DNA of 64,000 bases from an uncultured Desulfatiglans sp. (GTDB lineage: Bacteria; Desulfobacterota; DSM-4660; Desulfatiglandales; Desulfatiglandaceae), in the NCBI GenBank assembly GCA_900498135.1, contig LR026961.1, positions 520,874 through 584,873 on the forward strand, read 5' to 3'. The notes under the pieces were generated by a model. That model was not told where the DNA came from, ran no database searches, and was given only the letters and a program-made list of their open reading frames with translations. Shown one piece after another: positions 1-64,000 of this stretch; within the stretch, counting starts at the first letter, position 1; each line of letters begins with the position of its first letter. Both the position numbers and the translations under genes were made by a program.

Positions 1-2465
1 TCCACCGCCGGATTCCACCAGCGGTCGAAGTGCACCACATGGGAGGCGGCCGTCAAGTTGAGCCCCGTCCCGCCCGCCTTGAGCGACAGGATGAAAAACG
101 GGGGACCGTCTTCGTCCTGGAACTGCGCCACCAGGCCTTTGCGATGCTTGATGGGCGTTCCGCCGTGCAGGACCAGCCCTGGCCGCCCGAAAACCGCCGC
201 AAGCACATCCGCCAACGCCGGGATGATTTCCCGGAACTGCGTAAAAATCAAGGCCTTTTCCTGCCGCTCGGCGACCTCCCCGGCGATCTCGGAAAGTCGT
301 ACGAACTTCCCGCTACGCTCCGCCCGATAATCGCCGTCGGCGGTGACCTGGCTCGGATGGTTGCAGATCTGCTTCAAACGAAGGAGCGTTTGAAGGACCA
401 GCCCACGGCGGGCTATCCCCTCCACCAGGTTCAACGCCCCCCTCAGGTCCTGGACCGTCTTCTCATAGAGGGCGACCTGGTGCCGGGTCAAGGTGCAATA
501 GCATGACATTTCGGTCTTTTCTGGGAGATCGGCGATCACGCGCCGGTCGGTCTTGAGGCGGCGCAGGATGTATGGCCCTACCAGCCGGCGGAGCGGCTCG
601 AACGGGTTCTCGGGGCGCGCCTCCAGACCCTTGACAAAGCTCCGGAAGACCCCCGCGGACCCCAGGAGGCCCGGATTCAGAAAATCGAAGAGCGACCAGA
701 GGTCCGCCAACCGGTTCTCGATCGGCGTCCCGGTCAGGGCGATGCGCGCATCGGCCGAAAGCCTGCGGACCGCCCGGCTCTGAAGCGTTGCGGGGTTTTT
801 GACCATCTGGGCCTCGTCCAGGATCACCAGATGCCAATGCCGATCGGCCAGCCACGGCTGCCGGTGCACCATGGCGTAGGTCGTCACCACCAGGTCGGCG
901 TCGGCGAGGCATGCCGGCTCGCGGGCGATCCGGTCGAGCGTGCGGCGGTCGGTCTCGGCCGGGTGCACAAAAACGAGCCGGAGATCAGGCGTAAAACGCG
1001 CCGCCTCCTGCCGCCAGTTCCCGAGGAGCGAAGAGGGCACCACGAGCAGCGCAGGACGCCGCCCCGCACCGGCAGGCTCCTGTGCCGTACAGATCAGCAA
1101 GGCCAGGACCTGGATCGTTTTTCCGAGCCCCATATCGTCCGCCAGGCAGGCCCCCAATCCGAGTCCGCTCAGAAACCGCAGCCAGCTCAGCCCCTCCCGC
1201 TGGTAAGGCCGCAGATCGGCTTTCAACGCCCCGCCCGTATCCACAGGAGCCAACCGGCCTGGATCCCGAAGGCCCGCCAGGATGTCCTGCAGGGCGTCGC
1301 CGGCGACGACCTCCGACCACGGCCGATGCCGCTCCGCCTCCTCCTCGTGCTTCAGATCCGCCGAGGCCCCCGCGAGGAGGCGCATTCCTTCGATGAAAGA
1401 GACCCCATCCTCTCCGGCGGATCTCCGGACCTTTTCCCAATGGGCCATGGCTTCCCGGAGCCTCTCCCGGTCCACTTCCACCCATTGGCCCTTGATGAAG
1501 ACCAATCCGTCGGCACCCTCGAGAACCGCCTTCAGCTCCTCGGGCGACAGCGTTCGGTCCCCGAGTGCGACCTCGAGGTCAAAATCGAGCAGCGCCCGCA
1601 TCCCGAGCGTCGTTCGGGTTTCGCCGATCTTCACGCTCACGCGGGGGCGGGCACGCTTCTTCCACCAGTTGGGCAGCCGGACCGAAAGCCCGGCATCCTC
1701 CAGCAGCGGCACGCTTTGGAGCATGGTGTAGGCCTGCTCCGCGGACCAGGCCATCGGCTGATAGATCCGCCGGGACGCCGTCAGTTCCTGCACCCAGGCA
1801 CAGGTTTCCGCCGCCCGGTGCACCGGGGCCAGCAGCTTGATGAGGGCCGGCCGGTTTCCGGCCCCGGCATACTGTTCGAGGGCCTTTCCAAGCGCCAGGT
1901 GTTTCAGTTGTCCGGCGGCCCCGAAACCCGTGGAAAAGCTCGCCATGAAAGCGAAAGGGCGCCGCTCGTCCTGTCTGTTTTCGGCCAGATGGAAGCAGAC
2001 CCTTCCGACCTGCCGCCACTGGGGCGCACGGGTGTTCAAGAAGACGTCGAGCCCCTGCCCGCCTTCGATCTCACTGCGAACCCAGCCATCCAGTTCGAGC
2101 CATACGCCCCGGAGGACATCGGCCGTGAGATACTCCCCGCCGCGCATGGGAGGGGCGGCCAGGACCTGCGCCTCGCACACCTCGTCCGAGGGCAGATCGA
2201 CTGCGCAGGTCGCCATCTCCGCAGGGACGTGACACAGGGCAGTCAGATACCGCGCAGCCCAATCCTGCCAGAACCGCAAGGTCGGCCGGCCGTCGCAGGA
2301 GATCTTTTCCGCCGCCAGCAGGAAAAGCCCCGAACGCCAGTCCGTCTCGAAGGAGCGTTGCAGCGCCTCCCAAGTCCGGGACGGCGGCGGGGCCTCCTGC
2401 GGCTCCAACCGCAAAAAGCCCCGTCTGGTCAACCGGATCTGCAGTGTGTCCTGATCATTCTTCAT
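1..2465 (-). CDS. SNF2/SWI2-family DEAD-like helicase, C-terminus cut by window edge
   Basis: Reading the minus strand from the ATG at 2465 gives 821 codons open to the window edge. The first 400 or so residues match the bacterial SNF2-associated N-terminal region. The helicase core follows: Walker A DDMGLGKT near residue 440, Walker B DEAQ near 550, and motif III ALTGTPIEN near 575. The second RecA-like lobe (ALIFTQFREI, LKAGGTGLNL, HFDRWWNP) begins near 700 and is incomplete. Such RapA/HepA-like ATPases translocate on double-stranded DNA and remodel protein-DNA or RNA polymerase complexes; the specific role here is unknown. No clear ribosome-binding site precedes the ATG, so an upstream TTG start is possible. 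The several open frames on the opposite strand here are shadows. Confidence 0.9.
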   Translation of the reverse strand, partial: MKNDQDTLQIRLTRRGFLRLEPQEAPPPSRTWEALQRSFETDWRSGLFLLAAEKISCDGRPTLRFWQDWAARYLTALCHVPAEMATCAVDLPSDEVCEAQVLAAPPMRGGEYLTADVLRGVWLELDGWVRSEIEGGQGLDVFLNTRAPQWRQVGRVCFHLAENRQDERRPFAFMASFSTGFGAAGQLKHLALGKALEQYAGAGNRPALIKLLAPVHRAAETCAWVQELTASRRIYQPMAWSAEQAYTMLQSVPLLEDAGLSVRLPNWWKKRARPRVSVKIGETRTTLGMRALLDFDLEVALGDRTLSPEELKAVLEGADGLVFIKGQWVEVDRERLREAMAHWEKVRRSAGEDGVSFIEGMRLLAGASADLKHEEEAERHRPWSEVVAGDALQDILAGLRDPGRLAPVDTGGALKADLRPYQREGLSWLRFLSGLGLGACLADDMGLGKTIQVLALLICTAQEPAGAGRRPALLVVPSSLLGNWRQEAARFTPDLRLVFVHPAETDRRTLDRIAREPACLADADLVVTTYAMVHRQPWLADRHWHLVILDEAQMVKNPATLQSRAVRRLSADARIALTGTPIENRLADLWSLFDFLNPGLLGSAGVFRSFVKGLEARPENPFEPLRRLVGPYILRRLKTDRRVIADLPEKTEMSCYCTLTRHQVALYEKTVQDLRGALNLVEGIARRGLVLQTLLRLKQICNHPSQVTADGDYRAERSGKFVRLSEIAGEVAERQEKALIFTQFREIIPALADVLAAVFGRPGLVLHGGTPIKHRKGLVAQFQDEDGPPFFILSLKAGGTGLNLTAASHVVHFDRWWNPAV

Positions 2466-2829
2466 GGCGGTAAACGCTGGCAAAACAGTGGACAATCGAG
2501 GGTTTTTAAGCTAAAAATCGGCAGGACGCCGCACGATGGCACGGCCGGCCGATCAGCAGGCATCCCTGAGGGTGAACAAGACAGGAAAGACCCCGCCTAT
2601 AGCCCCTCCGGCAAAAAGGGTCTTTGTAGAAATTACATGATTTTTCGATCGAGTCCATCTTATTTTCTTCCTCCAATGATTCTCCTCGCACGCGTTTCCT
2701 GAGCACCGGCGAGCTGACGTTTTGGGCATGAACGTTCCCTCTTCGAAAAGGGATCGGAACAGAGACCCTGCCCTTTTGCCATCGCCCCTGACAGGGCGAC
2801 GCCCCTTGGAGGGCTGGAAGGAGTGATCC
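2466..2829. other. Divergent intergenic region
   Basis: This 364-base gap separates the divergent helicase and ATPase genes. It holds an inverted pair AAAGACCC / GGGTCTTT at 2586-2625 with a long loop, which could be a weak hairpin. I found no convincing sigma-70 promoter on either strand and no gene. Confidence 0.5.
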
Positions 2830-4152
2830 GTGAAGCCGAAGCCGATGCGCCAGGTGGCGCTGCGTATGACCGTCGACCCCGATCTGATTCACCTGGCGGC
2901 CGCCTTTGCGGAGCAATCCGCCGCCGCCTTCAAGCTGGACAAAAAAAGCGTTCTCGCCCTGACCCTCGCCACAGAAGAACTCGTGGAACACCTTTCGAGG
3001 ACGGCGGCGAGGGGCGGCGGAATCGAGATCCTCTGCAAGGAAAGGGTTTACTGCGTCGAGGAGACCTTCCTGCTGCCGGGTCGCAACCTCGACCTGCGGG
3101 CCTTCAACCTCACGGCGCGGGTCTCGCCTGAAGACGAATCCAGCCTCGAAGAGACCGGTCTCATCATCGCCTCGCGCATGGTCGACGGGTTCCGGTTGAA
3201 AAGCGTGCCGGACGGCCTGATGCTGACGCTCATCAAGGAAAAGGCCTATCCGGAGGTCTCCGGCGACTGGAGCGGAACCGTAAAGCCCCTTGAATCGTTT
3301 TCGGTCCGTCGCCCCGATTCGGAAGAACTGAAGACCTTCGTCCACATGGCCCGGACCTTCTATGAAACCGCCCAACTCCCCCTCGCCTTCCGTTTCCCCG
3401 GCAAGGTGGTGGACATGGCCGCCGCCGGCGAGTTCACCGTCCTGATCGCGGCGGACCGGACCGGGAACATCGGCGGAGGCGTCCTCCTCCACCACTCTCA
3501 AAACCAGGTGGTCGAAGCCGCGGGCCCTTACATCTTCGGGCAGGAAGACCCCGCCCGGATGGCCACGGAGTTGATCGAGGCCTGCATCGCCTCCCTGGCC
3601 CGGACCGGCAAAATCGGGCTGATTCTGCGCCACCCGACCCGGCACATCCCGGAAGGATGGTTCGAATTGCTGGGGACGCTGGAGGCCCGGGGAAAGGATG
3701 GGGAGATCCGGTCCAACCCTTTCTATTACAGGCAGATCGAGGAAGATCTCGGAACGGCGGTCTGGTGTCACCCGGAGCTGCAGGCTTATCTTTCGGGAGC
3801 GTACACCCGTCTGGCGCTCCCCCGCCGTATCCGCACCATCAGCGACCTCGGGGAAACCCCCTCTCCCTATTCGGTGATCTTTGTAACGCTCGACCCGTTT
3901 CACGAAGAGGCGATTCTTCGCCCGGTCTGGTGGAATAAAGACGCGGAGCAGAACCTGGCCGACCATCTCGCGCTCCTCGAAAAGGAATCCCTCTCGAACA
4001 TCCTGTTCGCCATGGATCTCGGAAGCCCCTGGCACGTGCGGTTCACCCCGATGCTGCTCAGGCAGGGCTTCGAGCCGCGCATCGTCATGCCCTACGGCGG
4101 CGCATCCGACCTCCTGCTCTTTCAGCGTCCGCGAAGGGGGGCCTCCAAATGA
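2830..4152 (+). CDS. RsbW-like (HATPase) domain protein with C-terminal acetyltransferase-like region
   Basis: The 440-residue protein starts at a GTG with a good AAGGAG just upstream. Residues 1-135 resemble an anti-sigma-factor-type histidine-kinase-like ATPase: LATEELVEHLSR corresponds to the N box and TGLIIASRMVDGF to the G2 region. The N-box asparagine and the DxGxG motif are not evident, so ATP binding may be weakened or lost. The remaining 300 residues look like one or two GNAT-type folds, but I cannot point to a diagnostic acetyl-CoA loop. It overlaps the next gene by four bases (ATGA), so the two are probably translationally coupled. I would call it a regulatory ATPase-type protein of unknown target; the acyltransferase assignment is tentative. 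Confidence 0.75.
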   Translation: MKPKPMRQVALRMTVDPDLIHLAAAFAEQSAAAFKLDKKSVLALTLATEELVEHLSRTAARGGGIEILCKERVYCVEETFLLPGRNLDLRAFNLTARVSPEDESSLEETGLIIASRMVDGFRLKSVPDGLMLTLIKEKAYPEVSGDWSGTVKPLESFSVRRPDSEELKTFVHMARTFYETAQLPLAFRFPGKVVDMAAAGEFTVLIAADRTGNIGGGVLLHHSQNQVVEAAGPYIFGQEDPARMATELIEACIASLARTGKIGLILRHPTRHIPEGWFELLGTLEARGKDGEIRSNPFYYRQIEEDLGTAVWCHPELQAYLSGAYTRLALPRRIRTISDLGETPSPYSVIFVTLDPFHEEAILRPVWWNKDAEQNLADHLALLEKESLSNILFAMDLGSPWHVRFTPMLLRQGFEPRIVMPYGGASDLLLFQRPRRGASK

Positions 4153-5264
4153 GCGGGGTAGCGCTGCAGCAACTCGTCCCCGATTATATCCGGCGCTTCG
4201 AGGCCTACATCCCTAGCAAGCCGGACCCCGAGTTGAAGAAGCTCTATGGATGCGACCGCCTCTACCGCCTCAACAACAACGAAAACTGCCTCGGCCCGCC
4301 GCCGGAGGCACAGCGCATCATCCAGCGCTTCCCGCCGCCCGCCGCAGCGGTTTATCCGAGCGGGGACTGCTACTATCTCCGGACGGCGCTCGCGGAAACC
4401 TTCGGGAAGCACCCCGACCAGTTCATCGTCGGCAACGGCGCGAACGAGGTGATCACCTGCGTGATCAAGGCCTTCTGCCAGCAGGGGGACAACATCGTCA
4501 CAGCCGACAAGACCTACGCCGTCTACGAGTGGGTGGCCGAGTTCTCGGGGCTCGAGGCACGGCTGGTTCCGCTCGAGGATTTCGGATTCGATGATCAGGC
4601 CATGCTGGAAAGCATGGACGACCGCACCAAGATCGCCTTCGTCTGCAACCCGAACAACCCGACCGGCTCCTACTGGGACACCGGCCGGATGCGGGCCTTT
4701 CTGGATGCAGTCGACGGACGGCGCATCGTCGTCGTGGACGAGGCCTACTGCGAGTTCGTGGACCGCCCGGACTACCCGGACGGCATGTCGCTGATGGAGG
4801 ACTACCCCAATCTGGTCGTCTTCCGGACCTTTTCCAAGATGTACGGCCTGGCCGGGCTCCGCATCGGCTACCTGGCGGGAAGCCCGGAGGTGGTTCAGAC
4901 CATCCGGAAAACGATGACCGTTTACTCCGTCAACGTCCTGGCCCAGGAGGCGGCACAGGCGGCCATCCGGGACACGGAGCACATCGAACGGACGCGGCGG
5001 CTGGTGCAGCAGGGCAAAGACTTTCTCGGCCGCGAACTCGCGCGGATGCATCTGCCCGTCGTGGTCGGGGAAGGGAATTTCATGATGGTCAAACTGCCCA
5101 TCAGCGACACGCTCGCCTATCGAAAGCTCATGGCGGAGGGCGTCATGGTCCGGACGATGACCGGATTCCGGTTCCCGAACTACATCCGCATCACCCTCTC
5201 CCGCATGGAGGCCCTGGAGGCCCTCGTGGAGGCCCTGCAGAAGGTCCTCAAACCCCCGGTTTGA
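4149..5264 (+). CDS. Histidinol-phosphate aminotransferase-like PLP enzyme
   Basis: This 371-residue protein is a class I/II fold-type I aminotransferase of the HisC group. Visible features are the N-terminal RLNNNENCLGPPP segment, CNPNNPTGSY, the DEAYCEF aspartate that contacts the PLP pyridine nitrogen, and FRTFSKMYGLAGLRIGY with the Schiff-base lysine. The C-terminal FPNYIRITL carries the usual carboxylate-binding arginine. The length matches the family. Its true substrate may be histidinol phosphate, an aromatic amino acid or threonine phosphate, because no other his gene is nearby. It starts inside the stop codon of the RsbW-like gene, so the two proteins are likely made together. Confidence 0.88.
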   Translation: MSGVALQQLVPDYIRRFEAYIPSKPDPELKKLYGCDRLYRLNNNENCLGPPPEAQRIIQRFPPPAAAVYPSGDCYYLRTALAETFGKHPDQFIVGNGANEVITCVIKAFCQQGDNIVTADKTYAVYEWVAEFSGLEARLVPLEDFGFDDQAMLESMDDRTKIAFVCNPNNPTGSYWDTGRMRAFLDAVDGRRIVVVDEAYCEFVDRPDYPDGMSLMEDYPNLVVFRTFSKMYGLAGLRIGYLAGSPEVVQTIRKTMTVYSVNVLAQEAAQAAIRDTEHIERTRRLVQQGKDFLGRELARMHLPVVVGEGNFMMVKLPISDTLAYRKLMAEGVMVRTMTGFRFPNYIRITLSRMEALEALVEALQKVLKPPV

Positions 5265-5290
5265 GGAGCCGGGAGACCGAGATGCGGCTT

Positions 5291-6139
5291 TCAGGGAAGC
5301 ACGGAGTGCAGAGATAAAAGCCGCAGCAGCAGGTTGCCCGAGACTGTGCGCCGGTATTCGGCCGATGCACGAATATCGTCGATCGGTGCCACGGCCGCCC
5401 TTGCAAGCGCGGCGGCCCGCTCGAACACCTCCCGCGACGGACGCTCGCCGGCAAGCAGCGCCTCCGCCGGTTGGCAGGTCATGACGGTCGGGCCGACGCT
5501 CCCCCAGGCGAAGCGCGCCGCTTCGATCGCACCGTCCGCGGAGAACCGCAGCAGGGCGGCCATACTCGCCACCCCGATGGCCATGGCCTTGCGCTGCCCG
5601 ACCTTCTCGAAGTGATGAACCTGCCTCCCCGCCGGCTTTTCCACCCGGACACCCGCCAGGATCTCACCCGGTTCGAGGCGCGTCCTCCCCGGCCCCGTGA
5701 TGAACTCCCCGATCGGCACTGCCCGCTTCCCGCTTCGGCTTCGAAGCTCCAGGACGGCATCGAGGACATAGAGCGGCGGGAGCGTGTCCCCTGCAGGGGA
5801 AGCGGTGCAGAGGTTGCCGCCCAGGGTCCCCATTCGGCGGATCAAGGGGGAGCCAAGCCCCCGCAGCGCCTGGTGGAGCACCGGAAGGTGCCGCTCGACA
5901 AGGGGGTGGCCGATCAGCTCCGCATGGGATGTGCACGCCCCGATCCAGAGATCCGTTTCCCGCTCGCGCACCCCGCGGAGTTCGGCGATCCGTTCGAGGC
6001 AAATGAAGGCGGAGGGGTCCGCCCTTCCGGCCCGCACCTTCACCAGGAGGTCCGTCCCGCCTGCAAGCAGCGCCCTTGACGACTCCTCCAGGAAGGGCCA
6101 GAGCGCTTCCAGACTCTCCGGAAAAAAAACGTCTCTCAT
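5291..6139 (-). CDS. Molybdenum hydroxylase FAD subunit (CoxM/XdhB-like)
   Basis: The 282-residue protein is the FAD-binding middle subunit of the xanthine dehydrogenase/CO dehydrogenase family. ALLAGGTDLLVKVR near residue 25 and GTLGGNLCTASPAGD near 105 are the two FAD pyrophosphate-binding segments. It is the last gene of a large-small-medium operon and overlaps the 2Fe-2S gene by four bases. It lacks the extra cysteine-rich loop that carries a [4Fe-4S] cluster in 4-hydroxybenzoyl-CoA reductase HcrB, so that specific function is not supported. The substrate, probably a purine, N-heterocycle or aromatic compound, is undetermined. Confidence 0.92.
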   Translation of the reverse strand: MRDVFFPESLEALWPFLEESSRALLAGGTDLLVKVRAGRADPSAFICLERIAELRGVRERETDLWIGACTSHAELIGHPLVERHLPVLHQALRGLGSPLIRRMGTLGGNLCTASPAGDTLPPLYVLDAVLELRSRSGKRAVPIGEFITGPGRTRLEPGEILAGVRVEKPAGRQVHHFEKVGQRKAMAIGVASMAALLRFSADGAIEAARFAWGSVGPTVMTCQPAEALLAGERPSREVFERAAALARAAVAPIDDIRASAEYRRTVSGNLLLRLLSLHSVLP

Positions 6140-6621
6140 GGGTTGGGGCCTCCCTGCAGCGTCTCGAACGCCGCCTGGACGGCGTCCACGATCTTGGCGT
6201 ACCCGGTGCAGCGGCAGAGGTTGCCGCTCAGGCCTTCGCGGATCGCCTCCCGGCCGGGTTCAGGGCCCTCCCCCAGGAGGTCCGCGGCGGCAACGATCAT
6301 GCCGGGCGAGCAGAAGCCGCACTGCACCGCCCCGCACCGGACGAAGGTGTCCTGGAGCGCCTGGAGGCGGCCGTCCTCTGCAGCACCCTCGATGGTCGTC
6401 AGAGTCTTCCCATCCAGCTGCGCGGCCAACATGAGGCATCCGAGGCGGCTTTCCCCGTTCACCAGGACCGCACAGGCCCCGCACTCTCCGCTGCCGCAGC
6501 CCTCTTTGGTCCCCGTCAGCCCCAAGTCCTCCCGCAGGAGGTCGACCACCCGACGGTCTGGAGCCGTGTCCAAACGCGTTTCTTTCCCATTCAAGACAAA
6601 GCGAATTTCCATGGCCCTCAC
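6136..6621 (-). CDS. Molybdenum hydroxylase [2Fe-2S] subunit (CoxS/XdhC-like)
   Basis: At 161 residues this has the standard size of the small subunit. The plant-type ferredoxin cluster motif CGSGECGACAVLVNG with a following cysteine (SRLGC) lies in the N-terminal half, and the four-helix domain has CGFCSPGMI and GNLCRCTGY for the proximal cluster. It passes electrons from the molybdenum site to FAD. It overlaps both operon neighbours by four bases (ATGA type), indicating coupled translation of the three subunits in fixed ratio. Confidence 0.95.
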   Translation of the reverse strand: MRAMEIRFVLNGKETRLDTAPDRRVVDLLREDLGLTGTKEGCGSGECGACAVLVNGESRLGCLMLAAQLDGKTLTTIEGAAEDGRLQALQDTFVRCGAVQCGFCSPGMIVAAADLLGEGPEPGREAIREGLSGNLCRCTGYAKIVDAVQAAFETLQGGPNP

Positions 6622-8927
6622 TCCGTAAGCGATGCCGCGCTATCCCCGCGCATCAGCGCGAGAATCCTTTCCCCGGTCAGGGGCGCACGGTCCGGCTCGA
6701 TGCCGCAGGCATCCGAGACCGCATTGGCGATGGACGGGAGCGGCCCGTTCATCCCGACCTCCCCGACGCCTTTCAGCCCGAAAGGCCCCGTCGCCTCCGG
6801 GTCCTCCACAACGATGGAGGCGATCTCCGGTACGTCGATCGCCCCTGGGATGATGTAGGTCGCGAAATCGGGGGTGAGGATGCGGCCCTCTTCCACACGC
6901 ACCGCCTCACTCAGGGCATAGCCGATCCCCTGGGCGACGGCTCCCTCGACCTGCTGCTCGAAGGTCTGAGGATTGAGCACCCGCCCGGCCTCCGTCGCTG
7001 CGCAATACGTGTCGACCGTAACGGCCCCCGTCAGTTCGTCCACCTCGACACGGGCAAGGTGGGCGGCGTGGGAAAAGAGGAGGTGCGGAAACCCGATCAC
7101 GAACTCCTTCCCCGTCTTCGGGGCATCCAGGGCCACCGGCATGATGAACTGGCTGATGCAGACGCGGACCTCGTCCCGCATCATGGCCGCTATGTCGCGG
7201 AGGGCGGCCTCTTTTCCCGCCTTCGCGTAGCGCACCCGCCCCGGAAGCAGTTCGAGGTCGTCAAGCGTATCGGCGAAAAGCATCAGCGCCGCCCAGCCCA
7301 GGATCCGGCGGCGCAGCTCCTCGCAGGCCTGGATCAGGGCGTTTCCATAGGTGTAGGTGGTGCGGCTCGCCGCCGCCGAGCCCGACGGGTAGGTCCTCTC
7401 CGTATCCGGCTGCACGCCCTCGATGCACGTTTCGGGCTGGCGCAGGATCTCGCCGGCGATCTGAAAGAGGGCGCTCGTGTTTCCCTGACCCATGTCGCTG
7501 ACCCCGTTGTAGACCCGGATCGCCCCTTCCCGTGTCAACTCCACCTTGGCAATGGCCGAGTCGGGCAGCCCGCGCCCGTACCCCATGGCGTTCCAGAGGG
7601 CCGCCACGCCGACGCCCCGTTTTCTGAACGGTCCGGCCTCCGCCTTCCAGGCCTCTCGTCCGAGCCACACGGGGTGCTCCCGCAGGGCTTCGAGGCAGGC
7701 GCGGATGCCGGTGGACTGCGTCAGCCGTACGCCGCATCCGTTCGTATCGCCCTGTTCGAGAGCGTTTCGGAGCCGCAGGGCCAGCGGGTCCATCCCCAGC
7801 CGCCCCGCCAGCCGGTCCATCATCCGCTCGACGGCGAAGCTCACCTGGGCCACCCCGAAGCCGCGCATGGCCCCGCCGATCGGGTTGTTCGTGTAGACGC
7901 ACACGCCCTCGATCCGGGTGTGCGGGATGCGATAGGGTCCGGAGGCATGCTCCATTCCGAGCGCCATGACCTCGCCGCCCAGGTGCGCGTAAGCCCCCGT
8001 GTCATAATAAAGCCGGCAGTCGAGCGCCTGGAGTTCACCGTTTTCAGATGCCCCGAGCCGGTAGTGCATACGCGCCGCGTGGCGCTTGTACCCCGCCAGG
8101 AAGTTCTCCTCGCGCGACCACCACATCTTCACCGGCCGACCCCCGGCATGCAAGGCCGCCAAGGCCAGGAGGCACTGGACCGTGGCGCCGTCCTTTCCGC
8201 CGAACCCGCCGCCGAGGTAAGGGCCGACGATCCGGATCCGGTCCATCGGAATGCCGAGGGCATGACCGACCTCCCACCGGTCCCGGAACGGGGCCTGGGT
8301 GGAAACGATGAGAACGATCCGGCCGTCGGCCTCCTGCCGGGCGACGCCGTTTTCCGTCTCCAGGAAGGCGTGGGCAATGAACGGGACCTCGAAGATCCCT
8401 TCGACCCGGACCGGGCTGGACCACAAGGCCGCCTCCGCATCGCCTTTGCGGATCACGGTTTGGAGGAGCGTGTTCCCGGTCGGCCTGCCTTCGTGGACGA
8501 GCGGCGCATCCGGGAGGAGCGCCTCGTCGATCCCGAAAACGCCGGGCAGAGGCTCGATGTCCAGCCGAACCAGGCCCAGGGCCTTTTGGAGCGCCGAACG
8601 GTCTTCCGCGATGACGAGCGCGACCGGATCGCCGTAGTGCCGCACGACGTCGTCGCAGAGGACCGGCTGATCCTTGTGGACGATCCCCTGCCGGTTGGTT
8701 CCCGGTACATCCCGGCCGGTCAGGACGGCGACCACCCCCGGCAGCGCCGCAGCCGCCCCGATGTCGACGCCTCGGATGCGGCCGTGGGGGATCCCGGCGC
8801 GTTTGGCCCCGGCCCACAGCAGGTCTTCGCCATAATGGTCGGCGGCGTACTTTTCCAGACCGGCGGCCTTCGACGCCGCGTCCGGACGGAGAAAAGGTCG
8901 TCCGATTCTGGGAATGTCCTGATTCAT
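6618..8927 (-). CDS. Molybdenum hydroxylase molybdopterin-binding large subunit
   Basis: The 769-residue protein is the catalytic subunit of a xanthine dehydrogenase-family enzyme. Conserved stretches are GPYLGGGFGGKDG for the cofactor, GGAMRGFGVAQ for the active-site loop, SDMGQGN, and the C-terminal GLKGVGEVGMNG containing the base-catalyst glutamate. The AMRGFG loop is the xanthine dehydrogenase/aldehyde oxidase type and not the AYRCSFR loop of aerobic CO dehydrogenase. It is first in the operon. The length equals that of 4-hydroxybenzoyl-CoA reductase HcrA, but the FAD partner argues against that identity. The reaction is hydroxylation or dehydroxylation of a heterocycle or aromatic; which one cannot be read from sequence alone. 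Confidence 0.92.
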   Translation of the reverse strand: MNQDIPRIGRPFLRPDAASKAAGLEKYAADHYGEDLLWAGAKRAGIPHGRIRGVDIGAAAALPGVVAVLTGRDVPGTNRQGIVHKDQPVLCDDVVRHYGDPVALVIAEDRSALQKALGLVRLDIEPLPGVFGIDEALLPDAPLVHEGRPTGNTLLQTVIRKGDAEAALWSSPVRVEGIFEVPFIAHAFLETENGVARQEADGRIVLIVSTQAPFRDRWEVGHALGIPMDRIRIVGPYLGGGFGGKDGATVQCLLALAALHAGGRPVKMWWSREENFLAGYKRHAARMHYRLGASENGELQALDCRLYYDTGAYAHLGGEVMALGMEHASGPYRIPHTRIEGVCVYTNNPIGGAMRGFGVAQVSFAVERMMDRLAGRLGMDPLALRLRNALEQGDTNGCGVRLTQSTGIRACLEALREHPVWLGREAWKAEAGPFRKRGVGVAALWNAMGYGRGLPDSAIAKVELTREGAIRVYNGVSDMGQGNTSALFQIAGEILRQPETCIEGVQPDTERTYPSGSAAASRTTYTYGNALIQACEELRRRILGWAALMLFADTLDDLELLPGRVRYAKAGKEAALRDIAAMMRDEVRVCISQFIMPVALDAPKTGKEFVIGFPHLLFSHAAHLARVEVDELTGAVTVDTYCAATEAGRVLNPQTFEQQVEGAVAQGIGYALSEAVRVEEGRILTPDFATYIIPGAIDVPEIASIVVEDPEATGPFGLKGVGEVGMNGPLPSIANAVSDACGIEPDRAPLTGERILALMRGDSAASLTE

Positions 8928-8987
8928 GCGCTGCCCGCTTCGATGGCCGGCATCCAGGGATGCCCTCCATCACTCGACAAAAGTTCA

Positions 8988-9267
8988 GTTTCCATCCGGA
9001 AATGGTCTTTTTGGCCCATCTCGGCGTCAATCTGCACGTTTGCTTGTGCGGCGACCTGCAGGTCGCCTCCGCGCAACCGCTTGATTTCCTTGATATTGTC
9101 CAAACCAAGTCCCGCCGCGAAACGGTGGGATTAAGCACCCGAAGGGTGTGAAGAAACCGGGACCCGCCCCGCAGGGGTGGGACTGAGCACCCGAAGGGTG
9201 TAAAGAAAAATTCTCATTTCCGGCTTGGAAACTGGTTTCTACCGGGAAACCAGTTCCGGATGGAAAC
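8988..9267 (+). repeat. Dispersed palindromic repeat, copy 1 (280 bp, MITE-like)
   Basis: The element is bounded by inverted ends: GTTTCCATCCGGAAATGG at 8988-9005 and the complement with one mismatch at 9250-9267. Inside is an imperfect palindrome centred on GACCTGCAGGTC and two tandem units of about 50 bases, each ending in the hairpin GCACCCGAAGGGTG (near 9137 and 9188). Closely related copies lie at 22999-23226 and 37704-37880. It has no transposase, so it is either a miniature non-autonomous element or a REP-type repeat. It sits upstream of the molybdenum hydroxylase operon and the MFS gene. Confidence 0.85.
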
Positions 9268-9537
9268 TCATGAGGTGCAAGAGCGGTTTTCGCCAGTGCA
9301 TAGCACAAAGCCTTCGACCGTTCAATGCTAAAGACGTGCGCTACGCAGCAGACGGGCCTTCTTCGACCACCTGCCAGACAAAAACCGGGATTGTTTTTCC
9401 AACCCTCCTGATTTATGCTCACCCCATTCATCTTTCCTGAGGTGCGCTGCACCTGGAGCGAAAAACCGCGGCCGCGGGCGTAACGGAACGCCGGCTGCCG
9501 GATGCTGCGGAACCGCCCCGATCTGAGACGAGGATCC
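9268..9537. other. Intergenic DNA upstream of MFS gene
   Basis: Between the repeat and the MFS start I see no open frame of substance and no strong promoter. The only notable feature is a short palindrome AGGTGC-GCT-GCACCT-like sequence near 9440-9454. Confidence 0.4.
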
Positions 9538-10728
9538 ATGAACGACCCAGCCGCGCCGGCGAAGCTCATGACGGCCGAATTCACCTCCCTTTGCCTGATC
9601 ATGGGGGCCGCCTTCTGCAATATCAGCGTCTTCTACAGCTTCTACCCCTATCTGGAAACGATCGGCATCCCCACGGCATGGCGGGGGTTCCTCGTCGGCC
9701 TCGAACCGATGTCCGCCTTCATCCTGCGCCTGGTGGTGCTGCCCTGGCTGAACGTGCGCAATGCGATGCGCATCATCCTGGCCGGGCTCCTTCTTCTGAC
9801 CGCCGCCTCCTGGGCCTACCTGTGGGTGGATTCAGTCCCCGGCATGATCATCCTGCGGATCATCCACGGAGGGGTGTTCGTTCTGCTCACCTCGGCCCTC
9901 ATCGCCCTCGCCGTGATCTTCATCCCTCAGGAAAGGAGCGGCCAGGGCTTCAGCGTCATCAGCATCGCATCGATCATTCCTTACGCGGTCATACCGCCCG
10001 TCTCGGAGGCGCTCCTGCCGCACTTGCGGAACGAAGCCGACATCTATGCCGCGGTCTCGATCTTCTCCATCCTCTCCCTCCTGCTTCTGGCCGCCGCGCG
10101 CGGCCGGATCGGCGCAGCCGTAAGAGGGCTCGACACGGCGCTGATGCGCCGCCCCACCTGGCCGGAAATCCAAGAAAACCTGCACCGCCGGCCGGTGGCC
10201 ACCCTGCTCTTCATGCTGTTCCTGATCTATTTCACGCATGCGACCTTCTTCTATTTTCTGAAGAACCTCACCGTCCAGATCGGCACGGGGGAAGTGGGCC
10301 TCTTTTTCAGCGTTTCGATGATCATGATGCTGATCGTGCGCCTGACGGGGACCGCCCTTTTCGATCGGCTGGACAAACGCTCGACCCTCAGAAAGACCCT
10401 CGCCCTGCTCATCCCCTGTGTAGTTCTTCTGCCGCACGTTCCAACGAGCATCCTCTATTACGTCCTGGCGGCGGTCTACGGGACATGCATAGGCGTGGGA
10501 CTCCCGCTGCTCAACGCCCTGCTCTTCTCTGCCTCCCCACCCGCCCTCAAAGGGCTCAACACCAATCTGGCCCTCTTCACGATGGACCTCGCCTACTTCT
10601 GCACCCCGTACCTCGGGGGAGCCGTCATCTCGTTCGGCGCCGATTTCAGACTGCTCTTCTACATCGCCGGCGGCTCCGCCACCCTCGCGCTGGCCATGAT
10701 CGCAGGCAAACCTGGAAAAAACGAGTGA
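9538..10728 (+). CDS. Major facilitator superfamily transporter
   Basis: The protein of about 396 residues has roughly a dozen hydrophobic segments spread over two halves, separated by a basic cytoplasmic stretch near residue 200 (LMRRPTWPEIQENLHRRP). This is the MFS pattern of a secondary carrier in the inner membrane. An upstream in-frame ATG at 9502 is possible, but the ATG at 9538 has a purine-rich ACGAGG upstream and gives the usual short cytoplasmic N-terminus. No substrate motif is recognisable. It is convergent with tamB, 55 bases away, and appears monocistronic. Confidence 0.85.
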   Translation: MNDPAAPAKLMTAEFTSLCLIMGAAFCNISVFYSFYPYLETIGIPTAWRGFLVGLEPMSAFILRLVVLPWLNVRNAMRIILAGLLLLTAASWAYLWVDSVPGMIILRIIHGGVFVLLTSALIALAVIFIPQERSGQGFSVISIASIIPYAVIPPVSEALLPHLRNEADIYAAVSIFSILSLLLLAAARGRIGAAVRGLDTALMRRPTWPEIQENLHRRPVATLLFMLFLIYFTHATFFYFLKNLTVQIGTGEVGLFFSVSMIMMLIVRLTGTALFDRLDKRSTLRKTLALLIPCVVLLPHVPTSILYYVLAAVYGTCIGVGLPLLNALLFSASPPALKGLNTNLALFTMDLAYFCTPYLGGAVISFGADFRLLFYIAGGSATLALAMIAGKPGKNE

Positions 10729-10783
10729 GAATCGGACTCTTCGGACGAAGCGACCGATGGGTTCGGGGGAGCATGCGCCGCTC

Positions 10784-13700
10784 TCAATAATCCCGTCGCC
10801 ATTTGATGCCGATGCCGCCTTCGGAGTTCTCACCGACATCGGCCTCCCAGGTGACGCTGGGCGTAATCTCCACGTCGACGGTTATCCGTCCGCTGTCCGG
10901 GCCCAAGCCCCGCTCGACCTCCAGGTAGACCTTCTCATGGATATATTTCCCGGCAGCCAAGGCCGTGTCGCCCTGGCCGTCTTCAGGGGTCTTGATCTGG
11001 AGCTGGTCCACGTCCAGAAGCCGCCGCGTCCGGCTCATGAAATCGAGGCCTCCGCCGCCCCCGGCCAGGGTGCGGATGGCGGCTGCGAGCTGAAGCGCCT
11101 GGGCCGCATTGAGCCGCGATGCGGTGCGCCTGAAAAGGATATAGGAGAGGATCTCGTCCGGAGGCAGCGGCGGGTCCGAAGAAAGCGTCAGCTTGAGGGT
11201 CGACGGCGTCCCGGCGAGGCTCACCCGGGCCATGACATCGCCCGTCTCAGCCTCGGCCACCACATCGATATAGGGATCCGGGGGCGTGGAGCCGTCGAAG
11301 GTGATCACGCCCTTCCTGAGCTGAAACGGTTTGCCGAGGAAGGCGAACCGCCCCCTGACGAGCGACAGACGGCCGGCCAGCACCGGGGCGTCCGCCGTGC
11401 CCTTGACGGCCAGGTTCCCCTCCCATTCGGAATCGAGGCCCCGACCCCGCACAAAGACCCGGCCCAGGCTCGAAACCGCCAGGTCGAACCGCAGCCGAAG
11501 GCCCGGGGATTGCGTTGCGCTCTCCTTCTTTTCCGGGGCCGCCGGACCGTCTTGTGCGCCGTTGATCTCGACCACATCGAGGGTGACGACTTCGGGCGGC
11601 AGACTCTCCGGTATCCGCAGCTCCGCCGGACCGACAACGACCCGGCCGGCGAGCAGCATATCACGCAGCGTCCCCCTCAGCCGCAGCACCCCATCCGTTG
11701 CAACCGTGGCGTCGATCCGCCGGACCAGGGTGGCGTTGGTGAGGGTCAGATCCACCTGCAGAGGGAAACTGTTCTCCGGATCGAGCGCCACCCAGCCGGC
11801 AGCGGAGAGCCTTCCTTTTCCCCCGTCGCTCGCCCGCGCCGAGGTGATATCGATCCGCTCCGGGCCGCAGGCGGCTTCCACGGACAGATCCTTCAGGACT
11901 GTCCCCGTTCGCAGATTTTCGTAGGTCCCGTCGACGACCTTCATCCCGCCAGCCAGCACCGGGGTTTCCCCGGCGCCTCCGAGGCGCATGTCGGCGGTCA
12001 AGACCCCCGAAAGGACCTGGTCCTCCCAGTCGATCAAGCCGTCGACCATCGCTAGATCGATGTCCGCCTCCACCCGCCCGGACCACTTCCGCCCGTCGAT
12101 CCTGCGTGCGCCGGCCGGTGAAAAGGAGACCGCATAGGGCGCCAAGGCCTCGATGGTCAGGACCTCGCGATCCTGCGTGCGGACGCCGGCGGCGGCCGAG
12201 ATGCCTCCTTCCGCGCTCCTGGCGGTTCCGGCGATCTGCACCGGCGGCATCCCTGAAAATTCGGGGTCTGCCGACACCAGGTCCTTTACCTTGAAATCCA
12301 CTTCGAAGATCGGCCTTTCGAGGGACCCGTCCAGGACCGCGTCGACCTCGGCCGTTCCCCTCAGGTTGGCGGACTGGAATGGGGGGAGCGACTCCAGCGG
12401 CCATTCGATGACAGCCCCCCTCCCCTCCAGGCGCTCCCCATCGAAATGCACCTTTGCCTGCAGCAAGCCGGAGCCGAAGCGCAGCGCCAGGTCATCCACA
12501 TCGAACGACGCTTCCTCCCGTTCGACCCTCAGAGGCCGGACCAGCAGAACGGGATAGGCCCCGTAGCGCCCGTTCAACCGCTCGATCCTCATCCAGAGAG
12601 GCCCGGCTCCATAGCCGAGGGCGCCGCCCAGTTCGACCGCCAAGGGCTCTCCATACGCCCCTTCGATCCGTCCTTCGAACAACGAACCTGAGGCGTCCGC
12701 CGTCAGGTCCAATGTCAGCGATGCGACGTCGAATCCGGCCTGGCGGAAGCCTTTCAGTTCCAGGCGCCCTTCTCCCGCGGGTTGTCCCAGGGGTCGAAGA
12801 ACCCGGCCGGATGCCTGGAACGCATCGATCGTTCCGAAGGATCCGCGGATCCCCTCTCCGGCGAGCTCCCCCGTGAGCGTGCCGCCCTCCGGGGACGGAT
12901 CGAGCACCAGTTGGAAATCGGCGGCCCCGCTCACACCGGCCGCCTCCTCACCCACGAAAGGGGTCAGAAACGTGAAATCCCGGACCTTTCCCGCCAGGTC
13001 CCCCCCGATGGATCCCTCGGCTGCGTGGAATCGCCCCTCCGCTGCCAGCCCGGGGGCGGTCACCCGGATGCCCTCGACCGTGATCCGCTCCGCCCCTAAG
13101 GCGTAAGCCCCCGCGACGGCATACACCCCCGTCTCCTTTGTAAAGGAAAGCCCAGCCTCGCCGGCCGCCTCGGCAAAAGGCCCCTTGAGGGAGCCTTCCA
13201 GGCGCAGGTCCGGGAAGGGAATCCCCCACGCCGTGAATTCGCGCCCGGCCGCCTCGAGGCTGATCTCGGGCGCATCGAGCGTCCCTGTCACCACGGCGGA
13301 GGCCGCCAGCGCCCCCGAAAGGGGGAGGTCGAGGTCGCGTGCTACGGCGGCGATGTCGCCGGAACGGATCCTGGCTGTGATATCGACCTTTCGGCTTGCC
13401 AGGTCGAGGGTGCCCGACGCGTGGACGGACTCTCTTTCCCCTTCGAACCGGATGTCCTCGAAGACCGCATGGCTCCCGGCATCGAGGCGGCAGACGACGG
13501 CAACCACCCATCGCCCCCCGAGAGCGGGCGGAATCCCGGGCGGAAGCTCCGCGGCCGAGACCGACAGAATCCCTTCCAAAACGGCCTCGACCTCCCCGGG
13601 CCCGCCCGCCGAGACATGGAGCTGGAGATCGGACCGGCCCGGAAAATCCAAGCCCCAGGGGGAAGTCAAGGGGCTTAGATCCGTGGAGGAGAAGGCGACC

Positions 13701-15181
13701 TGCGCCTCGCCGCGCACGCTCTGCGGATCGAATGATCCGGACAGGGTCAGCTGCTGCCCCTCGGCGGCAAGTTCGAACGTCTCGATCCCCCAGCCGGCAG
13801 CGGCAGGCCCTGAAAGCGATATCTTCCAGCCGAGCGGCGAATCCCCGAGAGGCCGCCGGTCCGCAACCGTGAAGGCCTCGACCGTCCCCTGCCCGGCCAG
13901 CCGCAGTCCGTAGGAGGCCCCCTCCGCTGCGGGCGTCAGCTCCGCCTCGAGGTCGCCCCCGAACCGGCCGACCTGCACCTCCGCCATTCGGAACGATTCG
14001 AGAACGGGGTGGAGCCGGGCCGTCAACCGTTCGAAAGGCCCCTCGATCACGCCCGAGAGGGTCAACCTCCCTTTCGGGCCGCCACCCGTAAGGGCATCCA
14101 AGGGGGAGAGGTCCGGGGCGAGCAGATCGAAATCCGCCTCCATCCGGCGCTTTCCAAGATCGAACGACCCGGCCCCCTCGAGATGCAGAGCCCCCGTGTC
14201 GATCCTCAGGTGATCGATCACCGCCTTGTCGAGGCCGTCCATCCGGACGGCCGCAGCGATCTCCGGCGCCTTGGGGTACCATCCGGCCCACTCCGCGGGC
14301 AGAACGCCATCGCCCGGCTGCAAGACCCCTTCGAGGGTCAGACGGGCGGCATCGGCGATCTCGAGCCCCAGTTGGAACGCGGCGGAGCCCCACGACCCCG
14401 CTCCAGCGCTCAGCCTGCCCTTCCAGGCATCCATTGCGCTGTCGCCCTCCATCCGGATCTCGATGCCCTCCGGAAGCGGAAGGGACGCCATCTTTCCCAG
14501 AAGCCCTCCCGGGTCCTCGTGAAACACGAACGCCACGCGCAGCCGCTCGGCATCCGGCCGAACGAAGGCCTCCCCTTCGAGGCGGGTCGCCGGGCCGTCA
14601 TCCACCCGTTCGAAAAGGATCCGGATCCCGCAGCCGCGCTCGGCACCCGCCTCTCCCAGCGCGCCGTCCAGGGCGAAGACCGCCGGCTCGCCCATGACGG
14701 CCTCCTGCAGACTCAGGCGCTCGATCCGCAGCTCGCCGACCGCAAGGCGGCTGAGGAGATCCTCGACGGCCTTCAGGGGATCGCCCGGCTCTTCGGGTGC
14801 CGCTTCGGGTTCGGAGACGGCCGCACGCAGAATCCTGAGTTCCGCGGCGCGGCAGTGTTCGACCTGGAGCTTCCCTGCGAACAAGGGCCACACGCTCCCC
14901 AGGCGGAAGTCGAGGGCTTCGATCCGGAGCCATGGGCCCTCACGGTCCCGAAGCTCGATGGCGCCGACTGCGAAGTCGAAGGGGAGAAGCCCCGTCAAGC
15001 CCTCGATGTGGACCGTCGGCACACCGCCGACCCGCGAAGCGGACTGAACCGCCTCGATGAGGCGGGCCTTGCCCCACGGCGTCTGCAGAACCGCGAAAAC
15101 TGCGCCTGCCAGAACAATCACCAGGGCGAGCGCAGCCAGACCCCATTTGGCCGCTTTTATGGTAAAAGACTTCATCGACAT
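10784..15181 (-). CDS. tamB: Translocation and assembly module subunit TamB
   Basis: The 1465-residue protein begins with a single N-terminal membrane anchor (AAKWGLAALALVIVLAGAVFAVLQ) followed by a very long series of beta-rich repeats. It ends in the DUF490/TamB C-terminal domain, where the GRLSLVRGRFAFLGKPF and LSSDPPLPPDEILSYILF motifs are typical. TamB proteins bridge inner and outer membranes and act with TamA in outer-membrane protein assembly or phospholipid transport. The gene follows tamA on the same strand with only 12 bases between them, so they form an operon. An alternative start two codons downstream (15175) is equally plausible. Confidence 0.93.
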   Translation of the reverse strand: MSMKSFTIKAAKWGLAALALVIVLAGAVFAVLQTPWGKARLIEAVQSASRVGGVPTVHIEGLTGLLPFDFAVGAIELRDREGPWLRIEALDFRLGSVWPLFAGKLQVEHCRAAELRILRAAVSEPEAAPEEPGDPLKAVEDLLSRLAVGELRIERLSLQEAVMGEPAVFALDGALGEAGAERGCGIRILFERVDDGPATRLEGEAFVRPDAERLRVAFVFHEDPGGLLGKMASLPLPEGIEIRMEGDSAMDAWKGRLSAGAGSWGSAAFQLGLEIADAARLTLEGVLQPGDGVLPAEWAGWYPKAPEIAAAVRMDGLDKAVIDHLRIDTGALHLEGAGSFDLGKRRMEADFDLLAPDLSPLDALTGGGPKGRLTLSGVIEGPFERLTARLHPVLESFRMAEVQVGRFGGDLEAELTPAAEGASYGLRLAGQGTVEAFTVADRRPLGDSPLGWKISLSGPAAAGWGIETFELAAEGQQLTLSGSFDPQSVRGEAQVAFSSTDLSPLTSPWGLDFPGRSDLQLHVSAGGPGEVEAVLEGILSVSAAELPPGIPPALGGRWVVAVVCRLDAGSHAVFEDIRFEGERESVHASGTLDLASRKVDITARIRSGDIAAVARDLDLPLSGALAASAVVTGTLDAPEISLEAAGREFTAWGIPFPDLRLEGSLKGPFAEAAGEAGLSFTKETGVYAVAGAYALGAERITVEGIRVTAPGLAAEGRFHAAEGSIGGDLAGKVRDFTFLTPFVGEEAAGVSGAADFQLVLDPSPEGGTLTGELAGEGIRGSFGTIDAFQASGRVLRPLGQPAGEGRLELKGFRQAGFDVASLTLDLTADASGSLFEGRIEGAYGEPLAVELGGALGYGAGPLWMRIERLNGRYGAYPVLLVRPLRVEREEASFDVDDLALRFGSGLLQAKVHFDGERLEGRGAVIEWPLESLPPFQSANLRGTAEVDAVLDGSLERPIFEVDFKVKDLVSADPEFSGMPPVQIAGTARSAEGGISAAAGVRTQDREVLTIEALAPYAVSFSPAGARRIDGRKWSGRVEADIDLAMVDGLIDWEDQVLSGVLTADMRLGGAGETPVLAGGMKVVDGTYENLRTGTVLKDLSVEAACGPERIDITSARASDGGKGRLSAAGWVALDPENSFPLQVDLTLTNATLVRRIDATVATDGVLRLRGTLRDMLLAGRVVVGPAELRIPESLPPEVVTLDVVEINGAQDGPAAPEKKESATQSPGLRLRFDLAVSSLGRVFVRGRGLDSEWEGNLAVKGTADAPVLAGRLSLVRGRFAFLGKPFQLRKGVITFDGSTPPDPYIDVVAEAETGDVMARVSLAGTPSTLKLTLSSDPPLPPDEILSYILFRRTASRLNAAQALQLAAAIRTLAGGGGGLDFMSRTRRLLDVDQLQIKTPEDGQGDTALAAGKYIHEKVYLEVERGLGPDSGRITVDVEITPSVTWEADVGENSEGGIGIKWRRDY

Positions 15182-15193
15182 AGACCGCTCACA

Positions 15194-17026
15194 TCAAAAG
15201 GCCTGCCCCAGACTGATATAGACCTGAAAGGGGTCATCGATGTCCGATCGGCGGTTGAGGGGGATGCCCACATCCAGACGCAGCGGCCCGATGGGCGTGA
15301 CATAGCGCAGGCCGACGCCCGTCCCCCACAGGATATCGGCGCTGTCATCCAGAATCCGGTCGGAAAAGGCACTGCCTCCGTCCAGGAACAGGACGGCACC
15401 GATGGCATCCGTCACGCCGAACCTGGCTTCCACCGACATCTCCAGCAAGGCCTTGCCCCCGATGGGAGCACCGTCCCTGAGAGGACCCACGGACTGGTAG
15501 GCATACCCCCGGATGGAGCCGCCTCCTCCGGCATAGAAACGCTCGTCGGCGGGAATCTCGAGGACATCGGGCCCCGGCTCGATGCCCGCTGAAACCCGGC
15601 CTGCCAGGATGAGACGCCGGTTCGGAATGACAGGAACGTAGTGGGTCAGCGTGCCGAGCATCTTCAGAAAATCCGTCTCACGCCGTTCGAGGTCCAGGTT
15701 CGGGGATGCCTCCAAGGCAAGACGGCCTCCTCGCTGCGGATCCAGCAGGTCCTTTGTCCCGTCCCACGAAAGAGACACCGGGAAGGAAAGGTATTTGAAG
15801 CGCTTCTTCTCCTCGAACTGCGTCACCGTGGAGGCCTTGGCCTGCACTCCGACGCCCAGTTCCAGGGTCTCCCACAGTTTCCGCCCGATCAGCAGCCGGC
15901 CGGTATAGCTGCGAGCCTCATAGGCGTCCGGCTTGTCATCGGCCAGCCGCAGAGTCGCTTCCAGCCGTTGATCCTGGCGGAGGAACCACGGCTTGCTGAA
16001 GCTGAACTCGCCTCCCTGCTCGAAGCGGGAAAGGGTTCCTGTAAAGCCGAGGCGTTCACCCTCGCCCAGGAGGTTCCGGTTCTGCCAGGAAAACCGCCCT
16101 CCGAAGCCCTCATCGGTTCGGTAGTAAAGGGTGGTGGCGATCGTCCGGGGTTTTCTCTCCGTCAACACCACTTTGAGGGGAAGTTCTCCATCGGTCTTGG
16201 AGACCGTGCCCTTCTCCACCCGGATGACCGATAACAGGCCGGTCTCCCGCAGCCGGTCCTGGAACACCGTGACAGGAGCGGGGTCGTAGGGATCCCCCCG
16301 CTTCCAGGGGATCAGATCCCGTATCACCTGTTCGTCCAGGCGCTCCAGGCCCGTGATTTCGACCTTGCCGAAGCGGGCGGGCGGCCCTGAATGAAGGACG
16401 AAGAGGACATCCATGGCACGCGCCCCATGCTGTACCTGAACCCGCCGCTCAGCGATCTCGGGATAAGGGTATCCCATCCCGCGCACCAGGCGAAGGAGGG
16501 CAGCCTCCGCATCGACGACCGCGCGCGCCCTGGCGGCCTTGCCGGTGTGAAGCCCGACATCCCCGGCCGAGGGCATCCGCTCCTCCGGCAGCATCGAGCC
16601 TTCGGCCGATTCGATCTCCACCCGTCTCAAGGTATAAAGCGGACCGGATGTCACCGTGAAGACCACCCTGACCGGCGTCGCCTTGTCATCCACCTCGAAG
16701 CCGAGCTGCGCGTCGTAATATCCCTCGGACCGCATGACCGCCCTCAGCCTGGGGATGTCTTCCTCGACGCGCCGGCGCAGCAGCCTGACCGTAGCGGGAG
16801 GATAGCTTTTGCGCTCCTGTAAGGTGACCGATGACGCCTCGACCAGGCGCTTCAGCCTAAAATCCTCGATGCCTTCGATGTGGACGACGGTGTCGATCCC
16901 CTCCCTCTCGGTTTCAGCCAAGACGGAGACAGACAACCCCTGGAGAAAAATGACCGCGAACAGTCCAGTGATGAGAAGGCCGCGGCAGCGTGCAAGCAAG
17001 CCCGGGCGCCGCGTAGACACCGGCAT
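15194..17026 (-). CDS. tamA: BamA/TamA-family outer-membrane assembly protein
   Basis: From the ATG at 17026 the 610-residue protein starts with a signal peptide (LLITGLFAVIFLQGLSVSVLA). Three POTRA-type repeats follow to about residue 270, then a 16-strand Omp85 barrel whose strand-6 motif region FYAGGGGSIRGYAYQSVGP and final strand LGQAF are visible. Position directly before tamB identifies it as the outer-membrane half of the Tam system. The frame is open further upstream to 17176, but that extension is encoded by a fragment of the dispersed repeat (17099-17137) and would precede the signal peptide, so I reject it. A GAGGAAA lies about 13 bases upstream of the chosen start. Confidence 0.92.
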   Translation of the reverse strand: MPVSTRRPGLLARCRGLLITGLFAVIFLQGLSVSVLAETEREGIDTVVHIEGIEDFRLKRLVEASSVTLQERKSYPPATVRLLRRRVEEDIPRLRAVMRSEGYYDAQLGFEVDDKATPVRVVFTVTSGPLYTLRRVEIESAEGSMLPEERMPSAGDVGLHTGKAARARAVVDAEAALLRLVRGMGYPYPEIAERRVQVQHGARAMDVLFVLHSGPPARFGKVEITGLERLDEQVIRDLIPWKRGDPYDPAPVTVFQDRLRETGLLSVIRVEKGTVSKTDGELPLKVVLTERKPRTIATTLYYRTDEGFGGRFSWQNRNLLGEGERLGFTGTLSRFEQGGEFSFSKPWFLRQDQRLEATLRLADDKPDAYEARSYTGRLLIGRKLWETLELGVGVQAKASTVTQFEEKKRFKYLSFPVSLSWDGTKDLLDPQRGGRLALEASPNLDLERRETDFLKMLGTLTHYVPVIPNRRLILAGRVSAGIEPGPDVLEIPADERFYAGGGGSIRGYAYQSVGPLRDGAPIGGKALLEMSVEARFGVTDAIGAVLFLDGGSAFSDRILDDSADILWGTGVGLRYVTPIGPLRLDVGIPLNRRSDIDDPFQVYISLGQAF

Positions 17027-17098
17027 GGCGCCGGCGCAATTTCCTCTTTTACTGGTGGAATTCAGGATGTTAATATGGATTTTCATCAGGATTTCGAA

Positions 17099-17137
17099 CA
17101 TCCCGGAAATGATTTCGCGGTACAACCCAGTTTCCTG
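17099..17137. repeat. Fragment of the dispersed palindromic repeat
   Basis: About 39 bases match one end of the repeat family: the stretch around CCGGAAATGATTT, a CGGTA-AA block and CAGTTTCC align with the left end of the copy at 37704. The other end and the centre are missing, so this is a decayed or partial copy lying between tamA and the divergent GNAT gene. Confidence 0.65.
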
Positions 17138-17159
17138 AACAGCACTCGGGAGCATGACT

Positions 17160-17651
17160 ATGAACGTGACGACCATAACGGGATATATCCCCGGCGCTGT
17201 AGGTAAGATAACTGAACTCCATGCGGTTTACTACCATGATCGGTGGGGATTCGACGTTTCCTTCGAAACCCAGGTGGGCGCCGAACTTTCAGACTTTGTG
17301 CGGAATTTTCAGACGGGGCGCGACGGGCTCTGGCTTGCATGGCAGGGAAAGCACTTCGCCGGAAGCATCGCGGTGGACGGCAGACCGGTGGAGCCCTGTT
17401 CGGCCCGACTGAGGTGGTTCATCGTCGAACCCTTCTCTCAGGGCGAAGGCCTGGGGTGGCAGTTGATCGGGTCCGCCTTGTCTTTCAGCCGGGCGGCGGG
17501 TTTCCGGAGGCTCTATCTTTGGACCTTTCGTGGCCTCGATGCCGCCCTCGGGCTATACCGGCAGTCAGGCTTCACCCTGACCGAGGAGCACACGGTCGCG
17601 CAATGGGGACAGACCATCCGGGAGCAGCGCTTCGATCTGGCGCTGAGGTGA
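17160..17651 (+). CDS. GNAT-family N-acetyltransferase
   Basis: The product of about 163 residues has the GNAT core. RLRWFIVEPFSQGEGLGWQLI supplies beta-4 and the acetyl-CoA pyrophosphate loop (Q-G-E-G-L-G), and ALGLYRQSGFTLTEE is the C-terminal motif B. I chose the ATG at 17160 and not the one at 17154 because GGGAG at 17148-17152 is then seven bases upstream. It is divergent from tamA and convergent with groEL. The substrate is unknown. Confidence 0.87.
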   Translation: MNVTTITGYIPGAVGKITELHAVYYHDRWGFDVSFETQVGAELSDFVRNFQTGRDGLWLAWQGKHFAGSIAVDGRPVEPCSARLRWFIVEPFSQGEGLGWQLIGSALSFSRAAGFRRLYLWTFRGLDAALGLYRQSGFTLTEEHTVAQWGQTIREQRFDLALR

Positions 17652-17691
17652 ACGGGGGGGGAAGCCGTCCACAGAAGCGGGGAAAGGCCTG

Positions 17692-17738
17692 AAAAACAAG
17701 AGACCCGTTGCGGGGGGCACGCCTCCCGCAACGGGTCT
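17692..17738 (-). terminator. Intrinsic terminator of groESL
   Basis: A hairpin with arms AGACCCGTTGCGGG and CCCGCAACGGGTCT spans 17701-17738. On the minus strand it is followed by CTTGTTTTT. It lies 60 bases past the groEL stop codon and would end groESL transcripts. Confidence 0.88.
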
Positions 17739-17801
17739 GTATGATGGACTGCAACCGGCGGTTCGATGCGCCGGATTGCAGGGCAGGGCGATTCGCGGCG
17801 A

Positions 17802-19496
<1,695 letters not shown>

Positions 19497-19504
19497 TCAG
19501 GATG

Positions 19505-19792
19505 CTATTGCACGATGGCAATGATGTCGTCTTCCCGCATGATGAGATGTTCTTCGCCCTCGATCTTGATCTCGGTGCCGGCGTATTTCCCGAAAAGGAT
19601 GCGGTCGCCCGCCTTCACTTCCAGGGGCATCTTCGTTCCGTTCTCGAGGATCTTGCCGTTGCCGACGGCGACGACCACGCCCTCGATGGGCTTTTCTTTC
19701 GCGGTATCCGGAATGATGATTCCGCCTTTGGTCATTTCTTCGCCCTCGACCCGTTTCACGATGACGCGGTCATGCAGTGGTCTTACATTCAT
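19505..19792 (-). CDS. groES: 10 kDa co-chaperonin GroES
   Basis: The 95-residue protein begins [15 protein letters not shown] and has the mobile loop [14 protein letters not shown] that docks on GroEL. It ends with [14 protein letters not shown], as usual. It caps the GroEL cage as a heptameric lid. It is the first gene of the groESL operon; a purine-rich GGGAGGAAATGG lies directly upstream of the ATG. Confidence 0.98.
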
Positions 19793-20047
19793 CTTCCATT
19801 TCCTCCCGTTTCAGTTTTTGTCGAAATTCGAAGAGACCTTCGCCGGCCCCTTAAAGCAAAAAGCTTCCATCCCCGTCAGGCACCCGCTCGGCCTGCTGCA
19901 TGCGATCGGCGCCTTTTTATACGGCCTTTTCAGGAAGCCTGTTTGAACAGGTTGCAACCCAGGAGCATTCCAGCGCCCTGCCAGCCGCTCTCCGGCAATA
20001 GAAGGAGGGGGTTACCCCTCCGCGGCGCCCAATTCAAACGACGCTCT

Positions 20048-20075
20048 AAACTAATACGGCATAGCGTTTTGTCAA
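20048..20075 (-). promoter_or_regulatory. Candidate groESL promoter
   Basis: On the minus strand TTGACA (20070-20075) is followed 16 bases later by TAGTTT (20048-20053). This is a perfect -35 with a weak -10, about 250 bases before groES. No CIRCE inverted repeat (TTAGCACTC-N9-GAGTGCTAA) is present in the 310-base gap, and I see no clear sigma-32 consensus. Confidence 0.45.
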
Positions 20076-20103
20076 GAGACCGGAAAGGAAAAAAAGAAAA
20101 AGA

Positions 20104-21063
20104 TCACAGGGGCTGGCTCAACCGCCAGGACCAGGTCTCCTGGATACCGAGCGGAAGGGGTGTCAGCGGGGTCCATGCCAGGGCTTCCACCGCCTTCCCG
20201 ATCTGCAGACAACTCCGGCGAAGATCGCCGGCACGGGCCTCCCTCGTAAGAGGGACTGCCAGCTGCGGGGCCAGCGGCCCGCGCAAAGCGCCAAGGCGCT
20301 CGAAGATCGTACGGTACAAATCCAGCGTACGGGTTTCGACACCCGTACCGATATTGAAACAACCTCCCCCTTCGTGAGAAAGGGCGGCGATGTTGGCCTT
20401 GACGACATCGCCGACGAAGCAGTAGTCGCGGACCATTCCGTCTTCCTCTCCGGGGAAGTGAAAGAGCAGCGAGGGCTCCCCTTTGAGGAGGTTGTTCATG
20501 AAGATGGCCACCACGCCCGCCTCCCCCTTCGGGATCTGCCTCGGCCCGTAGATGTTGGCGTATCGGAGCACGCAGTAATCCAGGCCGTACTGGTGGCGGT
20601 AGAAGGCGAGGTAGTGCTCCGAGGCGTATTTGGCGACCGCATAGGGGGAGAGCGGCCTCGGCGGGCATGCCTCGGAGGTCGGATACTCCCCGGCTTCACC
20701 GTAGATCGCCCCACCCGAGGAGATGAAAATCACCTTCCGGACCCCGAAGCGGACCGCAGCCTCGAGGAGGTTCAGAAGCCCCTTGATATTGATGTCGGCG
20801 TCTGCGACCGGGTCATCGACCGATGCGGGCACGCTGATCTGCGCCGCGTGATGGTTCAGGATGTCCGGCCTTTCGCGCTCGAAGATCCGGGAGATGTCCG
20901 GGGAGCGGATGTCGGCCTCGTAGAAGCGGGCGCCCGCGTTGACATTGGCAAGCCTGCCGCTCGACAGATCGTCGACGATCGAAACCTGATGACCATCGGC
21001 CAGATACCCATCCACCACGTTGGAGCCGATGAACCCGGCCCCGCCCGTCACCATGATCTTCAT
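20104..21063 (-). CDS. NAD-dependent sugar epimerase/dehydratase (GalE-like extended SDR)
   Basis: The 319-residue protein begins MKIMVTGGAGFIGSNVVDG, the Rossmann NAD-binding motif of extended SDRs. It has the catalytic SSGGAIYGE and SPYAVAKYASE (YxxxK) segments and RYANIYGPRQ. It probably epimerises or modifies a UDP-sugar for polysaccharide or glycan synthesis. The frame is open upstream, but only this ATG places the Rossmann motif at the N-terminus, and a GGGAGTGAACGG lies just before it. It follows panE by 11 bases, so it is probably co-transcribed although functionally unrelated to pantothenate synthesis. Confidence 0.9.
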   Translation of the reverse strand: MKIMVTGGAGFIGSNVVDGYLADGHQVSIVDDLSSGRLANVNAGARFYEADIRSPDISRIFERERPDILNHHAAQISVPASVDDPVADADINIKGLLNLLEAAVRFGVRKVIFISSGGAIYGEAGEYPTSEACPPRPLSPYAVAKYASEHYLAFYRHQYGLDYCVLRYANIYGPRQIPKGEAGVVAIFMNNLLKGEPSLLFHFPGEEDGMVRDYCFVGDVVKANIAALSHEGGGCFNIGTGVETRTLDLYRTIFERLGALRGPLAPQLAVPLTREARAGDLRRSCLQIGKAVEALAWTPLTPLPLGIQETWSWRLSQPL

Positions 21064-21074
21064 GACAACCCCGT

Positions 21075-22022
21075 TCACTCCCCTGTCGACGCCGGCGGGT
21101 CCGGGACCCGTTCCGTGTAGCTGTTCTCGAGCCCCTGAACCAGCCAGGTCAAGGCCCGGTTGACCGGCGTGGGGACCCCGCAGCGCTCCCCTTCCCTCAC
21201 GATCGCCCCGTTGATATGCGCGACCTCCGTGGGGCGCTGTTTGAGAACGTCCTGCAACATGGAGGCCACGTTGTCCGCTGTCGCGCGGCATACCTCCATC
21301 ACGCGGCCGAGCGGGTCGGGGTAGGGAAGGTCGATCCCCCGGGCGGACGCCACGGCTACGGCCTCCCTCACCAGATCATCCATCAGCCGCACGACGGTCG
21401 GAAGGTTCGGCAGACGGCCGTTCTTGACCCTCAGCAGCGCCGTCAGCGCATTGATCCCGACATTGACGATCAACTTCCCCCAAATCAACTGATCGACCCT
21501 TTCGGCCGTCCGCACAGCGAAGCCGGCCTGCCTGAAAGCCTCGGCGATGCGCTCGATCGTTTCGTCACCACCCGAATCAGGGCCGATGACCGTATCCCCG
21601 CGGCCGGCATGACGGATCCGGCCGGGGCCCAGCACCGTCGCGCCCTCCGCCGTAATCCCCCCGAGCACCCGCTCCGCACCGAAGACCTCCTGGAGGACCT
21701 CGAAATTGCCGAGACCGTTCTGCAGCGTCAGCACCCTCCCGTCAGCCGGCAGCCAGTCCGCGATCTCTTCGGCTGCCTGCCGGGTCTGGTTGGACTTGAC
21801 GCAGATCAACGCCAGGTCGGGCCTCGAAGGCGTCTCGGGTGTGACGACAGGCACCTCGACCCTGTACTCGCCGAGGATCCCTTCGATGCGAATCCCCTCT
21901 CGACTGATGCGATCCGCCCGCTCCGGCCGGTAATCGAGCAGCGTCGCGTCATACCCGGCCTTGCGGAAACGGGCTGCGAACAGGCACCCCACCGCCCCGG
22001 GACCTACGACCAGGATCTTCAT
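21075..22022 (-). CDS. panE: 2-dehydropantoate 2-reductase
   Basis: The 315-residue protein starts MKILVVGPGAVGC, a Rossmann GxGxxG. It has LTLQNGLGN, and the WGKLIVNVGINALTAL stretch contains the catalytic lysine and substrate asparagine of ketopantoate reductase. It reduces 2-dehydropantoate to pantoate with NADPH in vitamin B5 synthesis. Its position 10 bases after panB supports this function over a generic ApbA-like reductase. The start is chosen because the Rossmann glycines must be near the N-terminus; GAGGG lies about eight bases upstream. Confidence 0.9.
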   Translation of the reverse strand: MKILVVGPGAVGCLFAARFRKAGYDATLLDYRPERADRISREGIRIEGILGEYRVEVPVVTPETPSRPDLALICVKSNQTRQAAEEIADWLPADGRVLTLQNGLGNFEVLQEVFGAERVLGGITAEGATVLGPGRIRHAGRGDTVIGPDSGGDETIERIAEAFRQAGFAVRTAERVDQLIWGKLIVNVGINALTALLRVKNGRLPNLPTVVRLMDDLVREAVAVASARGIDLPYPDPLGRVMEVCRATADNVASMLQDVLKQRPTEVAHINGAIVREGERCGVPTPVNRALTWLVQGLENSYTERVPDPPASTGE

Positions 22023-22032
22023 GGGCAAACCC

Positions 22033-22866
22033 TCAAATCTTATCGGCCTCTTCGGCACTCATCGCAAAAACGTGCTCTGCGCCTGGGAAGGCGCCGCTCT
22101 CGACATCCTGCTTGTACTGGGCGAGGGCCTCTCGGATCTGGGGCGCCAGGTTGACGTACTGTTTGACGAATTTCGGTGTGAAGCGTTCAAAGAGCCCCAA
22201 CACGTCGTGATAGACCAAGACCTGTCCGTCACAGTCGGGGCCGGCGCCGATCCCGATCGTGGGAATGCGGAGTTCGCGGGTGATGCGGGCTCCCAGGACG
22301 TCCGGGACGCATTCCATCACGAGCATGAAAGCGCCGGCGGCCTCCATGTCCCTGGCCGCCTGGACCAGTTCGCGGGCGCTCTCGGCGTCCTTGCCCTGAA
22401 CCTTGAAACCGCTCAGTTTGGTCGCCGTCTGCGGTGTGAGGCCGATGTGCCCGCAGACTGGGATGCCGGCGTTTACAATCGCCCGGATCACGCCTGCCAT
22501 CTCACTTCCGCCCTCGAGCTTGACGGCCTCGCACCCCGCCTCCTTGATGAACCGGCCGGCGTTTTCAACGGCCTTCTCCTCGCTCACCTGATACGAGAGA
22601 AAGGGCATATCCCCGAGGATGAAGGCGCTCTTCACGCCCCGGCGCACGGCCTTGCAGTGATGGATCATCTCGTCCATCGTCACGGGGACCGTTGAATCAT
22701 ACCCCAGCATGACCATGCCCAGAGAATCGCCCACCAGGATGGTGTCGATCCCGGCCTGGTCCGCCAGCGCTCCGGACGGGTAATCATACGCCGTTATCAT
22801 GGTGATCTTCTGACCGGCCGCCTTCTTGGCCTGCAAACCTGCAATCGTCACTTTTTTCCGTTCCAT
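22033..22866 (-). CDS. panB: 3-methyl-2-oxobutanoate hydroxymethyltransferase
   Basis: The 277-residue protein has GDSLGMVMLGYDSTVPVTMDE, the metal- and substrate-binding segment of PanB, and MECVPDVLG with the catalytic glutamate. It transfers a hydroxymethyl group from 5,10-methylene-tetrahydrofolate to 3-methyl-2-oxobutanoate, the first committed step to pantothenate. It is the first gene of the panB-panE-epimerase run. AGGAGGGA stands upstream of the start. Confidence 0.97.
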   Translation of the reverse strand: MERKKVTIAGLQAKKAAGQKITMITAYDYPSGALADQAGIDTILVGDSLGMVMLGYDSTVPVTMDEMIHHCKAVRRGVKSAFILGDMPFLSYQVSEEKAVENAGRFIKEAGCEAVKLEGGSEMAGVIRAIVNAGIPVCGHIGLTPQTATKLSGFKVQGKDAESARELVQAARDMEAAGAFMLVMECVPDVLGARITRELRIPTIGIGAGPDCDGQVLVYHDVLGLFERFTPKFVKQYVNLAPQIREALAQYKQDVESGAFPGAEHVFAMSAEEADKI

Positions 22867-22998
22867 CGGTCCCTCCTATCGATGCGTCCTCGACGGCCGC
22901 CCCGGCCTCCGACTTCATCGCACCTCGTGAATCCTGCTGGTGTCCCTCCGGAAATGGCCTTCTCACCCATCCCGGCATCCCACTGCGCGCTGGCTCCA

Positions 22999-23226
22999 GT
23001 TTCCATCAGGAAATGGACTTTTGGGCCAATCTCGGCGTCGATCTGCACGTTTGCTTGTGCGGCGACCTGCAGGTCGCCTCCGCACAAACGCTTGATTTCC
23101 TTGATATTGGCCAAACCGGGGCCCGCCCCGCAGAGGTGGGACTGAGCACCCGAAGGGTGCAAAGAAAAATCCTCATTTCCGGATTGGAAACGGGGTTCTA
23201 CCGGGAAATCATTTCCGGATGGAAAC
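22999..23226 (+). repeat. Dispersed palindromic repeat, copy 2 (228 bp)
   Basis: The left end GTTTCCATCAGGAAATGG (22999-23016) and the right end TCATTTCCGGATGGAAAC (23209-23226) are inverted repeats. The inside matches copy 1 closely but has only one GCACCCGAAGGGTG hairpin unit. The central GACCTGCAGGTC palindrome is kept. It lies between panB and pilT, which are divergent. Confidence 0.85.
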
Positions 23227-23399
23227 GACTCTAAGAACTGCCTCCGCTTCGCCTCCAAAAACCTGTCTGGTTCCCTGCCACCCGAAAAGGAGCTTTTGGG
23301 CCGATCTGAGACCCGCCGCGAAACGGTAGTGCCGCGTGCGCGCAGTTGTCGAATTCCTTGCCGTCTCCCCTGTATCACGTCTATTTCAACGGCACCATG

Positions 23400-23494
23400 T
23401 TGTCAACCTTTAATGACAAGGCCGAGAGGGCTTCCACAAATCCGCATGGCACCCTCTTTTAGGGTTGCCGACCACCAAATCACGCGTGTATATG
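23400..23494 (+). promoter_or_regulatory. Candidate pilT promoter and upstream inverted repeat
   Basis: TTGTCA-N8-TGACAA forms an operator-like inverted repeat at 23400-23419. Further down, TTGCCG (23465-23470) and TATATG (23489-23494), 18 bases apart and with an upstream TG, could form a promoter about 55 bases before the pilT start. The regulator is unknown. Confidence 0.35.
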
Positions 23495-23550
23495 ATGATA
23501 TGACGGACCTTCGGGGCATCATGGCAAACGCTTTCAACAGGAGACCTGCA

Positions 23551-24633
23551 ATGACTCGCATCGACGCTTTTTTCCAATTGATGAACGAACAGGGGGCATC
23601 GGATCTCCACATGATTGCGGGCCAGCAGCCCGTTATGCGGATCAATGGAGATCTCGAAAGGATCCGATACGGCCTTCTCGATAACGATGCGCTCAAGTCC
23701 ATGCTCTATGAAATCGCACCGAAGGACAAGATCGAGGTGTTCGAAGAGACCGGAGATGTCGATTTCGGATATGAGATTTCCGGGACGGCGCGCTACCGCG
23801 CCAATTTCTTCCTGCATCGGAACGGGATCGGCGCCGTGTTTCGTGCGATCCCGTCACGGATCCTGAACTGCCAGGAGCTCGGGCTGCCGCCGGTGATACG
23901 CCGACTCGCCTCGCTTCCGAACGGGCTCGTCCTGGTCACCGGACCGACCGGCAGCGGCAAATCCACCACCCTGGCCGCCATCATCGACGAAGTGAACCGC
24001 ACCCGCAAGGACCACGTCATGACCATCGAAGATCCTGTCGAGTTCGTTCACCAGAGCGACAAGGCGATCATCAACCACAGGGAAGTGGGCCGGCACACCC
24101 GTTCCTTTTCCGTCGCCCTCCGGGGGGCGCTGCGCGAGGACCCGGATGTCATCATGGTCGGAGAGATGCGCGATCTGGAGACCATGGCCCTGGCCATCGA
24201 GGCGTCTTCGACGGGCCATCTGGTCCTCAGCACCCTCCATACCCCGAATGCATCCAAGACCGTCGACCGGATGATCGAGGTCTTCCCTGAAAACGAACAG
24301 GAGTTGATCCGCAACACCCTGGCGGACAACCTGCGGGCCGTCGTCAGCCAAACCCTCCTGAAACGCATCGACCAATCGGGCCGCGCGGCGGCCATCGAGA
24401 TCCTCATCGCCACGCCCGCCGTGCGGAACCTCATCCGGGAGGGGAAGACCTTTCAGATCCCGTCCATGCTGCAGATGGGGAAAAAATACGGGATGCAGCC
24501 CCTCGACGACGCCATCATGAACCTGCTCAATCGGAAGATCATCCATCCCGAAGACGCGTACTCGAAATCGATCGACAAATCGCGGTTTCTGCCCTTCTTG
24601 AATCACCCGCCTGCCGATTTCACAGAGGTTTAG
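23551..24633 (+). CDS. pilT: Type IV pilus twitching motility ATPase PilT
   Basis: The 360-residue protein is a secretion ATPase of the PilT group. It has Walker A GPTGSGKST near residue 135, the Asp box, Walker B DVIMVGEMRD, the His box STGHLVLSTLHT, and the PilT-type AVRNLIREGKTFQIPSML near 295. It powers pilus retraction at the inner membrane. The ATG at 23551 has AGGAGA nine bases upstream; the upstream open frame is not coding. No other pil gene is in the window, so this is an isolated copy and may be a paralogue. Confidence 0.93.
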   Translation: MTRIDAFFQLMNEQGASDLHMIAGQQPVMRINGDLERIRYGLLDNDALKSMLYEIAPKDKIEVFEETGDVDFGYEISGTARYRANFFLHRNGIGAVFRAIPSRILNCQELGLPPVIRRLASLPNGLVLVTGPTGSGKSTTLAAIIDEVNRTRKDHVMTIEDPVEFVHQSDKAIINHREVGRHTRSFSVALRGALREDPDVIMVGEMRDLETMALAIEASSTGHLVLSTLHTPNASKTVDRMIEVFPENEQELIRNTLADNLRAVVSQTLLKRIDQSGRAAAIEILIATPAVRNLIREGKTFQIPSMLQMGKKYGMQPLDDAIMNLLNRKIIHPEDAYSKSIDKSRFLPFLNHPPADFTEV

Positions 24634-25723
24634 GCAAACGGGCCGTTTCCAGCCGGACGCCCCGGGGGTCCACCCCGCAGTCCAGGACCCGGCCCCCCGG
24701 GATGCCCGAGAGCCTTTTCCTCCAGCCCGTCCGCAGCCTGTCGATGGCCTCCTCGGGGCCGATCGCCCAAAGGGATCCGCCGGCCCCCGCCCCGGCGAAC
24801 CGGGCCCCGCAGCCGCACGCCTCCGCGTCGTCGATCAGGGCCGCCGTCTCCGGGATGAGCGCCTCGGGCGTAATGTCGCGCCGGATGGCCATCTCGCGCC
24901 GGACCAGACCGGCCGCTTCGGCCCACTCACGCCCTTGGATCGCGCGGGCAAGCGCCGACACGGCCCGGTTCGCCTCGAGCCAGGCGCGCCGAGTCCGCCC
25001 TTCCAGAAAATCCTGCACCCATTGGCGGTTGGTCACGACCGAGACGTGCTCTTTGCCGCTGAAGGCGACCAGCATCCTGCGGCTCAGGTCCGCGCACCCC
25101 GGGCCGTCCAGGAGGCTCATCCGTACAAACGGCCTTGCCGGACGGCTGTAAGTCCAGCGCCACCCCGACACACCCCCGAAGACCGCCGCCGCCTGGTCCT
25201 GCATGCCGCCGCAGCCCCCCTGCAGGGCGTCCTCCAGATGGTAGGCCAGGAGCAGCGTCTCTTGCCGTTTGAGCGTGCGTCCGGTTGACGCCCTTCGTGA
25301 GAGGTCCGCCAGCACCCGGATCAGGGCGACCAGCGCCGCGCTCGATCCCCCCAGGGCCGATTTGACAGGGGATGCCGAATCGATGTGGATCAGGAGCCCG
25401 TCCAGCCCGAAGTGGGCCGCCGCCGCAAAATAGGCCCCGAAGGGCGGCCTCAGTGGAAATCGCCCGCTCTCGGCCTCGACCGCCCCCTCGAAGCCCCGGG
25501 AGGTGATTTTGACAAAGCCTTCACGGTGCGCCGACACCGTAACGGAGGTCCTCAGGTCCAGCGCGATGTTGACGGTCGTCGGCTCCTCCCTCTCGAAGGG
25601 AAGCGCCATCGCCTTGATGTCCCAGGTGCCGCCGGCATCGACGCGGCAGGGAGCGGTGGCCCTGAAGGTCAGTTCCTCGAGCAGATTGCGGACAGCGTGC
25701 CTGAACACGGTTTCACCGGGCAT
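24620..25723 (-). CDS. GHMP-family kinase
   Basis: The 367-residue protein has the three GHMP motifs: an N-terminal ATAPCRVDAGGTWD substrate segment, the phosphate loop PVKSALGGSSAALVAL, and a C-terminal GARFAGAGAGGSLWAI. It phosphorylates a small molecule with ATP. The nearest well-known relatives by pattern are the sugar kinases of the galactokinase / heptose-7-phosphate kinase type, but the substrate cannot be fixed. Its start overlaps the end of the NUDIX gene by 11 bases, so the two are co-transcribed. Its 3' end overlaps the convergent pilT gene by 14 bases. Confidence 0.87.
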   Translation of the reverse strand: MPGETVFRHAVRNLLEELTFRATAPCRVDAGGTWDIKAMALPFEREEPTTVNIALDLRTSVTVSAHREGFVKITSRGFEGAVEAESGRFPLRPPFGAYFAAAAHFGLDGLLIHIDSASPVKSALGGSSAALVALIRVLADLSRRASTGRTLKRQETLLLAYHLEDALQGGCGGMQDQAAAVFGGVSGWRWTYSRPARPFVRMSLLDGPGCADLSRRMLVAFSGKEHVSVVTNRQWVQDFLEGRTRRAWLEANRAVSALARAIQGREWAEAAGLVRREMAIRRDITPEALIPETAALIDDAEACGCGARFAGAGAGGSLWAIGPEEAIDRLRTGWRKRLSGIPGGRVLDCGVDPRGVRLETARLPKPL

Positions 25724-26309
25724 CAGTTTCCCCCCGGATCCTCTTCACGGCCGCAGGATGAAGGTTCCGGCCCGCCCCGTGCTCCAGGAAGAGCAGCGAG
25801 CAGAGGGTCTTTCCATCCTGGATCGCCCCTTCCCGAACCATTTCCATCACCCGGCCGATCGGCAGCGCCTCCACATGGAGCCACTCGTCCTCGTCCAACC
25901 GCTGTTCGGCCGGTGCCAGGTCGGCGGCGACATACAGATGGATCCGCTCGTCCGAATAACCGGGGAGCGGTGTGATTTCCCCGATCTTCTCCATGCTGCG
26001 CGCACTGAAGCCCGTCTCCTCCGCCAGTTCCCTGTGGGCACAGGCCAAAGGGTCTTCCCCGGGGTTCAAGGTGCCTGCCGGAATCTCCCAGATGAAGCCG
26101 CCGACCGCATGGCGGTACTGCCGCAGCATCAGAAGCCGCCCATCCGAGGTCAGCGGCAGGATCGCCGAAGCGCCCGGATGACGGATGATGTCGAGGCTCA
26201 CCTCGGTGCCGTTGCCGAGGACCACCTGCTCCCGCTCCAGTCTGAACACGCGGCACCGGTAGATCTCCTCATGGCTCGTAACAGTCACCGCTCGATCTTC
26301 TCTATTCAT
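25713..26309 (-). CDS. NUDIX hydrolase, ADP-ribose pyrophosphatase-like
   Basis: The 198-residue protein carries the full NUDIX box GTLNPGEDPLACAHRELAEETGF (Gx5Ex7REUxEExGU) around residues 84-106, with the upstream GGFIWEIPAG typical of ADP-ribose pyrophosphatases. It would hydrolyse ADP-ribose or a related nucleoside diphosphate derivative. It is translationally linked to the downstream GHMP kinase, which hints at a shared sugar-nucleotide salvage role, though this is inference. Confidence 0.9.
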   Translation of the reverse strand: MNREDRAVTVTSHEEIYRCRVFRLEREQVVLGNGTEVSLDIIRHPGASAILPLTSDGRLLMLRQYRHAVGGFIWEIPAGTLNPGEDPLACAHRELAEETGFSARSMEKIGEITPLPGYSDERIHLYVAADLAPAEQRLDEDEWLHVEALPIGRVMEMVREGAIQDGKTLCSLLFLEHGAGRNLHPAAVKRIRGETDAR

Positions 26310-26361
26310 GGCTTACCTTCCTTTCAACTTCACGCGATGGGCGCGAGCCTGCCCCGGCGTT

Positions 26362-26405
26362 TCCGGCTCACCCGTCGCCGGGCTCCCGGCGACGGGTGAG
26401 CCGGA
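26362..26405. repeat. Perfect 21-bp inverted repeat with 2-base loop
   Basis: TCCGGCTCACCCGTCGCCGG plus G is followed by CT and its exact complement. The hairpin lies in the region between the divergent NUDIX and GAF-ANTAR genes, where a terminator would not be needed by either. It has no T-run on either side. It could be a cruciform, a protein site or a relic of a repeat. Confidence 0.75.
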
Positions 26406-26524
26406 CCCTGCTGGTGCGCTTTTCTGACGGTCTGCTCCATCCGCCTGGATTATAGGGAGCCAATCCACGAGCCGTCAATCGAAAGCATCAGGAGGCATCC
26501 GACCACGCGCGCCCATCAAGAGGA

Positions 26525-26553
26525 TTGAACCGCACGTTCTTAGGGTGTATATA
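26525..26553 (+). promoter_or_regulatory. Candidate promoter of the GAF-ANTAR gene
   Basis: TTGAAC (26525-26530) and TATATA (26548-26553) are 17 bases apart and the -10 is preceded by TG. The start site would be about 185 bases before the ATG. The rest of the 430-base gap (26310-26742) shows no gene. Confidence 0.5.
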
Positions 26554-26742
26554 TAAAGTTTGTCAATCTGCCTGCGCCCGATGAGAACCGTTTCGAACGA
26601 GGGTGGTCGACAAGCCGGGACCCGAGCCGCGTATGTGAAGCGCCGATAAGAACACCGCCCGCCCTCTGTTCCCGGCAACGGCTTTTCGACTCGAGGGCTG
26701 AGGCTGCGTACGAAACCCCGCCCGAAGCCCGACAATGGATCG

Positions 26743-27453
26743 ATGGAAAAAATCACCCCGGAAACCTACGAAAAATACATCAAGGGTCTGACGGATATCA
26801 GCCGGGCCATCACCTCCGATCTCTACCTGGAGGATATCCTGAAACTGATAGTAATGGTCACGGCCAAGGTTACCGGTGTTGAGATATGCTCTCTGTGGCT
26901 TATAGATGAGGGGCAGGAGCCGAAGTCTATCAGACTGAAGGCCACCCAGGCCATCGATCCGGACTATGTCAAGGACCGCTCCCTCGGCATGGACGAAGGG
27001 GTCGTGGGCTATGTCGCCACCCACAGGCAGCCGCTGATCCTGCGCGACGTGCTCAAGGAGCCGCGCTTCAAGGAAAAGGAGATGGCCCGCAAACTCGGGC
27101 TCGTGTCCATGCTCGGCATCCCCATGCACGGGAAGGATCAGCAGGTCATCGGCGTCTTGAACTGCTTCACCTCCGAACCGCACGACTTCTCGCAGACCGA
27201 GGTCAACCTCATCACCGCCGTCGCGAACCAGGCCGCCGTCGCGATCATGAACACCGAACTGATGGTCCAGACGAAGGTCATCCAGGAGGAACTCGAAACG
27301 CGCAAGCTCCTGGAACGGGCCAAGGAAGTGGTCATGCGGCGCCGCAACATGAAGGCGGACGAGGCCCATCGCTGGCTGCAGAAGCGGAGCATGGACAGCC
27401 GGAAGTCCATCCGCTACGTCGCCGAAGCGGTCCTCCTCTCGGACGAACTGTAG
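26743..27453 (+). CDS. GAF-ANTAR transcription antiterminator
   Basis: The 236-residue protein has a GAF sensor domain (about 15-170, ending in FSQTEVNLITAVANQAAVAI) and a C-terminal ANTAR domain (about 183-236: three helices with LLERAKEVVMRR and ADEAHRWLQ). ANTAR domains bind paired hexaloop RNA hairpins and prevent intrinsic termination, as in AmiR, NasR and EutV. No receiver domain is present, so the signal is expected to be a small ligand bound by the GAF domain. The next gene downstream has exactly such a leader (27648-27725), so it is the likely target. The start lacks a strong ribosome-binding site, suggesting low expression. Confidence 0.92.
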   Translation: MEKITPETYEKYIKGLTDISRAITSDLYLEDILKLIVMVTAKVTGVEICSLWLIDEGQEPKSIRLKATQAIDPDYVKDRSLGMDEGVVGYVATHRQPLILRDVLKEPRFKEKEMARKLGLVSMLGIPMHGKDQQVIGVLNCFTSEPHDFSQTEVNLITAVANQAAVAIMNTELMVQTKVIQEELETRKLLERAKEVVMRRRNMKADEAHRWLQKRSMDSRKSIRYVAEAVLLSDEL

Positions 27454-27539
27454 ACGCAGCCCACCGTTCCCAACCTGAAGAAAGAAGCCGCCATCCTCTC
27501 AGGGGTTCCTTCCCGCACTGCGCAACGCTGCCGGTTCGA

Positions 27540-27573
27540 GGCCGGTTTTTCAGCTCTGCTGAAAAAACCGGCC
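27540..27573 (+). terminator. Strong hairpin after the GAF-ANTAR gene
   Basis: GGCCGGTTTTTCAGC and GCTGAAAAAACCGGCC form a near-perfect stem with a TCT loop, 86 bases past the stop codon. It has no long T-tract after it, so it may terminate inefficiently or protect the 3' end. It separates the regulator transcript from the downstream promoter. Confidence 0.6.
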
Positions 27574-27592
27574 GTCTTCAAGTAAAAAATTC

Positions 27593-27621
27593 TTGACAGG
27601 GGGCGTTACCCTTACTAAGAT
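27593..27621 (+). promoter_or_regulatory. Sigma-70-type promoter of the glutamate synthase-like gene
   Basis: TTGACA (27593-27598) and TAAGAT (27616-27621) have an ideal 17-base spacer. Transcription would start near 27628, placing both hexaloop hairpins and the terminator in the leader RNA. Confidence 0.8.
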
Positions 27622-27647
27622 AGTCAAACATTTTAAAGCATGGATGA

Positions 27648-27725
27648 AACCTGCACAATGGCGTGCGGGTTGCACCATAATAAAGACAAAGGCGTCTACC
27701 CCTTCGCGGGGAGGCGCCTTTTTTT
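27648..27725 (+). promoter_or_regulatory. ANTAR-responsive dual-hexaloop antiterminator leader with intrinsic terminator
   Basis: P1 (27648-27671) is a 9-bp stem, AACCTGCAC with GTGCGGGTT, closing the hexaloop AATGGC. P2 (27684-27697) is AGAC with GTCT, closing the hexaloop AAAGGC. Both loops have A at position 1 and G at position 4, the defining bases of ANTAR RNA targets. The P2 loop and its 3' arm are part of the 5' arm of a terminator: AAGGCGTCT (27689-27697) pairs with the AGGCGCCTT block (27712-27720), an inner CCCC/GGGG stem follows, and seven T residues end it (27719-27725). P2 and the terminator therefore exclude each other. Binding of an ANTAR dimer to P1-P2 should allow read-through into the gene at 27758. 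Confidence 0.88.
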
Positions 27726-27757
27726 GTTTTTCACCTTATTGAACGGAGGACATCATC

Positions 27758-29341
27758 ATGAACCTGTGCACACCGAATTCCAACGAATCCCTTCAGACCA
27801 AAAACCGCTCCCGCGACGTGGCGCCCCAATCGGGGATCTGCACCCGCTGCGTGGACGGGTGCAAAGGCAACTGCGACCTCTTCAACGCCACCTTCCGCAG
27901 CCGTGAACTCCTGTATCCCACGCCCTTCGGCGATATCACCGCCGGCTCCGGCAAGGATTATCCGGTCGATTACTCCCATCTGAACATCATGGGATACGCG
28001 CTCGGGGCCGAAGGGACCGTGGCGGACCCGGACCACGCCACCTTTCCGAGCGTCAACACCGAAACGGCCTTCGGGACGAGCGACAAGGTCAGGATGAAGA
28101 TCCCCATGTTCACGGGCGCCCTGGGCAGCACGGAGATCGCACGCAAGAACTGGGAGCACTTCGCCATCGGCGCGGCCATCACAGGCATCAGCCTCGTGTG
28201 CGGTGAAAATGTCTGCGGCATCGACCCCGGCCTCGAATTCGACGCGAACGGGAAGGTGAAAGAGGCCCCCGACATGCGGCGGAGGGTCGAGGAATACCGC
28301 CGGTATCACAGCGGCTATGGCGACATCCTGGTCCAGATGAATGTCGAGGACACGCGGCTTGGCGTGGCCGAGTACGTCATCGACAAGCTCGGCGTCGAAA
28401 CCATCGAACTCAAGTGGGGCCAGGGCGCCAAGTGCATCGGCGGTGAAATCAAGGTCAACTCGCTCGAGCGGGCCATCCAGCTCAAAAAGCGCGGCTACAT
28501 CGTCACCCCCGACCCCGAAAGCCCCGCCAACCAGGCGGCCTTCAGAGACGGGGCCATCAAGGAGTTCGAACGTCACTCGCGCCTGGGCTTCGTCGACCAG
28601 GAGGGCTTCATGAGGGAGGTCGAGCGGCTGCGCAAGCTCGGCGCCAAACGGGTCACCCTGAAAACCGGTGCGTACCCGATGAGGGAATTGGCCATGGCGA
28701 TCCGCTGGTCTTCGGACGCCGGGATCGACCTGCTGACCATCGACGGCGCGCCCGGCGGAACAGGCATGAGCCCCTGGCGCATGATGGAGGAGTGGGGCGT
28801 CCCGTCCATCTATCTGCACGCGATGGCCTACGAACTGTGCGAGCGCCTGGCCAGGAACGGACGCCGGGTGCCGGACATCGCCTTTGCCGGCGGGTTCTCG
28901 AGCGAAGACCACATCTTCAAGGCCCTGGCCCTCGGCGCCCCTTACTGCAAGGCCGTCTGCATGGGCCGCGCCCTGATGATCCCGGGCATGGTGGGCAAGA
29001 ACATCGGCCGCTGGCTGCAGGGTGAGGACGGCGGGCTCCCCTCGACCGTCTCGAAGTACGGCTCCTCCAAGGAAGAGATCTTCGTCTGCTACGAAGACCT
29101 CAAGGCCACCTACGGGAAGGAAGTGGAAAGCTTCCCGCTGGGGGCCATCGGGATCTACAGCGCCGGCGAGAAGCTGCGCGTGGGGCTCCAGCAGCTCATG
29201 GCCGGCGCCCGCAAGTGGCGCGTCGACCTGATCAACCGCAGGGACCTCGCCTCCCTGACCGAAGAAGCCGCGCAGGTGACGGGGATTCCCTACATCATGA
29301 ATGCGTACCGGGACGAGGCCCTGGCCGTCATCGACGCCTGA
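27758..29341 (+). CDS. Stand-alone FMN-binding glutamate synthase domain protein
   Basis: The 527-residue protein corresponds to the FMN and 2-oxoglutarate-binding domain of glutamate synthase large subunit, without the glutaminase domain. VETIELKWGQGAKCIGGEIK and LLTIDGAPGGTGMSPW are the conserved barrel motifs, and FAGGFSSEDHIFKALALGA is the flavin-phosphate loop. An N-terminal cysteine cluster (CTRCVDGCKGNC, residues 28-39) may bind an extra Fe-S centre. Members of this group probably make glutamate, or use another amino donor, with ferredoxin-type electrons; that is inference. GGAGG lies upstream of the ATG. Its leader places it under ANTAR control, in keeping with nitrogen regulation. 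Confidence 0.88.
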   Translation: MNLCTPNSNESLQTKNRSRDVAPQSGICTRCVDGCKGNCDLFNATFRSRELLYPTPFGDITAGSGKDYPVDYSHLNIMGYALGAEGTVADPDHATFPSVNTETAFGTSDKVRMKIPMFTGALGSTEIARKNWEHFAIGAAITGISLVCGENVCGIDPGLEFDANGKVKEAPDMRRRVEEYRRYHSGYGDILVQMNVEDTRLGVAEYVIDKLGVETIELKWGQGAKCIGGEIKVNSLERAIQLKKRGYIVTPDPESPANQAAFRDGAIKEFERHSRLGFVDQEGFMREVERLRKLGAKRVTLKTGAYPMRELAMAIRWSSDAGIDLLTIDGAPGGTGMSPWRMMEEWGVPSIYLHAMAYELCERLARNGRRVPDIAFAGGFSSEDHIFKALALGAPYCKAVCMGRALMIPGMVGKNIGRWLQGEDGGLPSTVSKYGSSKEEIFVCYEDLKATYGKEVESFPLGAIGIYSAGEKLRVGLQQLMAGARKWRVDLINRRDLASLTEEAAQVTGIPYIMNAYRDEALAVIDA

Positions 29342-29415
29342 TCGCCCCGAAGAAGACGACGGACCGTTGCGCGGGGCCCCTCCGGGCGCCCCGCCGAAAC
29401 GGCCGGCTCCACCTG

Positions 29416-29451
29416 AAAAAAAGCCGGAGTGCACGCGCTCCGGCTTTTTTT
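29416..29451. terminator. Bidirectional intrinsic terminator
   Basis: AAAAAAAGCCGGAG and CTCCGGCTTTTTTT flank an 8-base loop. It serves both the glutamate synthase-like gene (plus) and the liv/regulator operon (minus), which converge here. Confidence 0.92.
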
Positions 29452-29472
29452 CGGCCCTGCGGCTCCAGCTTC

Positions 29473-30771
29473 TCAGCGAATTTTGACCCAAAGCAGGCGG
29501 GCCGGCTCGGGACCGGGGTTCTTCCACTGGCTCGGCATCCCGCTCCTCAAATAAATCACATCCCCCTCCTCCGCCGTGTGGACACTTTTCCCCAGGACGA
29601 ATTCGAGCCTCCCCGAGAGGAGATAGCCCATTTCTTCGCCCTTGTGGATCATGAAATGGTTATGGATGCTCCCCCTGGGCTGGATCTCCAGCAGATAGGG
29701 CTCGGCCTTCGGCTCCAGGTCGAGCGGGGTGAGGAGCTTCGCCGTCACTTGCCCCTCCGGCAGGTCGGCGAGCCGCACATCCAGGCCCTCCGCCCCTCGG
29801 AAGACCACCGGGTGATCCTCCTCGCCTTCGCCGCGAAAGAAGGCGGCCATCTCGACGGACAGGACTTCGGCCATCTTCAACAACGCCGGAAGAGAGGGGT
29901 AGATCAGGTTGCCTTCCACCTGCGAGATGGTGCTCGGGGTCACGCCCACCATCTTGGCGAGTTCGGTCTGCGAGAAACCGCGCCGCGTTCGGAGCTCTTT
30001 CAACCGTGGGCCGATATCCAGGCCCCCGGTGGACCGCCGCTCCGACTCGAAGGTGACGGTCAGGTCCCGGGACCAATAGGAAAAGGGTTTGTCGAGGGTG
30101 TCCAGGTTGCGCTTTTCCGCCTTGAGGACCGTCAGCGAGGTCCTTCCCCGCTTGACCGAGAGCTCGATCGCGACCTGGGCGATCTGGTTGATCTGGGCCT
30201 TGAGGCGCGCGGAGTGCGCACGCTTTTCGAGGATCCAGTAGGCGATCGTGTTCAATTCATACAGGCGCGGGCAGGAATGGCTGTAGAACTCGCGGATGTG
30301 CTCCTCGCCGCCCCACAACTCCTGCATCCCGGTCAGGCTTTCGAAGACGAACCGGACGTCGCCCTCCATCGGGGCATGCACCCCGTAGAAGGCATCCTTC
30401 ACCCGTTCGACCTCCCGGGGCTCTCTGACGCAGAGGATGCGGCAGGGCCCCTCCGCCTCCGGCCGGTCGTAGAAGCGGAGGAAGACGTCGGAGCCATCGC
30501 CTTTTCCATAGGTGAAGCAGTCGAGGATCGTCAAGTACGGGCTTTCCGCCAAAGGACCCAGCTTGTCGAGGAGGTTTCTCGGCGACCGGTCGAAGCTGAC
30601 GTAGATGATCGGACGGCCCTGGGCCTGGGACGCCTGGATGAAATTGAGGCAGAAGACGGAGGCCAGGCTTCCGGCATCGTCATGCCAGACGACATTGTCG
30701 CCGATGAACAGCCCGCCGAGCAACCGGTCGAGATCCTCGACCCCCGATGCCACTCGTATCCTTTTGGTCAT
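29473..30771 (-). CDS. KaiC-like/XRE/cupin fusion regulator
   Basis: The 432-residue protein joins three modules. Residues 1-240 resemble a RecA/KaiC-type ATPase, but the Walker A position reads WHDDAGSLASVF and lacks the GKT. Residues 254-305 are an XRE helix-turn-helix (LRTRRGFSQTELAKMVGV, followed by STISQVEG). Residues 360-432 are a cupin (IHNHFMIHKGEEMGYLLSG) for a small ligand. XRE-cupin proteins usually repress or activate catabolic and transport genes; the added KaiC-like domain is unusual. It lies 20 bases after the acyl-CoA ligase gene and is the last gene of the liv operon, so it probably regulates that operon in response to the imported acid or its CoA ester. Confidence 0.85.
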   Translation of the reverse strand: MTKRIRVASGVEDLDRLLGGLFIGDNVVWHDDAGSLASVFCLNFIQASQAQGRPIIYVSFDRSPRNLLDKLGPLAESPYLTILDCFTYGKGDGSDVFLRFYDRPEAEGPCRILCVREPREVERVKDAFYGVHAPMEGDVRFVFESLTGMQELWGGEEHIREFYSHSCPRLYELNTIAYWILEKRAHSARLKAQINQIAQVAIELSVKRGRTSLTVLKAEKRNLDTLDKPFSYWSRDLTVTFESERRSTGGLDIGPRLKELRTRRGFSQTELAKMVGVTPSTISQVEGNLIYPSLPALLKMAEVLSVEMAAFFRGEGEEDHPVVFRGAEGLDVRLADLPEGQVTAKLLTPLDLEPKAEPYLLEIQPRGSIHNHFMIHKGEEMGYLLSGRLEFVLGKSVHTAEEGDVIYLRSGMPSQWKNPGPEPARLLWVKIR

Positions 30772-30791
30772 GGCGCGGCTCCGGCGCGGCC

Positions 30792-32600
30792 TCAGCCGCT
30801 CTTGCGATACATGGCCTCGATCAGGTCCTTGAAGGCCTCGTTGACATATTTGCGCTTGACCTTCATGGTCGGCGTAACCTCGCCGTCCTCCTCGTAGAGC
30901 TTCTTCGGCAGGATGGTGAACTTCTTCACCTGCTCCACGCGGGCCAGGGTCTCGTTGACGGCGTCCACCTCCCCCTGGATGAGCTTGATGATCTGGGGAT
31001 CCTTCGTGAGGTCGCCATAGGTGGAAAACTGGACCTTGTGGTCCTGGGCGTATTTGACCACGTTGTCCTCGTCGATCATGACGAGTGCGCTGATGAACTT
31101 CCGCTTGTCGCCGATCACCACCGCGTCGTTGATGTAAGGACTGAACTTGAGCTTGTTTTCGATGTACTGCGGCGTGATGTTCTTTCCCCCGGCCGTGACG
31201 ATGATGTCCTTCTTGCGGTCCGTGATCTTGAGATAGCCGTCCTCGTCGAGTTCGCCCACGTCCCCGGAGTAGAGCCAGCCGTCTTTGAGGGTGGAGGCCG
31301 TCGCCTCTGGATCACGGTAATACCCCTTAAAGACACCCGGCGAGCGGACAAGGATCTCGCCGTCATCGGCGATGCGCACGTCCGTTCCCGTCAGCGGCGG
31401 GCCGACGGTGCCGAACTTGACCCGGCCCACCCTGGAGACGCAGGTAACCCCCGTTCCTTCCGTCTGCCCGTACCCCTCGATCAGGTTCACGCCGATCGAC
31501 TGGAAGAACTTGAGGACATCCGGCGAAATGGGCGCCGCCCCGGAATAGGCCACGCGCAGCCGATCGAAGCCGAGGCGCTCCTTGAGCTTCCTGAAAACAG
31601 CCAGATAGGCCAGGCGATAGAGCAGCTCCAGGTAACCCGGCACCTTCTGGAAGTCCATGCGCAGATCGGCCCGCTTCTTGCCGATCTTGAGGGCCAGTCC
31701 GAAGACGATGCGCTTGAACCAGGTGGCATCCGACATCCGGATATAGATCGCCGAATAGTATTTTTCCCAGATGCGGGGAACGGCGTACCCCACCGTGGGC
31801 GAGATCTCCATCATGTTGTCGGTGACGGTGTCCAGGTTCTCGATGAAGTTGACGGTGTACCCGTAGGTGATATGGGCGAAGACCGAAAAGATCCGCTCGA
31901 AGATGTGGCAGAGCGGCAGGAAGGACATGACCTCGTCCGTGTCGAACATCGGGTTGTCGGTGGTGATCGTCCTCCCCATCCACATGACGTTCCGGTGGGT
32001 CAGCATCGCCCCCTTCGGCGGCCCGGTGGTCCCGGAGGTGTAGATGAGCACCGAAAGGTCTTCGGGGGTCACTTCGCGCATCCGGCGCTCCACCATCTGC
32101 GGGTCCTTGGCGAGCGCCGCTTCCCCTTGTTCGAGCCACTCTTCGAAGGTCATCACCATCGGGTCCTCGAAGTGCCGGAGACCCTCCAGATCCCACACCA
32201 CAACCTTTTCGAGGTGCGTTGTCTTATCACGGAAATTCAGCCACTTGTCCAGCTGCTCCTCGTTTTCGACAAAGAAGCAGCGCGACTGGGAGTGTTCGAT
32301 CACGTATTCCACCTGCGGCCAGGCATTGGTCGAATAGACCCCCACGGCGACCCCGCCCGCGCACTGGACCCCCAGATCGATGATCACCCATTCGGGGCAG
32401 TTGTCGCCGATGATGGAGACGCACTCCCCCTTCTGAAGCCCCATCGCGATGAGGGCGGCCGCCACCCGGCAGGCCCTCCGATAGTACTCGTCCCAGGAGA
32501 TGTCGTGCCAGATGCCGTACTCCTTCTGCCTGAGGGCTGCTCGAGGGCCGTAGCGTTCGACCGTCGCCTCGAACACGGCCGGGACTGTCTGCTCGGTCAA
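30792..32600 (-). CDS. AMP-forming acyl-CoA synthetase (long-chain/aryl type)
   Basis: The 602-residue protein is an ANL-superfamily ligase with the P-loop YTSGTTGPPKGAMLTHRN near residue 180. YGQTEGTG, GDVGELDEDGYLKITDRKKD and a C-terminal VTPTMKVKRK (catalytic lysine) are also present. It adenylates a carboxylic acid and forms the CoA thioester in the cytoplasm. By overall pattern it belongs to the FadD/long-chain group, but aromatic and branched acids cannot be excluded. Its place four bases after livF suggests it activates what the ABC importer brings in. Confidence 0.9.
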   Translation of the reverse strand: MTEQTVPAVFEATVERYGPRAALRQKEYGIWHDISWDEYYRRACRVAAALIAMGLQKGECVSIIGDNCPEWVIIDLGVQCAGGVAVGVYSTNAWPQVEYVIEHSQSRCFFVENEEQLDKWLNFRDKTTHLEKVVVWDLEGLRHFEDPMVMTFEEWLEQGEAALAKDPQMVERRMREVTPEDLSVLIYTSGTTGPPKGAMLTHRNVMWMGRTITTDNPMFDTDEVMSFLPLCHIFERIFSVFAHITYGYTVNFIENLDTVTDNMMEISPTVGYAVPRIWEKYYSAIYIRMSDATWFKRIVFGLALKIGKKRADLRMDFQKVPGYLELLYRLAYLAVFRKLKERLGFDRLRVAYSGAAPISPDVLKFFQSIGVNLIEGYGQTEGTGVTCVSRVGRVKFGTVGPPLTGTDVRIADDGEILVRSPGVFKGYYRDPEATASTLKDGWLYSGDVGELDEDGYLKITDRKKDIIVTAGGKNITPQYIENKLKFSPYINDAVVIGDKRKFISALVMIDEDNVVKYAQDHKVQFSTYGDLTKDPQIIKLIQGEVDAVNETLARVEQVKKFTILPKKLYEEDGEVTPTMKVKRKYVNEAFKDLIEAMYRKSG

Positions 32601-32604
32601 TGCG

Positions 32605-33372
<768 letters not shown>

Positions 33373-33410
33373 GGGACGCCTCGTATGAAACCGGTCATTG
33401 ATGACGCATT

Positions 33411-34235
33411 TCAGGAGGATGGCACGCCCGTTCCGGCACCCGCCATCCCGCCTCCGATCTCCGGCTCGCCCTCCCCGAGGTACGCCTTCAAGACCTCGGG
33501 GTGGTTGGTGACCTCATCCGGGGTGCCCTCGACGACCGGACGTCCGAAATTGATCACAAGGATGCGCTCGGAGATGTCCATCACCATCTTCATATCGTGT
33601 TCGATCAACAGGATCGTCACCCCGAGTTCGTCCTGGATATCCTTGATCCAGAAGATCATGTCCTGCTTTTCCTCGGAGTTCATCCCCGCACAGGGCTCGT
33701 CGAGCAGAAGCAGCTCGGGCTCGAGGGCGAGCGCCCGTCCAAGTTCCACCTGCTTCTGCGTCCCATAAGGGAGGGCCCCCACGAACTTGTTGCGCACGGC
33801 CTGAAGATCCAGCAGATCGATGATCTCCTCCACCGCGCGGCGGTGCCGGACCTCCTCGCGGCCTGCGAACGACCGGCGCCCCCACATCCAGGCCCCCCTG
33901 AACAGGCCGGTTTTCATGAAGATGTGCCGGCCCAGCATGAGGTTTTCCATCGTGGTCATGCGCGAGAAAAGCTCGATGTTCTGAAAGGTCCTGGCGATGC
34001 CGAGCCGCGCGATGCGATCCGGCTTCCTGCCCTGTATCTCGGTGTCCTTGAAGCGGATCCGTCCCGCATCGGGGCGGTAAATGCCGTTGATGCAGTTGAA
34101 AAGGGTCGTTTTCCCCGCGCCGTTCGGGCCGATGACGGCGAAAATGGACCCCTTCGGGATCTCGAAGCCCACCTCCTCCAGGGCCTGCAGACCCCCGAAG
34201 GCAATGGAGAGGTGTTCTACGCAGAAAAAGGGCAT
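33411..34235 (-). CDS. livG: Liv-type ABC transporter ATPase (LivG)
   Basis: From the ATG at 34235 the protein has about 274 residues. It has Walker A GPNGAGKTTLF, a signature that reads LPYGTQKQVELGRAL (Y-G-T-Q in place of the classic S-G-G-Q, as commonly seen in LivG) and LLLLDEPCAGM. The upstream open frame to 34352 has no coding character. It lies 38 bases before livF. Confidence 0.93.
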   Translation of the reverse strand: MPFFCVEHLSIAFGGLQALEEVGFEIPKGSIFAVIGPNGAGKTTLFNCINGIYRPDAGRIRFKDTEIQGRKPDRIARLGIARTFQNIELFSRMTTMENLMLGRHIFMKTGLFRGAWMWGRRSFAGREEVRHRRAVEEIIDLLDLQAVRNKFVGALPYGTQKQVELGRALALEPELLLLDEPCAGMNSEEKQDMIFWIKDIQDELGVTILLIEHDMKMVMDISERILVINFGRPVVEGTPDEVTNHPEVLKAYLGEGEPEIGGGMAGAGTGVPSS

Positions 34236-34332
34236 GTACGCTCCGTCGCTTGGTTGAATCAGTCCCGCCGCCGCAGGGACATGCCGCACCCGGGCGGCAT
34301 GGGGCGGCGGGACGGCCGTTTCAGCCCGAATG

Positions 34333-35529
34333 CTAATCCATCGAAGGCGCAAACCAGTTGGTCAACTGCTTCGATTCAGCATTTTCGAGGCACTGGCTCA
34401 GGAACACTTCCTTCTGCCCCTGGCGGCTCATCGGATCGTTGCGGTCATAGGGCTTGTAGCTGATCTGACCGAAAATCCCCTTGAAGTTCTGAATCCCCTC
34501 CATCTCTTTCACGAACCGCTCCCGGGTCAGATCACGGCCGCAGCGTTTGATCCCCTCGACCATCGGTTCGACAAAACCGATCCCGGCATAGAAAAACACC
34601 CCCCAGCGCTCGTCCTTGGCGGCGAACTTGGAGAAGGCCTCGCGGTACTTGAGCATCAAAGGATCGCCAGACCCCGGCAGCTCCGCGAAGTTCGCAACGA
34701 TCACGTCCTTCCAGAGCCCCTTGCTGATGGTGTACATGAGCGGAAAGTCGGAACAGGTGCTCGTGCTCATCCACTGCGGCTTGAACTGCATGGCCGTCCC
34801 CGTGCCGAGGATCTTCACCGCGTGGACGGGCGTCACCCACAGGAGCACCGTGTCGGCCTCGGCCTTCCTGAGCGCCATGACATGGGGCTTCATGTCCGTA
34901 TCGCCCTTTTCGACCGGCACGGCCGCGACCAGATCCAGACCGAACTTGGCCAGTTCCTTCTTGGCGCCCTCGAGCCCGTTCTTGCCGTAATCGTCATTCT
35001 GATAGGCGATGGCAACGCGCTTCTTGCCAAGGATGTCGACCGCGTAGTTGCACAGGGCCTTGGCCTCGATGTAATAGAGCGGATAGACGGCGAAGAGCTC
35101 CCTTTCGGGCGGGCTGATCCAGTGGAGCGAACCGGCCGCCGGGCCCACCCAGGGGATCTTCCTCTCCATCAGGTAGTCCTTGACCGAAAGCCCGCAGGCC
35201 GTCCCCACACCGCAGGCCCAGGCGAAGATCCCGACGCTTTCCTGCAGTTCCTTCACGCCCGCCTTGGTCTTGGCCGGATTGTAGCCGTCATCGAACATGT
35301 GATAGACGATCTTCCGGCCGTGGATGCCCCCTTCGGCATTGATCATGTCGAACAGGACACCCGTCCCCCGGGCCACCGCGCCCCAGGGCGCAGCCGGTCC
35401 GGTCTGAGGGCCCCATTGCCCGATGTGGATCTCCGTATCCGTGACGCCCTCTTCGGCAGCGGCCGAAAAACCCAGTAGCAGGACCAGACACGCCGTCAGA
35501 CACCCCATCCCCAAGACTTTCTTCAGCAT
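34333..35529 (-). CDS. ABC transporter periplasmic substrate-binding protein (Leu/Ile/Val-binding type)
   Basis: The 398-residue protein starts with a Sec signal peptide (MLKKVLGMGCLTACLVLLLG, cleavage near AAAEEG). It continues as a Peripla_BP_6/LivK-type receptor with the usual opening IHIGQWGPQTGPAAPWG and an IAYQNDDYGKNG segment. Family members bind branched-chain amino acids, amides, urea or aromatic acids. Given the ligase and regulator in the operon, a carboxylic acid ligand is at least as likely as an amino acid. The start at 35529 has GGAGGGAACC upstream. Confidence 0.9.
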   Translation of the reverse strand: MLKKVLGMGCLTACLVLLLGFSAAAEEGVTDTEIHIGQWGPQTGPAAPWGAVARGTGVLFDMINAEGGIHGRKIVYHMFDDGYNPAKTKAGVKELQESVGIFAWACGVGTACGLSVKDYLMERKIPWVGPAAGSLHWISPPERELFAVYPLYYIEAKALCNYAVDILGKKRVAIAYQNDDYGKNGLEGAKKELAKFGLDLVAAVPVEKGDTDMKPHVMALRKAEADTVLLWVTPVHAVKILGTGTAMQFKPQWMSTSTCSDFPLMYTISKGLWKDVIVANFAELPGSGDPLMLKYREAFSKFAAKDERWGVFFYAGIGFVEPMVEGIKRCGRDLTRERFVKEMEGIQNFKGIFGQISYKPYDRNDPMSRQGQKEVFLSQCLENAESKQLTNWFAPSMD

Positions 35530-35575
35530 GGTTCCCTCCTTTTTCGTGTTTCGTCTATCCCAATGAAGCCTCACA

Positions 35576-36451
35576 TCACACCTTCTTCACATAATGCCGG
35601 GCGAACAGACCGCTCGGTTTGAAACAGAGGACCAGGACGATGATGAAAAAAGCGACCGAGGACTTGAACTCGATCGAGACGTATCCGCCGAAGAGGTTCT
35701 CGATGACACCGATCAGGTAAGCGCCGAACACGGCCCCCGGCAGCGAGGTCATTCCGCCGAGGACGGCCGCGGCGAAGCCCTTGAGCATGGGGTCCCACAT
35801 CATGTAGGGCTGCATGGTGGTCGGCGCGATCAGAATCCCTGCGAGACCGCCCACCACCGACGAGATCCCCCAGGTGATCATGAGGATCCGGTTGGTGCGG
35901 ATGCCCATCAGGCGCGCGGCGACGGGGTTCTGCTGGGTGGCCTTCATGGCCACGCCCAGCCTGGAATATCTCAGAAAAAGAAAGAGCACCACCATGACCG
36001 TCAGGGCCACTACGAACGTCAACCCTTCGAGCGCACTGATGAAGACATCGCCGATCATCAGGCTCTCGTAAGGCGAGATCGGAAAGGGCATGGTCTTCGG
36101 GTCCGCCCCGAACTTCCAGGAAACCAGCCCCATGAGGATCATCTCGAGGCCGATGGTGATGATGATCATCCCGAGGGTGTTCGGCTCCTTGGCGCGGCGC
36201 AGAACCGCGAATTCGAGAAAGAACCCGAGGAAAAGGGCGAAGAGGAGCGCTGCAGGAAAAGCCGCGTAGAACGGGACGCCGTAAAATTCGAGCCCCATGT
36301 AGGTCATGAAGACGGAGAGGAGGGCCATCTCCCCCTGGGCGAAATTGACCACCTCGCTCGTCTTGTAGATGATGACCATGGCGAGACCCATCAGGGCGTA
36401 GGAACTCCCCACGGCCACACCGCTCGCGAGCATCTGCAGAAAGTCGAGCAT
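35576..36451 (-). CDS. livH: Liv-type ABC transporter permease (LivH)
   Basis: The 291-residue membrane protein has eight or so hydrophobic helices and the LivH hallmarks SSYALMGLAMVIIYKTSE, VVNFAQGEMALL and VLGGMTSLPGAVFGA. It forms the inner-membrane channel with LivM. It is now separated from livM by an insertion sequence and a repeat, so it may rely on a new or read-through promoter. Confidence 0.93.
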   Translation of the reverse strand: MLDFLQMLASGVAVGSSYALMGLAMVIIYKTSEVVNFAQGEMALLSVFMTYMGLEFYGVPFYAAFPAALLFALFLGFFLEFAVLRRAKEPNTLGMIIITIGLEMILMGLVSWKFGADPKTMPFPISPYESLMIGDVFISALEGLTFVVALTVMVVLFLFLRYSRLGVAMKATQQNPVAARLMGIRTNRILMITWGISSVVGGLAGILIAPTTMQPYMMWDPMLKGFAAAVLGGMTSLPGAVFGAYLIGVIENLFGGYVSIEFKSSVAFFIIVLVLCFKPSGLFARHYVKKV

Positions 36452-36498
36452 ATCCTTCTCCTGTTTCCCGAAGGAAATGAACTAGTACCATGTAACGC

Positions 36499-37119
36499 TT
36501 AGAATTGCGGATATAAGCGTTTCAACTTGATCCTGGCATCGGATGTTTTGAAGTGCCAGGCAATCTTTTTTGCGCTGTTGTTTCGGTCTGTTTCCCATGT
36601 GGCCACTTCAGCCCGCATGGTAGCAATATCGGCGATCCTGCGGTCGAGGCACTGCCCTTTCAGGACACTGAGTTCGATCTCCGCCATGTTGAGCCAACTG
36701 CCATGTTTCGGCGTGTAATGAATCTCAAGCCTTTCGGCGAGTCGCCTGGCCTCCGGGGGCTCGAACGTCTCATAGAGTGAGGCAATATTGTGAGTGTTCA
36801 GATTGTCCATAACCAGCCGAACTTTGATCACTTCGGGATAGCGGTCATCGAGCATCTGCTTGATCTGCAATGCCCAGTCTTTTCTGGTGCGTTGTTCCGT
36901 GACAGCCACATGCCGCTTGCCGGCGAGCGGCTCCACCGCCATGAAGATCTGAGCCACCCCATTTCTAACGTATTCGTCATCCATCCGTATGGGTTGTCCT
37001 GGCTTGCATGGAATCGGGTCGCGCACTTCGCCAATCAACTGTTTGCAGGATTCATCCATGCACACCACCGGGTAATCGGGATCATACGCCAAGCGGTAAA
37101 CTTCCAGAACATCCTCCAT
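36499..37119 (-). CDS. IS630 transposase, DDE catalytic part (frame B)
   Basis: The 206-residue frame holds the IS630/DDE_3 endonuclease: VVCMDESCKQL with the first aspartate, VRLVMDNLNTHN with the second, and YTPKHGSWLNMAEIELS with the glutamate. The conserved family sequence extends upstream of this ATG in the same frame (KYWKIPPEGSAAFVAAM), so the natural product is likely made by frameshifting from the upstream frame and not from the internal ATG. Confidence 0.88.
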   Translation of the reverse strand: MEDVLEVYRLAYDPDYPVVCMDESCKQLIGEVRDPIPCKPGQPIRMDDEYVRNGVAQIFMAVEPLAGKRHVAVTEQRTRKDWALQIKQMLDDRYPEVIKVRLVMDNLNTHNIASLYETFEPPEARRLAERLEIHYTPKHGSWLNMAEIELSVLKGQCLDRRIADIATMRAEVATWETDRNNSAKKIAWHFKTSDARIKLKRLYPQF

Positions 37120-37124
37120 CGCCG

Positions 37125-37655
37125 CTACGAACGCCGCACTCCCTTCCGGCGGGATTTTCCAGTACTTGCTGAGGTGAGGTTTAAGTTCGTTTTTTTTAAT
37201 ATGCGCTGTACGGTCATGTGTGAAACAGCGCGCGCAAACTTAAGTTCAACGGCCTTGTCCGCAAGCAGTCTGACCGTCCATCGCTGGTGTCCATCCGGCG
37301 CCTCCGAACAGGCCAAAGCGATCAGGCGTGCTTCAAAAGCCCCATCAAAGATGACCTCCCGGGGTGGCTTTTCCCTGGGCTTACGCTCCAGGGCCGCCTC
37401 GAGCCCTTCTTCCACGAAGCGCTTCTTCAGGTGCTCGATCATGCGGGTACTGGCGCCCAGAGCTGTTGCCACTTCATCCGTAGCCCATGCCGGGCCATCG
37501 GGGCCAGCATCGCACAGTAACAAAGCACGTGCGTGGATGAACTTTCTTGCCTGGATTTTACCGCGCCGTGTCAATGCCTCCAGTTCTTTGCGTTCCTCTG
37601 CACTCAGCGTTACTCGGTATCTTGGCGCCATGGCGACCCTCCTTGTGGTCGCCAT
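37125..37655 (-). CDS. IS630 transposase, DNA-binding part (frame A)
   Basis: The 176-residue frame has the N-terminal helix-turn-helix pair (ATALGASTRMIEHLKKRFVE) and the winged-helix region (SHMTVQRILKK). After KK the family-typical sequence moves to the -1 frame at a run of eight A residues on the minus strand (37190-37197). There the codons TTA AAA AAA provide an A-AAA-AAA slippery heptamer. The out-of-frame tail to the stop is not family-like. This suggests programmed -1 frameshifting, common in IS630, and not simple decay. Confidence 0.87.
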   Translation of the reverse strand: MATTRRVAMAPRYRVTLSAEERKELEALTRRGKIQARKFIHARALLLCDAGPDGPAWATDEVATALGASTRMIEHLKKRFVEEGLEAALERKPREKPPREVIFDGAFEARLIALACSEAPDGHQRWTVRLLADKAVELKFARAVSHMTVQRILKKTNLNLTSASTGKSRRKGVRRS

Positions 37656-37703
37656 TATATCATATGCCGTTAAAAACGAAATATTAAATGTTACATGGTA
37701 CTA

Positions 37704-37880
37704 GTCTCCATCCGGAAATGATTTTCCGGTAGAACTCAGTTTCCAATCCGGAAATGAGGATTTTTGGCCAATATCAATGAAATCAAGCGTTTGCTTGTGC
37801 GGCGACCTGCAGGTCGCCGCACAAGCAAACGCGCAGATTGACGCCGAGATTGGCCAAAAAGACCATTTCCGGATGGAAAC
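37704..37880 (-). repeat. Dispersed palindromic repeat, copy 3 (177 bp, inverted orientation)
   Basis: Ends are GTCTCCATCCGGAAATGA (37704-37721) and CCATTTCCGGATGGAAAC (37863-37880). Compared with copies 1 and 2 it is on the opposite strand and lacks the GCACCCGAAGGGTG units. Its centre is a perfect 46-bp palindrome at 37787-37832 (arm GCGTTTGCTTGTGCGGCGAC then CTG, axis at the PstI-type CTGCAG). It abuts the IS on one side, and the livM stop codon on the other. Confidence 0.88.
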
Positions 37881-37883
37881 GAA

Positions 37884-38933
37884 CTAGAAGGGCCAGGTGC
37901 GCCAGTACAGCTTGCTTCGAATCCAGAAGCCATAGATCCCGAGCGGCTCGAAGAGCATGATCAGGACCATGATCAGTCCATAGACAATGAACTGGATATT
38001 CGACACGCCGGTGATCGAGAAATAGCTCTGCGAAAGCGCTTGAAGCCATTCCCCCAGATAGGGGATGCTCAGGATGTTGCGCAGCTCGAGGTCGAGCCAG
38101 CTGAGGAGACACGCCCCCGCGATCGACCCGAAGATGGAGCCGAGCCCTCCAACGACCACCATGGCCAGAAAGATGATGGACATGAGAAGACCGAACATCT
38201 CCGGCTCGATGAACCGGAGGACGAAGGCGTACAGCCCCCCGGCGATGCCGGTGTAAAAGGCGCTCACGGCGAAGGCGAGCGTCTTGTAGAGCGTCAGATT
38301 CACCCCCATCGTTTCGGCGGCGACATCCGCATCGCGCAGGGCGATGAAGGCGCGGCCCACTTTCGTCTTGATGATGTTGCGTGCAGCCAGCGTCAGGAGG
38401 ACGGTGATGGTCACCAGCAGATAGTAGAAATCGCGGTCGGAGTCCAGGCGCCAGGGACCGATGACGAGGTCCGGGGTGTGCAGCCCCTGCCGCCCCCCGA
38501 ACAGCTCGATCCGCCCGATCACCTGGGTGATCGTCAGGCCGAACCCGAGGGTCGCGATCGAAAGATAGGGGCCTTCCAGACGCAGGGCCGGAAGGCCGAG
38601 GAGGAAGCCGAAGAGCGCCGCACCGAGCGCCGCGGCGGGGAGCGCCAGGATGAACGGGAGATGGACCTCCGACATCAGGATGATGGTGCCGTAGGCGCCC
38701 AGGGCGAAGAACCCCGCATGCCCCAGCGAGATCTGCCCCGTGTAGCCGACCAGGAGATTCAGACCGACCGCCACGAGGATGTTGATGGCCATGTAATTGG
38801 CCATGTAGATATAGTAGTTTCTAGCGAATAACGGGAAAAAGACCAGGAAGGCGATCAGACAAAGAAACCAGAAAACGACCACGCCGGAACTGAACAGCTG
38901 TACATCCTCATAGTAATCCCTCTTCATGTCCAT
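37884..38933 (-). CDS. livM: Liv-type ABC transporter permease (LivM)
   Basis: The 349-residue membrane protein has the LivM pattern VGLNLLVGYTGQISLGHAGFFALGAYG, PALRLEGPYLSIATLGF and MVVVGGLGSIFGSIAGA. It pairs with LivH in the inner membrane. It is the first gene of the operon; GGGAG stands eight bases before the ATG. Its stop codon lies within a CTAG four bases outside the end of the repeat, so its natural 3' end may have been altered by that insertion. Confidence 0.92.
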   Translation of the reverse strand: MDMKRDYYEDVQLFSSGVVVFWFLCLIAFLVFFPLFARNYYIYMANYMAINILVAVGLNLLVGYTGQISLGHAGFFALGAYGTIILMSEVHLPFILALPAAALGAALFGFLLGLPALRLEGPYLSIATLGFGLTITQVIGRIELFGGRQGLHTPDLVIGPWRLDSDRDFYYLLVTITVLLTLAARNIIKTKVGRAFIALRDADVAAETMGVNLTLYKTLAFAVSAFYTGIAGGLYAFVLRFIEPEMFGLLMSIIFLAMVVVGGLGSIFGSIAGACLLSWLDLELRNILSIPYLGEWLQALSQSYFSITGVSNIQFIVYGLIMVLIMLFEPLGIYGFWIRSKLYWRTWPF

Positions 38934-39048
38934 ATGCGGGTACTCCCTAATGATCCAGGTCTCGGAAGTCGAATGAACGTGCAGAGCAGAACCGGTGACA
39001 AGATGCCGGGTGTACGCGCAGGGCCGGTTTCGGAAGGCCCGTGGGCGT

Positions 39049-39420
39049 TCACTTCCCCGCTAGTTTGTCGGCGACTTTATGATAGTATATCTCCGTCTCC
39101 TCCAGCAGGGGCGACTTGTGCCCCATCATGTTGAGTTTCATGATCTGGTAATTGATCTTCTTGATGAGCTTGTAACGCTCCCTCTCGTCAGGAATGCCCT
39201 CCAACAGATCTTCCATCTGCCGGATTTCCTTCTTGAGCTGCAATTCCGGCGGGAGGCAATCGGCGTTTTTCAAAATCTTGTAGGCCATCCTGAGGTCCTC
39301 GGGGATGCCGCTGTCATCCTCGATTTGGAGGGGCTTGCCGCGGCCCGGCAGATCTTTGAACTCCCCCCGGTCCAAGGCTTCCTGAATGCGCCGCTCGGCG
39401 ATCTTGTCGAATGCAAACAT
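39049..39420 (-). CDS. DUF1992 (DnaJ-C28-like) domain protein
   Basis: The 123-residue protein has the DUF1992 core: AERRIQEALDRGEFKDLPGRG followed by KPLQ, then a mostly helical charged tail. The domain is widespread and also occurs in eukaryotic DNAJC28, but its role is not established. It ends 115 bases before livM on the same strand, with no clear terminator between, so weak co-transcription is possible. Confidence 0.9.
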   Translation of the reverse strand: MFAFDKIAERRIQEALDRGEFKDLPGRGKPLQIEDDSGIPEDLRMAYKILKNADCLPPELQLKKEIRQMEDLLEGIPDERERYKLIKKINYQIMKLNMMGHKSPLLEETEIYYHKVADKLAGK

Positions 39421-39622
39421 AGGCGTGCGAAAAACGCTCCTTCACGGTGGAAAAAAGGATGCATGCCCGGGCGGGAATCCCCAGAACGCGGGGTTCGAGC
39501 ATGTAATCTTCAAAACGGTACGCATTTCGCCTCCACCCCGATCCAGGGGGATCAGCCTTCCCGGGAGGGGGTATCGATCATTCCAGGATGGGAGGTCGGA
39601 CGGCGGAGATGCTCGGTTACTT

Positions 39623-39649
39623 TTTATACAAAAATCCTTCGGATTTCAA
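39623..39649 (-). promoter_or_regulatory. Possible promoter for the DUF1992 gene
   Basis: On the minus strand TTGAAA (39644-39649) and TATAAA (39623-39628) are 15 bases apart, shorter than ideal. The rest of the 370-base gap up to the ahbB-like gene has no gene. Confidence 0.3.
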
Positions 39650-39693
39650 GCCAAATCGCCGCATGCTGCACCCATCCTCCAGACATATCCGGC

Positions 39694-39722
39694 TTGACAA
39701 CGGCCTGCCCCGTCGGTTATGT
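39694..39722 (+). promoter_or_regulatory. Candidate promoter of the ahbB-hemL pair
   Basis: A perfect TTGACA (39694-39699) is followed after 17 bases by a weak TTATGT (39717-39722), about 70 bases before the ahbB-like start. Confidence 0.45.
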
Positions 39723-39791
39723 CCATGATATTCAACCTTTTTGCCTTTGCCACGGGCAGAAGGCCTGTGGACCCGGTTTATGGAAGCCGAT

Positions 39792-40256
39792 ATGATCGAC
39801 CCGCTCGACAAGAAAATCATCGCCCAGATCCAGGGAGACATCCCCTTGGAGGCGCGGCCTTTCGCTGTCATCGCGGCGCGGCTTGGCATCCAGGAAACTG
39901 AAGTGATCGAGCGGATCCGCCGCCTGAAGGCGCACGGAACCATCCGCCGCTTCGGCGCCACCCTCCGCCATCAGGAGGCCGGATTCGGCGCCAATGCCAT
40001 GGTGGCCTGGCGCGTGCCCGATGAGCGCATCGACGAGGTGGGGGAAGCGCTGGCGCGGTTCCCGGCGGTAACGCATTGCTATCACAGGCCGCCTCAGGGC
40101 GAGTGGCCTTTCAACCTGTACACGATGGTTCACGGGAGCAGCCGGGAGGAATGCCGCCGGATGGCGCGCGAGATGTCGGAGGCCGTCCAGATTCGGGATT
40201 ACACCCTGTTGTTCAGCGAAAGGGAATTCAAGAAAACCAGCATGGCTTATTTTTGA
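39792..40256 (+). CDS. Lrp/AsnC-type siroheme decarboxylase subunit (AhbA/AhbB family)
   Basis: The 154-residue protein begins MIDPLDKKIIAQIQGDIPLE, with the winged helix typical of Lrp/AsnC proteins. It continues into the AhbA/B-type core: RRFGATLRHQEAGFGANAMV, a CYHRPP segment and FNLYTMVHG. AhbA-AhbB heterodimers decarboxylate siroheme to 12,18-didecarboxysiroheme in the alternative heme pathway of sulfate reducers and archaea. Only one subunit is seen here. An ATG four codons upstream (39780) is possible. hemL follows within 60 bases, which supports a tetrapyrrole role over a general amino acid regulator. Confidence 0.87.
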   Translation: MIDPLDKKIIAQIQGDIPLEARPFAVIAARLGIQETEVIERIRRLKAHGTIRRFGATLRHQEAGFGANAMVAWRVPDERIDEVGEALARFPAVTHCYHRPPQGEWPFNLYTMVHGSSREECRRMAREMSEAVQIRDYTLLFSEREFKKTSMAYF

Positions 40257-40313
40257 CCCGTGTCGACATCCCCGAAGAGGTCCTGTCGCACAGGGAGGGA
40301 GGCTATCCGCAGC

Positions 40314-41603
40314 ATGGATCGAAACTCGACCGAATGGTTCCGGCAAGCGCAAACCTATATCCCGGGCGGCGTCAACAGCCCGGTCCGGGCCTGCAAGGCC
40401 GTCGGCCTGGCGGCGCCCCTGTTCATCGACCGCGCGGAAGGATGCCGCGTCTGGGATGTCGAAGGACGCGAGTACATCGACTACGTCGGGTCGTGGGGCC
40501 CCATGATCCTCGGGCACCGGCATCCGAAGGTCGTCGAAGCCATCGAAAAGGCCTTGCACCGCGGGACCAGCTACGGCGCGCCCACGCCTCTCGAGGTCGC
40601 GATGGCCGGCGCCATCGTCGACCGGGTTCCATCGATCGAAATGGTGCGCATGGTCAACTCCGGCACCGAGGCGACCATGAGCGCCATCCGCCTGGCCAGG
40701 GCCCACACGGGCCGGGACAAACTCGTCAAGTTCAACGGGTGCTATCACGGCCATGCCGACAGCCTGCTGGTGGAGGCGGGTTCCGGGGTGGCCACTTTGG
40801 GGATCCCCGGAAGCCCTGGGGTGCCCGCCGACATCGCCCGACACACCCTGTCACTCCCCTTCAACGATCTGGACGCCGTCGAAGCGACCTTTTTGAAGTA
40901 CGGTCCCGAGATCGCCGCGGTGATCGTCGAACCGGTCCCCGGAAACATGGGGGTCGTTCTCCCGCACGACGGATACCTCCAAGGCCTGCGCGCGATCACC
41001 GAAACCTACGGAAGCCTGCTCATCTTCGATGAGGTCATCAGCGGCTTCCGGGTGGCTCCGGGCGGCGCGCAGGAGCTCTACGGCATCCTGCCGGATCTGA
41101 CCTGCCTCGGGAAGATCATCGGCGGCGGGCTGCCGGTCGGGGCTTACGGCGGCCGTAAAGAGATCATGTGCGGCATTGCTCCGGAAGGAAGCGTCTATCA
41201 GGCCGGGACCCTGTCCGGCAACCCGCTGGCCATGGCCGCAGGCCTGGCGACCCTCGAGCTGCTGGGGGAGCCGGGCGTCTACGAAAGGCTGGAAGCAGCC
41301 GGCGCAAAACTGTTCCAAGGGCTTGCCCGGGCGGCCGAAGCCGCAGGGATAGACGTCGTCATCAACCGCGTGGGTTCATTGGGAAGCCTGTTTTTCACCG
41401 GCAGCCCGGTAACGAGTTTCGAGACGGCCCTCCAATGCAACAAAGACCGATTCGTGGCCTATTACCGGCGCATGCTCGACTGCGGCATTTACCTGGCGCC
41501 TTCGCCTTTCGAAGCGGCCTTCGTCTCGCTCGCCCACGATCCGGGAAGCCTGGATAAAACCATCGCCTGCGCCGCCGCCGCCTTCGATAAACTGCACGAA
41601 TAA
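40314..41603 (+). CDS. hemL: Glutamate-1-semialdehyde 2,1-aminomutase
   Basis: The 429-residue PLP enzyme has [16 protein letters not shown] near the N-terminus and [25 protein letters not shown] and [16 protein letters not shown] follow, the latter with the PLP lysine. It makes 5-aminolevulinate in the C5 tetrapyrrole pathway. The ATG at 40314 begins the usual HemL N-terminus ([16 protein letters not shown]) and has GGGAGG upstream; an in-frame GTG at 40260 is less likely. It is coupled by position to the siroheme decarboxylase gene. Confidence 0.96.
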
Positions 41604-41702
41604 ACTGCACTAAAAAGATTGACTTCTTTCGAAAACGTGTGCTAAAGACCTAGCGGTCTCGAAAGCCGTCGGCGCACCCGGCGGGAGGTGCCGCAAGCAT
41701 TT

Positions 41703-41921
41703 ATGGATGAAGACCTGAAAAGAACGGTCAAGGCCTTGGGTTACATCAGCACCGTAGGCCTTGCCATGGCCCTTTCGATCGGCCTCGGCGCCTTGATCGG
41801 GCACTATATCGACAAGAAATTCGATACCGAACCGTGGTTCTTCTACATTTTTCTCGGATTCGGCATCGCAGCGGCTTTCAGAAATCTGCAGATCCTTTAC
41901 AAGAAAGCCAAGGACCTTTGA
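41703..41921 (+). CDS. atpZ: AtpZ/AtpI-type F0 accessory protein
   Basis: The 72-residue protein has two transmembrane hairpin helices with the glycine-rich LSIGLGALIGHYIDKKF motif of the AtpZ family. These proteins assist c-ring assembly or Mg/Ca handling in F-type ATP synthases. An in-frame GTG at 41688 sits on top of the GGGAGG and is unlikely to be the start. The stop codon overlaps the next ATG (TGATG). Confidence 0.87.
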   Translation: MDEDLKRTVKALGYISTVGLAMALSIGLGALIGHYIDKKFDTEPWFFYIFLGFGIAAAFRNLQILYKKAKDL

Positions 41922-42310
41922 TGGAGTGGGACAGCCTTTTTAAAACCTTGAGAATCCAGAACTGGCTCATTCTGATGCTGCTCGGGGGGGCCAGTTTTTT
42001 CCTCATGAGCCCTCATTTCACATTGGGCGTTCTGATCGGCGGCCTGCTGATCATCGCCAATTTCAACGTCCTGCAGCACACGATCCGGTGCGGATTTTCA
42101 TCGGAAGGCACCCTCCAGGTCAGCCGCAGGTCCATCATCGTCAAATTTTATCTGCGCCTTCTGGCCATCGGTTTTCTGATGTACGTCCTGATCACGCGGG
42201 ACCTGGTGAGCCCTGTCGGGCTGGCTGTAGGACTGTCGATCGTCGTCATCAGCATCATCCAACTGGCCTTGCGTCTCGTCTGGAAAACATCTTCTGGGGA
42301 GGTTGTCTAG
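41921..42310 (+). CDS. atpI: ATP synthase subunit I-like membrane protein
   Basis: The 129-residue protein has four hydrophobic segments in the pattern of ATP synthase I/AtpI proteins (LILMLLGGASFFLMSP, LGVLIGGLLIIANFNVLQ). It sits between atpZ and atpB, overlapping atpZ by one base. AtpI helps assemble the c ring. Sequence conservation in this family is low, so the call rests mainly on topology and position. Confidence 0.82.
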   Translation: MEWDSLFKTLRIQNWLILMLLGGASFFLMSPHFTLGVLIGGLLIIANFNVLQHTIRCGFSSEGTLQVSRRSIIVKFYLRLLAIGFLMYVLITRDLVSPVGLAVGLSIVVISIIQLALRLVWKTSSGEVV

Positions 42311-42313
42311 ATT

Positions 42314-43000
42314 ATGGAGCATCCGATCTTTTTCATCGATTCACTGCTTGAATCCCTCGGTTTTCACCATCCTGCGGATTATACGCACGTTACGCATATG
42401 TGGCTCGTCATGCTGCTGCTCATCCTGAGCGCCCTGCTTTTTGCCAGGGGCGTTCAGCTGCTGCCGAAAAAGGGCCAGAATTTCTTCGAGGTCGTCGTGG
42501 ACGGACTGGAGAGTTTCATGGTGGAGATCAGCGGGCCCGAAGGGCGTTTCTTTTTCCCGTTCATCGCCACGGTCTTCCTCTTCATCCTGGTCTCGAATCT
42601 GCTCGGCCTCGTTCCCGGTTTCTTCTCACCGACGGCGAACCTCAACACCACGCTGGCCCTGGCCCTGTGCACCTTCGTCTACACGCACATCATCGGCATC
42701 CGCTTTCACGGCATCAAATATATCAAGCATTTCACCGGGTCGGTCTGGTGGCTCACCCCGTTGATGCTGCCAATCGAGATCATTGGTCACTTCGCCCGGA
42801 TCATGTCCCTGAGCGTACGGCTCTTCGGGAACATCTTCGGGAAGGAGATGGTGCTCGGCATCCTGTTCGGCCTGGCAGGGCTCTACCTGGCGCCTCTGCC
42901 GATCCTTTTCCTGGGCATCCTCGTCAGTTTCATCCAGGCCCTGGTGTTCATGCTCTTGTCCATCATGTATTTCGTGGGTGCCATGGAACACGCCCACTAG
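42314..43000 (+). CDS. atpB: ATP synthase F0 subunit a
   Basis: The 228-residue membrane protein has the essential arginine in MSLSVRLFGNIFGKEM and the helix-4 segment SNLLGLVPGFFSPTANLNTTL. It forms the two proton half-channels against the c ring in the inner membrane. The start is three bases after the atpI stop codon. Confidence 0.97.
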   Translation: MEHPIFFIDSLLESLGFHHPADYTHVTHMWLVMLLLILSALLFARGVQLLPKKGQNFFEVVVDGLESFMVEISGPEGRFFFPFIATVFLFILVSNLLGLVPGFFSPTANLNTTLALALCTFVYTHIIGIRFHGIKYIKHFTGSVWWLTPLMLPIEIIGHFARIMSLSVRLFGNIFGKEMVLGILFGLAGLYLAPLPILFLGILVSFIQALVFMLLSIMYFVGAMEHAH

Positions 43001-43069
43001 CGTATGGGAAGGCTTTTTGGGAAGAAGGCCGCGTTCAAACATCATTTGTGGAAAGGAGGGTTGGTTCGT

Positions 43070-43435
43070 ATGTCCAAAAAAACAGTCGTTGGGGTTCTCA
43101 CAGCTCTTATGGTTCTGGGTATGACATCGATGGCCATGGCCGCTGACGGCCAGGCACAGGCGGCAGCGTTCTGGGTATTCTTCGGGATCGCCGTCGCTTG
43201 CGGTTTCGGCATCGGCGTCGCCGCCCTGGGAACCGGCATCGGTATGGGTAACGCCATCAATGGTGCGCTCCAGGGAACGGCTCGGAACCCGGAAGCGGGC
43301 GGTAAGATCATGACCACCATGATCATCGGTCTCGCTCTGATCGAGTCGCTGTGTATCTACGCGCTGGTCATCTGCTTCATCCTTGTCTTCAAGATTCCAG
43401 ATATCGAAGTCATGCTGAAGTCTATAGGCGCGTAA
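43070..43435 (+). CDS. atpE: ATP synthase F0 subunit c
   Basis: From the ATG at 43070 (AAAGGAGG upstream) the product has 121 residues. It begins with a signal-like leader (TVVGVLTALMVLGMTSMAMA), followed by the two c-subunit helices. The polar loop reads ARNPEAGGK, and the ion-binding glutamate is in LALIESLCIY. Serine follows the glutamate, but the glutamine of the sodium-binding signature on helix 1 is a methionine (GTGIGMGNA), so a proton ring is more likely. F1 genes and subunit b are not adjacent, consistent with a split ATP synthase. Confidence 0.95.
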   Translation: MSKKTVVGVLTALMVLGMTSMAMAADGQAQAAAFWVFFGIAVACGFGIGVAALGTGIGMGNAINGALQGTARNPEAGGKIMTTMIIGLALIESLCIYALVICFILVFKIPDIEVMLKSIGA

Positions 43436-43446
43436 GGGTCCTCTTG

Positions 43447-43482
43447 AAAAAAAGGGGGCCTTCACAAGGCCCTCTTTTTTTT
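43447..43482 (+). terminator. Intrinsic terminator of the atpZIBE operon
   Basis: A run of A, then GGGGGCCTT-CAC-AAGGCCCTC and eight T residues follow the atpE stop codon by 12 bases. Confidence 0.93.
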
Positions 43483-43489
43483 CGCAGAC

Positions 43490-43507
43490 ATGTGCAATAT
43501 TTCACAA
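43490..43507. promoter_or_regulatory. Rex operator in front of rex
   Basis: ATGTGCAATATTTCACAA differs at two positions from the palindromic Rex box TTGTGAAATATTTCACAA known in Desulfovibrio-type bacteria. It lies 128 bases before the rex start and just past the atp terminator, so it most likely serves autoregulation of rex. Confidence 0.8.
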
Positions 43508-43634
43508 AATCACGGTTGACCTCGTTGCTTCAAGGTCATCAACGCCATGATCGGGAAGACCGTCCGAGGTCGACTGCACGATGGCGCCCCCGGGCTCCTT
43601 TCTCGGGCTGCCTCCAGGACGTTTTCGGGTGCCG

Positions 43635-44273
43635 ATGATCAAAGAGTCCAAAATTCCTCAACCGACCATCGAGCGGCTCGCCCTGTACTCGCGCCCTCTA
43701 GAAGGGCTCAGCGACGGTGCTTCGCAGGTGATCTCCTCCGAAAGGCTGGCTGCACTGTGCGGCGTCAATTCGGCGCAAGTCCGCAAGGACCTGGCCTACT
43801 TCGGCGAGTTCGGCATCCGCGGGGTCGGTTACGATGTCAAAGACCTCCTGAAAGCCATCAAGAAGATCCTTGCCACAGACCGGGTCTGGAGGCTCTGCAT
43901 TGTGGGGATGAGTTATCTGGGCGCCGCCCTGATCGAGAACGAAAATTTTCGCCGACGCGGCTATCACTTCGTTGCGGCCTTCGACTCCGACCAACGGAGG
44001 GTTGGCAAGGCCCTTCCCTGCGGCCTCGTTGTCGAGCCGATGCGCAGCATCAAAAAGCTCGTCCGGGAGCTCGGCATCGAGATCGGTGTCATCACCACCC
44101 GCCCCGAGGAAGCCAAACGGTCGGCGGACCTCCTCATGAAGGCGGGGGTCAAGGCGCTGCTGAACTTCACGCCGGTTAGACTCCGGATCCCGGAGTGCTG
44201 TCTGATCGAAAACGTCGACATCACGGTCAAGCTGGAGAATCTGGCCTACCACCTCAGCAAGAACAAGCCGTGA
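43635..44273 (+). CDS. rex: Redox-sensing transcriptional repressor Rex
   Basis: The 212-residue protein has the Rex winged helix ([39 protein letters not shown]) and a Rossmann domain that reads the NADH/NAD ratio. The dinucleotide loop is [12 protein letters not shown], where most Rex proteins have G-x-G-N-L-G; the middle glycine is serine here. Rex represses fermentation and energy genes until NADH rises. A Rex box stands upstream. The last 20 bases overlap the 3' end of convergent uvrA. Confidence 0.94.
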
Positions 44274-47085
44274 GCACCTTCGCCAGAAACCTTCCGGTGT
44301 GGGATTGGGGCACCCTGGACAGTTCCTCCGGCGTACCGGACGCCACCAGATAGCCTCCCCCTTCTTCGCCCCCCTCCGGCCCGAGATCGATGATGTAGTC
44401 TGCCGTCTTGATCACGTCGAGATTGTGTTCGATCACCACCACCGTGTTTTTTTGAGCCACCAGATAATTCAGGACCTCCAGAAGCTTCTGAATGTCCGCA
44501 AAGTGCAGCCCCGTCGTCGGTTCATCCAGGATGTAAAGCGTCCGGCCGGTGCTGCGCCGGCTCAGTTCCCGCGAAAGCTTGATCCGCTGCGCCTCGCCGC
44601 CGGAAAGCGTCGTAGCGGACTGCCCCAGCTTGACGTACCCGAGCCCGACATCCAGAAGGGTCTGGACGGTCTTCCGGATCGGCGGGATATTCTCGAAGAA
44701 CCCATAGGCCTGGTTGACGGTCATATCGAGGACTTCGGCGATGTTCAATCCCTTGTAGCGGATCTCCAGCGTATCCCGGTTGTACCGCAGACCCTTGCAG
44801 GCCTCGCAGGTCACGTATACATCCGGAAGGAAGTGCATCTCGATCTTGATGATGCCATCCCCCTGGCAGGTCTCACAGCGGCCGCCGCGGACGTTGAAGC
44901 TGAAGCGGCCCGGTTTGTAGCCGCGCATCCGCGCTTCGGGCAGCTGGGCAAACAAATCCCGGATGTCCGTGAACACGCCGGTATAGGTCGCCGGATTGGA
45001 TCGCGGGGTCCGGCCGATCGGACTCTGATCGATATGGATGACCTTGTCGATATGGCGGGTCCCGCTCAGGGCCTTGACCGCCCCCACCGGGCCGCTCGCC
45101 CGATAGAGATCCCGGGCGAGGGCCGGGTACAGAATGCCGTTCAAAAGGCTGCTTTTCCCGGACCCGGAGACACCGGTGATGCACGTAAACGTCCCGAGGG
45201 GTATCCGGACAGTGATATCCTTGAGGTTGTTTTGCCGCGCTCCCTCGATCACGATGCTCCGGCCTGTTCCTTTGCGGCGCGCAGCGGGCACGGGGATGCA
45301 CCGGCGGCCGGAAAGATAGGCCCCCGTCAGAGAGCGGCCGTCCTCGATCAGCGCCGAAGGCGGACCTTCGAAGATCACCTCCCCCCCGTTGCTGCCGGCC
45401 CCCGGCCCCATGTCGACGACATGATCGGCCGCCAGGATGGTCTCGGCGTCATGCTCCACCACCAGTACGCTGTTCCCGAGATCCCGCAGCCGCTTCAGGT
45501 TCTCGAGCAGGCGCAGATTGTCCCGCTGATGAAGGCCGATGCTCGGTTCATCCAGCACGTACAGGACCCCGGCAAGCCCCGACCCGATCTGGGTGGCCAG
45601 CCGGATCCGCTGATCCTCCCCCCCTGAAAGCGTCGCCGAGGGGCGGTCGAGGGTCAGGTAGCCCAACCCGACGCTTTTCATGAAGGTGAGCCGCGCCTGA
45701 ATCTCCCGGATCACCCGGGAGGCGATCGCCGCCTCCCTCGGGCCCAGCTCCAATCGGTCAAAAAACCGTTCGGCGGCGGCGATGGAAAGCGCCGTGACCT
45801 CGTGAATGGCCTTCCCTCCGACCCGAACGGCCAGGATGGACGGCTTGAGGCGCCCGCCTCCGCAGACGTGGCAGGGGCGTACACTCATGTACTTCTCGAT
45901 CTCCTCCCTCACCTGGTAGGAGCCGGTCTCGCTGTAGCGCCGCTCCAAATTCGGGATTACACCTTCGAACGGCCGAGTGTAGTCATGCCGACGCCCCTCC
46001 CGTTCAAAAAAGAAGGCGATCTCTTCGTCCCCGGAGCCATAGAGAAAGGCATCCTGGATCTCGGACGGCAGTTCGCCGAAAGGCGTATAGACGCTGACCT
46101 GGTAATGATCGCAGAGGGAATCGAGCATCTGCTGAAAATAGACCGAATCCCGGCCGGCCCAGGGGGCGATGGCCCCTTCCCGCAGCGAAAGGACGGGGTC
46201 CGGCACGATCAGCGAGGGGTCGAAGTGCCTCCGTATCCCCAATCCATTGCAGGCCTCGCAGGCCCCTTGCGGATTGTTGAAGGAAAAGGCCTGCGGCGAG
46301 AGCTCCGGCACGCGGTAGCCGCAACGCGGACAAGCCGCCGCCTGGCTGAAGGAAAACACCTCGCCTTCCTGAACCGCCGCCACCGCCTTACCCTCTCCCA
46401 TGGAAAGCGTCAGTTCCATGGAATCGCTCAAACGCTGACGGATGCCGTCACGAATGACCAGTCGGTCCACCACCACCAGGACTTCATGGTCCCCTGCCTT
46501 GTCGAGATCGATCTCTTCATCGAGCATGCGGATCCTTCCATCGACCTGCACGCGCGTAAACCCCTCCTTGCGAAGCCGCTGAAAGATCTGCCGATAAGCC
46601 CCGTTGGGCCCGGAAGCGAGAGGGGCCATAATCTGGACCCGAGCCCCTTCGCCAAGGGCCATGACCCGGTCGATGATCTCTTCGGCGGTCTCGGAGCGGA
46701 TGGGCAGATTGCAGGCCGGACAAAAAGGCAGGCCGATGCGGGCATAGAGGAGTCTCAGGTAATCGTAGATCTCGGTGACAGTCCCGACCGTCGAGCGCGG
46801 ATTCCGGCTCGAAGAACGCTGTTCGATCGAGATGGCGGGTGAAAGGCCCTCGATGGCGTCCACGTCCGGCTTGTCCATCTGCTCGAGGAACTGCCGCGCA
46901 TAGGCCGAAAGGGACTCCACGTAGCGGCGCTGGCCTTCGGCGAAGATGGTGTCGAAGGCGAGGGAGGACTTCCCCGAGCCCGAGAGGCCCGTGATGACAA
47001 CCAACTGATCTCTCGGGATATCCAGGGAGATGTTCTTGAGGTTGTGCTGGCGGGCGCCCCTGATCTTGATGCAGTTGTGGGTCAT
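44254..47085 (-). CDS. uvrA: UvrABC excision nuclease subunit A
   Basis: The 943-residue protein has two ABC modules: Walker [15 protein letters not shown] near residue 34 and [13 protein letters not shown] near 640, with signatures [12 protein letters not shown] and [12 protein letters not shown]. Zinc-finger cysteines are present in [26 protein letters not shown] and [15 protein letters not shown]. It recognises DNA damage and loads UvrB. It overlaps the upstream pdxA gene by four bases. Length and motifs are normal. Confidence 0.98.
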
Positions 47086-48119
47086 GGATCTCTGCCGATC
47101 GCGGCCGCTTCACCCGCGGCGGCCCGATGCCTGGCCATGGATGCCGCCATGCGAAGCGCGGCCATCAAGCTGGAAGGATCGGCATGGCCCTTTCCCGCGA
47201 TGTCATAGGCCGTGCCGTGATCCACGGATGTCCGCACGATGGGCAGCCCCAGCGTTACATTCACGCCGTCGGCAAAATGGAGGAGTTTCAGGGGGATCAA
47301 CCCTTGATCATGATACATGCAGACCACAACGTCGTAGCGGCCGGCCGCCGCGTGGAAAAAGAGGGTGTCCGCAGGCAGCGGCCCCGCGACCTCCATTCCT
47401 TCGGCCCGGGCGGCCTGCACGGCAGGGGCGATCACCCTTGCCTCCTCATCGCCGAAAAGGCCCTCCTCGCCCGCATGCGGATTCAGGGCCGCCACGGCGA
47501 TCCGGGGCCGCTCGATCCCGAAATCCCGTCTCAGGGCCCGATGCGTCACGGAGATGGTGCGATGGATGGCAGATGCATCCAGCAGGCCGGGCACCTCTTT
47601 CAGGGCGCAGTGGATCGTCACCAGGGTCACCCGCAGCCGCTCCCCGGCCAGCATCATCACATAGTCCCGTGCCCCTGTCCGCTCGGCGATCAACTGGGTG
47701 TGGCCTTGGTAAGGAAAGCCCGCCGCGTGCATCAGGGCCTTGTTGATGGGGGCTGTCACCATGGCGTCGATCCGCCCCTTCCGGGCGAGTTCGACCGCTT
47801 CGAGGATATACCCCACCATGGCGCGCCCGCCCTCCACCGTGGGCCTTCCCGGAACTCGTGAGGACGGCGGCAGATGGGAGAGCGGCAACAGGTCAACCCG
47901 CCCGGCAAGGGCCCCGGCATCGGCCGGAGCTTCGATTGTCCGGACAGCCATCCCGGGCGGAAGGGCCTCCCGCATCACCCCGGCATCCCCCAAAACAAAA
48001 GGCCGGCATCCACGGTAAACATCAGGATCCGCGAGGGCCTTGGCGATGACCTCCGGCCCTACGCCCGCCGGATCGCCCATCGTGATGCCGATCAGAGGTG
48101 AAAAGGGCGTCTTTGCCAT
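47082..48119 (-). CDS. pdxA: 4-hydroxythreonine-4-phosphate dehydrogenase
   Basis: The 345-residue protein starts [23 protein letters not shown]. It has the metal-binding histidines in [22 protein letters not shown] and [11 protein letters not shown]. It oxidises 4-phosphohydroxy-threonine in the DXP-dependent pyridoxal phosphate route; PdxA2-type relatives act on other hydroxy acids. It is the middle gene of a thiS-pdxA-uvrA run, with its stop overlapping the uvrA start. Confidence 0.95.
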
Positions 48120-48182
48120 GTCGTTATGCGCTCCGCACGAATTTTTAAAGGAACGGGTTTCCGGCACACGGCCGCAAGGGGT

Positions 48183-48389
48183 TCACCCGCCGAAATCGGG
48201 GATGATGAGTTCGATCCGGTCGCCGTCTTCAACCCTGACATGGGCATAATCCTGAGGATAAACGAACGTCCCGTTGCGCTCGACGATCAGATGGGGGTCC
48301 TTTTTGTTGCACTGTTCGATCAGTTCGCGGATGGTGAGTGCGCCCGGCAGTGTTCTAACCGTCCCATCCACCGTGATATTCAACGCCAT
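48183..48389 (-). CDS. thiS: ThiS/MoaD-family sulfur carrier protein
   Basis: The 68-residue ubiquitin-like protein ends in the required Gly-Gly (LIIPDFGG), where it is adenylated and thiocarboxylated. MALNITVDGTVRTLPGALTI is a typical ThiS N-terminus. The start has GAGGAG and AAGG upstream. Whether it feeds thiamine, molybdopterin/tungstopterin or another thiolation route cannot be told, because no E1 partner (ThiF/MoeB) or ThiG is in the window. Confidence 0.85.
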   Translation of the reverse strand: MALNITVDGTVRTLPGALTIRELIEQCNKKDPHLIVERNGTFVYPQDYAHVRVEDGDRIELIIPDFGG

Positions 48390-48673
48390 GACCTTCTCTC
48401 CTCGATCACTCGGGGCATTGGCGGCCTCCAGAGCCTGGGCCGAAGCACCGGGAACCATCCCTCTGCGAAACAACCGACGCGTTCATCCCAGGGCGGCCGC
48501 GCAATCTCCAAAACAGCCGGGATCCGCGCTCCTCTGAAAAACCCGTTGACCTTCATCTCGGCAGCCCCTTAGGACCGGTCTGCGCGGAGCCGTCTCCTTT
48601 CGGAAGCGGCTATGCTTTCAAGGGCCCCGGGGAGGGAAGAAAGGAATGCCCCTCCCCCTTCACGTCTTCACGC

Positions 48674-48704
48674 ATTATATTACATGATTACTGCATCGTT
48701 TCAA
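48674..48704 (-). promoter_or_regulatory. Candidate promoter of thiS-pdxA-uvrA
   Basis: On the minus strand a perfect TATAAT (48674-48679) is preceded at 19 bases by TTGAAA (48699-48704). The leader to thiS would be about 280 bases; no riboswitch fold was recognised in it. Confidence 0.45.
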
Positions 48705-48896
48705 ACACCTGATTGTCATCCGGCCGGGGCGGGTTTCCAGCGGACCCGGATGCGATCCTTGTCATCAGAATGGCCGGCAATCCCTTCCCGGCCTCCGAGG
48801 CGTTCACGCCCCTCTTAAACACTCTCCAGCCATTCTCGTGCTTCGGAAGGTCCGACTAAAAACCATATCATTTCCGCATTTCCTCCGGATCAGACA

Positions 48897-48926
48897 TTGA
48901 CAGCATCCCCCTTCAACCTCTACAAT
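48897..48926 (+). promoter_or_regulatory. Promoter of the DUF89/QueG-like cluster
   Basis: TTGACA (48897-48902) and TACAAT (48921-48926) are 18 bases apart, close to consensus, and give a leader of about 60 bases before the gene at 48991. The gap 48390-48896 otherwise holds no gene. Confidence 0.72.
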
Positions 48927-48990
48927 CATCATCATATTTCCACCATTTCTACCACTCTCAGCCCTTGCGCATCACAGAGGAAACCACACC

Positions 48991-49902
48991 ATGCTGATTC
49001 AGCCCGACTGTATCCCCTGCATCTTGAAAATGGCTGTGTACGTCATGCGTGCCTTGCAGTTCGACAAAGACGAAAGCAGAGTGTTGTACGGCCGCATCGC
49101 GGCCCTGCCCTCCTTACAGGGCGGCCGGTGGAACTATACCAGTCCGGAAATCATCGAACAGGTGATGGACATCATCCTGCAGGCCCGGCAGGAAGAGGAT
49201 CCGTTCCATGCAATCAAACGAACCCAGAACCAGATGATCATGGACGTGGTCCCTTACCTCGAAACGCTTGTCCGCGAAGATCCCAACCCGCTTCTCACGG
49301 CCGTCAAACTGGCCATCCTGGGCAACAACATCGATTTCATGGTCGGAGAGAACCCGCCGGACATCAAACACCTCATCCGCGAAAAGCTCCAGGCCCCCAT
49401 CCCGCCGGAACGGTTCGGCCGCCTCGAAGAGGGGCTTTCGCGGGCGAAGCGGATGGTGTACTTCGCCGACAACGCCGGAGAGATCGTCTTTGATAGAGTG
49501 CTCATCGGCATCCTCAAGGAGCGGTTCGACGCGGACATCACCCTCGTGGTCAGGCAGCGCCCCACCCTGAACGACACCACCCTGGAAGAGGCGCGTGCCG
49601 TGGGCATCGACGCGCTCGTACCCGTCATCCCGAACGGCATGGACGGCCCGTTTCCCGGTACGCGGCTGGAGCGGTGTTCGGCCGAGGTGAACACCCTTGT
49701 CGAGGAGGCCGATCTGATCCTTTCGAAAGGCGGAGGAAACTATGACTCCCTCAGCGAGGAAAGGGAGGATGTCACCCGCAAGATCGCATATCTCCTCGTG
49801 TCGAAGTGTTATCCCTACTACGAAGAATTCGGTGTTCCGCTGTTCCAACCCGTTCTCGAAACCTTCACGGGCAGGAAACATCCCTCTTCAATCGACATTT
49901 AG
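48991..49902 (+). CDS. DUF89/ARMT1-like metal-dependent phosphatase, first copy
   Basis: The 303-residue protein is a DUF89 family member. CIPCILKMAVYVMRAL is the N-terminal cysteine motif of the bacterial branch, VYFADNAGEIVFDRVLI contains the conserved aspartate-asparagine metal site, and ILSKGGGNYDSLSE is the last motif. DUF89 proteins are damage-control phosphatases that remove phosphorylated sugar side products, using Mn, Ni or Co. Its physiological substrate is unknown. A second DUF89 gene lies at 51207 in the same operon. Confidence 0.87.
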   Translation: MLIQPDCIPCILKMAVYVMRALQFDKDESRVLYGRIAALPSLQGGRWNYTSPEIIEQVMDIILQARQEEDPFHAIKRTQNQMIMDVVPYLETLVREDPNPLLTAVKLAILGNNIDFMVGENPPDIKHLIREKLQAPIPPERFGRLEEGLSRAKRMVYFADNAGEIVFDRVLIGILKERFDADITLVVRQRPTLNDTTLEEARAVGIDALVPVIPNGMDGPFPGTRLERCSAEVNTLVEEADLILSKGGGNYDSLSEEREDVTRKIAYLLVSKCYPYYEEFGVPLFQPVLETFTGRKHPSSIDI

Positions 49903-50012
49903 CGCATGGATGCCTTCCGATCCCGGGACGATGCCCCCTCTCCAACAGGCGGGGAACCAGGAACCCGCTCTTTCGGGAAAAGCCGTTCTTGGACGGAAGC
50001 AGAGGAGGCCCT

Positions 50013-50864
50013 ATGACACAAGCAGTTGCAACCATAAAGGAAAAGGCCTTGTCGCTCGGCGCTCAGGCAGTCGGCATCGCCTCGGTCGAAGCCATCAACC
50101 AGTACGCCCCGGCGGGGCACCGCCCGGATGACCTCCTGAAGGGCGCCAGGAGCGTGGTGCTGCTCGGCGGAGGCCAACCCACGGCCGGCGCGTGGCGATC
50201 AGGAACCAACCGTGTCCTCGGAAGCATCGGGTACAGCCGGGGCGAAACGGGCAGTGCCGCCCGCAAGCTCGCCTATTTCATCGAAGCGCAGTATGGTCAT
50301 TACACCATACCGATCCCCACCGGGGAGCGGAACGGGCACTACCCTTACCTGAGCCTGAAGCTCTGCGCGGAGATGGCCGGCCTCGGCACGCGCAGCATGG
50401 CGGCCGGGATCATCCTCAACCCCGTCTACGGTCTGCTCTATTTCAACGGCGTCATCACCACGATGCCGCTACCGGGCGACGGCCCCCTGGAGAAGCCTGT
50501 GTGTCCCCATCCGTCCTGCGTCCGGCTGTGGGAAAAGAAGCAAACGACGCCCTGTCTGTCTGCCTGCCCGGACTGTCTGTCCGGTGAGTTGAAGGACGGC
50601 CTGATCAGCTGGATGGAATACCGCCAAGAGGGCTGCTACCCCCGGGCGCAGACCGCCGCGCGGGATGTCTTTCAGAAGCTCCTGCTCGAGGCCGTCAACG
50701 AAGAGGACAAAGACCGCCGCAAGTCCATCCTCTTCGGCAGTCACTTTACGAGGGCGGTCCGAGGCATCGCCTATTCGACCGAGCTGTCGGCCCAGTGCTT
50801 CAACTGCCTGAAACGGTGCCCCCTGATCCCGAGAAGACTTCATCCGCACACCCCGCCGCAATAG
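50013..50864 (+). CDS. Epoxyqueuosine reductase (QueG)-like Fe-S protein
   Basis: The 283-residue protein has the QueG-type N-terminal half (ALSLGAQAVGIASVEAIN, LKGARSVVLLGGG, then LKLCAEMAGLGTRS) and a cysteine-rich C-terminal half: CPHPSC, CLSACPDC and CFNCLKRCP. The spacing is not the two regular CxxCxxCxxxCP motifs, so the number of clusters is uncertain. It is shorter than QueG and lacks the HEAT-like tail. A corrinoid-linked or electron-transfer role is possible. GAGGAGG precedes the ATG. Confidence 0.78.
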   Translation: MTQAVATIKEKALSLGAQAVGIASVEAINQYAPAGHRPDDLLKGARSVVLLGGGQPTAGAWRSGTNRVLGSIGYSRGETGSAARKLAYFIEAQYGHYTIPIPTGERNGHYPYLSLKLCAEMAGLGTRSMAAGIILNPVYGLLYFNGVITTMPLPGDGPLEKPVCPHPSCVRLWEKKQTTPCLSACPDCLSGELKDGLISWMEYRQEGCYPRAQTAARDVFQKLLLEAVNEEDKDRRKSILFGSHFTRAVRGIAYSTELSAQCFNCLKRCPLIPRRLHPHTPPQ

Positions 50865-50875
50865 GAGAAAATCCC

Positions 50876-51136
50876 ATGCCACGACCCGTTTCACCGGAAT
50901 TGTATCAGCGCTACGGCCAGCAGGTCTGGGAGTGGACCAACCGCGTCCAACGGTTCGTCCCCGGGGAGCGAAACCGCGGGCTGACCGACCAGGAAATCGC
51001 CTCCCGCCTGGGCCTCACGGTTCATGAGGTCATCGAGATCCGCGCGATCGCGGAACATGACCGGATCCCTCTGGAGGCCTATCTGGAGGCGGAGGACGTC
51101 AAGGAGAGCCGTTTCAAGCGGATTCCGGAGAAATAG
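50876..51136 (+). CDS. Small helix-turn-helix-like protein
   Basis: The 86-residue product is highly charged. It contains a segment that looks like a helix-turn-helix (LTDQEIASRLGLTVHEVIEI) and no transmembrane stretch. I do not recognise its family. It begins 12 bases after the QueG-like stop codon with AGGAG in front and is followed by the second DUF89 gene, so it is surely part of this operon. It could be a DNA-binding regulator or an adaptor for the phosphatases. Confidence 0.7.
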   Translation: MPRPVSPELYQRYGQQVWEWTNRVQRFVPGERNRGLTDQEIASRLGLTVHEVIEIRAIAEHDRIPLEAYLEAEDVKESRFKRIPEK

Positions 51137-51206
51137 AACACACCTGGGCAGGCGGCAAGCAGCTGTCGAACGCCCTGCTGAAGCCCGCCGGAAAGGATCG
51201 AAGGTC

Positions 51207-52076
51207 ATGAAGCCCCTTGCCGACTGCGCCCTGTGCACCCTCGAATGGATCTTCGGGAGGACGGCGTCCTCTTTGGACGAACCCGGAAGGCTCGAATTGA
51301 TCCAGACCCTCCTCGGTGTCTTTCACCAAACCTTCGATGCCAGGGAGAACTTGGGTTTTGCCGCCAGAGAGACGCTCGATGCCGTAACGCCTCAGGTGGT
51401 CGCCGCCGCCGGCATTTACGACAAGATCAAGAAGGAGAGCAACGAGGCGGTCAAGGCCCTGCTGCCAGCCGCGAGACGCTTCATCGCCGAGGGGACGACC
51501 CCGAAGGAGCGCTTCGAGCGGGCCTGTTTCCTCGCGGCCACCGGCAATGTCTCACCGCTTGCCGCCCCGAGCGGCGGGTTGACATTTACCGACGCCGAGG
51601 CCCTGATGGCGGGTCGTACCGAATTTCCCGTCCTCATGGGCGACGTGTACGAGGCGGTCCGCGGTCGACAACGGATTCTCTACCTCTTCGACAACGCGGG
51701 CGAGATCGGCTTCGACTCGTTGCTGATCGAGCAGCTCGAGGCCATAGGCGCCGCCGTGACGCTCGTCCTCAAGGAAGCGCCGTTTTTCGAGGATGCCACC
51801 CTCGCCGACGCCCATTTTTTCGGCCTCGAGGATCTGAGCGAGCGCATGCTGAGCGTCAAGACGCTTCTGGTCCCCGGCAGAAGCACGCCCGAGCTCGAGC
51901 GCGCCATCACCGAGTGCGATCTGATCCTCGCCAAAGGCACTTTCAACATCGAAGCCACCTACGAAGAAGGCATGGGGAAACCCGTGATCTACATGCTGAA
52001 GATCAAATGCGGCCCTTTGTCGCAGAAGCTCGGCGTACCCCAGGGCCGTTTCGTCGTCGCCCTGTGCGAACCCTGA
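51207..52076 (+). CDS. DUF89/ARMT1-like metal-dependent phosphatase, second copy
   Basis: The 289-residue protein is a divergent paralogue of the first DUF89 gene. It starts with CALCTLEWIFGR, keeps LYLFDNAGEIGFDSLLIEQL for the metal site, and has ILAKGTFNIEATYEE where the first copy has KGGGNYDS. The pairing of two family members with a QueG-like protein suggests different substrates or a hetero-oligomer. AAAGGATCGAAGG stands upstream of the ATG at 51207. Confidence 0.85.
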   Translation: MKPLADCALCTLEWIFGRTASSLDEPGRLELIQTLLGVFHQTFDARENLGFAARETLDAVTPQVVAAAGIYDKIKKESNEAVKALLPAARRFIAEGTTPKERFERACFLAATGNVSPLAAPSGGLTFTDAEALMAGRTEFPVLMGDVYEAVRGRQRILYLFDNAGEIGFDSLLIEQLEAIGAAVTLVLKEAPFFEDATLADAHFFGLEDLSERMLSVKTLLVPGRSTPELERAITECDLILAKGTFNIEATYEEGMGKPVIYMLKIKCGPLSQKLGVPQGRFVVALCEP

Positions 52077-52126
52077 CCGGGGAAAGAGCTTTTCACCGGA
52101 CGCAGCTTCCATGTCTGCAGCGGGAC

Positions 52127-52786
52127 TCAAAAATTCTTCATCATGCCCATGATCAGGTAGGGCACCTCCAACCGGCCGGTCGGGGCCAGGATGCGGGTGC
52201 TGAAATTCGTCGTGTACAGCTTTTTCATGGTCCGCGAGAGCTTGCGGTACTCGGCCGTGTCGATCGCCTTGGCGATGTCCGCCAGGTTGCGGGCGGTACA
52301 CTCCGCCAGGATCCGGGGGCCCATTCCGACGGAAAGACGCCAGCCGTGGGTCACGGGCACCCCCATCTCCTTCATGGCGGGGATGGCCTCTTCGACCACG
52401 AACCGGTTGTGCTCCGTCTCCTTGCCCGGAACGATATCGTAATACTGGTTGAATTTCCAGGCGCCGGTCTGGATGCTGTAGGCTTGATCCCTGAACATGC
52501 CCGTGGGGATCCACAGCTTGCTTCCGTAGTTGTAGACATGCTGCATCAGCTTCGTGGCGACCTGGCGGTACTCTCTGGACGCGAGGGCGGCGAGCAGGCC
52601 CATGTCGTTTTTGATGGTGGCCACCGCCACGATCCTCGGCCCTCCGCCGACGGCCACGTAAAACCCGCCCACGAGTTTGACTCCCAGCTTTTCGAGCGCC
52701 GGGTTGAACTCCTCGGAGATAAACCGGGAGTAGTCATCGTATTCGCCTGGGTTGACGTCCCAGTACTGGCTGAACAATATGGTCAT
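52127..52786 (-). CDS. Duplicated NIPSNAP-like (dimeric alpha-beta barrel) protein
   Basis: The 219-residue protein consists of two similar halves: SQYWDVNPGEYDDYSRFISE...GGGPRIVA and NQYYDIVPGKETEHNRFVVE...GMGPRILA. Each half resembles a ferredoxin-like dimeric alpha-beta barrel of the NIPSNAP/EthD/antibiotic monooxygenase type. The fused pair could form an intramolecular barrel that binds a hydrophobic small molecule. No catalytic residue is assigned. It is downstream of the split dikinase genes and has AAGGAG before the ATG. In size it equals the third subunit of phenylphosphate synthase, but it does not show CBS domains. Confidence 0.75.
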   Translation of the reverse strand: MTILFSQYWDVNPGEYDDYSRFISEEFNPALEKLGVKLVGGFYVAVGGGPRIVAVATIKNDMGLLAALASREYRQVATKLMQHVYNYGSKLWIPTGMFRDQAYSIQTGAWKFNQYYDIVPGKETEHNRFVVEEAIPAMKEMGVPVTHGWRLSVGMGPRILAECTARNLADIAKAIDTAEYRKLSRTMKKLYTTNFSTRILAPTGRLEVPYLIMGMMKNF

Positions 52787-52846
52787 GAGCGTTCTCCTTG
52801 AATCGGAAACACCGGGTTCCTGTTGAAGAAGGGGGCGTTATCACGG

Positions 52847-53875
52847 TCACATCTTGAAGATCCGCGTCATCAGCTCGGCCAGGTACTCGGAATCATCCTC
52901 CTTCTTCTTCGAGAACTTGGCCGGTCGGGTTTGAACCCAGAACAGGTTTTCGGGGAAAGACATATCATCGTCTATGACCCACTCCATGTCCTGGGGCATG
53001 TCGAAGTACGACTCCACCTTGAGGGCGATCCGCACGATCTCCTGCAGTTCCTTTTCCTCGAGACAGGGCTTTCCCTGTATCTCCTTCGGAACGCTGACCA
53101 TCGCAATCCCGTCCTTGCGAAACACGACCATGCGCTGCTTCTCGCTGATCGTTTGCGAAACGACCTCTTTGGTCTCCTTGTCGATCAGGAAGCTGTCCGG
53201 GGTGATCTCGCCCGATACGACACTCTCGCCAAGCCCCCAGTTACCCTCGACGACCACCTTGCTCAAATCCCCCGTCGTAGGCTGAACCGTCAGCGTGACC
53301 CCGGCGCACCGGGCGTTGACCATCTTGAGGACCGCAACCCCGATGGGGGCCTTGGCCATGTCCATCTTCTTTTCGAGCCGGAAGGCGATGGCCCGCGTCG
53401 TAAAGGCGCTGCTCCACACCCGGATCACCTTCCGGACCACTTCCCGCTTCCCTTTCACGTTCAGATAGGTTTCCATCTGCCCGGGCATGCTCACGGCGCC
53501 GCTCGACCGCGTGGCGACCGCCACATCGGGCTTGCCGACCGTTTCGCACAGCTCGTCGTAAAAGCCGTGAAGCTCCGCTTTCATCGCCTCGGGCATATCC
53601 TTCGATTCAATGATGTTGCGGATCACGCGGCCGGCCTCGACCTGCTTCTCCACCTTGCGCAGGCCTTCTCCCGCCTCTTCCACATACTTCCGAATCTCCT
53701 CGCCGGCGCCGGTCTCGCTCATGAACCGTTCGTAGCCGTCTACGGAGATGGCGAATCCAGGTGGAACGCGCATGCCCATGTGCACCATCTCCCCCAGATT
53801 GGCACATTTCTTTCCAACCAGATCATTGTGCTCACTGCGGAGTTCATCGAGCCTGTAAATCCATTTTTGCGCCAT
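52847..53875 (-). CDS. PEP-synthase N-terminal-like ATP-grasp subunit (phenylphosphate synthase beta-like)
   Basis: The 342-residue protein matches the ATP-binding half of PEP synthase/pyruvate phosphate dikinase: KKCANLGEMVHMGMRVPPGFAI, VAVATRSSGAVSMPGQMETY with the conserved arginine, and GNWGLGESVVSGEITPDSF. It ends at FWVQTRPAKF, just where the phosphohistidine domain would begin. Separate ATP-grasp and phosphohistidine subunits are the hallmark of phenylphosphate synthase of anaerobic phenol degraders, which transfers the beta phosphate of ATP to phenol. The start at 53875 begins the family N-terminus; the upstream frame is not coding. Confidence 0.85.
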   Translation of the reverse strand: MAQKWIYRLDELRSEHNDLVGKKCANLGEMVHMGMRVPPGFAISVDGYERFMSETGAGEEIRKYVEEAGEGLRKVEKQVEAGRVIRNIIESKDMPEAMKAELHGFYDELCETVGKPDVAVATRSSGAVSMPGQMETYLNVKGKREVVRKVIRVWSSAFTTRAIAFRLEKKMDMAKAPIGVAVLKMVNARCAGVTLTVQPTTGDLSKVVVEGNWGLGESVVSGEITPDSFLIDKETKEVVSQTISEKQRMVVFRKDGIAMVSVPKEIQGKPCLEEKELQEIVRIALKVESYFDMPQDMEWVIDDDMSFPENLFWVQTRPAKFSKKKEDDSEYLAELMTRIFKM

Positions 53876-53885
53876 TTCGAATCCT

Positions 53886-53975
53886 CCCCTGAGGCAGGGG
53901 GTTGTCCCGCAGAACCGTTGCCGGCCCCGCAGGACGACCCTACGCCTTTGGTTCGAAACCAACACCCGCAGGGTG
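53886..53975 (-). other. Three short perfect hairpins between the dikinase genes
   Basis: CCCCTG-AGG-CAGGGG (53886-53900), TTGGTT-CGA-AACCAA (53948-53962) and CACCC-GCA-GGGTG (53963-53975) lie in the 173-base gap. None is followed by a T-run on the minus strand. They may stabilise or process the message so that the two subunits are made in different amounts. Confidence 0.6.
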
Positions 53976-54048
53976 GGCGTGCCCATCACGCCTCTTCTCA
54001 CCCTGGAAGGTCAGATGAAAACATCCCCGCCTATCGGATCCCGGCCGA

Positions 54049-55731
54049 TTACTTGTCCAGGATATAGACGGTCCCCATATTCGCATCCACTTTGACCTTC
54101 TGACCGGAGCGGATCTTGGTGGTACCCTCGAACACGTTCATCACCACGGGGATGCCGTACTCTCGGCCGACGATGGCCGCGTGCGACAGGCTGGCGCCCC
54201 GATCCACGATGACCCCCTTGATCATGCTGAAGATAGGGGTCCAGCTGGGCGACGTGCTGGCTGCAACCAGGATATCCCCCTCCTGGATCAGACTCAGTTC
54301 ATCCTCGTTCATAATCACCCGTGCGGGGCCTTCGGCCACCCCCGGAGAACCGCAGGTGCCATAGAGATCCGCCTTCAGCTCGGGGCGCACCTGCGGCATG
54401 GAACCTACAACGACCTTGCTGGCGATGGGATCGTTGCTCTTGACGAGCACACCCATGGCCTGGTCGAGGTCGAAGCCTTCCTTCAAGAGGGCCGGCGGAT
54501 TCGGGTGCTTGCACCACTCCTCCCACTCCGCGCGTCTGCGCTCGACGATGTAGCGCATGTCGAACTGATCCGGGTTGATCCCCGCCCGCCGCACCTCGTC
54601 CGGCTGGAGATAGAACATGTCCTCGGGATCGTCGATGGCCCCCTCCTGCTTCCAGCGCCTGCCCATGCCGAGGACGATCCGCCGGATCATGGCATGGGTG
54701 TACAGGTCGAGATAATGGTCGTGCTCCTCGCTGAAGACCCCGCTCTTCTGGGCGAGGCCCATCAGTTGCTCGAACCAGCCCCTCATCTCGCGCGGCACCT
54801 TTTCGAGGACAGCCTTCTCGGCCTCCAGACGCGCCTCGGTGATCTTGGCGCGCTCCGCCTCGAGGTTGAAGTCTCCACCCTTCTGCAGGAACTGCTTCAC
54901 GTTCACCAGGGCCGGGGTCGGGTCCTCCACCCACGTCGGGAGATTGATCTCGCTCATCCGCTGCATCCGCCAGCCGTCCTCATTCATAAAGGCATTGAAA
55001 TCCTTCATGAAAGAACGACCTTGGTCGACGGCCTCCAGCCTGGCCTTGATCCCGTCCACCTCACCTTCCAGAAACACCTTTTCGAGGCCCTCCTGGCGGG
55101 CGCGCTGCGAAAATTCCCACAGGCGCTTGTCCACCTGGAACACCTTGTTGTCGAAGCCGGAGACGAGCTGATGGAACATCGGGTTCGTGTCGTCGATCCC
55201 CGCCAGTTCCCGGCACATGTTCTCGAAAAGGATGTAGGCCGTGTAGGTCCCGTACATCATGTACATGTGGATCTCCCACATGCGGCGGCAGGTGTTGATC
55301 GTCTCCTCGAAATTGGCGAGCAGATCGATGTTCTCGGCGGTGTCCAGATCCAGCTGCTTCAAGGCCTCGTAACGCCCCAGAATCTCCTGGACGAAGCCCT
55401 TCCACAACCCATCATAGTCTTTGATGAATGGCAGAATCGCTTCACGAAATTTCTTCTCGCGGCGCTGTTTTTCCTCCTCGCTCTTGACCAGCAGAAGGGT
55501 CAGATAACCGCCGCCGTTCATGAAGCGCCAGTCCCATCCTTTGACCGTCGGCAGGCTGAGTTTTTCCGCTCCCCATTGCATGCCGTGACGGCAGAAGCTT
55601 ACCCAGAACCAACCAAACATGGGCGTCCATGGCGGCACCGAGTGCGTGCCGTCCAGGAACCAGGCAGGCGACAGCTCAAAGTCTCTTTCCGCATCGAATT
55701 CCAGACCTGGAACCACATCGTAGACCTTCAT
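54049..55731 (-). CDS. PEP-synthase-like phosphohistidine subunit (phenylphosphate synthase alpha-like)
   Basis: The 560-residue protein has a long helical N-terminal part rich in aromatic and acidic residues. Its C-terminal PEP-utilising mobile domain is GTCGSPGVAEGPARVI followed by DRGASLSHAAIVGREYGIPV, where the histidine is the phosphoryl carrier. The C-terminal PEP/pyruvate-binding barrel of PEP synthase is absent, so the acceptor is not pyruvate. The subunit division matches phenylphosphate synthase subunit 1. Phenol or another aromatic such as aniline are reasonable acceptors; no phenylphosphate carboxylase genes are seen in the window. GGGGGAG precedes the start. Confidence 0.85.
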   Translation of the reverse strand: MKVYDVVPGLEFDAERDFELSPAWFLDGTHSVPPWTPMFGWFWVSFCRHGMQWGAEKLSLPTVKGWDWRFMNGGGYLTLLLVKSEEEKQRREKKFREAILPFIKDYDGLWKGFVQEILGRYEALKQLDLDTAENIDLLANFEETINTCRRMWEIHMYMMYGTYTAYILFENMCRELAGIDDTNPMFHQLVSGFDNKVFQVDKRLWEFSQRARQEGLEKVFLEGEVDGIKARLEAVDQGRSFMKDFNAFMNEDGWRMQRMSEINLPTWVEDPTPALVNVKQFLQKGGDFNLEAERAKITEARLEAEKAVLEKVPREMRGWFEQLMGLAQKSGVFSEEHDHYLDLYTHAMIRRIVLGMGRRWKQEGAIDDPEDMFYLQPDEVRRAGINPDQFDMRYIVERRRAEWEEWCKHPNPPALLKEGFDLDQAMGVLVKSNDPIASKVVVGSMPQVRPELKADLYGTCGSPGVAEGPARVIMNEDELSLIQEGDILVAASTSPSWTPIFSMIKGVIVDRGASLSHAAIVGREYGIPVVMNVFEGTTKIRSGQKVKVDANMGTVYILDK

Positions 55732-55948
55732 GTTTCTCCCCCTTTAAAGCGTGGTTGTGGAAGTAAAAACCGGCTTCTGCAAATCCTCCTCTGATACCTG
55801 ATCTTCCGGCGACCGCCGGCGCCCATGCTTCCCGAAGATCTCGCGCGAACAACCTCCCAAATGCGGTGGGATGCACCTCTCACAGGTTGAAAGCAAGGGG
55901 ATACCGCAGCCTTTTTCCTCTGCACCTCCTTTCCCGTTGTGTCTTCGC

Positions 55949-56317
55949 CTACGCATCGACGAGGGTCAATGCGCCCGGATCGCACCATTTCACACACTGG
56001 GGATCCGGCGGGTCCCCGCAGAAATCGCATTTGAGCGGGATGCCCGTATCCGGTTCTCTGAAGGCGGACTTGACCGGACACGAGGCCCGGCAGACCACGC
56101 ACCCGTCCACCTCCAGACCGTTGATCACCACCTTGCCCCGCGAATTGCACGCCGCCTCCGTGTACGGGCCAGCAATCACCGGCAGGCAGACGTCCTCCCC
56201 CACAAACACCCGGATCCGGGACCGCTGAGGGTTGATGGAACCCGTATGTTGGAGCGAGCACGCCACCTGGCAAAGCCTGCAGCCGGTGCACTTGGCATAA
56301 TCAATCTTGATTCGCAT
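55949..56317 (-). CDS. Ferredoxin-like [4Fe-4S] electron-transfer protein
   Basis: The 122-residue protein has cysteine motifs CTGCRLCQVAC, CVVCRASCPV, and CDFCGDPPDPQCVKWC, enough for three [4Fe-4S] clusters of the DMSO-reductase/HycB type. Together with the adjoining AOR gene, whose last 17 bases it overlaps, it looks like the BamC-type partner that carries electrons to or from the tungsten subunit. ATG at 56317 was chosen because it directly precedes the first cluster. Confidence 0.88.
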   Translation of the reverse strand: MRIKIDYAKCTGCRLCQVACSLQHTGSINPQRSRIRVFVGEDVCLPVIAGPYTEAACNSRGKVVINGLEVDGCVVCRASCPVKSAFREPDTGIPLKCDFCGDPPDPQCVKWCDPGALTLVDA

Positions 56318-58130
56318 CGTCCTTGTCCCCGCTTTCCATGACAAGCCCCAACTCTTCCAACTTCTCGGGCGTGGGAACCCCGTTTTCGTCCCATCCCCGC
56401 AGGGCGTAGTACTCCGGCAGCAGCCGGTCCATGTGCACCACCTGTCCCTTCACCCGCGGTTCGTCGGTGATTCTCTTCGGGAGCGCGTCGTCCTTTTTGG
56501 TAAGCCCCGCCTTGAGGTTGAAGAGGCGCTCCATGTTCCAGATCCTCTCCCCCATCAACGCCAACTCCTCGTTCGCATAGTCGATCCCGGTCACCGTCTT
56601 CAACCAGACCTGGAGCTTCTCCCCCCACAAGGGGCCGTGGTAGATGATCCAGCACAGGATGGCCGAATCCACCAGGGCGATATAATCCTGGTCGTATTTC
56701 GCCCATTTCAGATGTTCGGCCGGGTCCCGGCGCCCGTCGTAAAAGGGCAGCGTGGCCTTCGTGTGGCTGCCCCCGACGTTGTTGGTCGCATACTGAAGCC
56801 CGATGATCTCGATCCCCTGTGGATGCCAGGCAGGCATCCCCATCCCCTTGACGCCCATGAAGAGCTCCGGATGCCCGTAGCGCTCGGCCACAAACCTGCC
56901 GCCCTCGGCAAGGACCGCTCCGAAGGCCTCGCGGACGGCTGTCTTATGGAGCAGCGCGAACATCGCCTCGGTATTCCCGAAGCCCATCGGAAACCCGAGG
57001 TCCTCTTCCGGCAGAAACCCCGATTCATACAATTCCATCGCGCAGGAGATCGTAGCCCCGGCGGTGATCGTGTCCATCCCGAGCTCGTTGCAGATGTAGT
57101 TGGCCCGGCAGATGTCGTCGAGGTCCCCGAAGCCGCAGTTGGACCCGAGCAGCGCCATGCTCTCGTGCTCCGGCCCCTTGGTCGTACCCGGATAGGCGGG
57201 ATCGTCGATACGGCTGCGCTTGCTGCAGGCGAAGGGGCAGCCGAAGCAGGCCTCGTCCCGCACCCGGATATGGTCCCGTACGTGGTTCGGGTCCTCGTAC
57301 CACTCGAAGGCCTTCGAGTATCCCTCCTGGAAGTTCCGGGTCGCCTGGGTGCCGCTCTTGTTGGCGCGGCCTGGCAGCGACCAGGTGCCGTACATGCGCC
57401 GGGCGTACAAAACGCGGTTCTCCCGGCCCTCGTCGAGGAATCCCATGACCGCCTGCCGGTACCCCTCGACGTCCGCCACCTCGACCGACCCGGTGCCGCC
57501 CGCCACAATCGCCTTCAGGTTCTTCGAGCCCATGACGGCCCCCAGGCCCGAGCGGCCTGCCGCGCGGCCGCCATCCGCCATGATGCAGGCGAAGCGCACC
57601 CCATTCTCCCCTGCGGGCCCGATGCAGACGATGCTCAGGTCGTTCAGCTGCCAGTCGTCGAGGGTCTCGCTCAATTCCTGCCGCAGGGCGTGCTCCGTGG
57701 CGGTCGACCACAGGCCCCACAGATGCTCTGCCGGCCGCAGCTCCACCTGTTCGTCCCGGATATAGAGATAGACCGGTGAGGACGCCTTTCCTTCGAGGAT
57801 CAGGAAATCGTACCCGGCATATTTCAGGTTCGGTCCGAAATAACCGCCGCAGCAGGGGTTGGCGATGAATCCGCTGAGGGGCGACTTGCTCACCACCACG
57901 AACCGCCCTCCCGCCGGGACACCGGTGCCTGTCAAGGGACCCGTCGCGAAGACGAGCTTGTTCTCCGGCCCCAAAGGGTCGATGCATGGGTCCATCTCGT
58001 CCATCAGGATCTTGAGACCCGCTCCGCGCCCCCCGACGAACTCCCGGCACAACTCCGGGGAGAGGTCTTCGACCGAGCAGTTCCCCGTCGTCAGATCGAT
58101 CCGCAGAATCTTGCCTTTCCATCCAAACAT
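56301..58130 (-). CDS. Aldehyde:ferredoxin oxidoreductase family (tungsten) enzyme
   Basis: The 609-residue protein belongs to the AOR family. It begins MFGWKGKILRIDLTTG, and cluster ligands are Cys295, Cys298, Cys302 (ACFGCPFACSK) and Cys493 (SAILCWII). NELGMDTITAG and MGSKNLKAIVA are pterin-binding motifs. Some members oxidise aldehydes; BamB, in the same family, reduces benzoyl-CoA. It has the general AOR features and I cannot assign BamB function. AAAGGAG precedes this ATG, which I prefer to one five codons upstream. Its neighbours (ferredoxin, HdrA- and HdrD-like) suggest a large electron-transfer complex. Confidence 0.9.
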   Translation of the reverse strand: MFGWKGKILRIDLTTGNCSVEDLSPELCREFVGGRGAGLKILMDEMDPCIDPLGPENKLVFATGPLTGTGVPAGGRFVVVSKSPLSGFIANPCCGGYFGPNLKYAGYDFLILEGKASSPVYLYIRDEQVELRPAEHLWGLWSTATEHALRQELSETLDDWQLNDLSIVCIGPAGENGVRFACIMADGGRAAGRSGLGAVMGSKNLKAIVAGGTGSVEVADVEGYRQAVMGFLDEGRENRVLYARRMYGTWSLPGRANKSGTQATRNFQEGYSKAFEWYEDPNHVRDHIRVRDEACFGCPFACSKRSRIDDPAYPGTTKGPEHESMALLGSNCGFGDLDDICRANYICNELGMDTITAGATISCAMELYESGFLPEEDLGFPMGFGNTEAMFALLHKTAVREAFGAVLAEGGRFVAERYGHPELFMGVKGMGMPAWHPQGIEIIGLQYATNNVGGSHTKATLPFYDGRRDPAEHLKWAKYDQDYIALVDSAILCWIIYHGPLWGEKLQVWLKTVTGIDYANEELALMGERIWNMERLFNLKAGLTKKDDALPKRITDEPRVKGQVVHMDRLLPEYYALRGWDENGVPTPEKLEELGLVMESGDKDDANQD

Positions 58131-58157
58131 CGCGGCTCCTTTCAACGACCCGCGGCC

Positions 58158-61100
58158 TTATGCCGCCACTCGGCGCTGTCCGTCGGGCTGCACCAGAAAC
58201 GCTTCGAGCTGCGAGAAGACCTGCTCCTCGTTGTTTCCCATGACCTGCAGGGCGCCGCTCCGGCAGGAGGCGGCGCAAAGTCCACACCCCTTGCAAAGCG
58301 CCGGGTTGACCGCGGCAACCCCGCTGCCTTCCTCGACCGCCACAGCATGGAACGGGCAGACAGTTTCACACACCCGGCACCCCGTGCACTTCGATGCATC
58401 GACCCGGCAGACAGCCCCCTCGCCGCGCATCTCCTCCCGCGAGAGCAGGGTCATCACCCGCGCCGCCGCGGCATGCCCCTGGGCGATGCTCTCCCCGAGC
58501 CGTTTGGGACCGTGGGCCAGTCCGCACATGAAAATCCCGTCGGTCGGGAAGTCCACCGGCCGAAGCTTCATGTGGGCCTCCATGAAGAACCCGTCCGCAT
58601 TCAGCGGCACCTTCAGCTGCTGAGAGAGCTGGTGGTTGTCCGCGGCGGGGATGGTCGCGGCGGCAAGCGATACAATATCCGCCTGAAGCCTGAGCTTGCG
58701 CCCGAGGGTCGGCTCGGTCACCAGGATCTCCAGGGGCCCGCCGCCTTCTCCGGCCGTCACCACGGGCTTGTCCGCCTCATGGTAGCGGATGAACACCACG
58801 CCGCTTTCCGCCGCCTTGCGATAGGCGTGTTCCATCAAACCATAGGTCCGCATGTCCCGATACAGGACGGTAATCTTCATGGATGGGTTCAAGGCCTTCA
58901 GGCCGAGAGCGTTTTTCACGGCCTGACCGCAGCAGACCCGGCTGCAGTAGGGGCGCTCTGCATCGCGCGAGCCCACGCACTGGATCATCACCAAAGACCG
59001 GCATTCCTGGATCCGCGCGGTTTCATCCGCGATCTCCCCCTCGAGCTCGAGGTGGGTCAGGACACGGTCGTTCCGGCCGTAGAGGTATTCGTCGGGGCGG
59101 AACTCCGCCCCGCCCGTCGCCACCACCGTCGCGCCGTGCGGGATATCCACCGGCGCCCGCCGTTTCCCGGTCTCGATGGTGGTCCGGAAGTTGCCGACAT
59201 ACCCCGAAAAATGCCGGATCTCGGCCTGCGTGTGCACCTGGATCAGGAGGTGGCGGTAGACCCGCTCCGTCAGCGTCTTCAGTGCCGCCTGGACATCTTC
59301 ACCCTCCAGTGTCCGGCGGAGCCTCGCCGCCATGCCCCCGAGCGCCGGCCCTTTCTCGACCAGATGGACCTTGACGCCCTGATCGGCGAGCGAGAGCGCC
59401 GCGGACATCCCGGAGATCCCTCCCCCGATGACCAGGGCCGACCGCAGAACCGGGTAGGTCTGCTGCGTCAGGGGCGAGAGGAGCCTGGCCTTCATGACCG
59501 CCATCCGAACCAGGTCCCGCGCCTTCTGCGTCGCCAACCCTTTCTCTCCCATGTGAACCCAGGCGCAGTGCTCCCGGATATTGGCCATCTCGAAGAGGAA
59601 CGGGTTCAGCCCCGCCTGTTTGAGGGCGTCCTGAAAAACCGGTTCATGGGTCCGGGGGGTGCAGGCCGCTACCACCACCCGGTTCAGGGACTTCTTCTGG
59701 ATCACCTCGACCATCCGCTTGATCGAATCGATGGAGCAGCTGAAGGTCTCCTCCTGGGCGTGCACGACCCCCTCGAGCCCACTGGCATAATCCACCACCT
59801 TCGAGACATCCACCCCCTTGATGATGTTGGTTCCGCAGTGGCAAACGAAGACCCCCACCCTGGGCGGCTCCCCCAGGGTATCCCGCTCCGGCGGATAGCT
59901 CTTCTCTTCGACGAGCGTCCCCCGGACACGGCCGAGATCGCGGGTCGCCAAGGCCGCCGCGCCGCTCGCCATGGTGACCGAGTCGGGGATGTCCATCGGG
60001 CCGCAGAAGACCCCGCAGGCATAGACCCCGGGGCGTCCGGTCTCCATCGGGCGCAGGGAGGCCGAAGGAGCGCAGAATCCCTCCTCGCTGAGCGGGATTC
60101 CGAAGATGCCGGCCAGTTCGGCGTGGCTGGACGGGGAGCTGAGGCCGACGGAGAGGACCACCATGTCGAAGCGCTCTTCGCGCACCGCCTCGCCGCCCAC
60201 CCGATACCGCAGAGTCAAGGCATGCGTTTCGGGGTCCTCGCCCACAATCACGGGTTTCGCCCACTCGAACCGGACCCCGTCTAGCCCTTTGGCCCGCTCG
60301 TAGTAGCGTTCGAAACCTTTGCCGAAGGCCCGCACGTCGTTGTGAAAGACAACCGCCTCGAGCCCGGGGATATGCTCCTTCGAGAGGATCACCTGCTTCA
60401 TCGCGTACATGCAGCAGACCGACGAGCAATAGCCGCTCCCGATCGAGACGTCCCGGGACCCCACGCACTGGATCCAGGCGATCCGGGCCGGCGCGGCGCC
60501 GTCCGACGGCCGTCTGAGAACGCCCGCGTTGGGTCCGCTGGCGCTCAAGAGGCGCTCGTACTCGAGGCCGGTGAACACGTTTCTGAAGCGGTCATAACCG
60601 TAGAGGCTCTGCCCCGACGGGTCGAAGGGTTCATAGCCCGGCGCGAGGATGATCCCGCCGACGCGGATGGTGTGGCGCTGCGCCTCCTGGTGGAAGTCGA
60701 TCGCCCGGTTCCTGCAGGTGGGGACGCAGATCTGGCATTCCCTGCGGTTCAGAAAAAGGCAGTGGGCCGGGTCCACCACGCTGGCCGCCGGCACGGCCTG
60801 CGGAAACGGCAGGTGGATGCACTTGACCGTCGCCAGCCCGGCGTTGTATTCGTCCCGGATGTTGACAGGGCAATACTCGGCGCAGACCCCGCAGCCGGTG
60901 CATTTTTCGAGATCCACGAACCGGGGGGCCGCCAGCAGATGCACGGAGAAATTCCCCGCTTCCCCGACGACCGCCTCCACTTCCGTTTCGGTGAGGATGG
61001 TGATGTTCGGGTTCGATGCGCATTCCAGGAACTTCGGCGACAGGATGCACATCGAGCAGTCGTTGGTCGGGAAGGTCTTGTCGAGCTGGGACATCCTGCC

Positions 61101-61262
61101 CCCGATGGAGGGGCCTTTCTCCACCAGGTAGACCCTGAAGCCCGCATTGGCGGAATCCAGCGCCGCCTGTATGCCGCTCACCCCGGCGCCGACCACCATG
61201 ACGGCGCCGATCTTCTCCCGGCCGCTTTCCGGTGTTATGGGACCCAGATCATGTCCTGACAT
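58158..61262 (-). CDS. Double-module HdrA-like flavin/Fe-S oxidoreductase
   Basis: The 1034-residue protein contains two HdrA flavin modules: VMVVGAGVSGIQAALDSANA (21-40) with NDCSMCILSPK (67-77), and ALVIGGGISGMSAALSLADQ (609-628). A [4Fe-4S] site CTGCGVCAEYC is at 121-131, a further cysteine set CQICVPTC at 176-183, and the C-terminus has a two-cluster ferredoxin (959-1000). HdrA proteins bifurcate or confurcate electrons with FAD. Two copies fused in one chain resemble BamE of the class II benzoyl-CoA reductase complex. The start at 61262 begins 20 residues before the first flavin motif. Confidence 0.9.
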   Translation of the reverse strand: MSGHDLGPITPESGREKIGAVMVVGAGVSGIQAALDSANAGFRVYLVEKGPSIGGRMSQLDKTFPTNDCSMCILSPKFLECASNPNITILTETEVEAVVGEAGNFSVHLLAAPRFVDLEKCTGCGVCAEYCPVNIRDEYNAGLATVKCIHLPFPQAVPAASVVDPAHCLFLNRRECQICVPTCRNRAIDFHQEAQRHTIRVGGIILAPGYEPFDPSGQSLYGYDRFRNVFTGLEYERLLSASGPNAGVLRRPSDGAAPARIAWIQCVGSRDVSIGSGYCSSVCCMYAMKQVILSKEHIPGLEAVVFHNDVRAFGKGFERYYERAKGLDGVRFEWAKPVIVGEDPETHALTLRYRVGGEAVREERFDMVVLSVGLSSPSSHAELAGIFGIPLSEEGFCAPSASLRPMETGRPGVYACGVFCGPMDIPDSVTMASGAAALATRDLGRVRGTLVEEKSYPPERDTLGEPPRVGVFVCHCGTNIIKGVDVSKVVDYASGLEGVVHAQEETFSCSIDSIKRMVEVIQKKSLNRVVVAACTPRTHEPVFQDALKQAGLNPFLFEMANIREHCAWVHMGEKGLATQKARDLVRMAVMKARLLSPLTQQTYPVLRSALVIGGGISGMSAALSLADQGVKVHLVEKGPALGGMAARLRRTLEGEDVQAALKTLTERVYRHLLIQVHTQAEIRHFSGYVGNFRTTIETGKRRAPVDIPHGATVVATGGAEFRPDEYLYGRNDRVLTHLELEGEIADETARIQECRSLVMIQCVGSRDAERPYCSRVCCGQAVKNALGLKALNPSMKITVLYRDMRTYGLMEHAYRKAAESGVVFIRYHEADKPVVTAGEGGGPLEILVTEPTLGRKLRLQADIVSLAAATIPAADNHQLSQQLKVPLNADGFFMEAHMKLRPVDFPTDGIFMCGLAHGPKRLGESIAQGHAAAARVMTLLSREEMRGEGAVCRVDASKCTGCRVCETVCPFHAVAVEEGSGVAAVNPALCKGCGLCAASCRSGALQVMGNNEEQVFSQLEAFLVQPDGQRRVAA

Positions 61263-61306
61263 TCGTTTATCCCCACTGGCCTGTTGAGGCGTCCTTTCCC
61301 TGCAAT

Positions 61307-62455
61307 CTACAGGGCCATGGCGACGATCTCCGAGATATCCATGACTTCGAGCCGGTCTTCCAACCCGGCCGTCACGACGCTGTCCTTGAAATTGAGGATG
61401 CAATACGGGCAGGCCGTCACGAGGACATCCGCCCCCTGTTCGATCGCCTGAGCCACAAGGATATCGGAAAAACGCTCCCCTTTCGGGGTCTCCATCCAGA
61501 TTCGTCCGCCGCCGCCTCCGCAGCAGAGGCTGTTTTCACGGCTGTTCAGCTCGTCGGTCCACTCGAGCCCCGGGATGCCCGCCAGGACCGCCCGCGGAGC
61601 GTCGTAGATCCCGTTGTGCCTCCCGAGGTAGCAGGGATCATGGTAAACGGCCTTTTTATGCAGTTCGCCTCCGAAGCGGATCCGGCCCTCCGAGATCAGC
61701 CGTGCGAGAACCTCGGTCACGTGCAGGACCTGCACCTCGCCGCCGAGCTTCGGGTAGTCCTGTTTGAAGGTCGTCAAGCAATGGGGCGACGTCGCGATGA
61801 TGGTCTTGACGCCCGACTCCTGGAAAAGCGCGATGTTCTTCTCCGCGAGGGTCTCGAAAAGCTCATGGTTCCCAGCCTTGCGCACGCTCTCGCCGCAGCA
61901 GCTCTCCCGGTTCCCGAGGATGCCGAACGACACTCCGGCCTGCTGCAGGAGTCGGCTCGTCGCCCTGGCCACTCCCCACAGGCGGGTGTCGTATGCCGGC
62001 GCGCAGCAGGGCGCATAAACGGCCTCATGCTCGGGCTTGAACCTCTCGACCCCGGTGCCCTCCGCCCACTTGGACCGGTCTTCGCGCTTCCCTCCCCAGG
62101 GATTCCCTTCGCCGCCCAGGCCCCCCATGGCGCTGCGCAGACTTGCCGGCGCCATGCGGTATTCGAAATCGAGCAGGATTTTCCGCACCGCGCCGAGGAC
62201 GTCGGTGATCGCCACACCCCGCGGGCAGCGGCTCACGCACAGGTTGCAGGTCGTGCACCGCCACCACGCCTCATCCTCGAGGTCGACCAGGCCAAAGCGC
62301 GATTCGCAGATCATCCGGTGCGGCATGAAGGTCCGGACCAGGTTCCAGGGGCAGCTCGCCGAACACAAACCGCACTGAAAGCAGAGTTTGAAGGCCTCGC
62401 CCCCGGCCTCCTGGATCATATCGATGGCTTCTTCCAGAGGTTCGACGATCTCCAT
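61307..62455 (-). CDS. HdrD-like (CCG-domain) Fe-S protein
   Basis: The 382-residue protein starts with two [4Fe-4S] motifs (CFQCGLCSASCPW, CTTCNLCVSRCPRG). It then has two CCG domains: CCAPAYDT with SCCGE, and DPCYLGR with LCCGGGGG, which bind the noncubane-type clusters in HdrB/HdrD. It is the expected partner of the HdrA-like subunit and resembles BamD. CAGGAG is well placed before the ATG at 62455; an upstream start is open but less likely. Confidence 0.9.
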   Translation of the reverse strand: MEIVEPLEEAIDMIQEAGGEAFKLCFQCGLCSASCPWNLVRTFMPHRMICESRFGLVDLEDEAWWRCTTCNLCVSRCPRGVAITDVLGAVRKILLDFEYRMAPASLRSAMGGLGGEGNPWGGKREDRSKWAEGTGVERFKPEHEAVYAPCCAPAYDTRLWGVARATSRLLQQAGVSFGILGNRESCCGESVRKAGNHELFETLAEKNIALFQESGVKTIIATSPHCLTTFKQDYPKLGGEVQVLHVTEVLARLISEGRIRFGGELHKKAVYHDPCYLGRHNGIYDAPRAVLAGIPGLEWTDELNSRENSLCCGGGGGRIWMETPKGERFSDILVAQAIEQGADVLVTACPYCILNFKDSVVTAGLEDRLEVMDISEIVAMAL

Positions 62456-62679
62456 CCGGGACTCCTGTAGAGAAGGCAAACGGTTATTCGTCGTTGTGAC
62501 ATCCACCAGCCGGGACCATCCGGGAAAGCATCCACACGCCCGGAATGGTCATTCGCACACAGCTGCTGGTTTCAGAGAGATAGGGATAAAAAGCGGCTTC
62601 AGCAACGCGTTTCGGTTCATCCGGACCGCAGGCACACACACTCGGCCTTGAAGGGCCGCCATGCGAGCGTGCTGCGGGC

Positions 62680-63444
62680 TCAGTGCATGTATCGGCCCCC
62701 GTCCACCACCACCGTCTGACCGGTGATGAAATCGCTTTCCGCGGAGGCCAGGAAGAGGGCGGCCCCGGTGATGTCCTCGGGCGTACCCAGCCGCTTGAGC
62801 GGCGTCTTGCTGGTGTCGTAACGGGTCACATCCGCCAGGGAACGGCTGGCCTCCGTATCCGTGAATCCGGGGGCGACGGCGTTGATGCAGATGTTGTGAG
62901 GCCCGAGCTCGACAGCCAGTGCGCGGGTCAACGCCAGGATGCCGCCCTTCGAGGAAACGTAGTGGACGAACCCGTGCGACCCGGTGAAGGCCGTTTCAGA
63001 ACAGAGGTTGACGATCTTCCCGTACCCCTGCACCTTCATGACGGGGAAAACCGCCCGCACGGCCAGGAAGGCCCCCTTGACGTTGACCCCCATCACGCGG
63101 TCCCACTCGCCGAGGTCGATCTCGTCGAAGGGTTTGCGCAGCAGGCCATCATAGATCGCGGCGTTGTTGATCAGGATGTCGATCCGCCCGAACGCCGCGA
63201 CCGTGGCCTCCGCCATGGCCTTGGTGTCCGCCTCGCTCGTGACGTCGCCGGCAAAGAACTGCGCGGCTCCGCCCTGCTCTTCGATCAACCGGACGGTCTC
63301 CTTCATATCCTGGAGATCCTTGTCCCCGAAAACGATATTCATGACCATGACCCGCGCGCCCTCCCGGGCCAACCGCAGCGCAAACGCCCTTCCCAGCCCC
63401 CGGGCCCCGCCGGTCACCACCGCCACCCTGTCCTTCAAACGCAT
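62680..63444 (-). CDS. Short-chain dehydrogenase/reductase
   Basis: The 254-residue protein is a classical SDR: VVTGGARGLGRAFALRLA for NAD(P), NNAAIYDGLL, and the catalytic serine and tyrosine/lysine in CSETAFTG and HYVSSKGG. It oxidises or reduces an alcohol/ketone, possibly a ring-hydroxy acyl-CoA. The ATG at 63444 has GAGGAG seven bases upstream; the ATG two codons earlier sits too close to it. It is on the same strand as the HdrD-like gene, 224 bases upstream, so it may belong to the same operon. Confidence 0.9.
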   Translation of the reverse strand: MRLKDRVAVVTGGARGLGRAFALRLAREGARVMVMNIVFGDKDLQDMKETVRLIEEQGGAAQFFAGDVTSEADTKAMAEATVAAFGRIDILINNAAIYDGLLRKPFDEIDLGEWDRVMGVNVKGAFLAVRAVFPVMKVQGYGKIVNLCSETAFTGSHGFVHYVSSKGGILALTRALAVELGPHNICINAVAPGFTDTEASRSLADVTRYDTSKTPLKRLGTPEDITGAALFLASAESDFITGQTVVVDGGRYMH

Positions 63445-63652
63445 GGCCATGCTCCTCGCTATTGCTTTCCTTGAACACCGGCAGGGAAGGCCGTCGGCCC
63501 CGCTGCCGGATAGATTGAAAAACGCAGGCTCATCCATCCCCGATGCAAAGACCCGGCCAACCGTGAATCGTTCGCCGGCACGCTGCCGGCCCGGCCTTGC
63601 AAAGCCCCTTTGGAAACAGGCTCTCGGCGATGCCTGATTCCGTCCCTGTTCC

Positions 63653-63695
63653 CCCGGCGCGAAGGGCCGGGGAAAAACCCTTCCTTCGCGCCGGG
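63653..63695 (-). terminator. Hairpin after the flavoprotein gene
   Basis: CCCGGCGCGAAGG and CCTTCGCGCCGGG are exact complements with a 17-base loop. It follows the stop at 63731 on the minus strand but has no T-run, so termination is only possible. Confidence 0.5.
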
Positions 63696-63730
63696 TGCCA
63701 CACAGGCCGGAGGGGGGAGGCCCGACCCGA

Positions 63731-64000
63731 TCAATACGTCGGTTTACGGAGTCCGTGCTCGTCCGCGATCACGTTGTAGCAGGCGTAGCTCGAACCGCGC
63801 CCGATCCCGGCGCCCCCGGGAACGCCCGAGGAGCACATGTACAGGTTCTTCACGAAGGTCTTGTATCCGCCCGGCAGTCCTCTGAAGCGGCCGCTCTGGC
63901 TGCCGCCCTGGTTGCCTTCGCACCAGCCGCCCTCACGCATATCGAGGTGCGTGTCCTGGATGTCGATCGGCGTGGCCACACGCTCCCCGATGAAGTTGTC
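63731..64000 (-). CDS. Phytoene-desaturase-like FAD oxidoreductase, C-terminal end
   Basis: Ninety-odd codons are visible before the window edge. The end NLYMCSSGVPGGAGIGRGSS followed by YACYNVIAD is the usual C-terminal FAD-binding segment of phytoene desaturase/amine-oxidase-like flavoproteins (normally about 500 residues). The upstream part is out of the window, so function is unknown. It lies upstream of the SDR gene on the same strand, 286 bases away. Confidence 0.75.
   Translation of the reverse strand, partial: DNFIGERVATPIDIQDTHLDMREGGWCEGNQGGSQSGRFRGLPGGYKTFVKNLYMCSSGVPGGAGIGRGSSYACYNVIADEHGLRKPTY

Follow-up and report, generated by a model that had tools for sequence, protein, structure and literature searches.

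The window, a stretch of 64,000 nucleotides, carries a leader in which a promoter, two hairpins (P1 and P2) and an intrinsic terminator follow one another between a gene for a GAF-ANTAR protein and a gene (glt) for a glutamate-synthase-like enzyme. The features and the evidence for each are:

26743-27453, + strand: GAF-ANTAR gene, 236 amino acids (Pfam, AlphaFold model)
27540-27573, no strand assigned: strong hairpin GGCCGGTTTTTCAGC/GCTGAAAAAACCGGCC, past the end of the GAF-ANTAR gene and ahead of the leader promoter (sequence, fold)
27593-27621, + strand: leader promoter, sigma-70-type, TTGACA-17-TAAGAT (sequence; -35 box kept in homologous leaders)
27648-27671, + strand: P1 hairpin, hexaloop AATGGC at 27657-27662 (sequence, fold, compensatory changes)
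27684-27697, + strand: P2 hairpin AGAC-AAAGGC-GTCT, hexaloop AAAGGC at 27688-27693 (sequence, fold)
27688-27731, + strand: intrinsic terminator, 5' arm 27688-27702, 3' arm 27708-27721, U tract 27719-27731 (sequence, fold, covariation)
27745-27749, + strand: ribosome-binding site GGAGG of the glt gene (sequence)
27758-29341, + strand: single-domain glutamate-synthase-like gene (glt), 527 amino acids (Pfam PF01645, 1.2e-16)

The two A1/G4 hexaloop stem-loops that the original prediction had placed here are present: P1 reads AACCTGCAC-AATGGC-GTGCGGGTT, both loops are of six nucleotides with A at position 1 and G at position 4, the loop-closing pairs are CAC/GTG (P1) and GAC/GTC (P2), and the linker between the hairpins is 12 nt long in the window and longer in some relatives. 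The claimed overlap of the second stem-loop with the terminator is equally literal, the first part of the terminator 5' arm being exactly the P2 loop plus the P2 3' arm. The GAF-ANTAR gene does lie directly upstream, on the same strand, with ~305 bp between its stop codon and the glt ATG and with the leader promoter in between. The hairpin at 27540-27573, which has an internal T5/A6 run, may mark a transcription boundary between regulator gene and leader; its role is uncertain because neither strand has a T-run behind it.

The leader has a folding z score of -4.7 relative to shuffled sequences. The predicted energies are -3.3 kcal/mol for P2 alone and -23.4 kcal/mol for the terminator; in growing transcripts, P2 is the predicted state as far as nt 27712 and gives way to the terminator from 27715, a switch that bears out the mutually exclusive folding proposed for this RNA. 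Since P2 is displaced by a far stronger terminator, read-through needs a stabilizer of P2, which is the role of the ANTAR dimers in eut leaders (PMC3369931, PMC8934654).

The regulator consists of a GAF domain (amino acids 29-168; PF01590, 3.4e-22), a coiled coil and an ANTAR domain (amino acids 181-231; PF03861, 2.3e-18, scoring 66.1 bits against a Pfam cut-off of 27.3). Pfam finds these two domains and no receiver domain, in agreement with the description of a stand-alone GAF-ANTAR protein. AlphaFold models it (pLDDT 81.6) with a GAF fold, a long coiled-coil helix (151-201) and the ANTAR helices. Counterparts of EutV R142, K143, K149, M172 and R175 are present in the ANTAR domain, and the contacts of EutV Glu160, Arg168 and Arg177 are not kept; at the position of EutV Tyr164, the window protein has an unusual His, as does AmiR, and most relatives have Tyr or Phe. 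By sequence, the GAF part comes closest to NifA (1.4e-17) and PtsP (3.4e-16), some nine orders of magnitude ahead of the next families, and, among structures, to PtsP (3ci6, 5.9e-13). A search by fold brought up a wide variety of GAF proteins, so that the fold does not name the ligand. The NifA GAF domain binds 2-oxoglutarate (PMC8219145) and that of PtsP (EI-Ntr) binds glutamine (PMC4848567); the likeness to these two provides a lead, and suggests, speculatively, that the GAF-ANTAR protein may sense glutamine or 2-oxoglutarate.

That the target is glutamate synthase-like is confirmed by the PF01645 match in the gene at 27758-29341, whose product combines an N-terminal cysteine cluster with this FMN-binding synthase domain. 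Pfam finds no glutamine amidotransferase domain in the 527-residue protein, which is therefore named a single-domain, glutamate-synthase-like enzyme; a PDB sequence search with it returned weak matches to designed TIM barrels and nothing else. The glt gene appears to be monocistronic in the window because the next gene (29473-30771, - strand), which encodes a KaiC-like ATPase/HTH/cupin fusion, is convergent with it. Orthologues of this fusion (61-69% identical) occupy the corresponding position at 10 of 80 named GAF-ANTAR loci. Farther away, at 36499-37655 (- strand), lie two adjoining transposase-like ORFs, IS630-like by eye, with transporter genes on both sides. The closest named relatives of the genome are assemblies of Desulfobacteraceae, Desulfobacterales and Desulfatiglandales.

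Within its own genome the arrangement is singular. When both strands are scanned for a pair of A1/G4 hexaloop hairpins of which the second lies within a terminator, the window has one match and 150 Markov-random windows have none. A covariance model (R2) built from 30 leaders, with the window's genus left out and other families of the phylum included, scores the window leader at 74.6 bits (E 1.2e-16); the next match in the window is the leader's own reverse complement (18.2 bits). Another model, R1, contains the window sequence and so is not independent evidence. With each model the window leader is the one significant site in the whole 4.8-Mb, single-contig genome, and the window's GAF-ANTAR protein is the sole ANTAR protein encoded there. 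A weak genome match at 215 kb (E ~0.65) proved to be an ordinary terminator between convergent genes.

The covariance search of Desulfobacterota that the original prediction had proposed finds leaders beside GAF-ANTAR genes again and again, including in other families of the phylum; R1 matches at E<=0.001 occur in 103 of 395 genomes drawn from it. A close relative of the GAF-ANTAR protein is present in 57 of 85 genomes of the class. Where class GAF-ANTAR loci have usable downstream sequence, ~42 of 54 have the leader directly downstream, followed in ~38 of those 42 by a PF01645 gene; among named loci with at least 600 nt downstream, 43 of 75 have an R1 site, with glt within 800 nt of it in 39. 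Adjacency is not obligatory, since the adjacent site is absent at 12 of the 54 class loci and 32 of the 75 named loci. Across genomes, protein and leader occur together in 40, one without the other in 6 and 5, and neither in 16 (Fisher p 7e-7, with the variant leader family f2 left out and the kinship of the genomes ignored). Family f2 has GTAATAC/GTATTAC as its P1, AACGGA-like P2 loops and a different terminator; the plan is unchanged and the GAC of P2 is kept.

All 42 homologous leaders examined have a -35 box of the same kind ahead of P1. G4 is found in both loops of 55 of 55 leaders and A1 in 54 (P1 loop) and 52 (P2 loop), figures that were partly ascertained by the search patterns used to find the sites. 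The claim of A1/G4 in both loops thus stands for the window, and for G4 throughout the homologues; A1 is not absolute, being replaced by G in four of the 55 (in P2 of L012, L029 and L056 and in P1 of L054), in leaders that are otherwise intact. In almost all of the 55 leaders the loop is flanked by AC/GU; conserved closing pairs are given as a requirement of ANTAR-target RNA in PMC3369931.

The case that had been named beforehand as speaking against the switch, homologous leaders without the hexaloops or the terminator, was checked for and the claim survived. P1 and the terminator both show compensatory changes. Two alignments of 30 leaders each were used, alignment A1 and the wider, phylum-wide alignment A4. 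For P1 and P2 together, compensated cells number 51 against 18 in shuffles (A1) and 67 against 24 (A4), and for the terminator 11 against 1.8 and 14 against 2.8; within P1, compensatory changes affect 7 of 9 pairs in alignment A1 and 8 of 9 in A4. In A4, the number of terminator pairs in which both partners have changed was reached by 96 of 500 shuffles and so does not distinguish. The near-invariance of its GAC/GTC core (kept in 54 of 55 leaders) leaves P2 with little covariation. The argument for P2 lies in its 5' arm: the GAC, invariant in all 55, lies outside the terminator and is unpaired in the predicted terminator fold, yet it never changes.

Sequence and comparison thus show that all of the elements, the mutually exclusive pairing, the conservation and the co-occurrence of protein and RNA are there, and from them we infer protein binding, read-through and the direction of control. 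We put the probability at roughly 0.88 that the leader is a dedicated, GAF-ANTAR-controlled transcription antitermination switch for glutamate synthesis. It would work as follows. RNA polymerase would start at the leader promoter and make P1, then P2. Without active regulator, the emerging 3' arm of the terminator would displace P2, and transcription would stop ~30 nt before the glt start codon. With the GAF domain in its active state, probably signalling nitrogen or carbon status, an ANTAR dimer would grip the A1/G4 hexaloops, hold P2 and block the terminator, so that polymerase would pass into the glutamate-synthase gene.

A terminator in the leader of an amino-acid biosynthesis gene is also what an attenuator would offer, by ribosome stalling at Glu or Gln codons of a leader peptide or by a riboswitch or T-box, with the hexaloops incidental. 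However, a closed leader ORF preceded by a Shine-Dalgarno sequence is found in 0 of 28 leaders, which speaks against leader-peptide attenuation; Rfam has no family matching the leader at gathering score, with only chance-level matches at E<=1; and the conservation centres on the two hexaloops with their AC/GU closing pairs. The attenuator reading is thereby largely refuted and highly improbable. An ordinary terminator preceded by a chance hairpin would account for the strength of the terminator by itself (the -23.4 kcal/mol fold), but not for the absence of the motif from the 150 random windows or for the conservation across the phylum of P1 and of the P2 GAC that the terminator fold leaves unpaired; the observed covariation refutes it, and we give it practically no credence.

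Two further explanations accept a functional leader and change what controls it. The switch may be real and its polarity the other one, with the GAF-ANTAR protein active under nitrogen excess, or the terminator may be inefficient in vivo and the protein may only modulate a default-on gene. Against both stand the strength of the terminator and the overlap of P2 with the terminator arm, as in the EutV, NasR and AmiR leaders, in which binding gives read-through (PMC3369931, PMC8934654), and we consider this version unlikely. It is very improbable, finally, that some other RNA-binding protein binds the leader while the neighbouring GAF-ANTAR protein acts on different targets; adjacency alone is indeed no proof of pairing, but the genome has one ANTAR gene and one site, and adjacency and co-occurrence hold across genera and also in other families of the phylum.

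The leader possesses every testable defining feature of the ANTAR RNA family. The eut leaders of Enterococcus faecalis, the targets of EutV/EutW, resemble it (PMC3369931, PMC8934654) in having dual A1/G4 hexaloops, conserved closing pairs, a short linker (5-12 nt, a range that includes the 12 nt of the window) and P2 inside the terminator 5' arm; EutV differs in being a REC-ANTAR response regulator serving four eut terminators, whereas the window has a one-component GAF-ANTAR protein and one target. NasR, which acts at nasF in Klebsiella, is likewise a one-component sensor fused to ANTAR with a nitrogen gene as its target, but its sensor is a nitrate-binding NIT domain (PMC7496416) rather than a GAF domain. 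PtsP (EI-Ntr) and NifA have GAF parts like that of the window protein and use them to drive a phosphotransferase or a sigma-54 activator. In Pelobacter carbinolicus, also a former deltaproteobacterium, an ANTAR regulon places leaders on nitrogen genes; the targets there are nitrogenase units (PMC3369931), whereas the target here is glutamate synthesis.

The closest precedent is in Desulfotomaculum reducens, where the same class of RNA precedes the same kind of gene, glutamate synthase (PMC3369931, Fig. 9A). The class of finding was therefore already known, and the claim of a new instance holds only in part: the D. reducens leaders belong to Bacillota and are covariance predictions whose cognate sensor the available part of that paper does not name, whereas the window's sensor gene is adjacent to its leader and conserved with it. 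What is new is the one-component GAF-ANTAR protein with an adjacent, conserved and evident target, and how broad the regulon is in Desulfobacterota. GAF-ANTAR is a listed architecture. Ramesh et al. 2012 (PMC3369931), whose tables may already include some of the loci described here, report no GAF or PAS ANTAR protein as characterized by then; the 2020 NasR paper names only NIT (NasR) and LOV/PAS examples as characterized one-component ANTAR proteins. A literature search whose coverage excluded most subscription papers found no later study of a GAF-ANTAR protein.

In relatives the leaders reach further targets, nearly all of which serve glutamate synthesis or the use of amide nitrogen. They precede, in trans, an operon encoding FlpD/MvhD, MetV, MetF and a ferredoxin/Glu_synthase protein:

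FlpD-MetVF-glt operon leaders: L092, L093, L095, L097, L098, L100, L102, L104, L106, L108, L110, L113, L114, L121

They are also found before complete GltB, before a protein with amidotransferase and GXGXG domains, and before additional single-domain glutamate synthases, one of these followed by glutamate dehydrogenase; at one locus (L211) the GAF-ANTAR gene and leader are followed by glutamate dehydrogenase in place of glutamate synthase. In a single case (L094, genome G077) the leader precedes an AspRS-GatC fusion gene and then GatA, of tRNA-dependent amidation. The window's own genome has an FlpD-MetVF-glt cluster (C1, ~4.49 Mb) without the leader that relatives' copies have. In distant members of the phylum, L224, L227 and L230 stand before unknown or porin-like genes (porin-like for L230) and have a P2 closed by GGC/GCC; these are probably another ANTAR regulon.

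More tentatively, and with the odds rather against it, the GAF-ANTAR protein may be a one-component regulator acting on RNA that senses glutamine or 2-oxoglutarate itself and governs glutamate homeostasis throughout Desulfobacterota, by a regulon comprising single-domain glutamate synthases, FlpD-MetVF-glutamate synthase operons, GltB, glutamate dehydrogenase and AspRS-GatC/GatA. The adjacency of a single sensor and an evident target in many genera, together with a guess at the ligand, makes signal, binding and read-through directly testable. The leaders before the FlpD-MetVF operons suggest nitrogen control of a methylenetetrahydrofolate-reductase-like complex. The switch would be a plausible layer of nitrogen control at transcription termination in anaerobic sulfate reducers and their relatives, and one that would link glutamate synthesis to the methylenetetrahydrofolate-reductase operon.
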